Shown piece by piece: positions 1 to 64,000 of a stretch of DNA of 64,000 nt (the first letter of the stretch is position 1; each line of letters starts with the position of its first letter). The notes under the pieces are model-generated. The model worked only from the letters and a program-made list of their open reading frames with translations. It did not search any database and was not told the origin of the DNA. Both the position numbers and the translations under genes were made by a program. Origin of the DNA: Haladaptatus sp. R4 (GTDB lineage: Archaea > Halobacteriota > Halobacteria > Halobacteriales > Haladaptataceae); contig NZ_LWHG01000031.1 of assembly GCF_001625445.1 (NCBI RefSeq), forward strand, positions 62,001 through 126,000, given 5' to 3'.

Positions 1-258
1 GTGTCAAAAGACCTACCAACGCGGGAGCGCTCGGCCCGAGAGCGCGGGACCTTCGCAAAACACGCGGACGATCCGACGGTCGCAAGCTATCTCTCGTCCC
101 TCTTTTTCCTCCTCTCGGTTCCGGTGCTCCTCCTCGTCACGTTCGTTGGTCATTCATACGGGCTGTACTCGTACGGAGCCATCGTTCCCGCCTTTGCAGG
201 GCTTCTGTTCGTCGCGATCACGCTCGTCTTCGTCATCATGCACGTCCGAACCCGCTGA
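1..258 (+). CDS. Small two-helix membrane protein, unknown function
   Basis: The 85-residue product begins with a GTG at the first base of the window. A charged N-terminal tail of about 27 residues is followed by two hydrophobic segments (about residues 30-50 and 57-80) and a short basic end, so it should sit in the membrane with both ends in the cytoplasm. I do not recognise the family. The true start could lie upstream of the window, but the MSKDLPTRER opening looks like a natural N-terminus. Confidence 0.6.
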   Translation: MSKDLPTRERSARERGTFAKHADDPTVASYLSSLFFLLSVPVLLLVTFVGHSYGLYSYGAIVPAFAGLLFVAITLVFVIMHVRTR

Positions 259-284
259 CCCGAACGAACTGCCAGCGGCGGTAA

Positions 285-497
285 TCAGAACGTGCTGTTC
301 CGAATCGTCATGTAGAACATGATGATCATCGCGGAGATGAGGAGCAGGAACTCCAGTTGAGTGATCGACTTTTGCTTCGAAACCACGAAGAGGATGAGAC
401 TCGCTCCACCGAGTACCGCGACGGCGACGAACAACAGTATCGTGATATTGGTCTCGTCACTGACCCAGTAAAACACCCGGTCGCCAAGGCCGTCCAT
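285..497 (-). CDS. Small membrane protein, unknown function
   Basis: This 70-residue protein has two hydrophobic helices (about residues 17-38 and 47-63). It is the last gene of a three-gene set read leftward, 6 bases after the 175-residue gene, so the three are probably co-transcribed. No function can be assigned from sequence. Confidence 0.6.
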   Translation of the reverse strand: MDGLGDRVFYWVSDETNITILLFVAVAVLGGASLILFVVSKQKSITQLEFLLLISAMIIMFYMTIRNSTF

Positions 498-503
498 AGC
501 GGT

Positions 504-1031
504 TCAGAACGGAACTCCTTCGTACACACACTCGACGGGGTCGAGGACGAGTTGAAGCGCAAGCGCATAGCTTGCCAAGGCGAGTTTCGGATCGGCAACG
601 AAGTCCGTGTTTTCGTCCCGCCATTCGGCGACGCTGGCAGCGAACCTGACGTGTGAATCGTGAATCGTCATGAGCCACTCCGATGGGAGTTCGACGGGAT
701 CCCCCTTATTTGTCACCCGAAAGAGATATTTGAAGGTAGCGTCTCGGCGGCCGCTGATGTCCTCACCTGCCTGAAACTCGGGTAGTTGTGGCGTGCCGAA
801 CAGTTGGATGAGACGGAACAGTGGAACCCCGATGTCGTTGGCGTTGGTACCATCGCTATCGTCGCTGACGTATGCGACGACGTTCAAATCCTCCCGTTCA
901 CGAACGTTGTCCTCGATGAGGAGCGCACCGTTCTCCCGACGTGCTTCGATTTCCGACCGTGGAACGGGTTCGACGAGGATGTCCTGAAGTTCCTCGAAGT
1001 CCGGGGCGTCCGGATGGTTTCTGATATCCAT
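504..1031 (-). CDS. Conserved-looking cytoplasmic protein, unknown function
   Basis: The protein has 175 residues, is acidic and shows no signal peptide or clear membrane segment. Its start lies 3 bases after the stop of the 83-residue membrane protein and its stop lies 6 bases before the next small membrane protein, which indicates an operon of one soluble and two membrane proteins. I see no catalytic motif and do not recognise the family. Its base and codon pattern matches the surrounding haloarchaeal genes, so it is likely a real gene. Confidence 0.65.
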   Translation of the reverse strand: MDIRNHPDAPDFEELQDILVEPVPRSEIEARRENGALLIEDNVREREDLNVVAYVSDDSDGTNANDIGVPLFRLIQLFGTPQLPEFQAGEDISGRRDATFKYLFRVTNKGDPVELPSEWLMTIHDSHVRFAASVAEWRDENTDFVADPKLALASYALALQLVLDPVECVYEGVPF

Positions 1032-1034
1032 TGC

Positions 1035-1286
1035 TTAGTATGCGAAGTAGTTGAATCCACGCCAGCCAGCGTAGCCGACGGCGAAGAGGGCGGCGCCCGT
1101 GACGATGACGACGAGCGATTCGCCACCCGTCATCGTGTCCGCCATCTGCGGGATGAGCTTGAAATACAACGACAGACCGAACAGCAAGTAGATGTATCCG
1201 ACGACGATGCCAAGGAGGGCGATAATTATCGACAGTAGCCCAATCGGACCACGCAGCGATTTAGGGACGCTAGTCTTCAACGCCAT
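1035..1286 (-). CDS. Small membrane protein, unknown function
   Basis: I place the start at the ATG giving MALKTSVPKS (83 residues), because the stretch upstream of it reads as poor haloarchaeal coding sequence. Two hydrophobic segments are visible (about residues 14-36 and 53-72). It is the first gene of the three-gene leftward set. Confidence 0.6.
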   Translation of the reverse strand: MALKTSVPKSLRGPIGLLSIIIALLGIVVGYIYLLFGLSLYFKLIPQMADTMTGGESLVVIVTGAALFAVGYAGWRGFNYFAY

Positions 1287-1330
1287 GGTTTGTGCTAATT
1301 GGGCACAATCATAAACGTTCTGCAACGAGT

Positions 1331-1669
1331 TCACTCGCTTTTATTCCGCTCGCGCTCTCTTTTTTCGAGATTTTCCATACTCTCCCCCGACAGCGGCGAC
1401 ATTCGTTCGTCGAACTCCTCGCTCCCCTCCGGTTTCGCCGCCGCTTCCCGTCCCGAAAAATACGAGGAGATGAACAGTTCGTGGTTTTCACGGAGGGAGT
1501 AGCCAACGTACACGAGGATAATACCCGGCAGTACCCGAAGAACGGCCGCAGGCGATGTGATTCCGTAGCTACCCACCACGACCGAACCGTGAATGGCATC
1601 GCCAACGAGGAGCGCTCCAGTGACGAGCGTCGTCGTCGAAAGCATCGACAGGAACTGACGGGAGACCAT
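1331..1669 (-). CDS. Membrane protein with acidic/charged tail, unknown function
   Basis: The start chosen is the ATG one base after the TAA stop of the phosphoribosyltransferase gene, giving 112 residues that begin MVSRQFLSML; a longer reading would overlap that gene by about 40 bases. Two hydrophobic segments (about residues 10-30 and 37-57) are followed by a hydrophilic tail rich in Glu, Lys and Arg. The tight spacing implies translational coupling to the purine salvage gene, but its role is unknown. Confidence 0.6.
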   Translation of the reverse strand: MVSRQFLSMLSTTTLVTGALLVGDAIHGSVVVGSYGITSPAAVLRVLPGIILVYVGYSLRENHELFISSYFSGREAAAKPEGSEEFDERMSPLSGESMENLEKRERERNKSE

Positions 1670-1670
1670 C

Positions 1671-2237
1671 TTATCCGTCGCCGTGTTCGTCGACGATGAC
1701 GACTTCGCCATCTTGGACGTCCACGTTGATGAGCGTCTTCACCGTATAGTCCGTGTCGTCCAGTTCGTTCGCGCCGACCTTCTTGATGACGGCACACACG
1801 TCCACCACATCCGCACCGATGTATTCGAGCGCTTGCGTGACGGCCTTCATCGTTCCGCCCGTCGAGAGCACGTCGTCCAACAGGAGCACGCGGTCACCCT
1901 CGTCGACGTTGTTGATGAACATCTCGTTCTCCGAGTAGCCGGTTTGCTGGGAGAGCGAAACCTCCCCGTCGAGTCCGTACTGGCGCTTTCGGATGACGAC
2001 CAGCGGGATGTCCGTCATCAGCGAGACGGCCGTCGAGATGTGGATTCCCATCGCCGCAGGGGTGACGATCTTATCGACGTTCTCCAGATCCGCCTTTCGG
2101 ATGATCTTGATGACGATTTCGCGCAGCAGCGTCGGTTCGAGCATCGGAATCCCGTCGCTGATGGGGTGTACGAAGTAATGATAGCCGTCTTTCTCGATGA
2201 TCGGGGCGTCCAGAAGGGACTCCTTCAACTGGTCCAT
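1671..2237 (-). CDS. hpt: Archaeal hypoxanthine/guanine (purine) phosphoribosyltransferase
   Basis: The 188-residue protein matches the archaeal purine phosphoribosyltransferase family, which joins a purine base to PRPP in nucleotide salvage. The PRPP-binding loop [14 protein letters not shown] is at about residues 117-130, with the acidic pair followed by the S/T-G-G-T turn, and the flexible-loop region [13 protein letters not shown] lies upstream at about 86-98. Length is normal for the family. Base preference (hypoxanthine, guanine or adenine) cannot be read from sequence alone. It leads a two-gene unit with the downstream membrane protein. Confidence 0.85.
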
Positions 2238-2642
2238 GTTGGTCGTATTCCGTCCATCAGTAAAAGGTGATGGATATGGATTCTCGCAAATCGAGGTTTA
2301 CGGAGCGGTATGTGGTGGGAGAACAGATTTCGATGTGCGAGAGGTTAGATCGTTACGCGATGAAATGGGTCCCCGTCGGTTGCGAGGTGGTCGCCGAATT
2401 CGTCACGTCCACCACTTTCACTTTCAGTCCGGATAAGGCTCATCGCTTTTACACTCTCCCCCCTACGAAAATATGCGGGTTGGAAAAACCCGCGACAAAT
2501 CGATTGCCAACAACACCCCCCCTACCCTACTAACCCAGCAGGGTTCGATTTGTTTCCATCCTTTCACCGAACGACGGCGCCTGTCGAAAAGAAGTCCATT
2601 CTCTAATGAAAAATACCGAAACGATAGCGTAGAGCCGGGAAA
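2238..2642. other. Intergenic region without a supported gene
   Basis: This 405-base stretch separates the start of the phosphoribosyltransferase gene from the stop of the pilin gene, both on the minus strand. Open frames here have poor haloarchaeal codon character. The only clear structure is a perfect 7-bp hairpin at 2475-2493 (GCGGGTT, five-base loop, AACCCGC), which could terminate the pilin transcript. Confidence 0.5.
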
Positions 2643-3059
2643 TCAGTTGACCGTATAGGTGGAAACGACGCTCGGTTTACCACTTACAGTCGCTTTGACG
2701 ACGATTTTGTCGCCACTTTCACATTCAGTTGCGGAGATTATCCCACCGACCTCATCGAAGTTCTCACTCTCACCGATTTCCCCAGCAACTTCACAATCCT
2801 GCGACGTTACGGATACGTTCTCGGCGCTCTGGACGTTTCCGAGTTGGGTCAACTGAACGTCGACCGAGTTACTACTAACTTGGTCGAACGACACGCCCAC
2901 TTGTGCATTCTTGTCCACGTTGTTCCCCAGGCCCATCACGAACGTTCCGATCACGGCCGCCAAGATGACCGTAATGGCAACCATTAGTATCACGCCGATT
3001 ACGGGACTCACGCCTCTGCTGTCAGACAGTTTCGAACTGAATTTTTCCTTGAGTGTCAT
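2643..3059 (-). CDS. Type IV pilin, archaeal PilA-like (Pilin_N/DUF1628)
   Basis: This 138-residue protein is a class III prepilin-like subunit. The N-terminus has a short charged leader (about 16 residues ending SDSRG), then VSPVIGVILMVAITVIL, the conserved haloarchaeal pilin hydrophobic domain. Prepilin peptidase would cut just before VSPVIG, and the hydrophobic helix would drive assembly into the pilus core. The remaining 100 residues form a surface domain with two Cys (about residues 89 and 112) that could form a disulfide. It stands alone, without assembly ATPase genes nearby. Its upstream region is AT-rich. Confidence 0.88.
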   Translation of the reverse strand: MTLKEKFSSKLSDSRGVSPVIGVILMVAITVILAAVIGTFVMGLGNNVDKNAQVGVSFDQVSSNSVDVQLTQLGNVQSAENVSVTSQDCEVAGEIGESENFDEVGGIISATECESGDKIVVKATVSGKPSVVSTYTVN

Positions 3060-3428
3060 ATATCGAATTCTCCTTCGACGCGCTGTCGCACCAGCAGAAC
3101 TTTCCCTCGTCGGTAAAATATCCGATAGTTACGATCAGATACCTGAAACAGGATATATCGAACCTGACTCGGATTTGCTTTCTCCGGATGGTATGCGCGT
3201 TATAACAGGATTTGCTACTACTCCCTAATAAAGATATGGCTGTATATATTTATTCCACTATATGTGATACTTCTCAGCGTAGCGGATGTATTTTAGAATC
3301 CGAATTTTGAAACTAACATCCTTTCGAATCGTCTCGAACGTTCGACACCTATACCCAACAACGTATCCACCTGCTGAAAGAAGAACGCGGAACTCCGTGA
3401 TGTCACGAAACTAATCTACTCGGGTATC
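3060..3428. promoter_or_regulatory. AT-rich divergent promoter region between pilin and mrp operon
   Basis: The pilin gene is read leftward and mnhA rightward from this 369-base region. It holds an unusually AT-rich core at about 3225-3275, with runs such as TATATATTTATT that can act as TATA elements for either side. No credible gene was seen. Exact promoters cannot be assigned by eye. Confidence 0.45.
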
Positions 3429-5936
3429 GTGTCGGAACAAATCACGGCCGGTTTGAGAACTGTTAAGGTACGTCCATCGCCACTTTCGAGCGTGCAATCG
3501 CCCTCGAATTCGGCAGGCCTCGTTGTGCTTGTGTTGGTGATGCTCCCCTTCGCGGCGGCGGCCGTGACGCCGCTCGTCTACCGCGTTCTCCGCGACCGAA
3601 CCGCCTACTACGCGGCGGCGGTGGCGCTCGCGTGCTTCGGGATGGTCGCCAGCCTGCTCGGCACGAACGCCTCCGTTTCCTTCCCGTGGATTCCCTCGCT
3701 CGGAGTCTCGCTTCGCTTTTACGTGGACGGACTCTCGCTGCTCATCGGGTTCCTCGCCAGCGGCGTCGGCGTCCTCATCCTGACGTATTCCGGACGATAC
3801 ATGGACGGAGAACCGGGCAAGGAGAAGTATTACACCACACTGCTGGCGTTCATGGGGTCGATGCTCGGCGTGGCGTTCGCCGCCGACCTCATCTCCCTGT
3901 TCGTCTTCTGGGAACTGACGAGTCTCACGTCGTTCGTCCTCATCGGCCACTACTCCGACCGACCGTCGGCACAGTACGCCGCGCGGAAGTCGATGCTCAT
4001 CACGGTCGCCGGTGGGCTGTTCATGCTGATAGGGTTCCTCCTCATCCACGACGTAACCGGGACGTACGCGATGTTCGGACCCAACGGAATCCTCACGCCT
4101 GCAAACGTCGCCAACGCGAGCGAACAACTCCACTCGAACGGGTTGTTCGTTCCCGCACTCGTGCTCATCGCGGTCGGTGCGGCGGCGAAATCCGCGCAGG
4201 TACCCCTACACATCTGGCTGCCGAACGCGATGGAAGCGCCGACGCCGGTGTCTGCGTTCCTCCACTCCGCGACGATGGTCAAGGCCGGTGTCTACCTCGT
4301 CGGTCGATTCCGTCCGCTGTTCCTCCCGGAGGAGGTTCACGCGATTCCAGACTGGATGCTGCTCTTTGCGATTCTGGGGTTGGTGACGATGACCGTCACG
4401 GCCATCCTCGCCGTCGCCGCGACCGACATCAAGGAACTGTTGGCCTACTCGACGGCGAGCCATCTCGGACTCATCATCGCGGGTTTCGGCTTCGCCTCCG
4501 AGTTCGGGGCCGAGACCGGCGCATTCCACATCCTCAACCACGCGATGTTCAAGGCGGCGCTGTTCCTCGTCGCGGGGATCATCGCGCACGAAGCGGGGAC
4601 CAGAACGATCGACCATCTCGGCGGTCTGTGGCGTGACCTTCCGATCACGGCGGCCGTCACGGTCATCGCCGCCCTCGGAATGGCTGGCGTTCCGCCGTTC
4701 AACGGCTTCTACTCGAAGGAACTGCTGTTCGAATCGGCCTACCACGCGGCTCACGTTCACGGCGGCCTCGCGTGGTTGTTCCCCGTCGTCGCCGTCTTCG
4801 GGAGCATCTTCACGTTTCTGTACTCCGTTCGGTTCATGATGCTCTTCTTCGGCGAGAAGCCGACGGGATTGGGACACGTCCATCGTCCGCCGCTCGCCAT
4901 GCTGGTTCCGCCCGTCATCCTCGGAATCATCGCGGCGCTCATCGGCCTCGGCGGCGTGACCGACACGTTCGGTATCGCACCGACCGCGCTCAATCACTTC
5001 GTCGGGACGGTCGTGGAAAGTGTGCTTCCGCCGGGGGCGGGCGGACACGTCGAACCGGTTCATTTCAGCTACCACCTTCCGACCGCCGTCACACCGGCCG
5101 CCGTGATGAGCGCGGTCACCATCGGTCTCGGCCTCGTCACGTACCCGTACTACGACGACCTCCACGAGGGGGTGAACCGCCTGCTCGCCATCGACCCGCT
5201 CCGCGTGAACTGGTGGTACGACAACGCGGTGGACGGACTGAGCGACCCGCGGGTGGCGACGATGCTCCGCACTCGAAGTGCGCCGCTCCGAACGTACGCC
5301 GTCTGGCTCTTCGCGACCATCGCCGTTCTGACGCTCGGCGCGTACGCCGCAGCATCGTCGTCGATTCCGGCGATTTCCGGAGCCGTGGTGACGCTCCCGA
5401 CTATCTTCGTTTTGTTCGTGGCCGTGGTCGCGGCGGTGGCGGTCACCGTCGCCGACTCGCACATCGCGGGAGTGCTCACGCTTTCGGTGATGGGGTTCAT
5501 GGTCGCGATATTCTTCATCCTCGGACGCGCGCCTGACCTGGCGCTGACGCAACTGATCGCCGAGACGCTCATCCTCGTCATCTTCCTGCTCGTGCTGGAA
5601 AAGCTCCCGGCGTATTACGGGAGGATCGGTCGCTGGACGGCGGCACGGGACGCCATCGTGTCCGCGGCCGTGGGGTTCACCGTCTTCCTGACGGTGCTGT
5701 TCACGACCGCGGCGAATCCGAAGGAGGGAATCGCTTCCTTCTTCGTCGAACACGCGGGCGTCCCGAAATCACACGGTTCGTTCCTCTTCGATTACGGCGG
5801 TGGCTCGAACATCGTCAACGTCATCCTCGTCGACTTCCGTGCCTTCGACACGATGGGAGAGATCAGCGTCATCGCGATGGCCGCACTCGCAGTCCTCACG
5901 CTGATCGCCATGCGAGGACGGGGTGAGATGCAATGA
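3429..5936 (+). CDS. mnhA: Na+/H+ antiporter Mrp/Mnh subunit A
   Basis: The 835-residue protein is the large subunit of the multisubunit Mrp antiporter, which expels Na+ in exchange for H+ across the membrane. The first 500 or so residues form the NuoL-like membrane domain, with the family region HSATMVKAGVYLVGRF near residue 278 and the HAMFKAALFLVAG segment near 370. The last 200 residues carry the MbhD/E-like (DUF4040) domain, as in fused bacterial MrpA. The start is a GTG. Its stop overlaps mnhB by four bases, and it heads the operon A-B-C-D-E-F-G. High-salt life makes Na+ export a core need. Confidence 0.93.
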   Translation: MSEQITAGLRTVKVRPSPLSSVQSPSNSAGLVVLVLVMLPFAAAAVTPLVYRVLRDRTAYYAAAVALACFGMVASLLGTNASVSFPWIPSLGVSLRFYVDGLSLLIGFLASGVGVLILTYSGRYMDGEPGKEKYYTTLLAFMGSMLGVAFAADLISLFVFWELTSLTSFVLIGHYSDRPSAQYAARKSMLITVAGGLFMLIGFLLIHDVTGTYAMFGPNGILTPANVANASEQLHSNGLFVPALVLIAVGAAAKSAQVPLHIWLPNAMEAPTPVSAFLHSATMVKAGVYLVGRFRPLFLPEEVHAIPDWMLLFAILGLVTMTVTAILAVAATDIKELLAYSTASHLGLIIAGFGFASEFGAETGAFHILNHAMFKAALFLVAGIIAHEAGTRTIDHLGGLWRDLPITAAVTVIAALGMAGVPPFNGFYSKELLFESAYHAAHVHGGLAWLFPVVAVFGSIFTFLYSVRFMMLFFGEKPTGLGHVHRPPLAMLVPPVILGIIAALIGLGGVTDTFGIAPTALNHFVGTVVESVLPPGAGGHVEPVHFSYHLPTAVTPAAVMSAVTIGLGLVTYPYYDDLHEGVNRLLAIDPLRVNWWYDNAVDGLSDPRVATMLRTRSAPLRTYAVWLFATIAVLTLGAYAAASSSIPAISGAVVTLPTIFVLFVAVVAAVAVTVADSHIAGVLTLSVMGFMVAIFFILGRAPDLALTQLIAETLILVIFLLVLEKLPAYYGRIGRWTAARDAIVSAAVGFTVFLTVLFTTAANPKEGIASFFVEHAGVPKSHGSFLFDYGGGSNIVNVILVDFRAFDTMGEISVIAMAALAVLTLIAMRGRGEMQ

Positions 5937-6418
5937 GCGACGAAGCCGACACGACGGTCATCACCCGAACCGTGACGCGGACCGTCGTTCCGCTGATCCT
6001 CGTGACGGCCATTGCCTTCCTCCTCCAAGGTCACAACCTCCCCGGAGGGGGTTTCATCGCGGGAGTCATGACCGCTACGGCGGTTGCACTCATCTACGTC
6101 GTCTTCGGTCAGGCCTTCCTCGAAACGGACATCATCGCGGGGTCGGCCGTCGGGCGGGACGGGACGCGCGAAGTGGGTACCCGACAGGTGTCGGCGTTCC
6201 TCACCGTCTTCGCGCTCGGCCTCACGATAGCCGCGGGAAGCGGACTCGTTCCCATCCTGTTCGAGGCGCCGTTTTTGACCCAAGCGGTGGTGTTCGTCGA
6301 GCATCTCCCGATCGTTCACGACATCGAATTAACCAGCGCCTTCGCGTTCGATTTCGGCGTCTATCTCGTCGTCGTCGGGGCGCTCCTGACCGTACTCGCG
6401 GTGGTGGGAGCCGAATGA
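5933..6418 (+). CDS. mnhB: Na+/H+ antiporter Mrp/Mnh subunit B
   Basis: The 161-residue membrane protein carries the MnhB hallmark [13 protein letters not shown] (about residues 32-44), followed by alternating hydrophobic segments. It overlaps mnhA by four bases (ATGA) and mnhC by four bases, so the subunits are translationally coupled. It is a small membrane subunit needed for complex assembly. Confidence 0.93.
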
Positions 6419-6794
6419 TGGCGTCGGAACTCCTCGTGGCCGCCGAACCCCAACGGCCGCAGTTCTTCGTCGCGCTCGTCTTGGGCATCCTGTTCGCCGT
6501 CGGGACGTTCTTGATCCTTCGGCGCGACGTCGTTCGAGTCGTCTGGGGGCTCACCGTCTTCAGCCAGGCGACGAACGTCTATCTCATCTCGATGGGTGGG
6601 TTCTCCGGTCGCGCTCCCATCCTCGAAGGTCACGGCGGCGGGTCCGGCGTGACGACCCGCTCGTTCAGGCACTCGTCCTGACCGCCATCGTCATCAGCTT
6701 CGCCACGACGACGCTGGCGCTCGTGCTAACCTACCGCGCCTACCAGGAGAACGGAACGATCGATACCACGATGCTAGGAGGAAACAATGACTGA
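6415..6794 (+). CDS. mnhC: Na+/H+ antiporter Mrp/Mnh subunit C, interrupted by a one-base frameshift
   Basis: The first frame begins at the ATG overlapping the mnhB stop and runs to a stop at 6681. It shows the NuoK-like MnhC sequence up to GHGGGSGVT. At about 6653 one base appears to be missing: the +1 frame then continues with [16 protein letters not shown], the conserved second half of MnhC, and ends at 6794, overlapping mnhD by 8 bases as expected. A restored protein would be about 126 residues, normal for the family. The break could be a sequencing error or a real mutation; five similar breaks elsewhere in the window favour error. Confidence 0.85.
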
Positions 6795-8400
6795 TACGAT
6801 CATCGTCGCGCCGCTTCTGATACCGCTCTTCACGGCCATCGCCACGCTGTTGGCTCGCCGACGCCTCCGTCTGCAACAGGGAGTGAGCCTCCTCGGAAGC
6901 GTCGCCTACCTCGTCGCCGTCGCAGTACTGTTCGCCCGCGTCGTCCTTCCGGTCGGTTCGACGCCGCGCGTCCTCGTCTACCAGGTATCGAACTGGCCCG
7001 CGCCGTTCGGTATCTCGCTCGTCGCCGACGCGCTGTCGGTGTTCATGCTCGTCATCGCCGCGGTGGTCACGCTCGCCGCGCTCGTCTTCGCCGTCGTCTC
7101 CATCCAGCCCTACGGCCAGCGTCTCTCGTTTCACTCGCTCTATCACTTCCTCGTCCTGGGCGTCACGGGGTCGTTCCTGACGGGCGACGTGTTCAACCTG
7201 TTCGTCTGGTTCGAGGTCATGCTCATGGCGAGCTACGTCTTCGTGCTGTTCTACAGTGGACCGGAGCACACGCGGGCGGCCCTCTCCTACGTCGTCCTCA
7301 ACCTCGTCGGGAGCGCGGTCATGCTCCTCGGCATCGGCGGCCTTTACGCCACGACCGGGACGCTCAACATGGCCGACCTCGCCCGGCGTCTGTCCGATCC
7401 GGCCGCGTACGGCATCGACGTCGCTCCCGTCTTGGGACTGGCCGCCCTGCTGTTCGTCGTGTTCGCGCTCAAGGCGGGGTTGGTGCCGCTTCACTTCTGG
7501 GTCCCCGACGCGTACGCCGTCGCACCGACACCCATCACCGCCGTACTCGCTGGCGTCGTGAAGAAAGTCGGCGTGTACGCGATCATCCGACTCTACTTCA
7601 CCGTCTTTGCAACCGCGTCGCTTCCGGTCTTCGAGTCCGTCCTCCACGGGACGTCGATACTCTCGTTCTTCGCCCCCGTCCTGTTCGTCACAGCGGCCGC
7701 GAGCATCATCTACGGCGGCCTCGCCGCGGTCGGCAGCGACGACCTCGACCGATTGCTGGCCTACTCCTCCATCGGGCAGGTCGGATTCATCGTCATGCCA
7801 CTCGCGGTGGCGGCCGCAGTTTCCGATCCCGAGTTGCGAGCGCTCGGCGTCGTCGCGGCGCTCGTTTACTCCGCGGCCCACGCGCTGGCGAAGAGTCTGC
7901 TCTTCCTCACCAGCGGCGTCGTCTCGGCGTCGTTCGGAACCTCGTCGCTCGACCAACTCGGCGGGGTGGCGTCGTGGCGGCCGTCCCTCGCGGGCGGCGC
8001 GTTCGTCGGGATGCTCGCCCTCGTCGGCATTCCACCCCTTCTCGGTTTCTTCGGGAAACTGTTCGTGTTCAACGTGGCTGTGCAGGTGCTCACGACGAAT
8101 CCGGTCGGTGGCCAACTCGTGCTCGCCGTCACGCTCGTCGGCGCGGTCCTCACTATCGCGTACACCACTCGGCTGTGGAACGCCGTCTTCTGGGGTACCC
8201 GGACTCGTTCGACGACCGGTGTCGTCTCCCGACGGCCCCTCGCGGTTCAGCTAACCGTCGTCGTGGGTCTCGCGGCACTGGTGGTCGCGTTCGGCCTCGG
8301 TTTCCAACTGGTATCCGTCGCCGCCCACGCGGCCGCTCAAGCGGCCACCGATACGGGTGCCTACGTTAACGGCGTGGGGCTGATGGAGGTGGGTCGATGA
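6787..8400 (+). CDS. mnhD: Na+/H+ antiporter Mrp/Mnh subunit D
   Basis: The 537-residue protein is the second NuoM/NuoN-like subunit of the antiporter, with about 14 membrane segments. The region [17 protein letters not shown] (about residue 231) is the typical lysine-bearing proton-channel helix, and [20 protein letters not shown] follows directly. It overlaps mnhC and mnhE. The frame is intact. Confidence 0.92.
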
Positions 8401-8957
8401 GGCGTCGATGGATGTTGCAGGGGGTCGCGCTCGCCGTCCTGTGGATGTTGGTTCGCGGTGCGACGCTCACGGTTTCGGGATTCGTGACGGAGTTCGTGCT
8501 CGGACTCGGGGTCGGTCTCGTCATCTCCTACTCGCTCCGTCGATTTTACGCTCCCAGAAGCCCGCTCGTCTGGCGTCCTCGAACCCTTCGATACGTCCTC
8601 GGCTACGTGTGGACGTTCGTCAAACAACTGGTCGTCTCCAACCTCGACGTCGCACGACTCACGCTCTCGCCGTCGATGCCCATCGAACCGACGGTCGTGG
8701 ATGTGCCGCTCAGGGTTCGCAGCGACGTCGCCATCACGACCATCGCCAACAGCATCACGCTCACGCCCGGAACGCTCACCATCAACTACGACGAGGAGGA
8801 CCACTCCCTCTCCGTCCACAGTATCGACGGCGACAGGGAGTCGCTCGTCGAATCCGTCCGAACGTGGGAGGACTACGCGTTCGTCATCTTTGGCGAGACG
8901 CCGACACCGATACCCTCGTCCAGGGACGAGTGGGCAGGAGGGAAGGACGATGACTGA
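8397..8957 (+). CDS. mnhE: Na+/H+ antiporter Mrp/Mnh subunit E
   Basis: The 186-residue protein has the MnhE layout: N-terminal membrane helices (to about residue 45), the VWTFVKQLVVSNLDVA segment, then a soluble domain holding ANSITLTPGTLTI, the signature near residue 120. The acidic tail is longer than in bacterial MrpE. It overlaps mnhD by four bases and mnhF by eight. Confidence 0.9.
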   Translation: MRRRWMLQGVALAVLWMLVRGATLTVSGFVTEFVLGLGVGLVISYSLRRFYAPRSPLVWRPRTLRYVLGYVWTFVKQLVVSNLDVARLTLSPSMPIEPTVVDVPLRVRSDVAITTIANSITLTPGTLTINYDEEDHSLSVHSIDGDRESLVESVRTWEDYAFVIFGETPTPIPSSRDEWAGGKDDD

Positions 8958-9246
8958 ACCCACGATGATCGCACAGGCCTACGACGCCGTGCTCACCATC
9001 GCGCTCATCCTCACGAGCGTGCTCACGCTCGCCTGTAGCTACCGGGTCATCCGCGGGCCGACCGCCCCCGACCGCGTCGTCGGATTGGAGACCGTGGCAA
9101 CGAACGTCGTCGCCATCGCGGTGCTCGTCGCCCTCCTGGCCGACCGTGGGTTCTACGTGCTGATCGCGCTCGAACTGGCCATCGTCGGCTTCGTCAGCAC
9201 GATTGCTGTCGCCAAGTTCGTCATCGGGGGTGACGTCATCCGATGA
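8950..9246 (+). CDS. mnhF: Na+/H+ antiporter Mrp/Mnh subunit F
   Basis: The 98-residue product starts at the ATG giving MTEPTMIAQA, which overlaps the mnhE stop. Three hydrophobic helices and the family motif RVIRGPTAPDRVVGLE (about residues 31-46) identify subunit F. Its stop overlaps the mnhG start by four bases. Confidence 0.9.
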   Translation: MTEPTMIAQAYDAVLTIALILTSVLTLACSYRVIRGPTAPDRVVGLETVATNVVAIAVLVALLADRGFYVLIALELAIVGFVSTIAVAKFVIGGDVIR

Positions 9247-9589
9247 CTTCGCTCGCGTTCGCCCTACGGCTGGTGGAAATCGTGCTCGTCACCGTGGGCT
9301 GTTTCTTCCTCACGGTCGGGACCATCGGACTCATCCGACTCCCCGACGTGTACAATCGGCTTCACGCCACGACGAAGTCGACGACGCTCGGCGCGGCGTC
9401 CATCTTCCTGGCCGGTGCCGTCCACTTCGGTCCGTTCGGGCCGGACATCCCTTCCCTCGTCGGCATCGTCTTCCTGTTCATCACGGCACGACCGGCGCGC
9501 ACATGATTTCGCGGTCGGCCCGAAAGATGGACGTGCCGTTCTTCGACGTCGAGGACGGGAAAAACGGGAAGAGCGAGAACGAACGGTGA
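9243..9589 (+). CDS. mnhG: Na+/H+ antiporter Mrp/Mnh subunit G, interrupted by a one-base frameshift
   Basis: The first frame gives a normal MnhG start with IRLPDVYNRLHATTKSTTLG (about residues 31-50) but ends early at 9506 after 87 residues. Inserting one base at about 9489 restores FITAPTGAHMISRSA, the expected MnhG C-terminus, followed by an acidic tail to a stop at 9589. This is the second such break in this operon and has the same form as the one in mnhC, a lost C inside ACCGAC. Confidence 0.85.
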
Positions 9590-9625
9590 GAGCGAGAACG
9601 AGAGAGTGCGAAAAAACGAAAACGT

Positions 9626-10945
9626 CTACGCGAAGTTCGGGAGAACGAAGAACCGCACCGTGAGATCGAGAATCCCGGTGAAGACCGTCACGAGCATGAT
9701 GGCCGTCCCGTACCGTAGCCAGTAGCGGAACGTGATCGGGTCGCCGTGACGCTCGCTGATTTTGACGGCCACGACGGTCGCGGAGGAACCGATGTAGGTG
9801 GCGTTCCCACCGAATCCGGCACCCATCGCGAGCGCCCACCAGAGTTCGTTACCGTGGAGACCGAGTTGCGAGTTCATCGAGTTGATGACCGGAATCATGG
9901 CCGCCGTGAACGGGATGTTGTCGACGATACCCGAACCGACGGCCGAGATGAGCAGCACGACGATGGAGGCCGAATAGTGGCTCGTGCTCAGGCTCGCGAT
10001 TGCCTTCGCGACCGTCGTGAGGACGCCGGTTTTGGCGATCCCGTCGACGACGACGAACAGGCCCGCGAAGAACAGGAGCGTCGTCCACTCGACGCGGGAA
10101 ACCATCTCTTCCATGTCCTGATTGGCGATGAGTAAGAGCAACGAAGCGCCAGCCAGCGCCACTGTCGCCGGTTCGAGACCCGTGATTCCCTGCAGGGCGA
10201 ACCCGACGGTTACGAGGACCAGAACACCGAGGCTCCGGTAGAGGAGTCCCCAATTTTTGACCTGCTCACGCGGTTCGTGGTCGAGGATACTGTTTTCGGT
10301 GGTACGTTCCCGGATGATCTCGTTCGCCTCCTCGATTTTGTCCGAGAGGTAGTAGCGGAAGGCGATGAGCGTGAGCACCATGCTCAGGAGGACGACGGGC
10401 AGCAGATTGTAGAGGAAATCGACGTAGGTGAGCCCTGCCGCGCTCCCGATGATGATGTTCGGCGGGTCGCCGACGAGGGTTCCGACGCCGCCGATGTTGG
10501 CGAAGGTCGCCTCCATGAGCAACACCGGTTTGGCGTCCACGCCGAGGTCGTCACAGATGCGCAGCGACACCGGCGCGACGAGGAGCACCGTCGTGACGTT
10601 GTCGATGGTCATCGACCCGATGGCGGTGAGGACGCTGAACAGCACGATCATGTAGTAGTAGTTCCCGCGAGAAACCTTGGCGGCGTACACAGCCAGCGCC
10701 TCGAACAGGCCGGTCTCTTCGAGAATTCCGACGATAAGCATCATCCCGAGCAGGAGACCGATGGTGTTCCAGTCGATGGCGGTGATGACCTCCTCCTGCG
10801 AGAAGTAGTCGAAGATGATACCCAACAGCACCATCGCGGCGGCACCCGCCATCGCGACGGTGGAGCGGTCGATACGTTCGCTGATAATGAGCGCGTACGT
10901 GAGTATGAAGACGGTTACTGCCGCGATAAGACCGTAATCCATCAA
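9626..10945 (-). CDS. ArsB/NhaD-superfamily ion transporter
   Basis: The 439-residue protein has about 11-12 membrane helices and belongs to the ion transporter superfamily (SLC13/ArsB/NhaD/CitM). Signature stretches are IDNVTTVLLVAPV (about 114-126), GGVGTLVGDPPNIIIG (about 153-168) and, in the second half, GIVDNIPFTAAMIPV. The two-fold repeat of the DNxPT-like motif is clear. Haloarchaeal members are usually annotated as Na+/H+ antiporter NhaD-like or citrate/arsenite-type carriers; the substrate is not readable. It converges with the mrp operon, 36 bases from mnhG, and may also serve Na+ balance. Confidence 0.8.
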   Translation of the reverse strand: MMDYGLIAAVTVFILTYALIISERIDRSTVAMAGAAAMVLLGIIFDYFSQEEVITAIDWNTIGLLLGMMLIVGILEETGLFEALAVYAAKVSRGNYYYMIVLFSVLTAIGSMTIDNVTTVLLVAPVSLRICDDLGVDAKPVLLMEATFANIGGVGTLVGDPPNIIIGSAAGLTYVDFLYNLLPVVLLSMVLTLIAFRYYLSDKIEEANEIIRERTTENSILDHEPREQVKNWGLLYRSLGVLVLVTVGFALQGITGLEPATVALAGASLLLLIANQDMEEMVSRVEWTTLLFFAGLFVVVDGIAKTGVLTTVAKAIASLSTSHYSASIVVLLISAVGSGIVDNIPFTAAMIPVINSMNSQLGLHGNELWWALAMGAGFGGNATYIGSSATVVAVKISERHGDPITFRYWLRYGTAIMLVTVFTGILDLTVRFFVLPNFA

Positions 10946-11263
10946 CGGTCACCTCTATCGGCGACTACATCTACTTCGCTTCCAACAGACGGTGCCGACG
11001 TGTTCGAACAATAACGGAATACACGTCGGCCCCGGTATGCACTATCCATCATGCTGTGTTTGATTCGGTTTTCATCCCCTAAATGTACCGATTTTAGTCA
11101 CTGGAGCGCGATACGAACCCGTTTTCGAGAACAATCGTTATGATTCGTTTGCTCTACGCGTCGTCCCACAGCTTGACTCGTTGGCTCCACGCGTCGTCCC
11201 ACAGCTGTCTTTTTTCCGAGAAAATGAGCGGTTCCGATGCGATCTTCCGGTCGGCCGAACGCG
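10946..11263. other. Intergenic region with a short direct repeat
   Basis: This 318-base gap precedes the NhaD-type transporter (minus strand) and follows the stop of the UspA gene. It should carry the transporter promoter. The only distinct structure is a 23-base direct repeat listed separately. I see no credible gene. Confidence 0.5.
11151..11206. repeat. Tandem 23-base direct repeat, 33-base period
   Basis: Two copies of GCTCYACGCGTCGTCCCACAGCT lie at 11151-11173 and 11184-11206 and differ at one base. A run of six T (plus strand) follows at about 11209. The repeat lies just beyond the UspA stop codon and its role is unknown. Confidence 0.7.
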
Positions 11264-11710
11264 TCAGTCGTCGTCGGCGTCTGCCGGATCCTCGATGTGG
11301 ATCACCAGGACGGGAACGGTGGCCGACCGGACGACGTGTTCGGTCACGCTGCCTGAGATGACACGACCGATTCCGGTACGCCCGTGGGTTCCCATGACGA
11401 TGAGGTCGATGTCGTGTTCGTCGGCGTACTTGACTATCTGCTCCGCAGACGAACCGGAAATGACCGTCCCCTCGGCCTCGACGCCCTCGCTTTCGGCCTG
11501 CTTGACGACGCCTTCCACGATGTCCTCCCCCATCTCCTTGAACTCGTCGTCGACGCTGATCGAGCTGACCGACGACGGGAGCGTGTCCGCGTCCACGGTG
11601 TGGAGGACGTGAAGCTTCCCGCCGTCCTGTTTGGCCTGGTGGATCGCGTGCTCGACCGCTTTTTCGGAGACGTCGCTTCCGTCCGTCGGAACCAACACGT
11701 TGTCGTACAT
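11264..11710 (-). CDS. Universal stress protein (UspA family)
   Basis: The 148-residue start MYDNVLVPTDGSD is the standard UspA opening, so an upstream in-frame ATG adding nine residues was not used. The ATP-binding signature GTHGRTGIGRVISGSVTEHVVR (G-2x-G-9x-G-S/T) lies at about residues 110-131, which suggests a nucleotide-binding member. It lies between the MscS channel and the NhaD-type transporter, all on the same strand. The acidic C-terminus is typical of haloarchaea. Confidence 0.9.
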   Translation of the reverse strand: MYDNVLVPTDGSDVSEKAVEHAIHQAKQDGGKLHVLHTVDADTLPSSVSSISVDDEFKEMGEDIVEGVVKQAESEGVEAEGTVISGSSAEQIVKYADEHDIDLIVMGTHGRTGIGRVISGSVTEHVVRSATVPVLVIHIEDPADADDD

Positions 11711-11835
11711 ACTGGAAGAATAAACCGGCTGGTTCAAGGAAGTATCGGTGAACGAGACTCAACGTCGGTCGAGTCGGGGAGGCTCGTCGGCACGACGGAC
11801 GAGCGCTCGAAACAGCGAAAATCGCCCTCGGGGGA

Positions 11836-12612
11836 TCAGTTTCGAAGTCGGACCGCACCCTTCCGGAAGACGAGATGGTTGGGAATGATGAACTCCTCGC
11901 CGTCGTTTTCGATGTGAGTGACGAACAGATCTACCTCCTGGACGATACCCTGGTTTCCGGCGACACGGACCTCGTCGCCGATGCCGTAGGGTTGGTTGAG
12001 CAAGAGATAGATTCCCGCCGCGGAGGAGCGGAGGAGGTCCCAGAACGCCACCGCGCCGAAGACGATGGCGGCGACGACGTACGCGCCGAAGAGGACGAGC
12101 AAGGTCATCACCGCGATGCCGATCTGGCTCAGCGCGATGAGCGAGGCGATGTAGACGATGCTGTACTTGACGATTCGGGGGATGACGTTGACTTCGGGGA
12201 GTTTGACGCTCCGGAGTCGCTCGCTGACGAGCAGTTCGGCCTTGTCCGCAACGATGAACCCGATGATGAACACGAGTGCCGCGACGAACAACTGCGGTGT
12301 GAAGAGGATTATCTGCCAGAAAAGTTGCGTGCTCAGCGGTAGTTCGGCCGTGTTGAGCGCGAGAAGGATCGTGACGCCGTAGATGAACCACGACGTGAGA
12401 CGGGCGATGAGAGAGACCGTCGTGGTACCGAGGCTTCGGGCGGTGCGCTCGAACGGCGTCCCCTCCACGACTTCGTGGAGTCCTGCGGCACGGAGGATAC
12501 GCATGTTCAATCGACCGAGCAGATACCCGGCGATGCCACCGACGATGAGAATGAGGATGGCGAGGACGATTCGGTACTCCTGTTGGAGGAGTACCTGCCA
12601 TTCCGCGGCCAT
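11836..12612 (-). CDS. mscS: MscS-family small-conductance mechanosensitive channel
   Basis: The 258-residue protein has four or five N-terminal helices and ends in a short MscS beta domain: GIYLLLNQPYGIGDEVRVAGNQG (split here only by length) is the pore-lining end plus the conserved P-F/Y-x-x-G-D turn, and EEFIIPNHLVFRKGAV is the terminal strand pair. It lacks the long C-terminal domain of E. coli MscS. It begins one base after the stop of dacZ, so the pair is an operon. In other organisms c-di-AMP controls osmolyte and ion traffic, which makes the pairing meaningful. Confidence 0.85.
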   Translation of the reverse strand: MAAEWQVLLQQEYRIVLAILILIVGGIAGYLLGRLNMRILRAAGLHEVVEGTPFERTARSLGTTTVSLIARLTSWFIYGVTILLALNTAELPLSTQLFWQIILFTPQLFVAALVFIIGFIVADKAELLVSERLRSVKLPEVNVIPRIVKYSIVYIASLIALSQIGIAVMTLLVLFGAYVVAAIVFGAVAFWDLLRSSAAGIYLLLNQPYGIGDEVRVAGNQGIVQEVDLFVTHIENDGEEFIIPNHLVFRKGAVRLRN

Positions 12613-13425
12613 CTAATAAGCCTCCGGGTCGAGTTCCAGAATTATCTCACCGCCCTTGAACGCCCGAACGAGCCCATCACTCTCCGAGAGGACGATGGCC
12701 GTCGCGTTCGTATCGCGCGTGATCGCACCGCCCGCCATGTGGCGTGCACCGAGTCCTTTCGGGATGTCCACGCCCTCCGCCGACGGTTCGAGGTAGCGGT
12801 ACGCCGAGACGATTTTGCCCGAATCGGAGATGACGAACGCGCCGTCGAGTCGGGAGAACTCCTTCAGCATGACGTTCACGATGGGGTCCCCGACGTGGAC
12901 GTGGCTCTTCTCGAACGGGTTGTACGACAGCGGGCGGGACTTGTTCATCACTTTGCCCGCGTCACCGACGATGAACAGCGCGCCGACGGGTTTCCCTTTC
13001 TGTCCCTTCTTCCCCAGTTCGATGGCGACTTCGAACACGTCCCGGATGACGCCGGGGTCGGCCCGCGAGTTGGCGAACAGGTCGTAGATACCCGAGTGAA
13101 CGTCCTCGTCCGCCCTGGTCTGGGTGACCGTATCGAGTCCGTCGCCGAACATGCTCGCCACGCAGGTCAGTTCGTCACCGTCCTCCGCGAATCCGTTGTC
13201 CATCGCCCCTTCGATGCCGAACCGGATGCGGTCTTTGACGCTGGTGAATTCGAGCGGCAGTTCCACGAAGTTGCTCGCGCCGACGTTGTTGCTCGGGGCG
13301 ACGACGACCACGTCCGTGTCGTCGAGTTCCGCGAACCGTTCGTAGTACGACCCGCTCGGAGAGAAGAGAAACACTGCGTCGACACCCCCGACGAGGTCCT
13401 CCAGAAGTTCGCTCAGGCTAGCCAT
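12613..13425 (-). CDS. dacZ: Diadenylate cyclase DacZ (c-di-AMP synthase)
   Basis: The 270-residue soluble protein joins two ATP into cyclic di-AMP. The DAC domain fills the C-terminal half, with the catalytic motif LDGAFVISDSG (about residues 192-202, Asp-Gly-Ala) and the nucleotide-binding block GARHMAGGAITRDTNATAI beginning at about residue 226. The N-terminal half is the archaeal DacZ domain. DacZ has been studied in Haloferax volcanii, where c-di-AMP level matters for osmotic control. It is the first gene of the pair with mscS (no gap). Confidence 0.9.
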   Translation of the reverse strand: MASLSELLEDLVGGVDAVFLFSPSGSYYERFAELDDTDVVVVAPSNNVGASNFVELPLEFTSVKDRIRFGIEGAMDNGFAEDGDELTCVASMFGDGLDTVTQTRADEDVHSGIYDLFANSRADPGVIRDVFEVAIELGKKGQKGKPVGALFIVGDAGKVMNKSRPLSYNPFEKSHVHVGDPIVNVMLKEFSRLDGAFVISDSGKIVSAYRYLEPSAEGVDIPKGLGARHMAGGAITRDTNATAIVLSESDGLVRAFKGGEIILELDPEAY

Positions 13426-13559
13426 TACAGAAGGCCACTCAATCCCCGGAGAAAAGGTTTGCGGGGGTATATGTCATCAGAAATCTCTTTTTACGGACGT
13501 GTCTCTCGTCGTTCACTGGAGATGTTTTGTCCATTTCCCCGAGTCCCCTGTTCGATTCG

Positions 13560-13829
13560 TTACATACCCATGTCCGCGGCGGGGTCGGGAACTGGCAGGT
13601 CGTTCGGTCGAACGCCAAGCAGTTCCGCCACATGGTCCAACGCCATGTCGAATCCGTAGTAACGTTCGATTTCAGGACTGTCGGCCGTTTCCCTGACTTT
13701 CAGCATCCCGTACCCTTCGCGGTTCTGTGCGACCGCCGCGGTTTTTCCCTCGCGCGAGAATTCGAGGATGCGCTCGTCGTCGGTTTCGGAGTAGCGGGCC
13801 GTGATGTCGTCGTCCGAGAGCGTCGTCAT
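13560..13829 (-). CDS. Small conserved haloarchaeal protein (possibly DUF7111)
   Basis: The start giving MTTLSDDDIT (89 residues) was chosen because sequence upstream of it is rich in Arg/Cys/Ser and reads as non-coding. The product is acidic and soluble, and ends LPVPDPAADMGM. I recall similar proteins in Halobacteria under a DUF7111 label, but this is from memory. It is divergent from the PadR-type regulator, with starts about 84 bases apart, so the two may share control. Confidence 0.65.
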   Translation of the reverse strand: MTTLSDDDITARYSETDDERILEFSREGKTAAVAQNREGYGMLKVRETADSPEIERYYGFDMALDHVAELLGVRPNDLPVPDPAADMGM

Positions 13830-13912
13830 GGTCGCCGGTTCGAAGGGGGGACAGTCGAAGCTATCGGTTCCAACCCGAAAGCGACGTGAGTCTCGCCCCT
13901 CGATTGTCCCAC

Positions 13913-14191
13913 ATGACACGCTGGCACCAGAGCGGCACCCGCCGCGACATGTGCATCCTCCTCGCCGAGGCCGGGGAACTCCGCGGCCAGAAACTCAAGA
14001 CGAGACTCGAATCACACTACGACAAACAACTCGATCCGAAGCGATACTACGCGACGCTGGAGCGCCTCGTCGAAAGCGGGCACGTGGAGCGACGGGTCGA
14101 AGGGCTATACGACGTGTTCACGCTGACAGAAATCGGGGAACAACGGCTACGGGAGCAGTTCGAGTGGATGCGGGAACGGGTCGAGGAGTAG
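13913..14191 (+). CDS. PadR-like winged-helix transcriptional regulator
   Basis: The 92-residue start is MTRWHQSGTRRDMC; nine further in-frame residues upstream look unlikely. The winged helix covers about residues 10-80 (RRDMCILLAEAG, RYYATLERLVESGHVERR, DVFTLTEIGEQRLRE), the PadR arrangement of recognition helix and beta wing. It lacks a C-terminal dimerisation helix domain, as is common in haloarchaea. No target is evident; the divergent 89-residue gene is the nearest candidate. Confidence 0.75.
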   Translation: MTRWHQSGTRRDMCILLAEAGELRGQKLKTRLESHYDKQLDPKRYYATLERLVESGHVERRVEGLYDVFTLTEIGEQRLREQFEWMRERVEE

Positions 14192-14195
14192 GGTC

Positions 14196-15362
14196 TCACT
14201 CGTCTGCAAGTTCGCCCGCGAGTTCCTCGGCGACGGTGAGTCCCAGTTCGTCCTTGCTCCCGCTGTACTCCCGGACGCTGTTCGGCCGGACGAACAGCGT
14301 CCTCGTTTCCTCCTCCCCCATGACGCTCGCGTCGTTCGCGACGACGAACGAGCAGTCGGCCCGTTCCAGGGTTTCACGGGCGGCGACGACCATCGCGTCG
14401 TCGTCGCCGCTCGTTTCGGCCTTGAACCCAATGATGGGGAGGGTGGGATGTTCGTCCCGAACCGTGTCGATGAGTTTGGGAGTCGGATGCAAGTCGAGGG
14501 TGAGTTCCCGTCCCGACCGGATCTTTTCGTCCTCGTCGTCGGCGGTGTAGTCGCTGATGGCGGCGACGGAGACGAGAGCGTCGGCCGGAAGTCCTTCGAT
14601 GTGCTGGCGGACGGCGTCGAGCATCTCGGCGCTGGTCTCGACCTGCTCGACGGTGGCGTAAGGGACGGTCGGTCCGTCGTGAATCAGCGTGACGGAAGCG
14701 CCGTAGACGTAGCAGGCGCGGGCGACCGCTCGCCCCGTCTTTCCGGAGGAGCGACTCGTGATGATTCGGACGGGGTCGATGGCCTCGCTGGTCGCGCCGC
14801 TGGTGATCACGACGCGCTTTCCGCCGAACAGGTCGGGGGTGGTCGCGCGGGCGACGTCGAGCGCGATGGCGTCCTGAGTGGCGATTTTCGCCTTCCCTTC
14901 TTCGATTCTCGGGTCGACGAACGCGACGCCCCACGATTCGACGCGGTCGATGGCATCGAGGACGCCGGGGTGGTCGTACATGGGTTCGTGCATGGCGGGC
15001 GCGATGACGACGGGCACGTCCGCGCCGAGTGCCGTCGTCGCGCAGGTCGTGACGGGCGTGTCGTCGATGGCTCCCGCGATTTTCCCGACGGTGTTCGCCG
15101 TCGCGGGCGCGACGAGGAACACGTCGGCCCAGCCCTCACGGCCGCAGAGTTCGACGTGTTCGACTTTCCCCGTTATCTCGGTGACGACCGGGTTGTCGGT
15201 GGCGAACTCGACGGCCCACGGATTGATGATGCCCTTCGCGCTCGGCGACATCACCGCGCGGACGTTCGCGCCGCGCCTGCGCAACTCGTGTGCCAGTTCG
15301 ACCACTTTCACCGCCGCGATACTTCCGGTCACCCCCAAGGCCACGTTCACTCCGGTCAGCAT
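14196..15362 (-). CDS. coaBC: Bifunctional phosphopantothenoylcysteine decarboxylase / phosphopantothenate-cysteine ligase
   Basis: The 388-residue protein carries out two steps of coenzyme A synthesis. The N-terminal CoaC half (to about 180) is a flavoprotein with GVTGSIAAVK at the start and the PAMHEPMYDHP loop; the C-terminal CoaB half has ITSGATSEAIDPVRIITSRS, the nucleotide/phosphopantothenate site, and the GFKAET motif near residue 326. The order and length fit archaeal CoaBC. It converges on the PadR gene with a 4-base gap. Confidence 0.92.
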   Translation of the reverse strand: MLTGVNVALGVTGSIAAVKVVELAHELRRRGANVRAVMSPSAKGIINPWAVEFATDNPVVTEITGKVEHVELCGREGWADVFLVAPATANTVGKIAGAIDDTPVTTCATTALGADVPVVIAPAMHEPMYDHPGVLDAIDRVESWGVAFVDPRIEEGKAKIATQDAIALDVARATTPDLFGGKRVVITSGATSEAIDPVRIITSRSSGKTGRAVARACYVYGASVTLIHDGPTVPYATVEQVETSAEMLDAVRQHIEGLPADALVSVAAISDYTADDEDEKIRSGRELTLDLHPTPKLIDTVRDEHPTLPIIGFKAETSGDDDAMVVAARETLERADCSFVVANDASVMGEEETRTLFVRPNSVREYSGSKDELGLTVAEELAGELADE

Positions 15363-15976
15363 TATCCGATAGTGGGTGGGGTACCCCGAAAAAAGTCACT
15401 GGTTCGATGGTTGGGTGGATTACGACTCAGCAGCGATGGTGGAGGTTCAGAATCACCCGACTGCTCGCTCCGAGTGAATGACTCTGTAACTACTTTGGCT
15501 GCAATTACTGAGAAGCAGACGTCGAAAGCCCCCGTCCGTTCGCGGTCGCTCAGCGACATCTCGATTCGTCGCTGGCGCTCCTCACGAGAGAGGTCACTGA
15601 GACGACCACGCGGTGCGCGAACGACGGCCCCTTTCAGTCCGCCCACACTACCGCCCCGCTACCGCACCACACCCTCCCCAACCGATTCGCTCGGTCGCTG
15701 GCGCTCCCTTACTCATCCCTCGCGCGGGAAGCCAGACAGGCCCTCTGCCGACCGCTGGCTTCGGGCCTGTTGGCGCACGCGCCGTACATTGGTTCCGTAT
15801 CGTCATAGCCCGTCCTTCCGAGTGGCGCGGTGCGGTGGCGGTGCGGAAATTCATTGTTGCTCGGTCATTGTAGTCACAGAAGTAGCAAAATCCTCCCGTC
15901 AGTAACGAACAGAGGTATTCAAAATCAGTTTCCCAGCAACTGCAACCACAAAACAACCCAAACCGTCTCACCCATC
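15363..15976. repeat. Gene-free 614-base region with interspersed haloarchaeal repeat modules
   Basis: No open frame here looks coding. Two modules recur in the 36.1-36.6 kb region: a terminal-arm sequence at 15497-15538 (ending TCGAAAGCCCCCGTCCG) and an internal module at 15667-15710 (starting CCACACCCTCCCCA), which matches 36259-36302 at 38 of 44 bases by hand count. I could not find a matching right arm here, so this copy looks incomplete or rearranged. It lies between coaBC and the ABC exporter, both on the minus strand. Confidence 0.65.
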
Positions 15977-17905
15977 CTATTCTCGACTCACTTGACTCGC
16001 ACTCGCCCGCCGAGAAGCCTCCAACACGAACTCCTCGGACAAGGCATCGATCTCCCCGGCCTGCACGCGCCAGAGGTTGGCGTACAGTCCGTCGTTGTCC
16101 AGCAGTTCCTCGTGGGTGCCGCGCTCCACGATTTCTCCTTCTTCCACGGAGAGGATGGTGTCCGCGCCCTTCACCGTCGAGAGGCGGTGGGCGATGATGA
16201 ACGTCGTGCGGTCCTCGGTGAGTCGGTCGAGACTACGCTGGATGAGCATCTCCGTCTCGGTGTCCACCGCGCTCGTCGCCTCGTCCAACACGAGCAGTTC
16301 GGGGTCGGCCAGAATCGTGCGGGCGATGGAAATCCGCTGGCGCTGGCCGCCCGACAGCTTCAGTCCGCGTTCGCCGACCCGCGTGTCGTAACCGTCGGGG
16401 AGGTTGGTGATGAAGTCGTGTGCCTCGGCGGCCTTCGCGGCCGCCACGATATCCTCGTGGCTCGCGTCGAACGCCCCATACGAAATGTTCTCCTCGACGG
16501 TGCCGTCGAAGAGGAAGGTGTCCTGCCCGACGTAGCCGATGTGCCCGCGCAGGCTCTCGACCGTGAGGTCGCGCACGTCGTGGCCGTCCACTCGAATCGC
16601 GCCGCCCGTCACGTCGTAGAGGCGCGGGAGAAGCTTGCAGATGGTGGACTTCCCGGCACCCGTCGGCCCGACGAGGCCGACCGTCTCGCCGGGTTCGGCG
16701 GTGAACGTCACGTCCGATAAGACCTCGTGGTCGCCCTCGTAGGCAAAGTCGACGTGGTCGTACTCGACCTCCCCCTCCACGTCGTCGGCGTCCAGCGCCA
16801 CGGCGTCCGGACTGCTGGTGATGGCCGGTTCGATGGAGAGCAAGCCGAAGATGCGTCGTGCGGAGGCCTTGGCGTCCTCGTAGCGGTCCACCACCTCGCT
16901 CATCTGCGTGAGCGGTTCGACCATCCGTTGGGTGAGGATGAGGAAAGTGACCATGTCACCGACGCTGGGAGACGCCCCCGAAAAACCGAGCGGCGGACCG
17001 GAGAGGAGCCACAGTCCCCCGACGACGAACGTCGCGGCGAACGCGATGGAGGTGAGCAACTGCATTCCCGGTCGATAAATGAAGTTCATCCGGAGCGCCT
17101 GCCAATCCCGGCGGAAGTAGTCGTAGGAGACCTTCCGAACGCGTTCGCCCTCGAACGACTCCGTTCCCGCGGTCTTGATGACCTCGATTCCGGCGAGGTT
17201 GTTCTCCAGCCGCGTGTTCAGGTTCCCGACCGACGACCGAACTCCCGAATAGAACTTCTCGATCCGCTTCATGAACCACCACGTGAACAGCGCCGCGACG
17301 GGAATGACGGCCATCGTGACGAGCGCGAGTTGTGGACTGGTCAGAAAGAGAATCGCGCCGATGCCGACGATGAGGACGAACAACTGGACGGCGCTCCCCA
17401 TCATGTTGTCGAGGAACAGTTCGAGGCGGTTCGCGTCGTTGTTCAGGACGCTCATCAACTCGCCCGTCTTGTGGTCGTCGAAGAAGGTCATGTCCAACCG
17501 CTGCATCCACTGGTAGGTCGAGGTCCGAACTTCGTGTTTGACGCGGTGGGAGAACAGGTTCAGGCTGGACGACCGCGCAAAGTTACAGAACGCCGCGAGT
17601 ACCATCGCCACGCCCATGATTTCGGCCGAGAACCAGAACTGGCCCATCTGCGTCGTCGGAATCCACGACTGAGGGACGAAATAGAGCGAGTACGCGTTGC
17701 TATTGAACGACTCGGCGAACACCGAATCGATAGCGACCCCGAGCACGAGCGGCGGCACGAGCGACAGTAACCGCGACAGCAGACTCGTTATCAGTCCGAT
17801 GACGAACCAATGGTAGTGGTCGCCCCCGTATTCGGCGAACAACCGATACATCGGTCGTTCCACTTCCTCCCCCAATTCCTCCGGGTCGACCTCGTCGGCA
17901 CTCAT
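15977..17905 (-). CDS. ABC multidrug/lipid exporter, fused membrane and ATPase domains
   Basis: The 642-residue protein has a six-helix type I exporter membrane domain (about residues 30-350) and one nucleotide-binding domain. Walker A GPTGAGKST is at about 427-435, signature LSGGQRQRISIAR near 530, Walker B LLVLDEATSAVDTE just after, and the switch His in IIAHRLSTV. One fused half transporter implies a homodimer, as in MsbA/Sav1866. The substrate is unknown. Confidence 0.9.
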   Translation of the reverse strand: MSADEVDPEELGEEVERPMYRLFAEYGGDHYHWFVIGLITSLLSRLLSLVPPLVLGVAIDSVFAESFNSNAYSLYFVPQSWIPTTQMGQFWFSAEIMGVAMVLAAFCNFARSSSLNLFSHRVKHEVRTSTYQWMQRLDMTFFDDHKTGELMSVLNNDANRLELFLDNMMGSAVQLFVLIVGIGAILFLTSPQLALVTMAVIPVAALFTWWFMKRIEKFYSGVRSSVGNLNTRLENNLAGIEVIKTAGTESFEGERVRKVSYDYFRRDWQALRMNFIYRPGMQLLTSIAFAATFVVGGLWLLSGPPLGFSGASPSVGDMVTFLILTQRMVEPLTQMSEVVDRYEDAKASARRIFGLLSIEPAITSSPDAVALDADDVEGEVEYDHVDFAYEGDHEVLSDVTFTAEPGETVGLVGPTGAGKSTICKLLPRLYDVTGGAIRVDGHDVRDLTVESLRGHIGYVGQDTFLFDGTVEENISYGAFDASHEDIVAAAKAAEAHDFITNLPDGYDTRVGERGLKLSGGQRQRISIARTILADPELLVLDEATSAVDTETEMLIQRSLDRLTEDRTTFIIAHRLSTVKGADTILSVEEGEIVERGTHEELLDNDGLYANLWRVQAGEIDALSEEFVLEASRRASASQVSRE

Positions 17906-17999
17906 TCCGTGAACGGTTCAGATGGAATTCATAAAGAGTCACGGGTTTCGGCAGGCTGGGAAACGCAAGACATAGTTCGCCCGTCCCGAGAGTCGAACC

Positions 18000-18317
18000 A
18001 TGTCGTGGAAGCTGCTCGTCGTCGCCGGACTGTTCGAAGTCGCGTGGGCCATCGGCCTCGAATACTCCGAGGGCTTCTCGAAACTCTGGCCCTCCGTCTT
18101 CACCGTCGTCGCCCTCGTGGTCAGCATGGCCTTGCTGGCGAAGTCCCTCCAGACGCTCCCCGTCGGCACCGCCTACGCCGTCTGGACCGGCATCGGTGCG
18201 GTCGGGACGGCAATCCTCGGAATCGCCCTCTTCGACGAATCCGCCGACGTGCTGCGGGTCGTGTTTATCGGGGTGATCGTGGTGGGAATCGTCGGCCTGA
18301 ATCTCGTCTCCGGCTAA
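18000..18317 (+). CDS. SMR-family exporter, SugE/Gdx (guanidinium) type
   Basis: The 105-residue protein has four membrane helices. The essential Glu (about residue 13) sits in GLFEVAWAIGLEYSEGF, and PVGTAYAVWTGIGAVG (about 55-70) is the SMR signature. The W-A-x-G-L pattern after the Glu and the S-x-G-F turn favour the Gdx/SugE subtype, which exports guanidinium with proton exchange, over EmrE. The usual Lys in the L-K-Y/x turn is Glu here, a difference worth noting. No guanidine riboswitch was seen upstream. Confidence 0.85.
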   Translation: MSWKLLVVAGLFEVAWAIGLEYSEGFSKLWPSVFTVVALVVSMALLAKSLQTLPVGTAYAVWTGIGAVGTAILGIALFDESADVLRVVFIGVIVVGIVGLNLVSG

Positions 18318-18386
18318 CCCCACGAGATGATTTGTCCGGAGCTGTACTGTTAGAAAACTCCCCAAGCGTACACGCCCGAGCCGTCC

Positions 18387-19495
18387 CTATTTCCGAAGAA
18401 TCAACCGAAGTACGTCCTCGTCCGCGAGTTCGTGTTCCACGCCGACCTGCTGTTCGTCGTGCTTGGCGCTCGGACCGCTGACGCGGGCGAAGCGGAACCG
18501 CTGCCCCAATTCCCCACCGAGGTAGTTGCAGGCGTCCTCGATGGTGCTGCCCTGCGGGAGGACGAGCGGTTCCTCGTAATCGACGCCGCGTCCGGGTTTG
18601 TCCATGTAGATCCGCATGAGACCGAGTTCCTCCCAAATCTTCTCACGGAGCGCGTCGAGACCCTTCTCCTTCTCGGCGCTGATGAACACGGATTCGTCCG
18701 GGTCGATGTCGTGGTCGCGGAGTTCCCCGCGGACTTTTTCGGCGTAGTCGTGCTCGATGAGGTCAACCTTGTTCACCGTGACCATCGACGGGAGGTAGAC
18801 GCGGTTGTCCATGATGCCGTCGATGAGGCGGTCGATGTCCACCGTTTCGCGCAGGGTGACGTTCGCGTTGACGTATCCACGCTCGCGGAGGATTTCTTTG
18901 ATGGCGTTCTCTGAGAGGTCCTGGTCCGCGCTGGACGTGACGCGGATACCGCCGCGGCCCTTCTTGGCGATGGAGATGCTGGGCGGCGTGGAGTCCAGCC
19001 GAATCTTGTTCTCGTACAGTTCCTCCTGCAAGCGTTCGTACTGGTCGATTTCGAAGACGGAGAGGACGAAGACGACGAGGTCGGCCGCACGAACCACGGA
19101 GAGGACCTCCTGTCCGCCACCGCGCCCGTGCGCGCACCTTCGATGAGCCCCGGCACGTCGAGGAGTTGAATGTTCGCTCCGTTGTACTGCAACATCCCGG
19201 GGTTCACGTTGAGCGTCGTGAACTCGTAGTCACCGACTTCGCTCTCCGCGGCGGTGAGCGAGTTCAACAGCGTCGATTTACCGACGCTGGGGAAGCCGAC
19301 GAAAGCGACGGTCGCGTCGCCCGTCTTCTCGACGGCGTACCCCTCTCCGCCACCGGCGGAGGACTGGTTCTGTAGCTTCTCCTTTTTCTCCGCGAGCTTC
19401 GCCTTCAGCCGACCGATGTGGCTCTCGGTGGACTTGTTGTAAGGCGTATCCGAGATTTCCTCGCGGAGTGCTTCGATTTCCTCCTCCAGTCCCAT
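18387..19495 (-). CDS. drg: DRG-family GTP-binding protein, interrupted by a one-base frameshift
   Basis: The start at MGLEEEIEAL opens a DRG GTPase. P-loop GFPSVGKST lies at about residues 67-75, switch II is LLDVPGLIEGA, then at about 19132 one base is missing and the next frame resumes as HGRGGGQEVLSVVRAADL, followed by NKVDLIEHD (NKxD) and a C-terminal TGS domain with LPQGSTIEDACNYLGGELG. Restored length is about 369 residues, normal for archaeal DRG. DRG proteins bind ribosomes and act in translation. The precise resumption suggests a sequence error. Confidence 0.88.
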
Positions 19496-19608
19496 TAGCA
19501 ACACGTCAGCCGTGACTGCCGAAAAACTTGTTCCTTCTCGTCAGCGGTATTTTGTCCCTTAATTCGACACGTTAATACGTTTCGGCCTGTCACATGATGT
19601 GAAGTCAA

Positions 19609-19821
19609 ATGCCGGACCCTGCCCGTCTCCGCGATAGCACGCAAATCGTCCTCCACCGCGACTCACTCGATGGGATCCGCTGCGAACTCGAACACAACTT
19701 CATGCTGACTATCGTTTCGGCGAGCGGCGAATGCGACGAGTGGCTCCGGCTCATCGGCAGTCCGGTCGAGATAAAGAACGCGAGTCAATTTTTGGGACGG
19801 CACGGCGTCAGCCTGCCGTAA
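19609..19821 (+). CDS. Small VNG_1110C-like protein
   Basis: The 70-residue protein, with IGSPVEIKNASQFLGRHGVS at the end, resembles the haloarchaeal VNG_1110C family as I remember it. In Halobacterium that gene also sits beside the ribosomal L11/L1 cluster, which matches the position here. Function unknown; it is soluble. Confidence 0.7.
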   Translation: MPDPARLRDSTQIVLHRDSLDGIRCELEHNFMLTIVSASGECDEWLRLIGSPVEIKNASQFLGRHGVSLP

Positions 19822-19950
19822 TCGGGTTTCAGCGGTCGTCGTATCCCTTCAGTGGTTAGGTGAACGGTTCTTACCCGCGGAGAGCCGATCCCACCGTTCT
19901 CCAGCACCCGAAAAGAAATCCTTAAAACTCCGGCGAGATTTCGGATACGT

Positions 19951-20427
19951 ATGGTAGATACGATAGAAGTACTCGTCCCCGGTGGACAGGCCAACCCCGG
20001 CCCACCACTCGGCCCGGAACTCGGCCCGACGGCGGTCAACGTGCAGGAAGTCGTCAACGAGATCAACGAGCAGACGGCTGCGTTCGACGGCACGGAAGTG
20101 CCGGTCACCGTCTTCGTCGAGGACGACGGCGGCTTCAGCCTCGAAATCGGTGTCCCGCCGACGGCGGCGCTCGTCAAGGACGAGGCCGGATTCGATACTG
20201 GCAGCGGCGAACCCCAGAAGGATTTCGTCGCCGACCTCTCCATCGACCAAGTGAAAAAGATCGCCGAACAGAAGAAACCCGACCTCCTCGCCTACGACAC
20301 GAAGAACGCGGCGAAGGAAGTCGTCGGAACGTGTGCCTCGCTCGGTGTCACCATCGAGGGCGACGACGCACGCGAGTTCAAAGCCAAAGTGGACGCCGGC
20401 GAGTACGACGACGCGCTCGCGGCGTAA
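19951..20427 (+). CDS. rpl11: Ribosomal protein uL11
   Basis: The 158-residue protein opens with IEVLVPGGQANPGPPLGPELG, the proline-rich L11 N-terminal domain that contacts 23S rRNA at the GTPase-associated centre, and ends with the RNA-binding domain (AAKEVVGTCASLGVTIEG). It is transcribed apart from rpl1-rpl10-rpl12; an unrelated gene of opposite strand lies between them. Confidence 0.96.
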   Translation: MVDTIEVLVPGGQANPGPPLGPELGPTAVNVQEVVNEINEQTAAFDGTEVPVTVFVEDDGGFSLEIGVPPTAALVKDEAGFDTGSGEPQKDFVADLSIDQVKKIAEQKKPDLLAYDTKNAAKEVVGTCASLGVTIEGDDAREFKAKVDAGEYDDALAA

Positions 20428-20440
20428 ACTGGATTCTTCT

Positions 20441-21187
20441 TCATATCCACAGCAGTATCGCGGAGTAGCCACCGGCACCGAGTGCGAACGCCCAGAAGCG
20501 ACTGCGCCGTTCTTCCGGGAGTTCTTCTTTGATGACGTTGAGGATGACGCCACCAGCGAGGAACGCAAAGAGGGTGTTCACGACGGCTTCGTCCACGTGC
20601 GTGGCGATACCGATTCCCCACCCAACGACGACGGCGGCGGCGAGCACCCAGCGGCCGACCCGGTCGTAGGTGTCCCGGTGGTGGTCCCGAAAGCCGTAAT
20701 CGTTGACGATGAAGTGAAGCGCCATGGCCGTCGCGTACAGCATGAGGCTGATGATTCCCGGTTGCTCCCGATGCACGAGCAGGTAGCCGATGAGCGCGTT
20801 GTACGTCGTGAACGCGCCGACGTGAATCCAGAAGACGCTCATGGTCGTCCCCGGTTGGGTGGTCTTTTCCGGATCGGTAGAACGATTCTCGTAGCCCGAT
20901 TCCTCCGCGAGTCGTTCCAATCCGTAGAACAGCGCGAACCCGCCGAGCGCGACGAGGAAGACGTGGCGCTCGAAGAATCCGGCGAGGAGCGGAACCGATT
21001 CGAGTATCGTCCCGCCCTTGAGTTCGGGGAGGACGTGGACGAAGACGTAGGCGACGGACGCGCCGCCAGCGATCGAGAGCCAGTAGTTTCGCGGTATCCC
21101 TCGAAACGCGCGTACCTGCCCGGCGCCGAGGTGCACGGACGCGAGCGTGATGGCCACGAGGCCGGTGAGAAGCGTCGATGTCGTCAT
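20441..21187 (-). CDS. Multi-helix membrane protein, possibly ZIP-like
   Basis: The start giving MTTSTLLTGL (248 residues) is preferred because 13 upstream codons look non-coding. Seven or eight hydrophobic segments are present. Conserved-looking His residues lie in helices (YVFVHVLPELKGG, WIHVGAFTTYNALIGYLL, LHFIVNDYGFRDHHRDTY), which recalls ZIP metal transporters, but the HxxxG/E signature is not clear, so the assignment is tentative. It converges on rpl11 with a 13-base gap and splits the usual ribosomal cluster. Confidence 0.65.
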   Translation of the reverse strand: MTTSTLLTGLVAITLASVHLGAGQVRAFRGIPRNYWLSIAGGASVAYVFVHVLPELKGGTILESVPLLAGFFERHVFLVALGGFALFYGLERLAEESGYENRSTDPEKTTQPGTTMSVFWIHVGAFTTYNALIGYLLVHREQPGIISLMLYATAMALHFIVNDYGFRDHHRDTYDRVGRWVLAAAVVVGWGIGIATHVDEAVVNTLFAFLAGGVILNVIKEELPEERRSRFWAFALGAGGYSAILLWI

Positions 21188-21294
21188 CGCTGTCTGTACG
21201 TGATTCGTGCCCAAACCGCAAACCAATGGTGGCTCGACGGGGTATCTCGCCGAAATAGTTCGACGGGTTTAAGTTCCGCATGCGTCAAATTCGG

Positions 21295-21359
21295 GTGAGA
21301 CAGGCATGGCCTGTTTCACTGACCCGTAGGAGCATTCCTGCGTACTACGGAGGTGAACG
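21295..21359 (+). promoter_or_regulatory. Probable L1-binding autoregulatory leader of rpl1-rpl10-rpl12
   Basis: A TATA-like TTTAAG at 21268-21273 puts the transcript start near 21295, so the mRNA would begin with a strong hairpin: GTGAGACAGGC (21295-21305), loop ATG, GCCTGTTTCAC (21309-21319), with one G-U pair. A second short stem (GTAGGA/TCCTGC) follows. Archaeal L1 is known to repress its own mRNA by binding a leader that mimics its 23S rRNA site; this leader fits in position and form, but binding is inferred. Confidence 0.6.
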
Positions 21360-21998
21360 ATGGCAAATAATGAGATAGAGCAAGCAGTCTCTCGCGCACT
21401 CGAGGACTCACCTGAGCGGAATTTCCGCGAAACGGTGGACCTCGCAATCAACTTGCGCGACCTCGATTTAAACGATCCGTCGAATCGTGTCGACGAGAGT
21501 ATCGTACTCCCGTCCGGAACCGGCCAAGATACCAAGATTGTCGTCTTCGCGGAGGGTGAGACAGCCCTTCGTGCGGAGGACGTCGCGGACGACGTTCTCT
21601 CGGGCGACGAACTGGAAGACTTGGGCGATGACAACGACGCGGCAAAGGACCTCGCGGACGAAACGGACTTCTTCATCGCCGAGGCGTCGATGATGCAAGA
21701 CATCGGTCGATACCTCGGTACCGTTCTCGGTCCGCGCGGTAAGATGCCGACGCCGTTGCAACCCGACGACGACGTCGTCGAGACCGTCAACCGGATGAAA
21801 AACACCGTCCAGCTTCGGAGCGGCGACCGACGAACGTTCCACACGCTCGTCGGCGCGGAAGACATGTCCGCCGAGGACATCTCCGACAACATCGACGTTA
21901 TCGTTCGGCGTCTTCACTCCAATCTGGAGAAAGGACCGCTCAACGTCGATACTATCTACGTGAAAACGACGATGGGACCGTCGGTGGAGGTTGCCTAG
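21360..21998 (+). CDS. rpl1: Ribosomal protein uL1
   Basis: The 212-residue protein shows the L1 two-domain fold, with [15 protein letters not shown] (about residues 119-133), the family signature, in the second domain. It binds the L1 stalk of 23S rRNA and probably its own mRNA leader. A GGAGGTGA Shine-Dalgarno-like sequence sits directly before the ATG, unusual among the many leaderless genes here. The stop is followed one base later by the rpl10 start. Confidence 0.96.
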
Positions 21999-21999
21999 A

Positions 22000-23033
22000 A
22001 TGTCCGCAGAAGCCGAACACAAGACAGAGCACATTCCGGAGTGGAAGCGCGAGGAAGTCGCTGAGCTGACGGATTTCGTCGAGAACTACAACAGTGTCGG
22101 CGTCGTCAACATCACCGGCATTCCGAGCAAACAGCTCCAGAACATGCGCCGCGGTCTTCACGGAAGCGCGGAACTTCGCGTCAGCCGTAACACGCTGGTG
22201 CAGCGCGCGCTCGACGCCGTGGGCGGTGGCTTCGAAGACCTGGAGGAGTACATCACGGGCCAAATCGGCCTTATCGGGACGAACGACAACCCGTTCGGCC
22301 TGTACAAGGAACTGGAAGACTCGAAGAGTCCGGCACCGATCTCGGCCGGTGAGGTCTCCCCGAACGACATCCTCATCCCCGAGGGTGACACGGGTGTCGA
22401 CCCCGGACCGTTCGTCGGCGAACTCCAGCAAGCCGGAGCATCCGCACGGATCATGGATGGCTCCATCCACGTGACCGAGGACAGCCTCGTCGCGGAGGAA
22501 GGCGACGAGGTTTCGCAGGAACTCGCGAACGTCCTCGCCGAACTCGGTATGGAGCCGAAAGAGGTCGGTCTCGACCTGCGCGCCGTCTATTCGGACGGCG
22601 TCATGTTCGAGTCGGACGAACTCGCCATCGACGTGGACGAGTACCGCACGGACATCGAGACGGCTGCGGCCTTTGCCCGCAACCTCTCGGTCAACGCCGT
22701 GTACCCGACCGAGCAGACCGCACCGCTGCTCATTTCGAAGGCCACGGGCGAGGCCAAGAGCCTCGCCTGCAGGCCGAAATCGAGAGCCCGGACGTCGTGC
22801 CGGACCTCGTGAGCAAAGCGGACGCACAACTGCGCGGACTTGCCGCACAAATCGACGACGAGGACGCGCTGCCTGAGGAGCTTCGCGGTGTCGAAGCACC
22901 CGCAACGGGCGGCGTGGCCGAGGAAGAAGAATCGACTGACGAAGAAGCAACTGAAGCCGAGCCTGAAGACGATGACGACGACGATGATGACGACGAAGAC
23001 GCAGGCGCAGGTCTCGGCGCGATGTTCGGATAA
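22000..23033 (+). CDS. rpl10: Ribosomal protein uL10 (P0), interrupted by a one-base frameshift
   Basis: The start at [11 protein letters not shown] leads into the P0 rRNA-binding domain ([13 protein letters not shown]) and then helical region [12 protein letters not shown]. At about 22765 one G is missing; the next frame continues with [17 protein letters not shown], a long Asp/Glu tail and the ending [10 protein letters not shown] that binds elongation factors. Restored length is about 344 residues, normal for haloarchaea. P0 is essential for the ribosomal stalk, so a true null is not credible; sequence error is the likely cause. Confidence 0.92.
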
Positions 23034-23042
23034 TTACTAACC

Positions 23043-23366
23043 ATGGAATACATCTACGCAGCACTCATCCTGAACGAATCGGGCGAAGAGATCAACGAAG
23101 ACAACCTCACGGACGTGCTCGACGCTGCTGGCGTCGACGTCGAAGAGTCCCGCGTCAAGGCGCTCGTCGCCGCACTCGAAGACGTGGACATCGAGGAGGC
23201 CGTCGAACAGGCCGCCGCCGTCCCCGCTGGTGGTGCCGCTGCACCTGCCGGTGGCGACGACGAAGGCGCTGCTGACGAAGCCGAAGAAGAGGAAGCCGCT
23301 GAAGAAGAAGAAGACGACGAGGACGAGGACGCCGGTGGCGAGGGCCTCGGCGAACTCTTCGGCTAA
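23043..23366 (+). CDS. rpl12: Ribosomal protein P1 (archaeal L12)
   Basis: The 107-residue protein starts [14 protein letters not shown], the archaeal P1 dimerisation domain, followed by an Ala/Gly hinge, a strongly acidic stretch and the shared C-terminal tail EGLGELFG, which recruits translation factors. It is 9 bases after rpl10 and ends the operon. Confidence 0.96.
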
Positions 23367-23519
23367 ACGCGACGACTTCAACTCGAACACTTTCTTTCGG
23401 ACGCCGCGTGGAGAGCGACGGCGTTCGCGGACGTGACCGACGGGATGGTTCTGCGGTTTCGACGTGATTGCTGGAGAGTGGACGTTCGTGTTCGAGGGGT
23501 CGGGCGTGAAGGAGGAGTT

Positions 23520-24710
23520 CTATTCCCGCAGATACGCCACGACTTCGTCCGGGTCCGCCGACAGGCCGCCGCCCTGTGCGAACGCCGGACTGCCGCCACC
23601 GCCGCCGCCGAACTCGGCTGTTACGTCGTCCACCACGTCGCCAGCATCGACCTCGCCAGCAGTACCGACGACGATGAACGTCGAACCGTCCTTTCCGGCG
23701 AGCGCGACCACGTCGGCCGTCTCGCCCGCGAGTTCCCGTACCCTGTCGCTCAGTTCGTTCGGGCCGACGCCGTCGATGGTTCCGACCAGCCACTCGTGAC
23801 CGTTCCGGACGACGGTCTCCTCCGCGAGTTCCGCGATGGTCGCCCCGACGAGTTGCGATTTCGCGTCGGCCACCTCGGCTTCGAGTGCATCGATTTCGTC
23901 GGTGAGACGGGCGATTTCGTCGGGTAGATCTCCGATTCCGGTGCCCGCGGTTCGTGCGGCGTCCAGCGCGCTCAGTTTCTCCTCCGTCCGCGTGCGGATG
24001 GCTGGCGGGCCGACGGCGAACTCCACGCGCGTCATGCCCTCGCCGGGGTTCGACCGGTCGAGGATCGTCACCGGGCCGATTTCGCGGGTGTTCTCGACGT
24101 GCGTGCCGCCACAGGCCGCCACGTCCCAGCCGTCGATATCGACCACGCGAACCGTGTTCGAACCGCTCAACACGCCCTCTTCCGTTTTGGTGTTGAACGC
24201 GATTTCCTCCCGTTCCAGCGCTTCCTCCTTCGGGAGTTGTTCCCACGAAATGGGTATCGAGTCCCATACCGCGCGGTTCGTCAGGCGTTCGAGTTCCGCG
24301 AGAACCCCGTCGTCGATGTCCGTCGAGGTCTGGAAATCGACGCGAATCTTCTCCTCGCCGATGTCGAAGCCACCGTAGCCGAGATCGTCCAAGATTCGCC
24401 GACCCGCACCGTACAGGACGTGACTCGCCGTGTGCGAGCGCATGCAGTAGGTGCGAAACTCCTCGTCGATCTGGCCGTTGATTTCGTCCCCCTCGGCGAA
24501 GTCGGGCGTCGTTTCGAGGCTGTGAACCACCTCGCCGTCTCGTTTCTGTACGTCCACGACTTGAATCCCGTCGAGCGTTCCCCTATCGGCCGGTTGGCCG
24601 CCGCTCTCGGCGTAAAAATACGTCTCCGAAAGGACGATATCGGTGCCATCGACGGCCGAAACGGTCGCCTCGAAGCTCGTTCGATACGGCTCTGCTGGCG
24701 CGTGAGTCAT
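23520..24710 (-). CDS. alaX: Alanyl-tRNA editing protein AlaX-L with DHHA1 domain
   Basis: The 396-residue protein (start MTHAPAEPYR) lacks the aminoacylation core of AlaRS but has the editing domain: the zinc/editing motif RSHTASHVLYGAG (HxxxH, about residues 91-103) and CGGTHVENTREIG (CxxxH). A coiled-coil spacer (about 265-300) leads to a C-terminal DHHA1 domain with GGGGGGSPAFAQGGG. It removes serine or glycine mischarged on tRNA-Ala. It runs opposite to the ribosomal operon. Confidence 0.9.
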   Translation of the reverse strand: MTHAPAEPYRTSFEATVSAVDGTDIVLSETYFYAESGGQPADRGTLDGIQVVDVQKRDGEVVHSLETTPDFAEGDEINGQIDEEFRTYCMRSHTASHVLYGAGRRILDDLGYGGFDIGEEKIRVDFQTSTDIDDGVLAELERLTNRAVWDSIPISWEQLPKEEALEREEIAFNTKTEEGVLSGSNTVRVVDIDGWDVAACGGTHVENTREIGPVTILDRSNPGEGMTRVEFAVGPPAIRTRTEEKLSALDAARTAGTGIGDLPDEIARLTDEIDALEAEVADAKSQLVGATIAELAEETVVRNGHEWLVGTIDGVGPNELSDRVRELAGETADVVALAGKDGSTFIVVGTAGEVDAGDVVDDVTAEFGGGGGGSPAFAQGGGLSADPDEVVAYLRE

Positions 24711-24742
24711 ACCCGTTCGTGCGAAACGGGCGGACAAAAACG

Positions 24743-25261
24743 CTACGCCGACTCCGACAACGTCAGGTCGAGGCGCTCCTCCAGCGCCTCGATGACCGAC
24801 CCGCCGACGCTCGCGCGGTTGGCTCGACTCTGTTCGACTGCGAGCAGGTCGTCTTCATCGATTCCGAGTTCGTCCGCGAGTTCGCCGGACTGCAGTCCGG
24901 CCTCCTGTCGTGCCTCGACGACGCGGTCGCCGTAGTCGGAGACGAGATACGGGAGCGGGTCGCTGTCGTAGCTCGTCCCTTCCTCTTCCCAGTGGCGTGC
25001 ATCTCCCTTGCGGGCGTCGTCCATGCGCGCCGTGCGCTGTGCGGCGCGCCGTTTGCGATCCTGCTCGCTCAACTGGTTTCCGCCCGTTTTCCGCTCTTCC
25101 TTCGGTTCCGCGGCGTCGTTGTGACTCGCGCAGTCCTTGCAGACCTGCAGGGTTGCGCCTGCGACACTCGCCTCGGTCAGCGAGTCGGAGGCTTTCCCGC
25201 AGAGTTCACAGGAACCGCCGCTACCGTTTCCGGACGAGTTCCCGGTCGAGTATTTGGCCAT
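24743..25261 (-). CDS. Multiprotein bridging factor aMBF1
   Basis: The 172-residue protein has an N-terminal zinc ribbon (CELCGKA, about residue 18, and CKDCASH, about 41), a charged linker, and a C-terminal Cro-type helix-turn-helix (about 105-165: EARQEAGLQSGELADELGID, LLAVEQSRAN). This is the archaeal MBF1 layout, a general transcription or ribosome-linked factor. The stop is 32 bases before alaX's start on the same strand. Confidence 0.88.
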   Translation of the reverse strand: MAKYSTGNSSGNGSGGSCELCGKASDSLTEASVAGATLQVCKDCASHNDAAEPKEERKTGGNQLSEQDRKRRAAQRTARMDDARKGDARHWEEEGTSYDSDPLPYLVSDYGDRVVEARQEAGLQSGELADELGIDEDDLLAVEQSRANRASVGGSVIEALEERLDLTLSESA

Positions 25262-25369
25262 ACCCCCGTTAGGAAGGGACTACATTTCAATATCGCGTTT
25301 GATTTCCGGAGCAAAGTGCGCCCGAACGCTTATCCACGACCTCGTCGTGGTCGTTTCGAGGTATCGAAG

Positions 25370-25573
25370 ATGCTCAGCGCACGAAATCGACTCGACGGAG
25401 AAGTGGTGGCGGTGGAAACGGGCGACGTAACCGCGGAAGTGATTCTGGACGTCGGTGACGACGAGGTCGCCGCCGTCATCACCCGCGAATCGGCCGAGAA
25501 CCTCGAAATCGAGGAGGGGATGGAACTGACCGCCGTGGTCAAGGCGACAGACGTGATGGTCCGGTCGGACTGA
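25370..25573 (+). CDS. Mop/TOBE molybdate-binding-like protein
   Basis: The 67-residue product begins MLSARNRLDGEVVAVETG and ends with VVKATDVMVRSD, the standard single Mop domain of small molybdopterin-binding proteins. These bind molybdate or tungstate and act in storage or regulation. A sequence upstream in the same frame is not coding-like, so the ATG at 25370 is the start. It converges closely (3 bases) on the next small membrane gene. Confidence 0.82.
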   Translation: MLSARNRLDGEVVAVETGDVTAEVILDVGDDEVAAVITRESAENLEIEEGMELTAVVKATDVMVRSD

Positions 25574-25576
25574 AAC

Positions 25577-25771
25577 TCATCGCTCCATCGACGCGGCGAT
25601 TCGTTCGACGGCACGGACGAGTCGCCAGAACAGGTACAGTCCGATGAGCGGGAAAACGATACCGAACCACGCGAAGAACCGCTGATTGATGAAAATGCTG
25701 TATAGGAAGGTGAGGATTGCGACGCCGATAATCGTCCAAATGAGGTACTGTTCATCGATATTCTCGGACAT
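25577..25771 (-). CDS. Small two-helix membrane protein
   Basis: The start at MSENIDEQYL gives 64 residues with two hydrophobic segments (about 9-25 and 30-50). A longer reading would run into the promoter of the isomerase gene. Function unknown. Confidence 0.6.
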   Translation of the reverse strand: MSENIDEQYLIWTIIGVAILTFLYSIFINQRFFAWFGIVFPLIGLYLFWRLVRAVERIAASMER

Positions 25772-25934
25772 ATTTATGTCGAATATCAAATCGGATATAG
25801 AGGTACCGATGCGAGAGCGAGTATCGGATTTCCTGACTTCGGGCCGAAACGGCCCGTGGTAAGTTTGGAACGCCGATTCCCCCACGAGAATCCGAATCAG
25901 GTATTTGATGGGGGTCTCTCCGTAGGAGTACATC

Positions 25935-27011
25935 ATGGAACCAGAAACGTCCGACCGAAAGGACGATCACATCGAGATCATACTCGAAGAGGACGTCGAG
26001 ACGCCCGGCAGCGGGTTTTCCGACGTACAGTTGATCCACGAGGCGCTCCCCGAGATTCATCGTGACGACATCGACACGTCCATCGAATTCTGCGGTCACG
26101 AACTCGCCGCCCCCATCGTCATCGAGAGCATGACCGGCGGCCATCCGAACACGACGAAGATCAATCGAGCGTTGGCGCAGGCAGCACAGGAGACTGGGAT
26201 CGCGATGGGCGTCGGCAGTCAACGTGCAGGGTTGGAGAAACCCGATGACGAGGCACTCATGGAGTCGTTCACCGTCGTTCGGGACGTCGCGCCCGATGCG
26301 TTCCTCTACGGCAACATCGGTGCGGCACAGCTCGCGGAGTACGGCGTCGAAGGCGTCGAACGAGCAGTCGAGATGATCGACGCCGACGCGATGGCGATTC
26401 ACCTCAACTTCCTACAGGAAGCCGCACAGCCGGAAGGCGATATCGACGCGCGGGACTGTCTCCAGCAGGTCGAAACGGTCGCGTCCGAGCTGAGCGTCCC
26501 CGTCATCGTCAAGGAGACGGGGAGCGGGATTTCGAACGCGACCGCACGGCGGCTTACCGACGCCGGTGCCGACGTCCTCGACGTTGCGGGCAAGGGCGGA
26601 ACGACGTGGTCCGGCGTCGAGGCGTATCGGGCGAGTGCGGTCGGTGCGGACCGTCACGCGAAGATCGGGAACCTGTTCCGGAGTTGGGGGATTCCGACCG
26701 CCGTCAGCACCGTCGAAGCCGCGAACGCACACTCCTGTGTCGTCGCCAGTGGCGGCGTCAGGTCCGGACTCGATATCGCCAAAGCGATCGCACTGGGCGC
26801 ACAGGCGGGCGGCCTGGCGAAACCGTTCCTCCAACCGGCGGGCCGCGGGTCCGAAGCGGTTATCGACCTGATCGGCGACCTCCGCGCGGAACTGACGACC
26901 GCGATGTTCGTTTCTGGGTCGAGTTCCGTCGCGGAGTTACAGGAGACGGAGTACGTCCTCCTCGGTCGAACCAAGGAGTTCATCGACCAACGTCGAGACG
27001 GTGGACAATAG
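25935..27011 (+). CDS. fni: Type 2 isopentenyl-diphosphate isomerase (FMN-dependent)
   Basis: The 358-residue protein converts isopentenyl and dimethylallyl diphosphate, the entry step to archaeal isoprenoid lipids. Family features are [10 protein letters not shown] at the start, MTGGHP near 72, [10 protein letters not shown] near 93, [14 protein letters not shown] (about 156-169) with the catalytic Gln, and [14 protein letters not shown]. Length is normal. Its stop overlaps the SH3-like gene start by 11 bases, so the two are probably co-translated. Confidence 0.93.
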
Positions 27012-27369
27012 CGCCGTGAACCCCGACGAGAGCGGAACGTATCGAGTGACCGAGGCGCACGAGTCCGAGTTCCCCGATCCGATCACGGTTTCGAAGGGCG
27101 ACGAAATCGAAGTGAGTGAACGGGATACCGAGTGGGACGGTTGGCTCTGGTGTGTCGATTCGGCGGGCAGGGAGGGATGGATACCCGCGTCGTACGTCTC
27201 GTGTCGAAACGGGACCGGAACCTGTCTCGCCGACTACACCGCCACCGAACTGACGGTCTCGGTCGGCGAACAGGTCGTCTCACACGGGTCCCTTGGCGGG
27301 TGGCAGTGGTGTGAAACGCCGGATGGCGCAGAGGGGTGGATCCCATCGCGGAACCTTCGAAAAACGTGA
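27001..27369 (+). CDS. Protein with two SH3-like domains
   Basis: The GTG start overlapping the isomerase stop gives 122 residues; a second GTG 15 bases on is an alternative. Two repeats of a variant SH3 fold are visible: [21 protein letters not shown] and [21 protein letters not shown] share the W-x-W-C ... G-W-I-P pattern. Such domains bind proline-rich peptides or, in the SH3b form, cell wall, but no signal peptide is seen, so a cytosolic role is likely. Function unknown. Confidence 0.75.
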
Positions 27370-27420
27370 TAGTTCGGCCGGAATCGACAGACGGTTTACC
27401 CGCTTGGCGCTACGAGGAGT

Positions 27421-27822
27421 ATGGACGAGTTCGGCTACACGACGGACATCGAAGTACGCTATCGTGACCTCGACACGATGGGACACGTCAACAACGCCAT
27501 CTACGTGACGTTCCTCGAACAGTCGCGAGTCGATTACTTCGAGGACGTTCTCGGCATCTCACCCACCGACATCTCCGGCGTCATCGCCCATCTCGAAATC
27601 GATTATCTCCGGTCGATCACGGCCGAGGACGACGTAACCGTCGCCATGCGCGTCACGGACATGGGCACCACCAGCGTCACGATGGAACAGGAGATTCGCG
27701 CGGGGGGCGAACCGGCCGCCACCGCCGAAATCGTGCAGGTCGTGTTCGACGAGAACGGGGAGGAACCGCGACCCATCCCATCCGAGTGGCGCGACAGGAT
27801 CGCCACGCACGAAGGACTCTGA
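27421..27822 (+). CDS. Acyl-CoA thioesterase, 4HBT (YbgC/FadM) family
   Basis: The 133-residue hot-dog fold protein has RYRDLDTMGHVNNAIYVTFLE (about 13-33), where the Asp of the YbgC-type active site is present, then the helix SRVDYFEDVLG. It would hydrolyse acyl-CoA thioesters; the natural substrate is unknown. It stands as a single gene 51 bases after the SH3-type gene. Confidence 0.87.
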   Translation: MDEFGYTTDIEVRYRDLDTMGHVNNAIYVTFLEQSRVDYFEDVLGISPTDISGVIAHLEIDYLRSITAEDDVTVAMRVTDMGTTSVTMEQEIRAGGEPAATAEIVQVVFDENGEEPRPIPSEWRDRIATHEGL

Positions 27823-27961
27823 CGGCTATCGCTACGTTTTGGGAGTTTCCGTTTCGCGAACCGAGCTAGCCGGTGCTACCGGACCATACTTCGAGAGAAA
27901 ACGAACCAGTTGAGGCTGGTCAAGAATTGTTTCGTGTAGGAATTGTGCGTGGGTGATGTCC

Positions 27962-28083
27962 CGGGAACTGTCCACAGTTCCCGCGGACCCACGAGAACAG
28001 GGTTCTCGTGGATGTCCTCGAAGGAGATCACCTGCATCGTGTTCGGCGGTTACACCGCCTCACGTGTTCGCGGCAAAGCCGCG
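27962..28083. repeat. Cluster of four perfect hairpins next to tRNA-Leu
   Basis: Four perfect inverted repeats follow one another: CGGGAACTGT/ACAGTTCCCG (27962-27983), CCACGAGAAC/GTTCTCGTGG (27989-28011), GGCGGT/ACCGCC (28045-28059) and CGCGGC/GCCGCG (28069-28083), with loops of two to three bases. The stretch ends 8 bases from the tRNA 3' end. It could be a processed structured RNA, a terminator array or a remnant mobile-element end. Confidence 0.7.
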
Positions 28084-28090
28084 CATGCGA

Positions 28091-28175
<85 letters not shown>

Positions 28176-28315
28176 CCGCTGTGTCTGTCTGCACTCAATG
28201 GTAGATGGTGGGCTAATAAAAGGCCTTTCATTTTACTCAGCAACGGCATAGGTTCGCACAGATGTGACAGAGTACGTCCAATACGCTAATTATTGATCCG
28301 AACGATTCTGAATTG

Positions 28316-28453
28316 ATGTCGATTGGCTTCATCTCCCGGCTGAGAAATACACGTGTGGACTACGTTTGCCCGGAGTGCGCCCGCGCGTTCAACCTTCCCT
28401 GCGAACGCTGTCCCGCCTGTGACTGTGACCGATTGTACAAAATCGTGAAGTAA
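28316..28453 (+). CDS. 45-residue zinc-ribbon-like microprotein
   Basis: The frame MSIGFISRLRNTRVDYV is followed by CPEC and, 11 residues after its second Cys, CERCPACDC, then a short tail. The CxxC pairs fit a small zinc ribbon, a class that is plentiful in haloarchaea. Coding-like GC preference at third positions and a start 33 bases before the GTG of the DUF420 gene support it. Small size leaves doubt. Confidence 0.5.
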   Translation: MSIGFISRLRNTRVDYVCPECARAFNLPCERCPACDCDRLYKIVK

Positions 28454-28485
28454 CTGGTATACCGCCCGGAACACAATCCGCGCGT

Positions 28486-29046
28486 GTGAACACGACTGTC
28501 CGAAACAACGTCCCGACGCTGACCGCGCTCCTGAGCATCGTCTCGCTCGCGCTGGTGTTCGGTGCCGTACTGGGTGTCGTCCCCGAACACGCCATTCCCC
28601 GCGCGCCGAACTCGTTCCTCGCCGCGATTCCTCACCTCAACGCCGCCATCAGCGTGGCGGCCATCGCCATCATCAGCGCGGCGTGGCACGCGATTCAACA
28701 GGGTCACCTCCTGCGCCACCGGACCGGGATGATGACCGGCCTCGTCCTGTTCGTCGCCTTCCTCGGCCTCTACCTGTACCGAGTGTCGCTCGAAGGACCG
28801 ACCGAGTTCCCCGGGCCGAAGGCCGTCAAACAGTTCGTCTATCTGCCGATACTGGCGATACACATGGTTCTCGCCATGGTCTGTATCCCGCTGCTCTACT
28901 ACGTACTGTTGCTCGCGCTGTCCCATCCCGTGAGCGAACTCCCGAACACCAACCACCCTCGCGTGGGACGAATCGCGGCGTCGTTGTGGCTCACCTCCTT
29001 CGCGTTGGGCGTGGTCGTTTACGGATTGTTGTACGTGGTGTACTGA
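28486..29046 (+). CDS. DUF420 membrane protein
   Basis: The 186-residue protein has five membrane helices and the DUF420 features PHLNAAISVAAIAII and LRHRTGMMTGLVLF, with His residues in helices (HLNA, WHAIQQGHLLRHR, IHMVLA, LSHPV). DUF420 proteins resemble cytochrome oxidase assembly membrane proteins (CtaM-like) and the His may bind haem or copper. Haloarchaeal copies are often near terminal oxidase genes, but none is seen in this window. The start is a GTG. Confidence 0.85.
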   Translation: MNTTVRNNVPTLTALLSIVSLALVFGAVLGVVPEHAIPRAPNSFLAAIPHLNAAISVAAIAIISAAWHAIQQGHLLRHRTGMMTGLVLFVAFLGLYLYRVSLEGPTEFPGPKAVKQFVYLPILAIHMVLAMVCIPLLYYVLLLALSHPVSELPNTNHPRVGRIAASLWLTSFALGVVVYGLLYVVY

Positions 29047-29147
29047 TTCGAAGATTTCACCGAATTCGTGGGTTTTAGCCCCGAACGTGCCACATGAAAC
29101 CGAACTAGCCACACGATATATCCATTCTCGACCCGTATGTCTCGTTC

Positions 29148-29321
29148 ATGCCAATACCGGGATACGACCCGGACGATTTGGACGAACTGCTCGCGGAGCG
29201 ACTCGAAGCGCGCGGTGGCCCCTCCCTCACGCCACGGCAGTGGCGCGAGTACGAGAACGGAGCGACCCTGTTCGATGTCCTGACTGAATCGGAAATCGAG
29301 CGGTTGCTGCACGAGGAATAG
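29148..29321 (+). CDS. Small acidic protein, 57 residues, unknown function
   Basis: The frame starts MPIPGYDPDDLDELLAE and ends EIERLLHEE. It is acidic, helical and has good haloarchaeal codon character over its whole length, whereas overlapping frames do not. No known domain is recognised. It converges on the following membrane gene with a 10-base gap. Confidence 0.55.
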   Translation: MPIPGYDPDDLDELLAERLEARGGPSLTPRQWREYENGATLFDVLTESEIERLLHEE

Positions 29322-29331
29322 CGTCGTCGTG

Positions 29332-29883
29332 TCACTCGTTTGGACGAACTCCGGAAACGAAAAAGCGGTCGCAGTACAACTCGGCTAATCGTGGAAACGC
29401 CCCGACGCCGATGCCCGCACACACCACGGAAACCACGATGGACACCAGTGGCAATCCCATCGTCTTCGCCACCGAACCGCCCCCGTAAGCCACGACGGCG
29501 AGGAGCGTGTTGAAGTAGATGAGGCGAAGGAGCAACAGGGAGGGCGTCAACGACACCCAACCCGGTGTTTCGGTCCCCAGCGGAGAGAGCCACCCGCCAC
29601 GAATCAGGGCCACCTCGACGACCATCGTCGTCCACGCGACCAACGCCGACGTTTTCACCCCGAAAAATAGGTTGGGAATGGAGACCATCACGAACCAGAG
29701 GAACGGGACGAGCGGAACGGAAACGTCCGCGAACGCGTAGACGACATCGTCCAGAAAGCGTCCGAAATTACCCTTCTCCTCGGCGTTCGTCTTCCCGTGA
29801 CCGAACCAACCGCGGCGGCGGCGACTACGGGCGGGACGCGTCGCACGACACGGATGGTCGTTTCTGCCGGATGAAGACGGCAT
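29332..29883 (-). CDS. Membrane protein, unknown function
   Basis: The 183-residue reading has a basic N-terminal tail (about 35 residues) and four hydrophobic segments (about 55-75, 80-95, 113-135, 140-165). The basic tail is unusual for a haloarchaeal protein and the true start may be further in, near the KTNAEEKG stretch. No family recognised. Confidence 0.6.
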   Translation of the reverse strand: MPSSSGRNDHPCRATRPARSRRRRGWFGHGKTNAEEKGNFGRFLDDVVYAFADVSVPLVPFLWFVMVSIPNLFFGVKTSALVAWTTMVVEVALIRGGWLSPLGTETPGWVSLTPSLLLLRLIYFNTLLAVVAYGGGSVAKTMGLPLVSIVVSVVCAGIGVGAFPRLAELYCDRFFVSGVRPNE

Positions 29884-29942
29884 AGATTCACGAATTACAC
29901 GGCAGGAACGGTAAAAGTACGTACGATATCGGTAGAGCGGCG

Positions 29943-31406
29943 TCAGTCGCTCGCACCCTCGATAACGGGGCGCTTCACATCACGGTCGGTCTCCTCGTCG
30001 TCGATGTCGTACGGATAGCTTCCGGTGACACAGCCGAGACAGAGGTCGGTCTGCGAGACCGAAAGCGCGTCGGCGATGGCTTCCTTCGAGAGATAGGCGA
30101 GGCTGTCGGCGGCGATGGTCTCCCGTATCTCCTCGACGGACTTGTCGGAGGCGATGAGTTCCTCTCGGGTGGCCATGTTGATGCCCATGTAGCAGGGCGC
30201 GACGATGGGCGGCGCGCCGATTCGCATGTGGACTTCCTCGGCTCCGCAGTCCTTGAGCAGTTGGATGAGTTGGGTCGAAGTCGTCCCGCGGACGATGCTG
30301 TCGTCGATGATGGTGACGGTGCGACCCTCGACGGTCGATTTGATGGGGTTGAGTTTCAGACGGACCGCGCGTTCGCGTTCGTCCTGTGTGGGCATGATGA
30401 ACGTCCGGCCCACATAGCGGTTTTTCATCAGCCCCTCCGCGAACTCGACGCCCGACCCGTCCTCCTGTGCGGCCTCGGCGTATCCGGAGGCGAACGCGCG
30501 CCCGGAGTCGGGAACGGGCATCACCACGTCGCTCTCGATGCCGCTTTCCTCCCAGAGCTTTCGCCCTAATTCGCGGCGCACCTCGTACACGAGGTTGTCG
30601 TCGATGATGCTGTCCGGACGGGCGAAGTAGACGTGTTCGAAAAAGCAGTGGGCGGTTCCTTCGGGTTCGACGAGTTGGTAGGTGTCGTAGCCCTCGCCGT
30701 TCGGCTGTAACACCACGAGTTCGCCGGGACGGACGTCGCGGACGAGTTCGCCGTCGATGGTGTCGATGGCCGCCGATTCGGAGGCGACGACGTAGCCATC
30801 ATCGACCTTGCCGATGACGAGCGGTCGATTTCCTTCCGGGTCGCGCACGCCGAGCACCGTCTCGTCGTGCATGATGGCGAGCGAGTAGGAGCCGTGAATC
30901 CGGTTCATCGTTCGCTTGACCGCACGCACGAGGTCCTCTTCGAGGAGGTTGCGCGCGAGGTCGTGGGCGATGACTTCCGTGTCACCGTCGGACGTGAAGG
31001 CGTGGCCCTTCCCCGCGAGTTCGTCGCGAATCTCTTCGGAGTTGACGAGGTTGCCGTTGTGCGAGAGCGCGAGTGATCCGCTCTTGAACGAGACGGTGAA
31101 GGGTTGTGCACAGCTCTTGTCCACGCTTCCGGCGGTCGGATAGCGAACGTGGCCGATTCCGGCGCTTCCCTTCAGGTCGTCGATGTCCTCCTCGGCGAAG
31201 GCGTCTCCGACGAGACCCATCGAGACGTGGTCGTGTTGTTGGAAGCCGTCGTGTGTGACGATGCCTGCCGACTCCTGCCCGCGATGCTGGAGGGCGTACA
31301 GCGAGTAGTAGAGGGGGCGAGCAGCGTCCCGACCGGCGAGTGACGCGCCGACGACGCCACATTTCTCGGTCGGTCCGCCGAGGTCTCCATCCCGGCCACT
31401 TGACAT
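29943..31406 (-). CDS. purF: Amidophosphoribosyltransferase
   Basis: The 487-residue enzyme makes phosphoribosylamine, the first step of purine synthesis. After a short propeptide, Cys16 in EKCGVVGASL becomes the N-terminal nucleophile of the glutaminase domain (HRGQESAGI, GHVRYPTAG, LSHNGNLVN follow). The PRTase half has the PRPP motif TIIDDSIVRGTT. Cysteine residues including CLGCVTG near the end fit the Fe-S type of enzyme. It is a single gene. Confidence 0.95.
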   Translation of the reverse strand: MSSGRDGDLGGPTEKCGVVGASLAGRDAARPLYYSLYALQHRGQESAGIVTHDGFQQHDHVSMGLVGDAFAEEDIDDLKGSAGIGHVRYPTAGSVDKSCAQPFTVSFKSGSLALSHNGNLVNSEEIRDELAGKGHAFTSDGDTEVIAHDLARNLLEEDLVRAVKRTMNRIHGSYSLAIMHDETVLGVRDPEGNRPLVIGKVDDGYVVASESAAIDTIDGELVRDVRPGELVVLQPNGEGYDTYQLVEPEGTAHCFFEHVYFARPDSIIDDNLVYEVRRELGRKLWEESGIESDVVMPVPDSGRAFASGYAEAAQEDGSGVEFAEGLMKNRYVGRTFIMPTQDERERAVRLKLNPIKSTVEGRTVTIIDDSIVRGTTSTQLIQLLKDCGAEEVHMRIGAPPIVAPCYMGINMATREELIASDKSVEEIRETIAADSLAYLSKEAIADALSVSQTDLCLGCVTGSYPYDIDDEETDRDVKRPVIEGASD

Positions 31407-31567
31407 GGCTACCTGTAGCGGGGGACAGTAGTAAAAACCCTCGTTATCGTGCCGTATTTCCCACCCCGCAGGCGAGAAATATGCACGTCTGTGAATATCG
31501 ATTCGGGAGACGAAGCCGTCGGCTCGCCGGTGAAAGGGATTAGAGGGAGAAAATCAACAGCAGGCGA

Positions 31568-31744
31568 TTAGTTGTCGCCGGCTCGACTCTGCCACTCGTA
31601 GTCGCGCCGTTTGCTCGATTTACCGAAGCCGCACGACGAGCAAACGCCTTTTCTCACGTGATACGATTTCTCACCGCAACGGCGGCATTTCACGTGCGTC
31701 GTTTTGTTCTTCTTGCCCTGGCTTGGAGTTCCTGCACCAGTCAT
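31568..31744 (-). CDS. rpl37e: Ribosomal protein eL37
   Basis: This 58-residue gene encodes [18 protein letters not shown] followed by a zinc ribbon with CRRCG (Cys20/Cys23) and CSSCG (Cys35/Cys38), and the eL37 ending [14 protein letters not shown]. It overlaps the lsm stop by the ATGA junction, the usual archaeal lsm-rpl37e pair. Confidence 0.95.
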
Positions 31745-31923
31745 GGAGTAATCGAAACGACGTTATCGCCGCGTATAATGGTTGTGTCTTCGTCTTCGAT
31801 GACGAGGTTCATGTGCTGGTCGTAGCCCGTAAGCGTACCAGTGTACTCCTCTCCACCTTTCAGCTGTACTGTCACTGCCGAGTTCAACGACGCTTCGAGA
31901 ACGTCGAGTGGTCGTCCGCTCAT
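31741..31923 (-). CDS. lsm: Sm-like RNA-binding protein (LSm/SmAP)
   Basis: Starting at [14 protein letters not shown] the protein has 60 residues; an ATG nine codons upstream is possible but is not the usual Haloferax-type start. Sm1 ([28 protein letters not shown]) and Sm2 ([12 protein letters not shown]) are both present, split only by a short loop. The heptameric ring binds U-rich RNAs. Haloarchaeal LSm is known to be short like this. Confidence 0.92.
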
Positions 31924-31983
31924 ATCAACAATCCCAGTGTTTGTGTTCATAAACGTACCGGAACGGAAATCGCGTGGTTGCGG

Positions 31984-33051
31984 TCAGATATCGACCGAAA
32001 ATCCGTCTCGACCGCTCGCCCCTACCGCAAATTCTGCCAGCAGGTCGGCCGACGCGTCCAGATCGTCCGTGTCGATGACTTCGACGGGCGTGTGCATGTA
32101 GCGGTTCGGGAGTCCGAGGTTGAGCGACGGGGTGCCGCCACGGGCGGTGAAGAAGGCGTCCGCGTCCGTTCCCGTGTAGATTCCGGCGGCTTGCAGTTGG
32201 ACGGGGATTTCGGCGTCCTCGGCCGCCTCACGCACTGCGGCGACGACTTCGGGGTGGTTGGCGCTCCCGCGTGCGACGACCGGCCCACCGCCGAGGTCGA
32301 TGGTGAGGTCGGAGAACTGGTCTTCCCCATCGACGTCGGGGCTGTCCATCGCGTGTGTCACGTCGATGGCGACGATGGCGTCCGGATTCAGATCGAACCC
32401 GACCATCTTCGCGCCCTGCAATCCGAGTTCCTCTTGAACCGTACTCACGGCGTACACCGTCGCATCCACGTCGCGTTCCGCCGCTCGGCGGAGCGCCTCG
32501 GCGGCGACCCACGTTCCGACGCGGTTGTCGATTCCCGGCCCGGCGACTCGCGTCCCGCGCAGGTCCTTGACGGTCGCCTCGAACGTGATCGGGTCGCCCA
32601 CGTCGACCAGTTTCTCGGCCTCCGCTTCGCTCTCGGCACCGATATCGACGTGTTGTTCCACGATGTCCTCGAACTCGTCGTCCTCGGGGTCGCGCAGGTG
32701 AATCGCGCGTTGACCGACGACGCCGTTGACCACGCCGTTAGCAGTGTGCACTTCGACGTGCTGGCCCTTCGTCACGGTTCGGTCGGTGCCACCGATCCGG
32801 TCGATACGGAGGAAGCCGTCCTCGTCGACTCCGGCGACGATGAGACCGATCTGGTCGGCGTGGCCCGCAAACGCGATTTCCGGTCCGTTCCCTTCGACGA
32901 CGGCGACGGCGTTGCCGTACTCGTCGGTCCGAACCTCGTCCGCGAACTCGGAAACGTACTCGACCCACACGCGTTGGCCTTCCACTTCGAATCCGGACGG
33001 ACTGGGCGTCGTCAACAGGGACTCCAAAAACCCGCGTTGTTTTTCGTCCAT
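31984..33051 (-). CDS. M42-family metallo-aminopeptidase
   Basis: The start giving MDEKQRGFLESLL yields 355 residues of an M42 (TET/endoglucanase-like) aminopeptidase. Zinc-site motifs are FAGHADQIGLIV (about 70), PGIDNRVGTWVA (about 183), STVQEELGLQGA (about 215, general-base Glu pair) and AIDVTHAMD (about 240). The His late in the chain (NRYMHTPVEV) completes the site. These enzymes trim peptides released by the proteasome. A second M42 gene lies at 57.5 kb. Confidence 0.9.
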   Translation of the reverse strand: MDEKQRGFLESLLTTPSPSGFEVEGQRVWVEYVSEFADEVRTDEYGNAVAVVEGNGPEIAFAGHADQIGLIVAGVDEDGFLRIDRIGGTDRTVTKGQHVEVHTANGVVNGVVGQRAIHLRDPEDDEFEDIVEQHVDIGAESEAEAEKLVDVGDPITFEATVKDLRGTRVAGPGIDNRVGTWVAAEALRRAAERDVDATVYAVSTVQEELGLQGAKMVGFDLNPDAIVAIDVTHAMDSPDVDGEDQFSDLTIDLGGGPVVARGSANHPEVVAAVREAAEDAEIPVQLQAAGIYTGTDADAFFTARGGTPSLNLGLPNRYMHTPVEVIDTDDLDASADLLAEFAVGASGRDGFSVDI

Positions 33052-33162
33052 ATCCGTGAACGCGCCATGGTCCGTCTTCAACCCCCCGAATACCACGGGG
33101 AAGTGTATGAAAAAATATGTTGGCCCAGAATCAATAAGGGGATGAACGTTGAGGAGTGGTGC

Positions 33163-33465
33163 ATGGGGTTTCTAGAACTACACCTTCACGAACCGAACTT
33201 CACACTCAACACGGGCGAGGCGGAATCGTCGGGCATGTTCGGATGGAAAAAGCACGAACACGGCAAACACGGCAAGCATAAACACGGTAAACACGGGAAG
33301 CACAAGCACGGCAAACACGGGAAGCACAAGCACGGCAAACACGGCAAACACGAGGCGCACGACGAACACGACGAGGGTTCGTCGGTAGCGGAGAAGCTAG
33401 CACCAATCCTCTTTCTCGTCGTGGCCGCTGCGGTCGCACGACGGCTTCGACACCGACGGGAGTGA
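33163..33465 (+). CDS. His/Lys/Gly-repeat protein with C-terminal membrane anchor
   Basis: The start at MGFLELHLHEPN has a GAGGAG-like sequence just upstream, so the further in-frame ATG at 33142 was not used. After FTLNTGEAESSG comes a repeat of KHGKHKHG-type units (about residues 30-62) whose DNA shows tandem 24-base units (33264-33350), then an acidic DEHDEG linker and one hydrophobic helix with a basic end. The His cluster could bind Ni, Zn or Cu. Haloarchaeal proteins of this shape often follow M42 genes; function unknown. Confidence 0.7.
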   Translation: MGFLELHLHEPNFTLNTGEAESSGMFGWKKHEHGKHGKHKHGKHGKHKHGKHGKHKHGKHGKHEAHDEHDEGSSVAEKLAPILFLVVAAAVARRLRHRRE

Positions 33466-33507
33466 CTGGACAGAAGGATTTTGTCGGCTCGAATACAACG
33501 TAGTGGT

Positions 33508-34455
33508 GTGAATCTTTACCGTAGCGTCCGTGCCGTCACCGGCGCATCCGGAACCGGCCCCATCGATTGGACGGCGGTGGCCGACGCAGCGAAGGCGGCG
33601 ACGGACCCCGGCTCGATAGACCTCTCACCTGCGGAGCAGGACGGCTATGCGACCGACGTGCGCGACGCCCGAAACCGCGTCCGTGAAGTCTCCGGCGTCT
33701 CCTTCGACGTTCCGAGCACCGTCGAAATCCAGAACCGTCACCATTGGATCGACGCGAACATCGCCACGTTCGAACGCGTGATGGAACCCATCGAAGAGTA
33801 CGGCCCAGACGTGCTTCCCGGGATCGCTCGCGTCGTCAACACGGGAACCATGACGTTCATGCTCTCCCTCCTCGGCAACAACGTCCTCGGCCAGTACGAC
33901 CCGCTCCTGCTCGCCGAAGGCGACGACCACGCGCTCTACTTCGTCCATCCCAACATCGCCCGTACCGCGGAGGAGTTGGAAGTCGATGCCGACCGCTTCC
34001 GCCGTTGGATCGCCTTCCACGAGGTCACGCACGCCGCCGAATTCGGCGCGGCCCCGTGGCTCTCGGATTATCTCGAATCGGAGATGGAATCCGGCATCGA
34101 GGCGCTCGCCCACGGAGAGGTGGACCGCGATGCGTTCCAACAACTCGACACCGCCATGACCGCCGTCGAGGGCTACGCCGAACTCCTCATGGACGAGGCC
34201 TTCGACGACGAGTACGAGGACCTCCGCGAGAAGATCGAAGCCCGGCGGAAGGGAATGAACCCGCTCTCGAAGCTCATGCGTCGCATGCTCGGCCTCGGCA
34301 TGAAACGCCGACAGTACGAGCGTGGGAAGGCCTTCTTCGAACACATCGTCTCGGCGCGGAGCGTCGAAGTCGCGACTCGCGTCTGGGAGAAACCGGACAA
34401 CCTCCCGACCGACGACGAACTCGAACACCCGGAACGCTGGCTGGCACGAGTCTGA
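33508..34455 (+). CDS. Zinc metalloprotease-like protein (DUF2342 / F420-associated family)
   Basis: The GTG start giving VNLYRSVRAV yields 315 residues. The motif FHEVTHAAEF (HEVTH, HExxH, about residues 170-179) and a following Glu-rich helix match the DUF2342 family, annotated as zinc-dependent metalloproteases or 'coenzyme F420 biosynthesis-associated' proteins. No signal peptide is present. Whether it is proteolytically active is not known. Confidence 0.78.
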   Translation: MNLYRSVRAVTGASGTGPIDWTAVADAAKAATDPGSIDLSPAEQDGYATDVRDARNRVREVSGVSFDVPSTVEIQNRHHWIDANIATFERVMEPIEEYGPDVLPGIARVVNTGTMTFMLSLLGNNVLGQYDPLLLAEGDDHALYFVHPNIARTAEELEVDADRFRRWIAFHEVTHAAEFGAAPWLSDYLESEMESGIEALAHGEVDRDAFQQLDTAMTAVEGYAELLMDEAFDDEYEDLREKIEARRKGMNPLSKLMRRMLGLGMKRRQYERGKAFFEHIVSARSVEVATRVWEKPDNLPTDDELEHPERWLARV

Positions 34456-34605
34456 TCTTCCTTCGTTACTGCGGGTGAGAGGTCGATCCGGTTCGAACAC
34501 TCCTTTGACTCCTTCTGATTCCGTTGGATCGTTCCACGGGAAGCGCCCGACGTGACTCCTCGCCATCGCCGTCAATGATTTGTCAAATAACGTCGTACGT
34601 CCACC

Positions 34606-36135
34606 ATGCGAATGGGGGGTGTAGCGGTCGCGATTCTCGTCTGTACCACGCTGTTGGGGGCAGGGGTGGCGGTACAGGGGAGTCAAAGCGGGCCCAGCAT
34701 CAGCGTCTTCGCACCGGACAACCGGGTCGCACCGGGTCAGGAGACCCGACTGCAACTCGTCGTGGCCAACGACGGGAGCGGTGCGAACGGCGGTTCGACG
34801 CTCTCGGGCGCGACGGTCGAAGTCGGGGACGAGAACACGCCGATAACGGTGCTGTCGAATCGCGTCCCGGTCGGGACGCTCCCTCCCGGAACACAACAGT
34901 CGGTGCCCGTTCGAATCCGAGTCGGAGAGCGGGCGACGGCGGGTGAGTACGTCCTGCCGGTTCGAGTGACGTACACGACCGATTCCGGCGAACGGACCGT
35001 TCTTCGATACGTCTCGGTACAGGTGGAGCGCAGCCCCCGGTTCCGAGTCGTGAACACGACGGTCAACGCGAGCGCGGGCGAGACGGGAACGCTCTCGCTC
35101 GCCATCCGGAACGCGGGGACGGTCGGGGCGTTCGACGCGAGCGTGGTCGTCAACTCGACGGACCCCAGTATTCGGTTCGGGAACAACGCCACGACGGCCG
35201 AAACCTCGGTCGGCGAGTGGTTGCGCACGGATACGAAGTACGTCCGGTTCCCGCTCCAAGTCGGGCCGGACACCGACGCCCGCAACGTCACCGCACAGGT
35301 CCGCGTCGCGTACGACACCCGAACCGGTGAACGGCGGCTTTCGGACCCGCTGTACATCGGGATTCGACCCCAGACGAAGCCCTCGTTCGCGGTTCGTAAC
35401 GTCACCAGCACGCTCCGCGTCGGCGACACGGGACGCGTTTCGGGCCGCGTCGAGAACACCGGGAACCGGACGCTCGACGACGCGACGCTGATCCTGTCGC
35501 CGTCGAACGGGACCGCCCTTCGTCCCGCGGAAACCCAGTTCCCGCTCGGGACCCTGCCGAACAACAGTTCGCATCGGTTCGGGTTCGATCTGGACGCGAC
35601 GAACGCCACGAACCCCGGTCCACGCGATTTCACCGCCAGACTCACCTACCGCGACGGGAGCGGCGTGCGTCGCGTGACCGATCCGATTTCCGTTCCGGTC
35701 CGGGTGAAACCGCGACGCGAACCGTTCGTCGTCACCGCGACGGACGCCAACTTCACCGTTGATTCGAGCGGGACGCTCCGGGTACGGGTGAAGAACAACG
35801 CCGGAAAGCGCCTCTCGAACGTCACGGCGCGACTGCTGGTTTCGGACCCGTTGTCGAGCGACGACAGCGAGTCCTACGTCGGCGTCCTCGGCCCCGGAAA
35901 TTCGTCGTCCGCCTCGTTCCAGTTGACCGTGAGCGGGAAGGCGATTCCCGACCGACACCCCGTCGCAGTCGCCATTTCCTACGAGACGCCGAACGGCGAT
36001 CAGCGCCAGGCCGGACCGTACGCGGTGCCGGTGAACGTTCGACAGCAATCGGGTTTCGGGTCGTCGGTGATCTCGGTGGGAGTCGTGGTCGGTGTGCTGG
36101 TGCTCGGGGGACTGTGGTGGCTCCGACGACGATGA
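34606..36135 (+). CDS. Exported protein with tandem NEW3/CARDB-like domains
   Basis: The 509-residue protein has a Sec signal (MRMGGVAVAILVCTTLLGAG), about four beta-rich repeats with AGETGTLSLAIRNAG- and VGDTGRVSGRVENTG-type starts, and a C-terminal membrane helix plus WWLRRR stop. The repeats match the COG1361/NPCBM-like family used at cell surfaces. Many N-x-S/T sites (NSTD, NATT, NSSH) would allow N-glycosylation. It should project from the membrane into or beyond the S-layer. Confidence 0.8.
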   Translation: MRMGGVAVAILVCTTLLGAGVAVQGSQSGPSISVFAPDNRVAPGQETRLQLVVANDGSGANGGSTLSGATVEVGDENTPITVLSNRVPVGTLPPGTQQSVPVRIRVGERATAGEYVLPVRVTYTTDSGERTVLRYVSVQVERSPRFRVVNTTVNASAGETGTLSLAIRNAGTVGAFDASVVVNSTDPSIRFGNNATTAETSVGEWLRTDTKYVRFPLQVGPDTDARNVTAQVRVAYDTRTGERRLSDPLYIGIRPQTKPSFAVRNVTSTLRVGDTGRVSGRVENTGNRTLDDATLILSPSNGTALRPAETQFPLGTLPNNSSHRFGFDLDATNATNPGPRDFTARLTYRDGSGVRRVTDPISVPVRVKPRREPFVVTATDANFTVDSSGTLRVRVKNNAGKRLSNVTARLLVSDPLSSDDSESYVGVLGPGNSSSASFQLTVSGKAIPDRHPVAVAISYETPNGDQRQAGPYAVPVNVRQQSGFGSSVISVGVVVGVLVLGGLWWLRRR

Positions 36136-36166
36136 CGATATACAAGAGAGAGAGAGATTAGATTAC

Positions 36167-36478
36167 GAGACTGCAACTACTACGATGATGACTTCGAAAG
36201 CCCCCGCCCGCTCGCGGTTGCACCGCTCGCCTGCGAGGTTGCTCCGCACCCTCGTCTGCCACACCCTCCCCAGCCGATTCCTCCGGTCGCTAGCGCTTCC
36301 TTCGTCGTCCACCGTCAGAGCAAGCTCTGACGAGCCATTCGTTCGCTACCGCTCACGAAGACCTCGCACGAATTTTCCGAGGCGACGCGGCCAGCGGTTC
36401 GGCCGCGTCACCTCGGCAGCGCGCGCCACTCGAACGGACGGGGGCTTTCGAGGTCTTCATGGCAGCTACTGCAGTCGC
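36167..36478. repeat. 312-base inverted-repeat element (MITE-like)
   Basis: Arms at 36167-36210 and 36435-36478 are imperfect inverted repeats, 34 of 44 bases matching by hand. Each ends inward at GAAAGCCCCCG. No open frame inside looks coding. The internal module at 36259-36302 and the arm also occur at 15.5-15.7 kb. The layout fits a non-autonomous mobile element or a conserved structured intergenic element of haloarchaea; no transposase is in the window and target duplications are not clear. Confidence 0.7.
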
Positions 36479-36503
36479 ACCATCAGAATCAGATCTATCT
36501 AGT

Positions 36504-36622
36504 AGCGGGCGGGGCTTTCAAAGCGACCTGCCTCCTAGCAACTGCAATCACCCACCACCCAGACACGTCTCGTAGCGAACGGTCGGGGCTTTCTGGGCCT
36601 TGTTCGCAATTGCTGAAATCAC
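36504..36622. repeat. Two additional right-arm modules in tandem
   Basis: Beyond the 312-base element the right-arm pattern GGGGCTTT ... GCAATTGCTG/CAACTGCAATCAC occurs twice more, at about 36504-36551 and 36574-36622, spaced roughly 71-74 bases from one another and from the main arm. With the right arm of the main element this makes three units in a row. Confidence 0.6.
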
Positions 36623-36649
36623 GAAACACGTCCCGTCGTTCCGCACCAC

Positions 36650-37444
36650 TCATACATCCCGTCGTTCGAACAGTTCGGCGCTGAGGACCAACAAACCGAT
36701 GGCGGCAACGGCGAGGACGGCGAAATCGTGGAGCGAGATCGTTCCATCGGTGAGAATCTTCCCGACGTCGAAGTAGCGCGTGAAGGCGAAATCACCGATC
36801 CAGTCGTAGTCGGTGTCGAACGTCGTGGTGTCCACGAGGAACATCGCGAAAATCCCCCCGACGGCGACCGTCCGGGCGCGGCGGGCCGTGTCGAACCGGA
36901 CGGAGGCGAGCATGCCGAGGCTCGCACACGCGAGGAAATACACGATGGAGTAGGCGTGCAGGGTGAACAGGTAGGCGGGGTCGAGGTACTCGCCGATGAA
37001 CTGCACGCCGAGGTAGACCGCGAGAAAGCTGATGGCGTTGATGACGAGCATGCTCGGAACGAGCGCGAGGTACTTCCCGACGACGAGGCGGGTTCGCGTG
37101 ACCGGATGGGCGAGAACCAAATCGAGCGTGTCGTTCTCGACTTCGCCCGCGACGCTCGACGCGGCGGCGTAGGCGTAGTAGATGCCGAGACCGAGGAGCC
37201 ACGCGATCTGGTAGAACTGCGAGGCGAGGTAGCCGTCGATGGTCGTGATGCTCTCGACGTTGCCGATGAACGCGCGGCGCGCGTCCTCCGGGAGGTTCTG
37301 AACGTAGGTGTCGAAGTCGGCTCCCGACTGCTGAATCGACGGGAACAGCGCGACGATGAGGACGATAAAGACGACGAGCGATGCCGACAGCAACAGCGTT
37401 CCACGGACGCGCCGTCCCATCTCGAAATTCGTTATCTCGAACAT
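36650..37444 (-). CDS. ABC-2 type transporter permease
   Basis: The start at MFEITNFEMGRR gives 264 residues with six membrane helices and the ABC-2 permease hallmark AGEVENDTLDLVLAHPVTRTR (about residues 98-118). It is 12 bases downstream of its ATPase gene. Together they resemble NosFY/CcmAB-like or drug-export systems; the substrate is unknown. Confidence 0.85.
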   Translation of the reverse strand: MFEITNFEMGRRVRGTLLLSASLVVFIVLIVALFPSIQQSGADFDTYVQNLPEDARRAFIGNVESITTIDGYLASQFYQIAWLLGLGIYYAYAAASSVAGEVENDTLDLVLAHPVTRTRLVVGKYLALVPSMLVINAISFLAVYLGVQFIGEYLDPAYLFTLHAYSIVYFLACASLGMLASVRFDTARRARTVAVGGIFAMFLVDTTTFDTDYDWIGDFAFTRYFDVGKILTDGTISLHDFAVLAVAAIGLLVLSAELFERRDV

Positions 37445-37456
37445 CCTGGTTCCCAC

Positions 37457-38344
37457 CTACGACTCGGGTTCACCGCCGTAGAACTGCATGAACACGTCTT
37501 CGAGCGACGTCTCCTCGACCTCCAAATCCCGGAGCGAGTAGTCGTCGAGTACGTCCACGAGACCGTCGAAGTTACCGGTAACGACCAGTCGATAGTAGCC
37601 GTCCTCGTCGCGGCTACTGTCGATGGCCCCGTCGAACAGCAACTCTTCCGGGTCGGGCGTTTCCACGAGGTCGAGGCGGACGATCTTTCCGCTCTTTCCC
37701 AAGAGTTCCCCGATGTTCTCCAGCGCGACGAGTTTCCCGTCGCGGATGATGCCGACGCGGTCACACACCTTCCGGACTTCGCTCAGGACGTGTGTCGAGA
37801 ACAACACCGTGACCCCCCGCTCCCGCTCGTCGAGCAGCAGTTCGTACAGTTCGTTCTGTGCAAGCGGGTCGAGTCCCGTCGTCGGTTCGTCCATGATGAG
37901 GAGGTCGGGGTCGTGCATGAACGCTTGTACCAGCGCCAACTTCTGGCGGTTCCCCCGCGAGTAATTCTTCACGTTTCGGTCGATGGGGACGGGGAACCTG
38001 TCGAGCAACTCCTCGCGGCGCTCGTCGCCGGAGAGTGCCGCGAAGTAATCGAGTAGCTCCGCTCCGGTGACGTTTCCGTAGATCGTCGCGTCGCCGGGGA
38101 CGTATCCGATCCGATGTTCGACGCTTCTCGTCCGCTCGGTGACGGTGTGCCCGAGCACCCGCGCGGTTCCGCTCGTCGGACGCAGGAGGCCGAGCAGGAC
38201 TCGGATCGCGGTCGATTTTCCCGCCCCGTTGGGGCCGAGAAACCCGAACACTTCTCCCGGTTCGATGGAAAACGTCAGGTCTTCCACTCCTCGAACGTCC
38301 CCGTAATACTTGGTCAGTTCCTCGATGACGATCGGCTCCGGCAC
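37457..38344 (-). CDS. ABC-2 type transporter ATP-binding protein
   Basis: The reading can extend far upstream, but that sequence is not coding-like and contains the promoter area, so I use the GTG giving VPEPIVIEELTKYYG (GTG at 38350 is equally possible). Walker A GPNGAGKST, signature YSRGNRQKLAL and Walker B LLIMDEPTTGLDPLA are intact. The C-terminal domain ends EETSLEDVFMQFYGG, the common tail of ABC-2 ATPases. It forms an exporter with the permease downstream. Confidence 0.85.
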   Translation of the reverse strand: MPEPIVIEELTKYYGDVRGVEDLTFSIEPGEVFGFLGPNGAGKSTAIRVLLGLLRPTSGTARVLGHTVTERTRSVEHRIGYVPGDATIYGNVTGAELLDYFAALSGDERREELLDRFPVPIDRNVKNYSRGNRQKLALVQAFMHDPDLLIMDEPTTGLDPLAQNELYELLLDERERGVTVLFSTHVLSEVRKVCDRVGIIRDGKLVALENIGELLGKSGKIVRLDLVETPDPEELLFDGAIDSSRDEDGYYRLVVTGNFDGLVDVLDDYSLRDLEVEETSLEDVFMQFYGGEPES

Positions 38345-38478
38345 GGACACCGGAAAGTGAACGTTTGCGAACGACTTATACGATTCGCCGAAACACCCGG
38401 CCTCGTTCGGTATCGCACTACTGGGGGATGACGGCGTTCCCAGAACCCTTATTTCGTCATCCAACGTACATCTGTATA

Positions 38479-39168
38479 ATGACTTCTCGCCTCGAATTTC
38501 AGAACGAGTCGGGCGAGGGTTCCACCGTCCAACACGTGACGTTCATGGAGTGGCTTTCCGGCTTGAAAGCCAGGGGCAGTAACCTTCTCGTCACGGGCGA
38601 GGTTCCCGAGGAAACGAGTGCCGAGTTCAGCCGGACGCTGTTTGGACAGGGGGGACGAACGCGAATTCTCGGACTCGTCAATCCCTCGACGATGGACGCG
38701 GAGTCGTATCTCCCCGGCACACCGAGCGGGTCGAGGACGCAGGTGATCGACCAGCGCCCGGACTATCGTGCGGCGACGGCCGACGACTCGACTGCCGCTC
38801 GGCCGACCGACATCGATCGAGAATCGTTCCGCTCGGCACTGGTTTCGGCGATCGAGGTTCACAACGACCGAAACGGTGGGTTCGAGCCCGCCGAACTACG
38901 GCTCGGCCTCGATTCGGTCGAGGTGTTGGAGATGGACGACGACCTCGTTTCGCTCACGCAGTTCCTACGGGGGATTACCGCACTCGTTCGTGGGGTCCAC
39001 GGAATGGCACACTACCACCTTCGCGTCCCGGACGACGACCCGATGGTGGACGAGCTATCGCCCCTGTTCGACGCTCGCATCGAACTGCGAAAACGACCGG
39101 GGCGGGCAGAACAGCGCTGGCACGTGCCGACGCTCGATGAGACGACGGACTGGGTAGAACTATCGTAG
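38479..39168 (+). CDS. DUF7504-like haloarchaeal protein
   Basis: A TATA-like CTTATTT at 38448-38454 lies about 28 bases before the ATG giving MTSRLEFQNESG, so the mRNA looks leaderless and the 229-residue start is firm. The strand NLLVTGEVPEETSAEFSRTL resembles the first strand and helix of a RecA-like fold but with no Walker A lysine. Proteins of this kind are called DUF7504 or HTR-like in Halobacteria. It lies 21 bases before the CHAT gene and should be co-transcribed. Role unknown; I infer a sensor or scaffold. Confidence 0.7.
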   Translation: MTSRLEFQNESGEGSTVQHVTFMEWLSGLKARGSNLLVTGEVPEETSAEFSRTLFGQGGRTRILGLVNPSTMDAESYLPGTPSGSRTQVIDQRPDYRAATADDSTAARPTDIDRESFRSALVSAIEVHNDRNGGFEPAELRLGLDSVEVLEMDDDLVSLTQFLRGITALVRGVHGMAHYHLRVPDDDPMVDELSPLFDARIELRKRPGRAEQRWHVPTLDETTDWVELS

Positions 39169-39189
39169 GTAACGGGAAATACAAGAAGA

Positions 39190-41271
39190 ATGGAGTTTCG
39201 ACGGCACACGGAGCGTGATGGGCTCGATATCCACGACCCCATCGAAAACGTCAGGTTTGCGTTGTTTACGTCGAGCGCCGTCGATTTGATGCCTGCCGAC
39301 ACGTCGATGTTTTACTTTCCGGTCGATGCCGCCGTCGAAATCGAGACGACCGCTCTCGAAGTGCCGAAATCGGTGCCCATAACGATTCGCCAGCGAGACG
39401 GCACGATGGTGGCTGAAACCTCGAACGAATCGGACTGTTCCTTCGAATCCGGGGCGTATCTGGTCGAGCTGAGTTCGGCACCGATGAAGCTGTATCTGCT
39501 ACTCGATAGCTCGATGCGAATCGAATACGAAGGTAAAGGGGCTTTCTTTTCGTTCGACCCCGACACCACCGTTTACGTCGGAGCGCGCTCGTACCACGAC
39601 CAGCCAGCGGGGACGATAACCGTCACCGACGACATCCGGGACGTGATGCGCGCCATCTCGCTGTTCGGATCGGCACTGAAGACGCTCTCGCCCGAGCGCT
39701 CGTTCCCTACACTTCGGGGCCATCCGCCGCTCATCGAGTACGGTGAGGAGTTTTCCGCGCCCGACGCCCTCGAACCCGCCGATTCGGGTGTCGAACTCGT
39801 CGTCCCACCGGACCGCGAACACGTGTATCCGATAGCGCCGCTCGCGTACTATCTCGGTGCGACCGTGATTCCAGGAGACGACCCACGTCTCGTCGCCGGA
39901 TCGTTCGAGCATCCCCTCGTCGGTTCCGAGGGGTACGGCGAAACCGTCAGCCGCGTCCTCCGACAAGCGTTCTTTCTGGACTGTCTGATCCGGACGGAAG
40001 GCTACTACCGAATAGAACTCCACGAGCGAGAACGAGTCGAACCGCTGGTCGATTTCGACTTCGCCGAACTCTACGACACCCCGCTTCCGGAACGACTCGC
40101 GGCATACTTTTCGGTGCCGTTCGAGACGCTCGAACCGTTCGTCCCGAACTGGCAGTTGGGGGTCGATCTCGCCCCGACGGCGAACGGTATCGAGTACGTT
40201 CCGTATCTCGCCCGTGACCTCGCGCTCGTCCGAATTCCGGACGAACCGACGCCCAAAGCAGCCAAGCCGATGTCCAACGCCCAGACGGAATTTTTCCGAT
40301 CCCCGGTATCGGGTGCCTTGACTCGCGGAGCGAACGGGTGGGATGCGGTGGACGAACACGACATATTTCAGGTGGACGCGATGCCGAACGTCGTCGAGCA
40401 GGCGTGGGCAGGCCCGGGATACCCGCTGAAGGTCAACAAACTGGATGTGAGCGCGCTTCGAGGGCGTATCGACCGTCGCCCTTCTTCGGACACAATCACC
40501 ATTCACGTCGTCTGTAACGACGAGGGGATGATGGACGAGAACGTCGTTCGTGAGAGATACGGTTTACAGGAGATGCTCGACTTCGACGTGATCGCACACT
40601 ACGATCTATCGCGTGACGAACTCGCAGACCTGCTGGCTCAGTCGGCTGATTTCATCCATTACATCGGCCACGTAGACGAAAACGGGTTCCTCTGTTCCGA
40701 TGGGTCGCTCGATGTGCGGTCGATTCCGGCGGTCGGCGTGTCCGCATTTCTGTTGAACGCCTGCCAATCCTACGAACAGGGGCACGAACTCGTCAAGAAG
40801 GGAAGTCAAGGCGGCGTCGTAACGCTCTCGCCGGTTGGCAACCCGATGGCGACGGAACTCGGGCAGACGATGGCACGTCTTCTGAACCGTGGATTCACGC
40901 TTCGAACCGCGTTATCCATCGCCCAGCGCCATTCGGTACACGGCTACCAGTACACGGTCATGGGCGACGGAGGTGTGTCGCTCGTCCAAAACGAGAAGGG
41001 GAATCCGCGGTATCTGAAGATAGAGCGAGTCGGCGAAGACCGGTTCGAGGTCGAGATAAGCGTGTGTTTGACCTATCTGTTCGGACTCGGCACTCACGTC
41101 AATTTCCATCACGACTGGTCGCAAAAACGGTTTTTGGGGTCCGCGCCAGTGACGACGTTGACATTGACCGCGGAACCGCTCCAAGCCGAACTTTCGAAAC
41201 AAGTCGTTCCGGTCGAGGTGAACGGTGAACTCGTCTGGAGCGATGAAATACAGGTATCCCATCTGGAATAG
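39190..41271 (+). CDS. CHAT-domain (caspase-like) protein
   Basis: The 693-residue protein has about 430 residues of unique N-terminal sequence and then a CHAT peptidase fold. The catalytic His is in FIHYIGHVDENG (His494) and the Cys in LLNACQSYEQG (Cys525), followed by the typical GSQGGVVTLSPVG block and the helix GFTLRTALSIAQ. CHAT enzymes are separase/caspase relatives with dyad His-Cys and are used in bacterial defence and cell-death systems. There is no signal peptide or membrane helix. Partner genes are the DUF7504-like gene upstream and the 44-residue peptide gene downstream. Protease activity is inferred from the intact dyad. Confidence 0.82.
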   Translation: MEFRRHTERDGLDIHDPIENVRFALFTSSAVDLMPADTSMFYFPVDAAVEIETTALEVPKSVPITIRQRDGTMVAETSNESDCSFESGAYLVELSSAPMKLYLLLDSSMRIEYEGKGAFFSFDPDTTVYVGARSYHDQPAGTITVTDDIRDVMRAISLFGSALKTLSPERSFPTLRGHPPLIEYGEEFSAPDALEPADSGVELVVPPDREHVYPIAPLAYYLGATVIPGDDPRLVAGSFEHPLVGSEGYGETVSRVLRQAFFLDCLIRTEGYYRIELHERERVEPLVDFDFAELYDTPLPERLAAYFSVPFETLEPFVPNWQLGVDLAPTANGIEYVPYLARDLALVRIPDEPTPKAAKPMSNAQTEFFRSPVSGALTRGANGWDAVDEHDIFQVDAMPNVVEQAWAGPGYPLKVNKLDVSALRGRIDRRPSSDTITIHVVCNDEGMMDENVVRERYGLQEMLDFDVIAHYDLSRDELADLLAQSADFIHYIGHVDENGFLCSDGSLDVRSIPAVGVSAFLLNACQSYEQGHELVKKGSQGGVVTLSPVGNPMATELGQTMARLLNRGFTLRTALSIAQRHSVHGYQYTVMGDGGVSLVQNEKGNPRYLKIERVGEDRFEVEISVCLTYLFGLGTHVNFHHDWSQKRFLGSAPVTTLTLTAEPLQAELSKQVVPVEVNGELVWSDEIQVSHLE

Positions 41272-41406
41272 TTACGGTCCGGAGTTCGATCCACCCCCTG
41301 CGAGTACGGGACCGAACTGCGTCACCAGCAGGGTAAGGGCGAACAGTACTCCGATCAGTCGAGGATGCTCCGTTAGCTTTGCGCGTAGTGCATTGTTTTT
41401 CGCCAT
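41272..41406 (-). CDS. 44-residue membrane peptide ending NSGP (DUF7503-like)
   Basis: The frame encodes a basic start MAKNNALRAKLTEHPRL, a hydrophobic helix IGVLFALTLLVTQFG and a small polar end GGGSNSGP. It lies in the convergent gap after the CHAT gene, with its stop directly touching the CHAT stop (41271/41272). A TATA-like AATTATAATTC (minus strand) lies 28-38 bases upstream, giving a leaderless mRNA. I recall similar haloarchaeal peptides (DUF7503) with N-S/N-x-GP ends near DUF7504/CHAT genes; this is from memory. The shape is of an inner membrane single-pass or exported peptide. Confidence 0.65.
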   Translation of the reverse strand: MAKNNALRAKLTEHPRLIGVLFALTLLVTQFGPVLAGGGSNSGP

Positions 41407-41427
41407 CGCGATCGAACGATTCTACTA

Positions 41428-41460
41428 TCATGAATTATAATTTTTTTAATAGTTCATGAA
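41428..41460 (-). promoter_or_regulatory. Promoter with flanking TCATGAA/TTCATGA inverted repeat
   Basis: On the minus strand the TATA-like AATTATAATTC of the 44-residue peptide gene is flanked by the inverted pair TCATGAA (41428-41434) and TTCATGA (41453-41459). This is a plausible operator. The winged-helix gene 55 bases further upstream is the natural candidate regulator. Binding is not shown. Confidence 0.45.
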
Positions 41461-41514
41461 AAACATCAATTGGGGTTACGGTAGAATAATCGTATTATTT
41501 CCAAAGCAACGTTT

Positions 41515-41865
41515 TCATCGCGTAAAACCGCCGATAGCGTCCGATATCGGATCTCTGAGTTCGTAAATAACGTCGTCGAGTTCGTCGGACAACCGCTGTA
41601 ACAGTCGCGCGTGTGTCGTCGTGGCGAGCGTATATTCCGGGTGTGCACCGTCGGCATCGACCGTTTCGACCAGTTCGAGGTCGAGCAGTTCGTCGCGGTG
41701 GTTCGTCCACGTACTCGGTGCGGTTCCCGCGTGGTCCGCCAACTCCGTCGCGCTGAAACTTCCGTCCGGGTCGTCGGCGAGCACGGCGAGAAATTTCATC
41801 CGTGCGGGATAGACGAACACCTGCGCGAGGGGTGGTGACGTGAGATCGTTGTTCCGGGGATACAT
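41515..41865 (-). CDS. Winged-helix transcriptional regulator
   Basis: The start at MYPRNNDLTSPPLAQ yields 116 residues; 23 further codons upstream lie in an AT-rich promoter. The helix-turn-helix is FSATELADHAGTAPSTWTNHRDELLDLELVE (about residues 36-67, quoted in parts), then a wing and a C-terminal helical part. Proteins like this regulate small haloarchaeal loci. It is upstream of the 44-residue peptide on the same strand. Confidence 0.75.
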   Translation of the reverse strand: MYPRNNDLTSPPLAQVFVYPARMKFLAVLADDPDGSFSATELADHAGTAPSTWTNHRDELLDLELVETVDADGAHPEYTLATTTHARLLQRLSDELDDVIYELRDPISDAIGGFTR

Positions 41866-42305
41866 ATGGTATGTTATCACATATTTGTTTGAAAACAGTG
41901 TTGGAGTTCGTTTGAAGAAGGACGGATTGAACATACTGTCAGCAAATGGGAAAATTTTAGACGGGAGCAGTAATAATCACGGATTGGATGCGTGAAATTC
42001 ACACGGATCGCCGATGCAAACGTACGGCTTCCAGGACCGGTCACCGCCACTCAACCCGTCCGGGAGTTCGGCGAACTGCGACACATCGTCGGCCGCCGTG
42101 TCAGCACGCATCCTGTCGCTGCCAACCGATCAGGCCTCTGCACCCTTGATCGGTTCCACTTTATCAGTCTCGCTGACGATTTGATCCGTCGGTTCCTCCC
42201 CGCCGAACCCGGACCCCGATTATCCGGTGGCGAACGATATGGTGTCCATTCCTCGTCCATCGAATCAAATGTATTTTTAACGGATGACGACTGGAGTTTA
42301 GAACG
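41866..42305. other. Mostly non-coding region between the winged-helix and MinD-like genes
   Basis: It contains an AT-rich promoter for the winged-helix gene (about 41866-41900), the possible small or decayed gene described separately (41977-42249) and a TATA-like TATTTTTAA (42272-42280) that would place the minD-like transcript near 42305, i.e. leaderless. A longer plus-strand reading (41992-42405) overlaps minD and was rejected. Confidence 0.5.
41977..42111 (-). CDS. Possible 44-residue small protein, or 3' end of a decayed gene
   Basis: The frame MRADTAADDVSQFAELP ... CIGDPCEFHASNP has acidic haloarchaeal character and two Cys. The same frame continues upstream, across a TGA at 42130-42132, as an acidic stretch ending DKVEPIKGAEA, and across a TAA at 42220-42222, up to an ATG at 42249 (MDTISFATG). 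The set looks like one 91-codon gene with two stop codons, or a small stand-alone gene. Function unknown. Confidence 0.35.
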   Translation of the reverse strand: MRADTAADDVSQFAELPDGLSGGDRSWKPYVCIGDPCEFHASNP

Positions 42306-43079
42306 ATGGTCGAGGCGTTTGCGGTCGCGAGCGGCAAAGGTGGCACTGGAAAGACCACGAGTACGCTCTCGCTCGGGATGGCGCTGGCCGAGGAGTACGA
42401 CGTAACGGTCGTGGATACCGACACCGGAATGGCGAACTTGCTGTTTCACACCGGCCTGACCGACGCGGAGACGACGCTTCACGATCTGCTCATCGGCGAC
42501 CGTGAGGCGTCCGTTGAGGACGCCGTCTACGAACGGTTCGGAATGAACGTCGTCCCCTGTGGGACGAGCCTTTCGGCGTTCGAGCGCGCCGACCCCGACC
42601 GATTGCAAGCGGTCGTGGCGGAGTTGGCGGCCGAAACGGACGTTCTCCTGCTCGACTCGCCCGCCACGCTCGGCAGCAAGAGTTCGATCCTTCCGATCGT
42701 CCTCGCCGATCGGATCGTCGTCGTTCTCCAACCGACGATTCCGTCCCTCAGCGACGGTCTGAAGGTCCAAGAGTACGCCCGTTCCTACGGAACCGGGACG
42801 GCTGGCGTGCTGTTCAACAAGGTGCACGAGGACGAGACCGTGGACCCGATTTCGGAGAAAAGCGAGCGGTACTTCGACGGACCGACGCTCGCCGCCGTCC
42901 CCGACGACGAGGCTGCGCGTGCAGCACGCCGCGCGGGAAAACCGCTGCTCGCACACGCACCCGATAGCGCGGCCGCGAGCGCCTACCACGACGCCGCAGA
43001 GGCGCTCGACGTCCGTGCTGGCGAATCGGAGCGGGTCGCGGAACGCTTCCGGAGCGCGGTCATTCCCGACTCACCATGA
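42306..43079 (+). CDS. MinD/ParA-family ATPase
   Basis: The 257-residue P-loop ATPase has the deviant Walker A GKGGTGKTT (Lys11 and Lys16), VVDTDTGMANL (switch I-type) and LLLDSPATLG (Walker B). It lacks an obvious C-terminal amphipathic membrane-targeting helix. Haloarchaea have several MinD homologues that position cell-surface structures rather than FtsZ. It overlaps the next gene by four bases. Confidence 0.85.
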   Translation: MVEAFAVASGKGGTGKTTSTLSLGMALAEEYDVTVVDTDTGMANLLFHTGLTDAETTLHDLLIGDREASVEDAVYERFGMNVVPCGTSLSAFERADPDRLQAVVAELAAETDVLLLDSPATLGSKSSILPIVLADRIVVVLQPTIPSLSDGLKVQEYARSYGTGTAGVLFNKVHEDETVDPISEKSERYFDGPTLAAVPDDEAARAARRAGKPLLAHAPDSAAASAYHDAAEALDVRAGESERVAERFRSAVIPDSP

Positions 43080-43609
43080 CGTCTCCTCGTGGCGAACTCG
43101 TTCTCTCCCGCGTCGTCAGCGACCCCGAAACAGCGCTCACCACCGCACTCGAACGGCGTCTCACCGGCTGTGTCGTCTTCGAGCCGCAGGATTCGCTACT
43201 CCTCGACGCGAGCGGATACGGGGTGTTGACCTTCGAAGACGGGATTCCGATACAGGCCCACCATACCGGCACCGGTCGGGGAGGTCCCGAGGCGGTGGCC
43301 GACCTCGCCGTCCCGGGCCCGTACAGCGTCGAACTTTACCGACAATCGCCCGACGAACGCGACGCGGACTTCCGCACGGACGAGCGACCTATTCCGCCGG
43401 GAATGCCCGCCGAGCGGTTGGCTGGCGATCCGACGTTGGCCGAGAAGACGCGAGAACGCGCACCGGAACGATCGCCTGAAACGACGTCGACCAGCGCCGT
43501 GGAGGCGTTTCTGGAGGACGAAGAGAAGATCGCGGCGATCCGTGAACAGGCACGACAGGAGGCTGAACGGCGGGCGGCGGAGTGGGGATTGGACGACCAA
43601 CTTTCGTGA
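43076..43609 (+). CDS. Conserved haloarchaeal protein, unknown function
   Basis: The 177-residue protein has a folded N-terminal part (to about residue 90, with LTGCVVFEPQDSLLLDASG) and an acidic helical C-terminus (KIAAIREQARQEAERRAAEW). It overlaps the MinD-like gene start-to-stop, so it is probably a partner that sets where or when the ATPase acts. No named family is certain. Confidence 0.65.
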   Translation: MTSPRGELVLSRVVSDPETALTTALERRLTGCVVFEPQDSLLLDASGYGVLTFEDGIPIQAHHTGTGRGGPEAVADLAVPGPYSVELYRQSPDERDADFRTDERPIPPGMPAERLAGDPTLAEKTRERAPERSPETTSTSAVEAFLEDEEKIAAIREQARQEAERRAAEWGLDDQLS

Positions 43610-43698
43610 CGGTTCGTCCGACAATCACACCTATCGAAGGAGAAACGATACGCTTCGACGTTCGGACGGGACCGACGGGTCCGGAACGCTAACGACCG

Positions 43699-44451
43699 TT
43701 ACTCCTGGTCGATGTCCGAATTCAGCGCGGCGAGGATGTCCGCGTTCGTTTCCGCGACGACTTCTTCGAGGAACTCCGGATCGGATTGGGTCGGGTCACC
43801 GAGTCCACCCTGTTCCGTGATGTCGTCGAAGTACGTGTACTGACGGGCCTCGAAGTCGGCCTTCCTGACCTGTGGCTCCTTCTTCTCGGTTCTGACGAGG
43901 TCGGGATAGAACAACTCGATGGCGCTGGTTTCGTGATCGCCCGCGTGTCCCCACCCCTCGCCGAAGCGCTCTTTCAGCCTGTCGCGTGCGAAGTCGGTCC
44001 AGTGGACGAACGAGGTTTTCACCCCGTGGTCGCGCTGGATCCTGTCCGCCGCGAGTTTGAGCGGCGAGCGGTTGCCCCCGTGGCAGTTGAGGACGAGGAG
44101 GCGCTCGGCACCGTGATTCGCCATCGATTCGCCGATTTCCACGATGACTTGCTGGTAGGTGTCGCTCGACAGCGTTACCGTCCCGGGGTAGTTCATGTGA
44201 TGTTCGGAGTACCCATATGGAAGCGTCGGGAGTCGAACCATCGAAAGGTCGTGGTCGGGTGCCGCCTCGACGATTTCCCGCGAGAGCGACTCCGCCCGGA
44301 GCGTATCGACGGTGACGGGAAGATGGAGGGAATGCTGTTCGACGCTCCCGGTCGGGAGGACGACGAAATCCGCGTCGGGAATCGCCGTCTCCGCGTCCTC
44401 CCACGTCATCCCGCCGAGGTCGTACGGTTCGTAATCGAGTCGAACCGTCAT
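43699..44451 (-). CDS. Creatininase-family amidohydrolase
   Basis: The start at MTVRLDYEPYD overlaps the M28 gene stop (ATGA), giving 250 residues. The family motifs are GSVEQHSLHLPVTVDT (about 35-50: Glu, His, His, Asp metal ligands), NCHGGNRSPL (about 122-131) and HAGDHETSAIELF (about 168-180). Members open cyclic amides or act in cofactor pathways (such as creatininase or FAPy deformylase ArfB). Pairing with a peptidase suggests a role in amide or peptide breakdown. Confidence 0.85.
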   Translation of the reverse strand: MTVRLDYEPYDLGGMTWEDAETAIPDADFVVLPTGSVEQHSLHLPVTVDTLRAESLSREIVEAAPDHDLSMVRLPTLPYGYSEHHMNYPGTVTLSSDTYQQVIVEIGESMANHGAERLLVLNCHGGNRSPLKLAADRIQRDHGVKTSFVHWTDFARDRLKERFGEGWGHAGDHETSAIELFYPDLVRTEKKEPQVRKADFEARQYTYFDDITEQGGLGDPTQSDPEFLEEVVAETNADILAALNSDIDQE

Positions 44452-45827
44452 CGGTCGGCCTCCGCCGCCGTCGTCTGCCCCTCGCCGTCGAACGGCCACG
44501 TTCCGGAGTTTCGCATTCCGGGTTCAAACCCCTGTTCGACCGTCGCATCACGGATTTCCGCGACGGACTTGTGTGGTATCTCCCGGTCCGCTTCCGCGAG
44601 TTTGTACACCCCCGCGGTGAAGACGACGGCGAGGTCACGGAGGTCGCGCACGTCGAGTTTATCCAACGTATCCCCGTGCGTGTGACCCCACCCGCGGCCG
44701 CTTTCGCCCGCGATGGACCGACCTTGCATACCAGCGACGCCCTTCTGGACGAACGGCCAGTGATCGCTGTGCGGCCGGATTTTGTCGTGAATCTCGACCG
44801 GAACGTCGAGTTCCTCGCGGACTTCCGCGAACGCTTCGCCCATCGGGTCGAAGCCGTGGGTGTACACGTCGGCGGTGCGGGAGTAGCCCGCGCCGTCCAT
44901 GTTGAAGATGCATTTTACCGCGTCCATGTCGTGCGTTTCCGCCCAGTGGTACGCGCCGAACAGGCCGACCTCCTCGGACCCGAAGACGAGACAGCGAACG
45001 CGCGTTTCGAGGTCGTCCTCCATCTCGACCAGTAAGCGACCGATTTCGGCGACGAGCACCGTCCCGACACCGTTGTCGTTCGCACCTTCGCCCACGTCGT
45101 GGGCATCGACGTGCGCGGTGACGAGCACTTCCTCGTCGGTGTCCGGTCCGACGACGGCCTCGATGTTTCGGGAGGTCGCCGGTTCGTTTCGGCAGTTCAC
45201 GGTCAGTCTGGCGGTCGTCTCGCCGCTTCCGCAGTATCGAACGAGTCGGTCGCCGACCTCCTTCGAGACGCCGACGGCGGGAATGTCGCCGGGACCGTCC
45301 TCCTTGCCGATGCTTCCGGTGGGGGGAAGGTTGCCGTCCAGATGGTTTCGGAAGAGGAACCCGACCGCACCCCCGCGTGCCGCCGCCCCGTATTTTTCGG
45401 CGCGGTGGATCCAGCGCCCGTAATCGTCCGGCGTCATGCTGGAAGCCATGACGAGTTTGCCCGCCACGTCCGCCTCCTCGAAATCCTTGGGCAGACCGTA
45501 GCCGACATCGACCAGTTCGGCGTCGACATCGCCGCTCGGCGTCCCGGGGAGGGCGACGGTCTCGTGCTGTGCGTCGAACTCGTGGGTCCGGTCGTGTTCG
45601 ACGGTCAGCGAACTCGACTCGCGCCACCAACCGGGAATTCCGAACTCGTTGATGGCGACTTCGCGGAGACCGTGCGTTTCGAACGCGTCCTTTACCAACT
45701 CCGCTCCTTCGACTTCACCCTCCTGTCCGGCCATTCGGTTGTCGAGATCGACGAGATCACAGAGCAGGTCCCAGTGGTGCGTGCTCGTGTACGCATCACC
45801 GACGAGATTCGTGTGTAGTGTTGTCAT
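44448..45827 (-). CDS. M28-family zinc peptidase with PA domain
   Basis: The 459-residue protein has a PA-type insert (about residues 105-220) and an M28 core: zinc ligands in HVDAHDVGEGANDNGVGT (about 240-257), the Glu pair in GSEEVGLFGAYH (about 288), NMDGAGY and a late His (GHTHGDTLDKLD). No signal peptide is present, so it acts in the cytosol or is exported by another means. It precedes the creatininase gene in a two-gene operon. Confidence 0.88.
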   Translation of the reverse strand: MTTLHTNLVGDAYTSTHHWDLLCDLVDLDNRMAGQEGEVEGAELVKDAFETHGLREVAINEFGIPGWWRESSSLTVEHDRTHEFDAQHETVALPGTPSGDVDAELVDVGYGLPKDFEEADVAGKLVMASSMTPDDYGRWIHRAEKYGAAARGGAVGFLFRNHLDGNLPPTGSIGKEDGPGDIPAVGVSKEVGDRLVRYCGSGETTARLTVNCRNEPATSRNIEAVVGPDTDEEVLVTAHVDAHDVGEGANDNGVGTVLVAEIGRLLVEMEDDLETRVRCLVFGSEEVGLFGAYHWAETHDMDAVKCIFNMDGAGYSRTADVYTHGFDPMGEAFAEVREELDVPVEIHDKIRPHSDHWPFVQKGVAGMQGRSIAGESGRGWGHTHGDTLDKLDVRDLRDLAVVFTAGVYKLAEADREIPHKSVAEIRDATVEQGFEPGMRNSGTWPFDGEGQTTAAEADR

Positions 45828-45936
45828 AGTTCGTGGTAGGATTTACGATTGGCGGGCCGGACGATGTAAGTTTGGTTCGGAGAAATCCGCGCACATGTGG
45901 AACATATTTTAGGTGATTCCGACCAAGTGGACCGTC

Positions 45937-47439
45937 ATGGACGAGACGACGGACGGGACGAACGCCCCGGCGGACGGACTCGATGCCGCCGAGTGGGTGC
46001 TCTCTCGATTCGAATCCGACGACGAGGTCGCCTTCGCGGAAGTCGGATGCCTCGACAGGGACCACACGACCGGATCGACGACCCCGTCCGAGGTTCGGTT
46101 CGCGGACGACCTCTCGCACGTGGGCGTCTGGTGGCGCGTGTTCGCGGAAGGGACCGCCGACTATCGATTTACTACCTCGTTTTCCGAATCCCATCTCGAA
46201 GACCTCGTTGAACGGTCGATTCGGTCGGCACGGGTGTTGGACCAGAGCGACCCGGCGCAGTACGACGTCGGGACGGTGCATCGGGCGGTCCACCCGGGAT
46301 GGACAACCGGCGAGTCGCTCTCCGACCGGACGGCCGAGGAAAAACTCGCTACCGTCCGGTCCGCCTTTTCGGAGTCGTTGGACGGCTTTACGTACGACCG
46401 GGCGGTGACTTCGTACCGCGACGAACGACTTCGGACGACGCTACTGACGACGACCGGGACGACGGTTCGAACGTCCATCGAGCGAGCGTCGGTCGAAGCG
46501 GTCGTCACTCCGACCGACGCGGAACCGGTACAGCGCCATTTCGGCGCGACCACCGGAGCCACGTTCCTCGCTTCGCTTTCCGAGCGGTTCGACGGGATGG
46601 TGACGGCGGCCCGACGACGGTCCGAGTGGCCGACGCTCGACAGGGATTTTGACATCGGGGACCGCGTCGAACTGGTGTTCTCCCCGCGAGCGGCCGCGGA
46701 GTTGTTCCACGGTTTCGTCCACTATCTGGAGGCGGATTCGGTGTACTTCGGGTCGAGTCCGTACGCCGTCGGCGACCGATTCGGACCGTCGACGCTCGAC
46801 ATCGAGGACTGTGTCCACGCCGGGTCGTGGGGGGCACTGGCGTACGATATCGAGGGGAGACCGGCGATGCCGATATCGCTGGTGTCCGACGGTATCGTCC
46901 GAAACTACCACCACGATACGGTGTCCGCGCTCGAAGAGGGGACCGTCCCGATGGGGTCGGTCGTCCCGAGCGTCGGGTACGAGCGGCCGCCGCGAATCCA
47001 CGCACGCCACTTGGACGTCGCTCGGGGGGACGCTTCCGATGCTTCGTTACTCGATGGCGCGGACCTGTCCATCGAAGCGGTCGATTCGCCGAGGATAGAC
47101 AACGAGGCGACGCGAACGAAGCGGGCGAGTTCCATGCCGCCGAGCGTCCCCTACGCAAAGGACATCGCGGCGACGACTCCGTCCGAATTCGCCGACGAGG
47201 CGACGAACCAGACCCTCTCATTTCCGGTTCGATTCGGCTACACGGTCGACGATGGGGAACTGACGAGGGGAATAACGGACGGACTCGTGACCGTTTCCCC
47301 GTCGGACGTTCGCTCGATGTCGGCCATCGGGAACACGCGTGAAACGGTGACCGGCGTCTGTTCGAAACACCGGTCGATGCTCCCCTACGCCGTTACTTCA
47401 CCGGCGGTTCGGATTTCTGCACGGTTCTCGCACGAATAG
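45937..47439 (+). CDS. TldD/PmbA-like protein with altered zinc motif
   Basis: A TATA-like CATATTTTA about 26 bases upstream fits the leaderless start MDETTDGTN (500 residues). It follows the TldD/PmbA metalloprotease fold. At the expected HExxxH site it reads LFHGFVHYLEADS (about residues 264-276), so both His and the third Glu remain but the catalytic Glu is Gly. This suggests a PmbA-like partner or an inactive subunit. No second tldD-type gene is next to it. Confidence 0.78.
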   Translation: MDETTDGTNAPADGLDAAEWVLSRFESDDEVAFAEVGCLDRDHTTGSTTPSEVRFADDLSHVGVWWRVFAEGTADYRFTTSFSESHLEDLVERSIRSARVLDQSDPAQYDVGTVHRAVHPGWTTGESLSDRTAEEKLATVRSAFSESLDGFTYDRAVTSYRDERLRTTLLTTTGTTVRTSIERASVEAVVTPTDAEPVQRHFGATTGATFLASLSERFDGMVTAARRRSEWPTLDRDFDIGDRVELVFSPRAAAELFHGFVHYLEADSVYFGSSPYAVGDRFGPSTLDIEDCVHAGSWGALAYDIEGRPAMPISLVSDGIVRNYHHDTVSALEEGTVPMGSVVPSVGYERPPRIHARHLDVARGDASDASLLDGADLSIEAVDSPRIDNEATRTKRASSMPPSVPYAKDIAATTPSEFADEATNQTLSFPVRFGYTVDDGELTRGITDGLVTVSPSDVRSMSAIGNTRETVTGVCSKHRSMLPYAVTSPAVRISARFSHE

Positions 47440-47531
47440 AGACGATTGTGTGATGACTTACAATATTATTCGATATTGAGAGAATGTTTTCCGGCAATAC
47501 TATACGATTTGTAATATATTGTTAGATTTAC

Positions 47532-47538
47532 TTATATA
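47532..47538 (+). promoter_or_regulatory. TATA box of the dpp operon
   Basis: TTATATA lies 28 bases before the ATG at 47566, inside a very AT-rich 80-base stretch. The distance makes the transcript leaderless or nearly so and supports the 47566 start over the ATG 15 bases on. Confidence 0.6.
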
Positions 47539-47565
47539 GTAGGACTTCATGGGAATCTATGTCAA

Positions 47566-49238
47566 ATGCCAATCGATAACATGGGTGTCAACCGACGAGA
47601 CTTTCTCAAAATGACGACCGCGGCCGGTGCTGGTGGTATGGCTGCCCTCGCCGGTTGTAGCGGGTCGAAAAGCGACGGAGGTGGTGGCGGGTCCGATAAT
47701 GCGGGGGACAAATTACCGACGTACTCCTACCTCAACAACCCCGCGAACTACAACCCCGCACGCCACGACGCCATCAACCTGGTCGGCGACCAACTCAAAA
47801 AGGTCGGTCTGAACACGAACGTGCAAGTGTTCGAATGGGGGACGCTGTACACGAAGATCACGGAGGAGTTCAACTACTCCTTTGCGACGTGGTCGCGCGG
47901 TCTCGGAATCGACCCCGGTCGCCGGATGCCGGAGCAGTTCCACTCGTCGAACACGGGGAAGGGCCAGGGTAACTTCACCGGCTACACCAACAAGGACCTC
48001 GACCCGAAGCTGATGAAACAGCTTCAGATCAAGGACGAACAGAAGCGTATCGACATGCTGTTCGACATCCAGAAGACCCTCAACGAGGACGTCCCGATGC
48101 ATCCCATCGTCCAGATGCCGAACATCGTGGCGTACAACTCGGACCAAGTCAGCGGCTGGACCGATCACATCGCCGGGTACTTCCACTTCGAACCGATGAC
48201 GAGTGTCGAGGTGAACAACAGCAAGAAGGAACTTCGCGGGTCGTGGGCCGAGACCTCGGCACTTTGAGCGTCCTCGGATACAACAACGAGACGAAACTCA
48301 TCCACCAGTTCGAGATGCTGTACGACAAGCTCGTGCGTATCAACTCGAAACTGGAAGCCGATCCGGAACTCAGTCTGGCGACCGAGTGGAAGCGTCCGGA
48401 TACCAAGACGGTGAAGTACAAGATTCGGGAGGGGCACAAATGGCACGACGGGAAGAGCCTGACCCCGGACGACGTGAAGTTCACGCTCGACTACATCAAG
48501 AAACACGAAATCCCGCTTTACGCCACGCAGTGGGAGATGTACGACACGGTTTCGGTCGACGGGCAGTGGGTGACGGTGAAGTTCAAGGACCCGGTCGGCC
48601 CGGTCCACAAACTGTTCTCCAACCAGATTCCCATCATTCCGAAGCACAAGTGGGAGAGTCGGAGCAAACCGGCCAAAGCGACCATCAAGGAACCGGTCGG
48701 AAGCGGGCCGCTCCAGTTCGACTACTGGGACAAGGGGAGCGAACTGAGCCTGAAGAAGTTCGACGCCCACTGGCACCCGGTCAAGTTCAACCGCCGTATC
48801 TGGCGAATCATCCCGGAGAGTTCGACCGTCTGGTCGCTGCTGAAGAAAGGGACGCTGAACTACCTGCCGTACACCCGTATCGGCAAACAACTCAACGACA
48901 ACCAGGACGAATCGAACATCGGCGTGAAATCCGCCCCCGGCGACGGATGGTGGCACTTCAGCCAGAACACGCGAAAGAAGGGACTCGACGACAAGGCCGT
49001 TCGACAGGCCGCCGTCAACGCGATTCCGAAGAAGGCCATCAACCAGCAGATACTCTACGGTTTCGCGACGGAAGGGTGGAACCTCGTCGGGGAATCCTTC
49101 GGCAAGTTCAGCAACCCGGACGTGAAGAAATACCAACCGGCGGACGGCGTGAAAGCAGGAAAGAAGACCCTCAAAGACGCTGGCTACGTCTTCGACGGGG
49201 ACGGGATGGCGCACTTCCCGAAATCGAAGTCGGAGTAA
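47566..49238 (+). CDS. dppA: Dipeptide/oligopeptide ABC transporter substrate-binding lipoprotein, interrupted by a one-base frameshift
   Basis: The N-terminus has a Tat signal (NRRDFLKMTTAAGA) and a lipobox LAGCSGS, so it is anchored outside the cell. The first frame ends at 48267 in SWAETSAL. Restoring a base at about 48254 gives ETLGTLSVLGYNNETKL and then continues to 49238 as the second half of an SBP_bac_5 protein. Total about 557 residues, normal for the family. Some haloarchaeal SBPs are split in annotation for this very reason; a single missing base explains it here. Confidence 0.87.
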
Positions 49239-49271
49239 CCGACGACACAACAGCCACAACACTTCACATAA

Positions 49272-50249
49272 ATGGGAAAATTAGACTTCTTCGTCAGACG
49301 CACGGTGCAGTTGGGAATAACGCTCTGGGCAGTCGCGACCGCACTGTTCCTCCTGTTTCGACTCATGCCGGGCGACCCGACATCGTACATCATCTCGCCC
49401 GGGATGACGCCGGAGGTGAGACGGCGACTCATCCAGAGTTACGGGTTGAACGACCCGATGTGGATGCAGTACGTTCGATACATCCAGAACCTCGCCACGC
49501 TCAACCTCGGTCGTTCGTTCAAGACGCACGAGCGCGTCGTGAACATGCTCGTCACGTATCTCCCGAACACGCTCATCCTGATGCTGACTGCCTTCGTCGT
49601 GGCGTACATCATCGGCATCTCGCTGGGAGTGCTCACCGGTTGGTATCGTGGAAGCCGTTTCGAGAAGACGACGGTCGTCACCGCGCTCATCGGACGGAGC
49701 GTTCCCAGTTTCTGGATGGGTATCCTCGTCCTCTGGATATTCGGCGCCAAGTTGGGCATCATCCCCATGAGCGGAATGACGAGTTTCGGGTCCGGACCCA
49801 AGCACTTCTGGGCAATGGTGTTCTCGCTCGACTTCCTCAAGCACATGGTCGCGCCGGTCCTCGTGCTCGCGTTCTACTACATGGGCTACCCGCTGCTCAT
49901 CATGCGCAACAGCATGCTGGAGACGCTCTCGGAGGATTTCATCGACCTGTGCCGTGCGAAGGGGTTGACGGAGCGCAAGATAATGTTCAACCACGCCGCC
50001 CGGAACGCCCTGCTTCCCGTCCTGACCGCGGCCGCCATCGCCATCGGCTACGCGGTCGGCGGCAGCGTCCTCATCGAGACGGTGTTCGGGTGGCCGGGCA
50101 TCGGACGCGAGATGATCCGGGCCGTGCTCCGACGCGACTACCCGGTCGCGCAGGGGACGTTCCTCGTCCTCGCGCTCTCTGTCATCGTGATGAACTTCGT
50201 CGCCGACCTGCTGTACGGGGTTCTCGACCCACGGGTGACCTATGACTGA
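49272..50249 (+). CDS. dppB: Dipeptide/oligopeptide ABC transporter permease, DppB type
   Basis: The 325-residue protein has six membrane helices and the EAA loop DFIDLCRAKGLTERKIMFNHAARNAL (about residues 222-247, shortened here). The N-terminal RLMPGDP motif is the OppB/DppB hallmark. It follows dppA by 33 bases and overlaps dppC by 8 bases. Confidence 0.93.
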   Translation: MGKLDFFVRRTVQLGITLWAVATALFLLFRLMPGDPTSYIISPGMTPEVRRRLIQSYGLNDPMWMQYVRYIQNLATLNLGRSFKTHERVVNMLVTYLPNTLILMLTAFVVAYIIGISLGVLTGWYRGSRFEKTTVVTALIGRSVPSFWMGILVLWIFGAKLGIIPMSGMTSFGSGPKHFWAMVFSLDFLKHMVAPVLVLAFYYMGYPLLIMRNSMLETLSEDFIDLCRAKGLTERKIMFNHAARNALLPVLTAAAIAIGYAVGGSVLIETVFGWPGIGREMIRAVLRRDYPVAQGTFLVLALSVIVMNFVADLLYGVLDPRVTYD

Positions 50250-51225
50250 AGCGATGAATCAAGAGCGGGAGGCGTCGATATTCGCGGATATCGACGAGGA
50301 GAGCGAGGAGCAGTTCAGCGCGTGGCAGCGCAACCTCCGCCTCTGGAAGCGGACGATATCCGAGCAGTTCGACATGCTCACCGACGACCCGTTGGTCGTC
50401 GTCGCGATGTGTATCCTGGCGTTCTTCGCGCTCGTCGCCGTCTTCGCGCCGTTCATCGCGCCGTACGGCCCGAAGGACCGACTGATGACGAACGCGCTGT
50501 TCGCCAAGTGGATCAAACCGTCGTTCCTCGGCGGTCAGGGGGGCTACATCCTCGGCACGACCGCGCAGGGGTACGACATCTTCAGCCAACTGGTGTACGG
50601 GGCACGTCCCGCCATCATGGTCGGTCTGGTGGCCGCCGTGATGACGGTCGGTCTCGGGACGCTCGTCGGACTGGTCAGCGGTTACTACGGCGGCCGCGTC
50701 GACGACCTCCTCATGCGCCTCGTGGACTTCGTCTACGGGCTACCGCTCCTGCCGACGGTCATCGTCCTCGTGACGGTGCTCGGGCCGGGACTGGAGAACA
50801 TCGTCCTCGCGTTCGTGCTCCTGCAGTGGCGCACGTCCGCCCGCGTCATCCGCGCGCTCGTCCTCTCGCTCCGCGAACGCTCGTTCGTCAAGGCGGCGAA
50901 GGTCTCCGGCGCGAGCAACTGGCGCATCATCTCGCGACACATCGCGCCGAACGTCCTCCCGATGGCGTTCCTGTACGGCGCCTTCGCCATCGCGTGGGCC
51001 ATCCTCACCGAGGCGGGGGTCTCCTTCTTGGGACTCGGCGACCCGAACAGCGTCTCGTGGGGCATGATGCTCCAGAGCGCCCGCGTCTACAGCGCCATGA
51101 CCGAAGGGACGTGGTGGTGGTTCGTGCCGCCGGGAGTCTGTATCGCCCTCGTGGTCATCAGCGGCTTCCTCATCGGTCGCGGCTACGAAGAAATCGTCAA
51201 TCCGGAACTACAGGTGGAAGGATGA
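50242..51225 (+). CDS. dppC: Dipeptide/oligopeptide ABC transporter permease, DppC type
   Basis: The 327-residue protein has a long polar N-terminus, six helices and the EAA loop SFVKAAKVSGASNWRIISRHI (about residues 214-234). APYGPKDR and the LGTTAQGYDIFSQL stretch are the DppC signature. It overlaps dppB and the small reading frame before dppD. Confidence 0.93.
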   Translation: MTEAMNQEREASIFADIDEESEEQFSAWQRNLRLWKRTISEQFDMLTDDPLVVVAMCILAFFALVAVFAPFIAPYGPKDRLMTNALFAKWIKPSFLGGQGGYILGTTAQGYDIFSQLVYGARPAIMVGLVAAVMTVGLGTLVGLVSGYYGGRVDDLLMRLVDFVYGLPLLPTVIVLVTVLGPGLENIVLAFVLLQWRTSARVIRALVLSLRERSFVKAAKVSGASNWRIISRHIAPNVLPMAFLYGAFAIAWAILTEAGVSFLGLGDPNSVSWGMMLQSARVYSAMTEGTWWWFVPPGVCIALVVISGFLIGRGYEEIVNPELQVEG

Positions 51226-51332
51226 ACGTATTCGAACGATTCATGATCACACGATTCACGCTCGAACGGTTCATACACGCACGATTCACACACATGGGAT
51301 ACATGTACTCGGACGAAACGGAGGCCCGCTGA
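51222..51332 (+). CDS. Doubtful 36-residue frame between dppC and dppD
   Basis: This frame starts in the dppC stop (ATGA) and its stop is followed directly by the dppD start, so it would be translationally coupled on both sides. It encodes a repeat of the form ERF-MITRFT / ERF-IHARFT, from short DNA repeats of ACGATTCA-like units (51235-51292). It could be a leader-type linker or just a repeat-expanded spacer. Not typical of haloarchaeal coding in acidity. Confidence 0.3.
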   Translation: MNVFERFMITRFTLERFIHARFTHMGYMYSDETEAR

Positions 51333-52367
51333 ATGGCACTGCTCGAAGTCGAAGACCTCGAAGTCTACTACGACAGCGAGGACGGCCCCGTCAAAGCCGT
51401 CGACGGCGTCAGCTTCGAGATCGAGGCCGGTGAGACCGTCGGCATCGTCGGCGAATCCGGCTGTGGCAAATCGACGCTCGCGAAGGCGCTCATCGGAATC
51501 CTTCCGAAGAACGGCTACATCAACGGCGGGAAAATCCTGTTCAAGGGTGAAGACCTGACCGACATGCCCGAAAAGCGACGTCGGGAACTCCGCTGGGACG
51601 AGATTTCGCTCATCGCCCAGTCGGCGATGAACGCGCTCGACCCCGTCTACACCATCCGCGAACAGATTCTGGAGGCCATCGACGCCCACTACCCGAAGAT
51701 GGGACGGACCGAGGCCCAGGAGATAATCGACGAATCGTTCGACATCGTCGGGTTGGACCGCGAACGCCAGACCGACTACCCGCATCAGTTCTCGGGCGGG
51801 ATGCGCCAGCGGGCGATGATCGCCATGTCGCTCGTGCTCCAACCGTCGCTCATCCTCGCGGACGAACCGACGACGGCGCTCGACGTGATAATGCAGGATC
51901 AGATCCTCAAGCGGATCAACGGGATTCAGCGCGAGAGCGACACCGCGATGATGGTCATCACGCACGACGTGGCCGTCGTCGCCGAGACCTGCGACCGCGT
52001 CGTCGTCATGTACGCGGGCGAACTCGCGGAGGAAGGCCCGGCCGAGTTCATCTTCGGCGAACCGTACCACCCGTACACGCTCGGGCTGAAGAGCGCGTTC
52101 CCGGACATTCGGCTGTCGGAACAGGACCTCGTGAGCATCGGCGGCCATCCGCCTGATTTGAGCAACCCGCCGAGCGGGTGTCGGTTCGCGGAGCGCTGTC
52201 CGCTGGCGACCGAAATCTGTTCCGAACAGACGCCGCCGATGGTCGAACACGGCGAACTACGGTCGTTCTGTCACCACACCGACCGCGTCGATTCGGAACT
52301 GCGTTCGGTCGCCAGCAGTGCGCGGACGTGGCAGAACGACGCGTCGATGGAGGTGGGCGATGACTGA
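51333..52367 (+). CDS. dppD: Dipeptide/oligopeptide ABC transporter ATP-binding protein, DppD type
   Basis: The 344-residue ATPase has Walker [10 protein letters not shown], signature [13 protein letters not shown], Walker [15 protein letters not shown] and the oligopeptide C-terminal domain with the Cys motif [16 protein letters not shown] near residue 277, which may hold an Fe-S cluster as in other Dpp/Opp ATPases. It overlaps dppF by 8 bases. Confidence 0.93.
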
Positions 52368-53454
52368 CACCGAACAGGAGACGCTCGTTCGCGTCGAAGG
52401 GCTCGAAAAGGAGTTCCCGGTCGGGAGCGGTCTCGTGACGGACCTGTTGAACTCCATTCGCGGCGAAGAGGGTGATGCGGTGCACGCCATCGACGGCATC
52501 GATTTCGACCTCCGCGAGGGCGAGACGTTCGGCATCGCGGGCGAATCCGGCTGTGGGAAGACCACGACCGGGATGTGCCTGACGAAGCTGTACGAACCGA
52601 CGGGCGGGAGCATCTACTACGACGGCGAGGACATCGCGGACAAGAGCGGGTCGGACCTCACGAACTTCCGGCAGAACGCCCAGATGATCTTTCAGGACCC
52701 GTTCGAAAGCCTGAATCCGCGCATGACGGTGTACGACACGGTGGTCGAACCGCTCCGGATTCACGACATCCCGAACCAGCGCGCGCGGGTTCGCCGGGCA
52801 CTCGAATTCGCGGAACTGGAACCCGCCGAATCGTTCTTCGACCGCTACCCGCACGAACTGTCCGGCGGGCAACGGCAGCGTCTCGCCATCGCCCGGGCGC
52901 TGGTCATCGACCCGGAGTTCATCGTCGCGGACGAACCGGTGTCGATGCTCGACGTGAGTCTTCGGGCGGGCGTGCTCTCCCTGCTGGAGCGCATGACCGA
53001 CGAGTTCGGTCTCTCCGTGGTGTACATCAGCCACGACCTCTCGCTCCTGCGCCACATGTGCGACCGACTCGCCATCATGTACATGGGGAAAATCGTGGAG
53101 CAGGGACCCACCGAGGAGATAATCACGAACCCAAAACACCCCTACACGCGGGCGCTCATCGACGCCGTTCCGGTCCCCGACCCCACGGCGGGCAGGGAGC
53201 GCGTCGAACTACAGGGCGAGGTTGGCGACGCCATCAACGTCCCGTCCGGTTGCCGGTTCAAGAACCGATGTGAGAAGTACATCGGCGGCGTTTGCGATGC
53301 GGTACAACCGCCGCTCGAACGGAAATCCGACGTCGAGGACGAACGTGAAGTCGCGTGTCACCTCTACGAGAGCGCAGAAGGCTTCGACCCGTACGCGGGG
53401 ATCGAGGACGAACGCGAGGACGCCGCCGAACCGGTTGAGTCGTCCGCCGACTGA
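52360..53454 (+). CDS. dppF: Dipeptide/oligopeptide ABC transporter ATP-binding protein, DppF type
   Basis: Starting at [14 protein letters not shown] the protein has 364 residues. Walker A GESGCGKTT, signature LSGGQRQRLAIAR, Walker B FIVADEPVSMLDVS and a Cys-rich C-terminal SGCRFKNRCEKYIGGVC are present. It ends the dpp operon; the two ATPases form a heterodimer that powers uptake of peptides or related solutes. Confidence 0.93.
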   Translation: MTDTEQETLVRVEGLEKEFPVGSGLVTDLLNSIRGEEGDAVHAIDGIDFDLREGETFGIAGESGCGKTTTGMCLTKLYEPTGGSIYYDGEDIADKSGSDLTNFRQNAQMIFQDPFESLNPRMTVYDTVVEPLRIHDIPNQRARVRRALEFAELEPAESFFDRYPHELSGGQRQRLAIARALVIDPEFIVADEPVSMLDVSLRAGVLSLLERMTDEFGLSVVYISHDLSLLRHMCDRLAIMYMGKIVEQGPTEEIITNPKHPYTRALIDAVPVPDPTAGRERVELQGEVGDAINVPSGCRFKNRCEKYIGGVCDAVQPPLERKSDVEDEREVACHLYESAEGFDPYAGIEDEREDAAEPVESSAD

Positions 53455-53570
53455 ACCTGCTTCGGCCGACGACAGGGTGAAGTGGAAAAGCGGAAAAAAC
53501 GTGACTCCGCGCGGCTCTCCCGGTGCCCCCGGCGCGGAGTAGTAGACGGCTACTCGTAAGACGACTTCTT

Positions 53571-54233
53571 CTACTCGATCGATCGGGCGAGCGTGTCGCG
53601 TCCGCCCGTCACGAGCGGTTGACCGTGACCTACGCAGGCAACGTCGAACTGCGGCCCGTCCCGTAGCAAGTAGCGGATGCTCTCCCTGACGACCCCCGTG
53701 TCGTAGCTCATAAACCACGGCGAAGGGTTCAGGTCGCCGTCGGATTCCCGGACGAGGTCGCCGAGGAGCGCCACGCCGCGCTCGCGCGAGACGAACGCCA
53801 CGTGTCCGAGCGCGTGCCCGGGTGTGTCGTAGGCAGTGAAGCTCCCGAACTCGTCGCCGTCGGTGATCGAATCGGCTTGTTCGGGCGCATCGAGGAACAA
53901 CCCCGTGAGCCACTGGGAGAACCCCTTCCGGTTCGAGAGTGGCGGCCGCTGTCGGCCGAGGAGGAAGTCCACGTCCTTCGCGCCGACGTGTATCGGTGCG
54001 TCGAGCGGGAGTTTGGCCAGCGTACCCACGTGGTCGAGGTCGTAGTGCGTCACGAGCACGCGGGTGACGTCGTCGAGGTCGTGTCCCGTGGCCGTGATCT
54101 CCGCCCGGAGGTCGTCCGCGTCCCACGGCATCCCCGCGTCGACGAGGATGACGTCGTCACCCTCTTCGATGAGGTAGGCGTTCACCCCGCCGAGGTCGAA
54201 CCACCAGCATCCGGAGACGAGTTCTTCAGGCAT
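53571..54233 (-). CDS. MBL-fold metallo-hydrolase
   Basis: The start at MPEELVSGCWWFD overlaps the upstream small gene by 8 bases; 220 residues. The metal motif reads THYDLDHVG (about 62-70): His-x-Asp-x-Asp-His instead of the usual HxHxDH, still allowed in the family. Later ligands GHALGHVAF (about 115) and GHGQPLV near the end fit. Substrate unknown. It is the second gene of a small operon under the palindrome at 54427. Confidence 0.8.
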   Translation of the reverse strand: MPEELVSGCWWFDLGGVNAYLIEEGDDVILVDAGMPWDADDLRAEITATGHDLDDVTRVLVTHYDLDHVGTLAKLPLDAPIHVGAKDVDFLLGRQRPPLSNRKGFSQWLTGLFLDAPEQADSITDGDEFGSFTAYDTPGHALGHVAFVSRERGVALLGDLVRESDGDLNPSPWFMSYDTGVVRESIRYLLRDGPQFDVACVGHGQPLVTGGRDTLARSIE

Positions 54234-54420
54234 ACCGGCACCCCTCCGGCGTTGCGCGCCCCCGTAGACCGACGAGATTGCTATCGTTCCCATCGAGGGC
54301 GTAGATGGCTACGAAAAGGTGGCCATCGTCCATCCCGACGATGCACGAGTGAATCTCCTCGGTCATTTCTCCGAACTTCATCTCCGTCGGGAGCGCACGG
54401 ATGTGATCTGTAACTCGCAT
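54226..54420 (-). CDS. Small protein, unknown function, with leaderless start
   Basis: TATA-like ATAAT at about 54444-54450 (minus strand) puts the transcript start near 54422, so the ATG giving MRVTDHIRALP (64 residues) is preferred to the ATG 8 codons upstream, which overlaps the palindrome. The protein is soluble with no known domain. It overlaps the MBL gene. Confidence 0.6.
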   Translation of the reverse strand: MRVTDHIRALPTEMKFGEMTEEIHSCIVGMDDGHLFVAIYALDGNDSNLVGLRGRATPEGCRYA

Positions 54421-54425
54421 GTTGG

Positions 54426-54443
54426 TGAATGATCGTTCATTCA
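54426..54443. promoter_or_regulatory. Palindromic operator-like site (probable TetR site)
   Basis: TGAATGA-TCGT-TCATTCA is an inverted repeat with perfect 7-base arms, placed between the TATA-like sequence and the start of the 64-residue gene. Its core GAATGATCGTTC (54427-54438) matches 11 of 12 bases of the perfect palindrome GAACGATCGTTC at 56191-56202 upstream of the MFS gene, so the TetR regulator of that locus probably represses here too. Confidence 0.55.
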
Positions 54444-54486
54444 TTATAACTGTATCGTTTAGATGAGATCGACTTGGCACCCAGCG

Positions 54487-56010
54487 CTACGACTCGTCTA
54501 CGTCTGCACCGTCTGCTGTGCTTCGTCCCTCGACACCCGACTCATCTTTTAAGTCAAGATGCGGGAGTGCAAGCGCTGCGACGACCGAGAGAACGAGGAG
54601 AATCCCGCCGAAGAAGAAAACGGCGTCGAAGGCGTCGGCGAGTGCGTGGACGGCAGTTTGTTGAAGTTGCGGTGAGAGTTGTTGGATCGACTGTGGACTT
54701 TGTGCGACTGTACTGGGGTCGATACTCTTCGGAAGCACATCGCCTAATTCGGTAGTGACCCGACGGTTGAGGACGATACCGAATGCCGCAACGCCGAGTG
54801 CGCCGCCAAGATTCCGCGTGAATGCGTACAGCGAGCTAACTTCGCCGATGGCGTCGCCGCTCACGGCGTTTTGAATCGCTGTCGAAAGCGTCGGGCTCGT
54901 CATCCCCATCAACCCGGCGGCGATCATGTAGCCAGTCGTCTGAAGCCAGGTGATGTGCACACTCATCGTCGAAAGCAGGTAGAATCCGAGTGCACCGAAG
55001 ACTAGCCCGCCAATCGTGATCGGTTTGTATCGACCTATCCGGCTCATGAACTGTCCACCGACCATAGAGCTAACTACGTAACCGCCGAGGAACGGCAGGA
55101 GGAGGAGTCCGGCGTTCGATTCGCCCGCGCCGAGTACCGTCTGCAAGAACAGCGGGATGTAGTTGGTCGCGCCGTACCTCGCGCCGGCGTTGAGCACGGC
55201 AATGATAGCGATTAACACCACGGTCCGATTCCGGAACAGTTCGAACGAGAAGATCGGTTCGTTAACACGGCGTTCCTGGAGGACGAATAGAACGGTGCCG
55301 ACGACGGTGACGACCGCGAGTCCGAGTATTTCCCACGACCCCCACGCGTAGCGGTCACCGCCGAACGAAGTGAGGGCAATGAGGGCGGTGACGGTGACGA
55401 CGATGAGGATCGCTCCACCGAAATCGATCTCGTGGCTCTCGTCCGGCACGGGAACGTCCAGCGACGTTTCGACGAGCGCGAGTGCGAGGAGCGCAACGGG
55501 AACGTTGATGTAGAAAATCCACCGCCACGTGAAATATTCGGTGATGTAACCGCCGACCAGCGGTCCACCGACGACTGCGGCACCGAAGACGAGATTGAGG
55601 TAGCTCATGTACTTGCCGCGTTCACGGGGAGTGAAGATGTCACCCATTCCTGCGACCGCCATCGCCATGAGGCCACCACCACCGACCCCCTGAAGAGCGC
55701 GGAACAGAGTGAGCTGAAGCATCGATCCGGAGAGACCGGACAGGATGGACCCCACCAGGAAAATTATAATCCCGACCTGGGTGAGTCGGCGTCGGCCGTA
55801 GATATCGGAGAGTTTCCCGTAGAGCGGAGTAACCGCTGTGGTAGTGATGAGATAGGACGTGACGACCCAGAACACCTGATCGAGGGAGCCGAGATCCGAC
55901 GCGATCGAGGGAAGAGCGGTGGCCACGATAGTCTGGTCGATTGCGGCGAGCAGCATCAAGAACGCTAACCCGACGAAGGCTGAGTACTTTGTACGGTCGT
56001 CCACCGACAT
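54487..56010 (-). CDS. MFS multidrug exporter, DHA2/EmrB-QacA family
   Basis: The start at MSVDDRTKYSAFVG gives 507 residues with 14 membrane helices. Motif A is GKLSDIYGRRR (about residues 62-72), motif C-like GAAVVGGPLVGG (about 144-155), and the first helix carries DQTIVATALP. A longer frame to 56142 adds a basic non-haloarchaeal-looking tail and was not used. It is divergent from a TetR regulator, the usual arrangement for drug efflux under repressor control. Confidence 0.88.
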   Translation of the reverse strand: MSVDDRTKYSAFVGLAFLMLLAAIDQTIVATALPSIASDLGSLDQVFWVVTSYLITTTAVTPLYGKLSDIYGRRRLTQVGIIIFLVGSILSGLSGSMLQLTLFRALQGVGGGGLMAMAVAGMGDIFTPRERGKYMSYLNLVFGAAVVGGPLVGGYITEYFTWRWIFYINVPVALLALALVETSLDVPVPDESHEIDFGGAILIVVTVTALIALTSFGGDRYAWGSWEILGLAVVTVVGTVLFVLQERRVNEPIFSFELFRNRTVVLIAIIAVLNAGARYGATNYIPLFLQTVLGAGESNAGLLLLPFLGGYVVSSMVGGQFMSRIGRYKPITIGGLVFGALGFYLLSTMSVHITWLQTTGYMIAAGLMGMTSPTLSTAIQNAVSGDAIGEVSSLYAFTRNLGGALGVAAFGIVLNRRVTTELGDVLPKSIDPSTVAQSPQSIQQLSPQLQQTAVHALADAFDAVFFFGGILLVLSVVAALALPHLDLKDESGVEGRSTADGADVDES

Positions 56011-56190
56011 CAGTTTCCACCTCGGTTCGGTCGGGCGACCCCGAGACTCCCTACGAAAGAATATAGCGACGGAGGATGCAGGTGCCCTTGGGACGACCGA
56101 AAGTCCGCTTCGCTTTGCGTCCGAGTAAAAGAAGTGGACCATCTCGGTTCCTCTTTTGTGCGTGTGCCGATTGTATAGATTTTCATATAT

Positions 56191-56202
56191 GAACGATCGT
56201 TC
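56191..56202. promoter_or_regulatory. Perfect palindrome GAACGATCGTTC before the MFS gene
   Basis: The 12-base perfect palindrome abuts an overlapping TTCATATATGAA palindrome that supplies a TATA element for the MFS gene on the minus strand. A weaker relative (GAATTACCGTTC, 9 of 12) lies at 56214-56225. The sites fit a TetR dimer bound over the promoter. Confidence 0.6.
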
Positions 56203-56311
56203 TTCACATAGGTGAATTACCGTTCGTTCACATTAACGTGTCGATGTGGGAGACTACCAAACGTGATTTCGTGGTGTCGTGGACGAGGACGATAGCCTTT
56301 AGTTGCGCTGA

Positions 56312-56327
56312 GAACGAATATTCGTTC
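56312..56327. promoter_or_regulatory. Perfect palindrome GAACGAATATTCGTTC at the TetR start
   Basis: The 16-base perfect palindrome ends directly at the ATG (56328) of the TetR gene. Its arms share GAACGA/TCGTTC with the site at 56191-56202. This suggests autorepression, with the protein occupying the initiation region of its own mRNA. Confidence 0.6.
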
Positions 56328-56978
56328 ATGAGGGAGACCGATAGCCTTTCTGAGAATGGGTCAGGAGATCGAAAAGAGGAGATCATGAGGGCGACGTATC
56401 GGGTATTTCGGACGGAAGGCTATGCCGGCCTCTCAATTTCGAAGATCGCTGATGAAGTCGGTGTTAGTAAGTCTGCCCTTTATAACCATTACAGTGGGAA
56501 AGACGAACTCCTCGTTGCGTTCCTAGAGTATGTAATGGATAAGTACAGCGATGAGATCCAGCACAGTGATACAGAGAATCCCATCGTGTATCTCAAACTG
56601 TTTAAAAAGACGCTCCTCTCGGAGGAGTCGATAGAAAATAACGGAAACAGTGACGTGCCGATCGACCTCTTCGAGACGATCATGCAGCTCAAGGTACAGG
56701 CGGTGCACAACGAGGTCTTCCGGGAGCATTTCACCCGGGACGATCAGTTCGAACACGAACGCCTCGCGGATCGAGTGCGCTCCGGCATCGAGGAAGGATA
56801 TTTCCAAGATGTAGACCCCGACGCAACGGCGGAATTCGTACAGACAGTCGTTGAGGGAGCGATACTCCGGCAGACGACAACGGACTCCACCTCGTTACAA
56901 AATATCAGACGAGAGCTGGACGAGTATCTACGCTGTCGGTTGATTGCCGACCCAGAAAAATTCAACTTGCGTGATTAA
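56328..56978 (+). CDS. TetR/AcrR family transcriptional regulator
   Basis: The ATG following the 16-base palindrome gives 216 residues starting MRETDSLSENGSG. The helix-turn-helix is YAGLSISKIADEVGVSKSALYNHYSGKDELL (quoted in parts, about residues 31-60), and a ligand-binding helical domain follows. It lies divergent to the DHA2 exporter and should repress it until a drug-like ligand binds. Confidence 0.88.
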   Translation: MRETDSLSENGSGDRKEEIMRATYRVFRTEGYAGLSISKIADEVGVSKSALYNHYSGKDELLVAFLEYVMDKYSDEIQHSDTENPIVYLKLFKKTLLSEESIENNGNSDVPIDLFETIMQLKVQAVHNEVFREHFTRDDQFEHERLADRVRSGIEEGYFQDVDPDATAEFVQTVVEGAILRQTTTDSTSLQNIRRELDEYLRCRLIADPEKFNLRD

Positions 56979-57189
56979 CTCCCAAATCACTTCGAGAGCA
57001 CCGCATTCGAAACACGCTCCATAAGACCGGTAACTCCTCAAACCACGTAGAATCGGTATGGTTTGTGAATCTATCTCCCGGAGCTCTGTCTGGCGACTCG
57101 AATTCGGCAGTGGACGACTCGTCGGGGACGAGTCGTCCGCGTTTGATAGGGTGTCGCCCAATTCCGAGAGAGATTCGTCCGAATAACCG

Positions 57190-57432
57190 TCACTGACGGC
57201 GCTTTCGCCGGTTTTCCTCCGCCTCGGCTTCGAACCGCTCGGCGCGAATCTGGTCGGTTCGTTTCCGTCGCCACTCCCAAATTCCGGCCCCGATGACGAC
57301 GATTCCTACCGCTGCACCCCGTACGGGCGACCCTTGAATCCAGAGGAACACGAAGACGACGACCGCAAAAAGTATCGAGATACCGAGGGTTATCTTCGCC
57401 CAGCCGCGCTGTGGCCCTCGAAAACGGCGCAT
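57190..57432 (-). CDS. Small two-helix membrane protein with charged tail
   Basis: The start at MRRFRGPQRGWAK gives 80 residues: two membrane helices (about 13-32 and 37-51) and a basic/acidic coil end (KRTDQIRAERFEAEAEENRRKRRQ in parts). Frame and length fit a real gene. Function unknown. The 211 bases before it (56979-57189) hold no clear feature. Confidence 0.6.
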   Translation of the reverse strand: MRRFRGPQRGWAKITLGISILFAVVVFVFLWIQGSPVRGAAVGIVVIGAGIWEWRRKRTDQIRAERFEAEAEENRRKRRQ

Positions 57433-57503
57433 ACTCCTTCGTCGGATGGGAGGGACGTGAACGTTACGGGAACCGAGCGTCGGGCGGCGGGTGGCGAAGG
57501 GAG

Positions 57504-58573
57504 TTACCGCGGGCGGCGAATCTCGTCCCGACTCGGGAACTCCCGCTCCAGCGCGGACAACAGCACGTCCGCAGTTTCGTCCGCGTCCTCCATGGAGATG
57601 GTTTCGACCGGGGAGTGAGTGTAGCGGCAGGGAACCGCGATTGCGCCCGCGTGACGGCCGCCGCGGACCTGTTGGAGTTCGGTCGCGTCGGTCGTACCGG
57701 TCAGCATCACGTCGTGTTGCACGTCCACGTCGATCTCGTCCGCCGCCTCGCAGAGCCACGTTCTCGTCTGGCGGTCCACGATGACGCCGCCGAAGAAGTA
57801 CTCCGAGGACCCGTCCCCGAACTCGACGACCGGACCGCCGTCCAGCGTCGCCTCCGCACCGTCCGTTCGCCCGGCGGGGTAGTCGTCAACCGGGAAGATT
57901 TCGAGCGCGATGCCGACGTCCGGGTCGAGGTCGTAGCCCGCCGTTCTCGCGCCGCGGAGGCCGACTTCCTCCTGCACCGTGGCGACGTAGTGAACCGTCG
58001 CGTCCACGTCCGCCTCGCGGGCGAGGGCGAGCAGGATGGCGAGCGCTATCCTGTCGTCCAGTGCCCGCCCGGCGACGCGGTCGTTTGCGAGGCGGGAGAC
58101 GCCGCCGTCCCACGTCGCGTAATCGCCGGGTTCGACGTTCAGGTCGGCGACCTCTTCGGGGGAAGTGGCGCCGATGTCGATACGAAGGTCGTTCGGCAGG
58201 GAATCCTTCTCCTCGTCGCCCATGTAGTGGCGACAGCGCGGACCGATGACGCCGAGGACGCTGTCCGGGCCGACGCGGACGCGTTGGCCCGACAGGTTGC
58301 CCTTGTAGTGACCGCCCAGCATGTGGAAGGTGAGAAAACCGTCGTCGTCCACCGCGTCGATCAGGAACCCGAGTTCGTCGGTGTGGGCCGCGAGCATTAT
58401 CTCGAAGTCGCTTCCCTCGCTCGTGGCGCGACGACGTTCCCCATCGCGTCGAACGAAACGGTGTCAACGTGCGGTTCTATCAGTTCGGCAAAACGGTCGG
58501 CGACGGCGTACTCGTTCCCCGGTGCACCGGGTGCGTCCACCAACGCTTCGAGGTCCTCGAACGAAACGTGCAT
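57504..58573 (-). CDS. M42-family metallo-aminopeptidase, interrupted by a one-base frameshift
   Basis: The start at MHVSFEDLEALVDAPG opens an M42 peptidase. At about 58427 one base is missing; after GNVVA the next frame continues SEGSDFEIMLAAHTDELGFLIDA and then the full core: GRALDDRIALAI (Asp ligand), ATVQEEVGLRGA (Glu pair), GIALEIFPVDDYPA and CRYTHSPVETIS (late His). Restored length is about 356 residues. It is the second M42 gene in the window. Confidence 0.85.
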
Positions 58574-58828
58574 GCTGGTATCGTGTGTCTACGGGGGATA
58601 ACCGTTCGGGTCGAAGCAATCCGAACCGTCGGTCGTCCCGTTTCGGTTCCGGCAAACCACTCGCATTTCTCGATATGTTCTGTTTGTGATCGTATGGACA
58701 TTTCCCAAATCTAAGGCGATGAAGAGTAATTTTCCGTATATAATCCCATAATTATGAATCTCTACCATCTATTTTTGAACAAAACCCAAACAACGATAAC
58801 CCCGCACTACGACCCACGATTGGGTAGT

Positions 58829-59956
58829 ATGACCTCAACACGACGCACATTTCTGACAGCGGCAGGCTGCGCGGGGCTTCTCGGACTCGGTGTTGCCGGG
58901 ACGAGCGGAAAGAGCGAAGCGGACGTTTCGCGTGATTCGTTCACCATTCGGAGCGGGACCGACCAAGCGACGAAAGTGTACGTAACGACCGCCAACCAGT
59001 CCGGGCCGACGGTGATGGTCACTGGTGGAATGCACGGCAACGAGGAAGGTGGCTACACGGCCGCCGGAAAAATCGCCGATTGGGACATCAGTCGCGGTAG
59101 GCTCGTGGTGATTCCGAGGACGAACGCCGCGGCCGACAGGCAGGATTCGCGTGTCGCGGACGGCGGCGTCGATCTGAACCGCCAGTTCCCGACAGGGAGC
59201 GAACCGGAGACGAAACTCGCTCGCGCCATCTGGGACGTCGTCGAGAAGTACGAGCCGGATACCGTCATCGACCTCCACGAATCGCAGGAAATCTACGACG
59301 GCGATATGGTCGGCGGCGTCGGCCAAGTGATCTTCCGCTCGCGGGACAAGAAAACGGAGAACGATGCCACCGCGGCGGCCGATTACGTGAACGAGAACTA
59401 CGTCTCGCGTGACGGCTACGACTTCACCGTCGACGTGTTCTCCTCGTCCTCCAACGAACCGACGGGTCTGTTTACGCACAAGGCAGCGCGCGACACCGAT
59501 GCTATCGCATATCTCGTCGAAGCGACTTCGGAGGATACGCCCCTCGACAAACGCGTTCAATGGCACACCAAAGTCGTCCAGCAACTCGTCGAGGACGACA
59601 TACTCACCGGCAGCGGCGGGGATGGCGGCGATGGCGGCGACGGTAACGATGGCGGCGACGGCGACAACGGCGACGAACAGAACAAACCGCCGGTCGCGCG
59701 GATCGAAACCACGCCGACGGACACCACCGGACTCGGTCGGGGTGCCACGGTCACGCTCGACGCGTCCTCCTCCACGGACGACGACGGCGACATCAGCGAG
59801 TACGCGTGGGACATCGACGGCGACGGGACGTTCGAAAAGAGCGGCGAATCGATCCAGATGACCCTCTCGAACTGTGGCCGCTACCAGGTCACCCTCCAGG
59901 TCACCGACGACGAGGGCGCGACGGACACCGACACCGTGGTCCTCTCGACGGTCTAA
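58829..59956 (+). CDS. Tat-exported M14/AstE-like carboxypeptidase with PKD domain
   Basis: The start MTSTRRTFLTAAG gives a Tat signal (RRTFL), so the 375-residue protein is folded before export. The catalytic domain has GGMHGNEEGG (about residues 70-79: His and Glu zinc ligands) and VIDLHESQE (third His), as in succinylglutamate desuccinylase/aspartoacylase-like M14 enzymes. A Gly/Asp-rich linker (GGDGGDGGDGNDGGDG, about 277-296) leads to a PKD domain (LDASSSTDDDGDISEYAWDIDGDG). It probably acts on secreted peptides or polymers. Confidence 0.82.
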   Translation: MTSTRRTFLTAAGCAGLLGLGVAGTSGKSEADVSRDSFTIRSGTDQATKVYVTTANQSGPTVMVTGGMHGNEEGGYTAAGKIADWDISRGRLVVIPRTNAAADRQDSRVADGGVDLNRQFPTGSEPETKLARAIWDVVEKYEPDTVIDLHESQEIYDGDMVGGVGQVIFRSRDKKTENDATAAADYVNENYVSRDGYDFTVDVFSSSSNEPTGLFTHKAARDTDAIAYLVEATSEDTPLDKRVQWHTKVVQQLVEDDILTGSGGDGGDGGDGNDGGDGDNGDEQNKPPVARIETTPTDTTGLGRGATVTLDASSSTDDDGDISEYAWDIDGDGTFEKSGESIQMTLSNCGRYQVTLQVTDDEGATDTDTVVLSTV

Positions 59957-60075
59957 TCGGACCGCGAGAACGACAGTATTGACGATATTTTCAAATTTTT
60001 CATTACTAACGACGTTGATTGGTATATATTTGGCCAATAGTGAGATATACCCCGGGTTGTAACCGGCGAGACGCA

Positions 60076-60759
60076 ATGAAACGACGCACGTTCATCGCCG
60101 GTGTCGGAACCACGAGCACGTTCTTCCTCGCGGGGTGCAACTCCAACGGGGACGACTCCGGACCCTCCACCAAAACGTCGTCGGGCGAAACGACGACCGG
60201 AACAGGGGGAACCACGAGTGGTACAGATTCGACGAGTACGACGAGCGGTGCGGACGAAACGACGAGCGAAACCACCACGGACTCCGAAACGACGACGGAC
60301 GACGAGACGACGACCGATTCCTCGGGAACCACGACGGCGGAATCGAAGACCGTCTCGTTCGGCGAACACGCGACCGTCGCCGACGACCTCAGCGTCGCCG
60401 TGACGGAAGCCAATACGTCCGACTCCTACTCGCATAACGGAACGACCGACGAGGCTGACGACGATTCGACCTACCTCCTCGTCACCTTCGAGACGAAAAA
60501 CACCGGTGGGTCGTCTCAATCGCTCCCCGACGATGCATCGCTCTCGCTTCACGCCAACGGGAACGAGTACGGCATGACCGACTCGGCGAAGAGCGCGTGG
60601 AAGGACTACGTCTCGTCCGGCGTGAACGGCAACGGATCGTCATCGAAGACCGTCGCCTTCGAAGTACCGAAGGACGCTCTCGCTTCCCTCGGCGTGACGG
60701 TCACGCTGTCGTACACTGATTCCGGGTCGAAGAAGCTGATCCGGTGGAGCATGGAGTAG
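60076..60759 (+). CDS. Tat lipoprotein with Ser/Thr linker and DUF4352-like domain
   Basis: MKRRTFIAGVGTTSTFFLAGC is a Tat signal with a lipobox (Cys20-like). A long Thr/Ser/Asp linker (about residues 30-90), likely to be glycosylated, precedes a beta-rich domain with AVTEANTSDSYSH and YLLVTFETKNTGGS, typical of DUF4352 (immunoglobulin-like) lipoproteins. A TATA-like TATATATT lies about 45 bases upstream. Function unknown. Confidence 0.82.
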   Translation: MKRRTFIAGVGTTSTFFLAGCNSNGDDSGPSTKTSSGETTTGTGGTTSGTDSTSTTSGADETTSETTTDSETTTDDETTTDSSGTTTAESKTVSFGEHATVADDLSVAVTEANTSDSYSHNGTTDEADDDSTYLLVTFETKNTGGSSQSLPDDASLSLHANGNEYGMTDSAKSAWKDYVSSGVNGNGSSSKTVAFEVPKDALASLGVTVTLSYTDSGSKKLIRWSME

Positions 60760-60832
60760 CCCCGAACGCTCCTTTTCCCGTCGCTGTCGGTGGGGCCTCC
60801 GAAAAGTGAGAAGATCGAAAGGGGTCGTATCG

Positions 60833-61069
60833 CTATTCGTCCGAGTCGAAGCCGAGTTCGTGAAGCGTTTCCTTGGAGACACCCGCATCGAGAATCCGCC
60901 GATAGACTGCCTTTCGCTCGGTATCGGAGAGATCGAGAGATGTCCCGGTGCCGGGAGCGTCATCCGTGGAGCGGCCACTTTGGGCCGTCTCGTAGGCGTC
61001 ACGGATGAGTTCGGCTTCTAGTTTCGGGACCGATTGGGGAATATCCGGTGAGTTTCTGATTCCTGACAT
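60833..61069 (-). CDS. Small acidic protein, unknown function
   Basis: This 78-residue protein (start MSGIRNSPDIPQ) has a disordered middle and a C-terminal helical segment (LDLSDTERKAVYRRILDAGVSK in parts). Coding preference is good. No domain recognised. Confidence 0.55.
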   Translation of the reverse strand: MSGIRNSPDIPQSVPKLEAELIRDAYETAQSGRSTDDAPGTGTSLDLSDTERKAVYRRILDAGVSKETLHELGFDSDE

Positions 61070-61259
61070 CGTTTCCCGCCACTCACAGGAGGGTGTTAAA
61101 GTTATTTTAGGCCAACAGATCTGTCTTTTCCCAGTCCAACGTTCCTCTTTGGTGGTACGTTCGACTGGGTAAGCGTAGGGTTGTCAGTGGGTTCTACTTT
61201 CGGTATCGAGAAAAACAACGAAACGACAACGAAGCTGAAAATACGCCGCCTTCCGCCGT

Positions 61260-62168
61260 TCAATCGACGAGCAGCGGTATCTCGGTGGCTTCCGTCCGAA
61301 CCTCGTCCATGTCGGGGACGGTGGTTCCGGGGACCGTCACGACGCGGGACGCGACGGTGATTCCGACGCGGAGCGCGATACGGTCGGATTGGCCGCGAGC
61401 GAGCGTCGAGAGGACGCCAGCGAGCAGGCCGTCCCCGGCACCGACCGAATCGACCACGTCCACGTCGAGCGGTTTCGCGTGGAAGACGCCCTCGTCGGAG
61501 GTGAGAAGCGCACCGTCGTCCCCGAGCGAGGTGATGACGCGGTCGAACCCCTTCTCCCGGAGCGCGTGGGAGGCTTCGGCGCACTCCTCGATACTGTGGA
61601 CCGGCATGCCGGTCGCGCTCGCCAGTTCGCTCCGGTTGGGCTTGCAGAGCGCGTAGTCGCCCGCAACGCCGGTCAGGAGGTCGCCCTGTACGTCCACGAC
61701 GGTCTCCCACGGCCCGGCCCCTGCGATACGGTCGATGGTCGCCGGACCGAGGTTCGGCGGGAGGCTCCCGGCGATGACGACGATTTCGGGTTCGTACTCG
61801 CGCACCTTCGCGATGAGTTCGCGGACGGTTTCGTCCTTGACACCCTGTCCGGACTGATTGAGTTTGTACTCGCCGTCCTCGCCCAGAATCGTGGTGTTGA
61901 GCCGGGTGCACACGTCCATCTCCACGAAGTCGTTCGGCACCTTTCCGCGGATGAGTTGCTCCTCGATGTAGCGACCGAGGAAGCCGCCGACGAAGCCCGT
62001 TGCGAGCGTGTCGACCTCCAACCTGGAGAGGTATTTCGAGACGTTGATGCCCTTGCCGCCGGGGTCGTACTGGGTCATGCTCGACCGCATGACGCCACCC
62101 GGTTCGACGTCCGAATCGACGGAAACGGTGTAATCGACGGCCGGATTGAGCGTGACGGTCAGGATCAT
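61260..62168 (-). CDS. pfkB: 1-phosphofructokinase (PfkB family)
   Basis: The ATG overlapping the glpR stop gives MILTVTLNPAVDYTV, 302 residues of the PfkB kinase fold. Signature blocks are GGKGINVSKYLS (about 38-49) and DSVGAGDGLLAGV (about 245-257, catalytic Asp). In haloarchaea such glpR-linked pfkB makes fructose-1,6-bisphosphate from fructose-1-phosphate, as known in Haloferax. The stop at 61260 leaves a 190-base gap with no gene. Confidence 0.9.
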   Translation of the reverse strand: MILTVTLNPAVDYTVSVDSDVEPGGVMRSSMTQYDPGGKGINVSKYLSRLEVDTLATGFVGGFLGRYIEEQLIRGKVPNDFVEMDVCTRLNTTILGEDGEYKLNQSGQGVKDETVRELIAKVREYEPEIVVIAGSLPPNLGPATIDRIAGAGPWETVVDVQGDLLTGVAGDYALCKPNRSELASATGMPVHSIEECAEASHALREKGFDRVITSLGDDGALLTSDEGVFHAKPLDVDVVDSVGAGDGLLAGVLSTLARGQSDRIALRVGITVASRVVTVPGTTVPDMDEVRTEATEIPLLVD

Positions 62169-62932
62169 TCCCCCACCTCCTCGATGATTTCGACGCCCAT
62201 CGTCTCGAACGGTTCGCGGTACTCCGCCGGAACCGGGGCGTCGGTGACGAGCGTATCCACGTCCTCGAACGAGGCGAAGCGGAAGAAGCTCCGGCGGCCG
62301 AACTTGCTGTTGTCCGCGACGAGCACGACGCGACTCGCCTTCTCGCACATCAGGGATTTGATGCGCGCTTCGTCCTCGTTCGGCGTCGTCAGCCCGGAAT
62401 CCGGGTGGATTCCGTTCGTGCCCAGAAACAGCACGTCGAAGTTGGTCCGGTCGAGAAAGCCCTCGCCGGTCGGTCCGACGAGCGACCACGTGGAACGCCG
62501 AAGCGTCCCGCCGGTGACTTTCACCTCGATGCCCGCCTCGGCGAGTTGCATCGACACGAGTGGCGAGTTGGTCGCGGCGGTGATGGTCACGTCGTCGGGG
62601 ACGTGTTTGGCGACTTCGATGGTCGTCGTTCCCGAATCGAAGAAGACGACCTGCCCGTCTTGGAGGGTTTCGACGGCGCGTTCTCCGATGATCCGTTTCG
62701 CGTCCCGCCCTTGGACTTGCTTCTGTCCGTAGGTTCGCTCCTCGCCGACGGTTTTGACGGGGAGCGCGCCGCCGTGTGATCGCTCGACGCGCCCGTCGTC
62801 TTCCAAATCGCGGAGGTCTCGTCGGATGGTCGCCTCCGAAACGTCGAGCCGACCCGCGAGGTCGGCGACGGTACTGCCGTTCTCTTCGGTGACTATCTCG
62901 GCTATCTCTCGTTTCCGTTCGTCAGGCAACAT
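62165..62932 (-). CDS. glpR: DeoR-family sugar repressor GlpR
   Basis: The 255-residue protein opens MLPDERKREIAEIV, then the DeoR helix-turn-helix TVADLAGRLDVSEATIRRDL (about residues 20-39) and the sugar-phosphate-binding domain (FFDSGTTTIEVA near 97). In Haloferax, GlpR represses fructose and glucose metabolic enzymes when glycerol is in use, and is co-transcribed with pfkB as here. Confidence 0.92.
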   Translation of the reverse strand: MLPDERKREIAEIVTEENGSTVADLAGRLDVSEATIRRDLRDLEDDGRVERSHGGALPVKTVGEERTYGQKQVQGRDAKRIIGERAVETLQDGQVVFFDSGTTTIEVAKHVPDDVTITAATNSPLVSMQLAEAGIEVKVTGGTLRRSTWSLVGPTGEGFLDRTNFDVLFLGTNGIHPDSGLTTPNEDEARIKSLMCEKASRVVLVADNSKFGRRSFFRFASFEDVDTLVTDAPVPAEYREPFETMGVEIIEEVGE

Positions 62933-63072
62933 ATGTTCGTATCATACCGACTCGACCGTGAGCCGGGAGCGTCTCGTTCGTCTCTCCTGTAGGCAATTCT
63001 ACCCAATAACGTCTCTGGTGTGGGAGAGCGAGGTCGGTTCGAGTGCGGGGAGTGGGGCGGTTCGGCATCATC

Positions 63073-63246
63073 TCAGCCGGTGAAGACGAGAAACAGCAAC
63101 GCGATACCCGCCCCCACGGTCGCGACGATGGTCCCGCCGTACGAGCCGACGAGATAGTTGTACGCCGCGATGAGGGCCAACAGACAGCAAGCGGCCACCA
63201 GCAGGATGTCCCGCTCGGGCACCCACGACGTGATCGTTTGTGCCAT
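63073..63246 (-). CDS. 57-residue two-helix membrane protein
   Basis: The frame MAQTITSWVPERDILLVAAC has two hydrophobic segments and starts 3 bases after the ABC ATPase stop on the same strand. Small proteins of this kind follow sugar ABC transporter genes in haloarchaea. Function unknown; it may help the transporter assemble. Confidence 0.6.
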   Translation of the reverse strand: MAQTITSWVPERDILLVAACCLLALIAAYNYLVGSYGGTIVATVGAGIALLFLVFTG

Positions 63247-63249
63247 CGG

Positions 63250-64000
63250 TCAGTGCGTCGCCTCCACCCGCTTCGATTCCTTGGACGGGGAGTACGTCAG
63301 CGATTCGCCGCTGCTGGCGTCGAAGTAGTGGAGCGACCGTCGGTCGAATTCGACGTTGACGCGGTCGTTGAGTTCGACCGGAACGCTCGGTTCCACGGAC
63401 GCCTTGATGGTGATGTCGTCGCCGAGGTCGAGTTCGAGGACGGTCTTCTCACCCTGCGGTTCGACGACTTCCACGAGCGCGGGAAGGCCGTCCGGTCTGA
63501 GCGTGACGTTCTCCGGGCGGACACCGACGACGATTTCGTCGCCGAACTTGTCGTCGAGCGCGTCCCGATAGGATTCGGGCACCTCGTGTTGGAACGGTCC
63601 GACGTCCACGACGGGCGTTCCGTCGCGGTTCTGGAGGGTTCCCTCGACGAAGTTCATCGACGGGCTTCCGAGGAAGTCGGCGACGAACTGGTTCCGTGGA
63701 TGCGTGTAGACGTACGTCGGGTCGCCCACCTGCTGAATCTCGCCGTCGTTCATCACGGCGATCTGGTCGGCGAGCGTCATGGCCTCGATCTGGTCGTGGG
63801 TGACGTACACCGTCGTCGTGGACAATTGCTCGTGCAGCTTGTTGAGTTCCGCGCGCATCTGCACCCGCAGTTTGGCGTCCAGGTTCGACAGCGGTTCGTC
63901 CATCAGGAACACGTCGGGTTCCCTGACGATGGCGCGGCCGAGCGCGACGCGCTGTTGTTGGCCGCCGGAGAGCTCCGCCGGACGTCGGTCGAGCAGGTCG
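63250..64000 (-). CDS. Sugar ABC transporter ATP-binding protein (UgpC/MalK type), partial
   Basis: The gene runs off the window edge; the visible part holds the signature [15 protein letters not shown], Walker [17 protein letters not shown], the His switch [11 protein letters not shown] and a C-terminal TOBE-like domain ([10 protein letters not shown]) that regulates MalK-type ATPases. Next to glpR-pfkB it may serve fructose or other sugar uptake. The permease and binding-protein genes lie outside the window. Confidence 0.88.

Follow-up and report, generated by a model that had tools for sequence, protein, structure and literature searches.

The locus analyzed here raises the question of whether a putative CHAT-type cysteine protease of Haladaptatus sp. 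R4 and the small membrane peptide encoded tail to tail with it act together, and if so, in what capacity. The locus lies in a stretch of 64,000 nucleotides, hereafter the window. An earlier note on this DNA had put it forward as a candidate undescribed system. Literature searches found no description of it: no paper was found that names DUF7503 or DUF7504, the families of the peptide and of the gene preceding the protease gene, and none that joins the CHAT domain with haloarchaea. As far as these searches show, the module is unreported.

Organization of the locus

The four genes that the earlier note had described were all confirmed where it had placed them. The DUF7504 gene (38479–39168, plus strand) runs from an ATG at 38479 to a stop codon at 39168 and encodes 229 residues that match PF24336 with an E-value of 3e-45. 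A TTATTT element is found 25–30 nt ahead of the ATG, and a leaderless start is plausible from the sequence. The CHAT cysteine protease gene (39190–41271, plus strand) lies 21 bases 3' of the DUF7504 gene and encodes a putative peptidase of 693 residues, which contains no membrane helix according to hydropathy. Its dyad, correctly described as intact in the note, is formed by His494 (codon CAC, 40669–40671, plus strand) within IHYIGH and Cys525 (codon TGC, 40762–40764, plus strand) within LLNACQS. The DUF7503 membrane peptide, MAKNNALRAKLTEHPRLIGVLFALTLLVTQFGPVLAGGGSNSGP (41272–41406, minus strand), consists of 44 residues and is convergent with the CHAT gene: its TAA codon (41272–41274, minus strand) directly adjoins the TAG codon of CHAT (41269–41271), so that the abutting stop codons are real.

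Upstream of the peptide gene, a small winged-helix-like gene (41515–41865, minus strand) encodes 116 residues with weak matches to HTH_20 and MarR models; an ATG at 41934 is an alternative upstream start. The gene is present, as had been noted, but it does not belong to the general module, as only about 12 matches were found in 120 loci, all of them orthologues of this locus. The winged helix was thus rejected as a universal partner. Most loci have an AT-rich region ahead of the ATG of the peptide gene. In the window, an AT-rich promoter-like element, AACTATTAAAAAAATTATAA (41435–41454, minus strand), ends 28 nt ahead of the ATG and is kept at orthologous loci, where TATTATTAAAAAAATTATAA or a one-base variant is found; the window copy agrees with this sequence at 18 of 20 bases. 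A promoter element common to the paralogues was rejected, since the element is strong only in orthologues and elsewhere scores modestly above shuffled sequence.

Structure and conservation of the CHAT protein

The CHAT protein comprises an N-terminal β domain, a helical middle part, a disordered linker (residues 366–386), and the C-terminal CHAT domain. Its AlphaFold2 model has a mean pLDDT of 87.1, and a Foldseek search revealed a caspase-type fold, with the best matches among solved structures being SAVED-CHAT (PDB 8tl0, E 1e-8), gingipain RgpB, separase, and procaspase-3. The two dyad residues occupy the H-x-x-GH and NACxS contexts. The score against Pfam PF12770 (CHAT), 16.5 bits, does not reach the gathering score of 24 bits, and PF12770 matches 13 of 33 CHAT members at E ≤ 1; yet the assignment is upheld because the predicted fold matches. 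Collectively, the model and the dyad contexts support a clan-CD (caspase/separase-like) CHAT cysteine protease, i.e., a putative peptidase. In plasmid records the protein is named hypothetical, caspase family, or CHAT domain-containing.

SAVED-CHAT of type III CRISPR systems is the closest solved fold, but no SAVED sensor domain was detected in the haloarchaeal protein, whose partners are instead a membrane peptide and a pseudo-KaiC protein. The TPR-CHAT protein (Csx29) of the type III-E Craspase likewise combines a CHAT protease with a dedicated partner encoded alongside; in contrast, no TPR fusion was found here, and the haloarchaeal partners have 44 and about 230 residues. Separase and gingipain R, both of clan CD, share the fold and the His/Cys dyad, although their sequence identity to CHAT is only about 11–15%. 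An Arg-type P1 specificity, if present, would suit the conserved [RK] position of the peptide described below.

The earlier note had regarded a poorly conserved His/Cys pair as damaging to its proposal, an outcome that was not borne out. Both residues are kept in 169/169 CHATs, with or without a peptide (118/118 in the first set). This conservation carries weight, since the dyad has been lost in relatives beyond the paired clade: a relative from outside class Halobacteria (L330) has Arg and Asp at these positions, and both residues are absent from four members of the wider family (L332–L335). Within the phylum, one further family also contains distant relatives.

The DUF7503 peptide

The peptide belongs to DUF7503, scoring 59 bits against PF24335 (curated cut-off 27). 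Hydropathy indicates a single small hydrophobic membrane helix. The 174 unique sequences share the signature LxxYLxx[HN]P[RK]MxG(V/A)LF, in which the residue after the conserved Pro is Arg in 71% and Lys in 25%, hence basic in 96%, where the Pro is given by construction and the basic share slightly favored since peptides were chosen by a P[RKQWT] match. The distance from this Pro to the C-terminus is 31 residues in 134 peptides, and 167 end in Gly-Pro. On the basis of the charge distribution, the peptide is probably oriented N-in, so that a short stem would lie in the cytosol and, beyond the single helix, a short tail would face outward.

DUF7503 is under purifying selection, as shown by pN/pS values of 0.26 overall, 0.21 for the body, and 0.46 for the tail. 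All four Gly codons and all four Pro codons are in use at the Gly-Pro end; this free variation indicates that selection acts on the protein. One plasmid record leaves the peptide gene unannotated.

The CHAT–DUF7503 pair in the family and the class

The 4.9 Mb genome of Haladaptatus sp. R4 carries eleven CHAT genes, including the one at this locus and one split into two frames, along with five DUF7503 peptides that score at Pfam strength, all five convergent with a CHAT gene within 60 nt. A sixth, divergent peptide (L279) shares 4 nt with the end of a CHAT gene. All 28 genomes of the family carry CHAT (4–19 matches), DUF7503 (2–12), and DUF7504 (9–25). In stretches around nearly all family DUF7503 matches, 121 of 125 peptides are convergent with CHAT, a count in which some stretches overlap and a handful of loci are perhaps counted twice. 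The gap between the two genes has a median of +1 nt (5–95% range −4 to +35, extremes −17 to +109) and is wider than 100 nt in some other genera. The same tail-to-tail pairing recurs beside CHATs that are only about 40% identical.

For four of the family peptides, no CHAT gene lies within 1.5 kb, and for three of these there is none anywhere in the examined stretch. When the translations of neighboring genes were read, no alternative partner was found for the orphan peptides L116, L117, and L148, whose neighbors are ordinary genes (amidotransferase/APC/UspA-like; MiaB-like and cation-efflux-like).

Among 292 genomes of class Halobacteria, CHAT is present in 271 and the peptide in 250. The earlier note had proposed counting how often the two co-occur: both are found in 250 genomes, CHAT alone in 21, the peptide alone in none, and neither in 21, and comparison of the two lists showed that the CHAT-negative genomes are all peptide-negative as well. 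The Fisher p value of 1e-20 is descriptive only, because the genomes are related. A peptide found mostly without CHAT, which would have weakened that note's proposal, is the opposite of what was observed. The pairing is seen at 30/30 of the best class-wide loci and at named loci of Haloferax, Haloarcula, Halorubrum, Halobellus, Haloterrigena, and others. The CHAT–DUF7503 module is real and ancient.

Of the 169 CHATs, 27 lack the peptide with the dyad intact, in two main clades and scattered losses that include Haloplanus; a second haloarchaeal CHAT group without the peptide also retains the dyad. In a tree of all 169, the peptide-less state needs 8 changes compared with 25.4 in shuffles, a pattern that is mostly consistent with losses in a Haladaptatus clade and in Haloplanus. 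For several CHATs that had seemed peptide-less, a highly divergent peptide does occupy the usual position and shows the same NHPK/HPW...GP anatomy. Since peptide-less CHATs keep the dyad, there must be substrates besides the peptide, if it is one.

The DUF7504 protein

The DUF7504 protein scores 155.2 bits against PF24336 (curated cut-off 27). Its AlphaFold2 model (pLDDT 88) shows a RecA-like core, matching KaiC/RAD51 in Foldseek with an E-value of 2e-7, and the KaiC profile is matched at E 2.5e-4. It thus resembles KaiC and archaeal KaiC-like signaling proteins in fold and profile, but the Walker A motif is lost: a strict P-loop, as expected of a KaiC-type ATPase, was found in 0 of 130 DUF7504 sequences, which makes ATPase activity unlikely.

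DUF7504 adjoins 110 of 155 pairs, lying immediately upstream of CHAT in 80 pairs and divergently beside the peptide in 30; these counts rest on sequence stretches around loci, after removal of duplicates and with the named loci included. General neighbor clusters serve as a guide only, given the noise of simple ORF calling at high GC content. DUF7504 is a common, flexible, non-obligatory neighbor of the pair. Some loci encode fusions of DUF7504 with HalOD1 or DUF7344, which suggests signaling, and DUF7504 may act as a sensor or regulator of CHAT.

Possible roles of the peptide

A direct functional relation between CHAT and DUF7503 is the best explanation of the pairing, and the two very probably form a functional unit. 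That the tail-to-tail overlap merely serves antisense or termination control of two transcripts whose proteins have no direct relation is most improbable: stop codons do overlap or abut at many loci, but the gaps span −17 to +109 within the family and are wider than 100 nt in some other genera, the Gly-Pro codons vary freely, and the two families are nested at the genome level.

Our tentative preference is for the peptide as a substrate of CHAT. We infer a pathway in which the KaiC-like, P-loop-less DUF7504 protein would keep the soluble CHAT protease inactive or guide it, and CHAT would recognize the conserved cytosolic stem, LxxYLxx[HN]P[RK]M. Upon a signal, CHAT would cut this stem, most simply after the membrane-adjacent basic residue, and cleavage would alter or free the membrane part of the peptide as a signal or stress output. 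A membrane-adjacent basic residue is, however, also expected from the positive-inside rule, and the four family peptides without a nearby CHAT likewise speak against a substrate. A protease–precursor logic is already known in haloarchaea from halolysin HlyR4 and HFX_0892, although there an extracellular serine protease acts with a secreted precursor (PMC12893001); CHAT is unmentioned in that paper.

A close rival is that DUF7503 stays uncut and serves as a small subunit in the membrane, its conserved cytosolic stem anchoring or activating CHAT, and that the substrates are other proteins. Such a docking role is possible. As for a docking subunit, conservation extends to the stem motif, the helix, and the fixed length, and CHAT possesses no membrane helix of its own. 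The dyad is also intact in CHATs from which the peptide has been lost, which makes the existence of other substrates probable. Yet a simple anchor needs neither the conserved outer Gly-Pro end nor a strongly conserved helix.

The Rap-Phr cassettes of Bacillus, in which a peptide gene of about 44 codons overlaps its partner gene and many paralogues occur, suggest another comparison. DUF7503 could be a secreted-signal pre-peptide with an export leader, an AxA-like site, and a Gly-Pro tail of 8–9 residues, to which CHAT and DUF7504 respond or which they process. Its size is that of a pre-peptide, Ala is found at −10 in 73% and Val or Ala at −12, the tail evolves faster than the body, and each genome contains many paralogous cassettes. 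The likeness to Rap-Phr is nevertheless one of sequence; the haloarchaeal genes are convergent and encode different proteins. Moreover, divergent peptides such as MQSKLATLGRNHPKVMSTIFTAFLLIAQFLLTTDISPLADTHPGP keep the anatomy without an AxA site, for which reason a pure signal peptide was rejected; the leader is more constrained than an ordinary signal peptide, and no receptor or importer was identified. A secreted signal is accordingly unlikely.

In bacteria, CHAT proteases drive membrane-damaging effector systems, and the peptide, a small hydrophobic helix, could by analogy be an effector that CHAT frees in antiviral suicide or in competition. As with bacterial gasdermins and their adjacent proteases, a caspase-type protease gene lies beside a membrane-active candidate. 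However, this neighbor is a 44-residue single-helix DUF7503 peptide, far shorter than a gasdermin and without the fold of that pore former. The module is also near-universal in the class, mostly in one copy and present in 250/292 genomes, in contrast to the patchy occurrence of defense genes; a PADLOC search with CHAT, DUF7504, and the peptide gave no match, and no CHAT relative was found in the viral contigs of IMG/VR. On these three grounds a defense system was rejected. A killing effector is disfavored because of the distribution and seems very improbable, and core physiology or signaling fits this distribution better than a defense or suicide device.

Relation to caspase-like activity in haloarchaea

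Archaea have been described as having no caspase gene homologues, although Haloferax volcanii shows a high caspase-like (LEVDase) activity that is sensitive to zVAD-FMK (PMC3615174). The H. volcanii genome carries DUF7503, and the complete module is present in other Haloferax species. Together with the absence of peptide-only genomes, these observations point to CHAT as a candidate gene for this orphan activity. In the same study, an Arg substrate was not cleaved in a buffer with 100 mM NaCl (PMC3615174); therefore CHAT, if Arg-specific, would not explain the LEVDase activity under those conditions. It is conceivable, if doubtful, that CHAT, a membrane peptide serving as its dedicated substrate, and a switch of the pseudo-KaiC type constitute a class-wide archaeal caspase-like signaling pathway that contributes to haloarchaeal caspase-like activity. 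One unassigned protease and two uncharacterized families would thereby be joined into a single testable pathway. Archaea have long been called caspase-less, yet most haloarchaea carry a caspase-type CHAT, to which one peptide family is almost invariably tied.

Relatives of the CHAT Protease and Its DUF7503 Peptide

The genome of Haladaptatus sp. R4 carries a further CHAT paralogue on contig C28 (locus L046, 236500-246500), which is broken across two frames (242565-243656 and 241627-242472), being either a pseudogene or the product of an assembly error; the DUF7503 peptide gene convergent with it is intact. On the same contig (L278, 370500-381500), one DUF7504 gene is followed by a tandem array of three CHAT genes, for none of which was a recognizable peptide found. 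Likewise, no convergent peptide was detected at six loci of one genus (L304–L306, L309, L311, and L312), where CHAT, with its catalytic His/Cys dyad kept, and DUF7504 are both present. Solo DUF7503-like peptides occur at two syntenic loci (L117 and L148), adjoining a MiaB-like gene, identified by reading its translation, with no CHAT gene nearby.

Distant relatives of CHAT were observed in one family outside class Halobacteria (L328–L331), aligning over roughly positions 33–627. L328 and L331 keep an intact dyad, L330 has lost it, and no DUF7503 peptide was seen at these four loci. In haloarchaea, the proteins of L332–L335 share the N-terminal part of CHAT and have lost the dyad; they are pseudoenzyme paralogues.

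Since the public annotation of NZ_CP085330.1 (L296) omits the peptide gene adjoining CHAT, the DUF7503 family is probably under-annotated.
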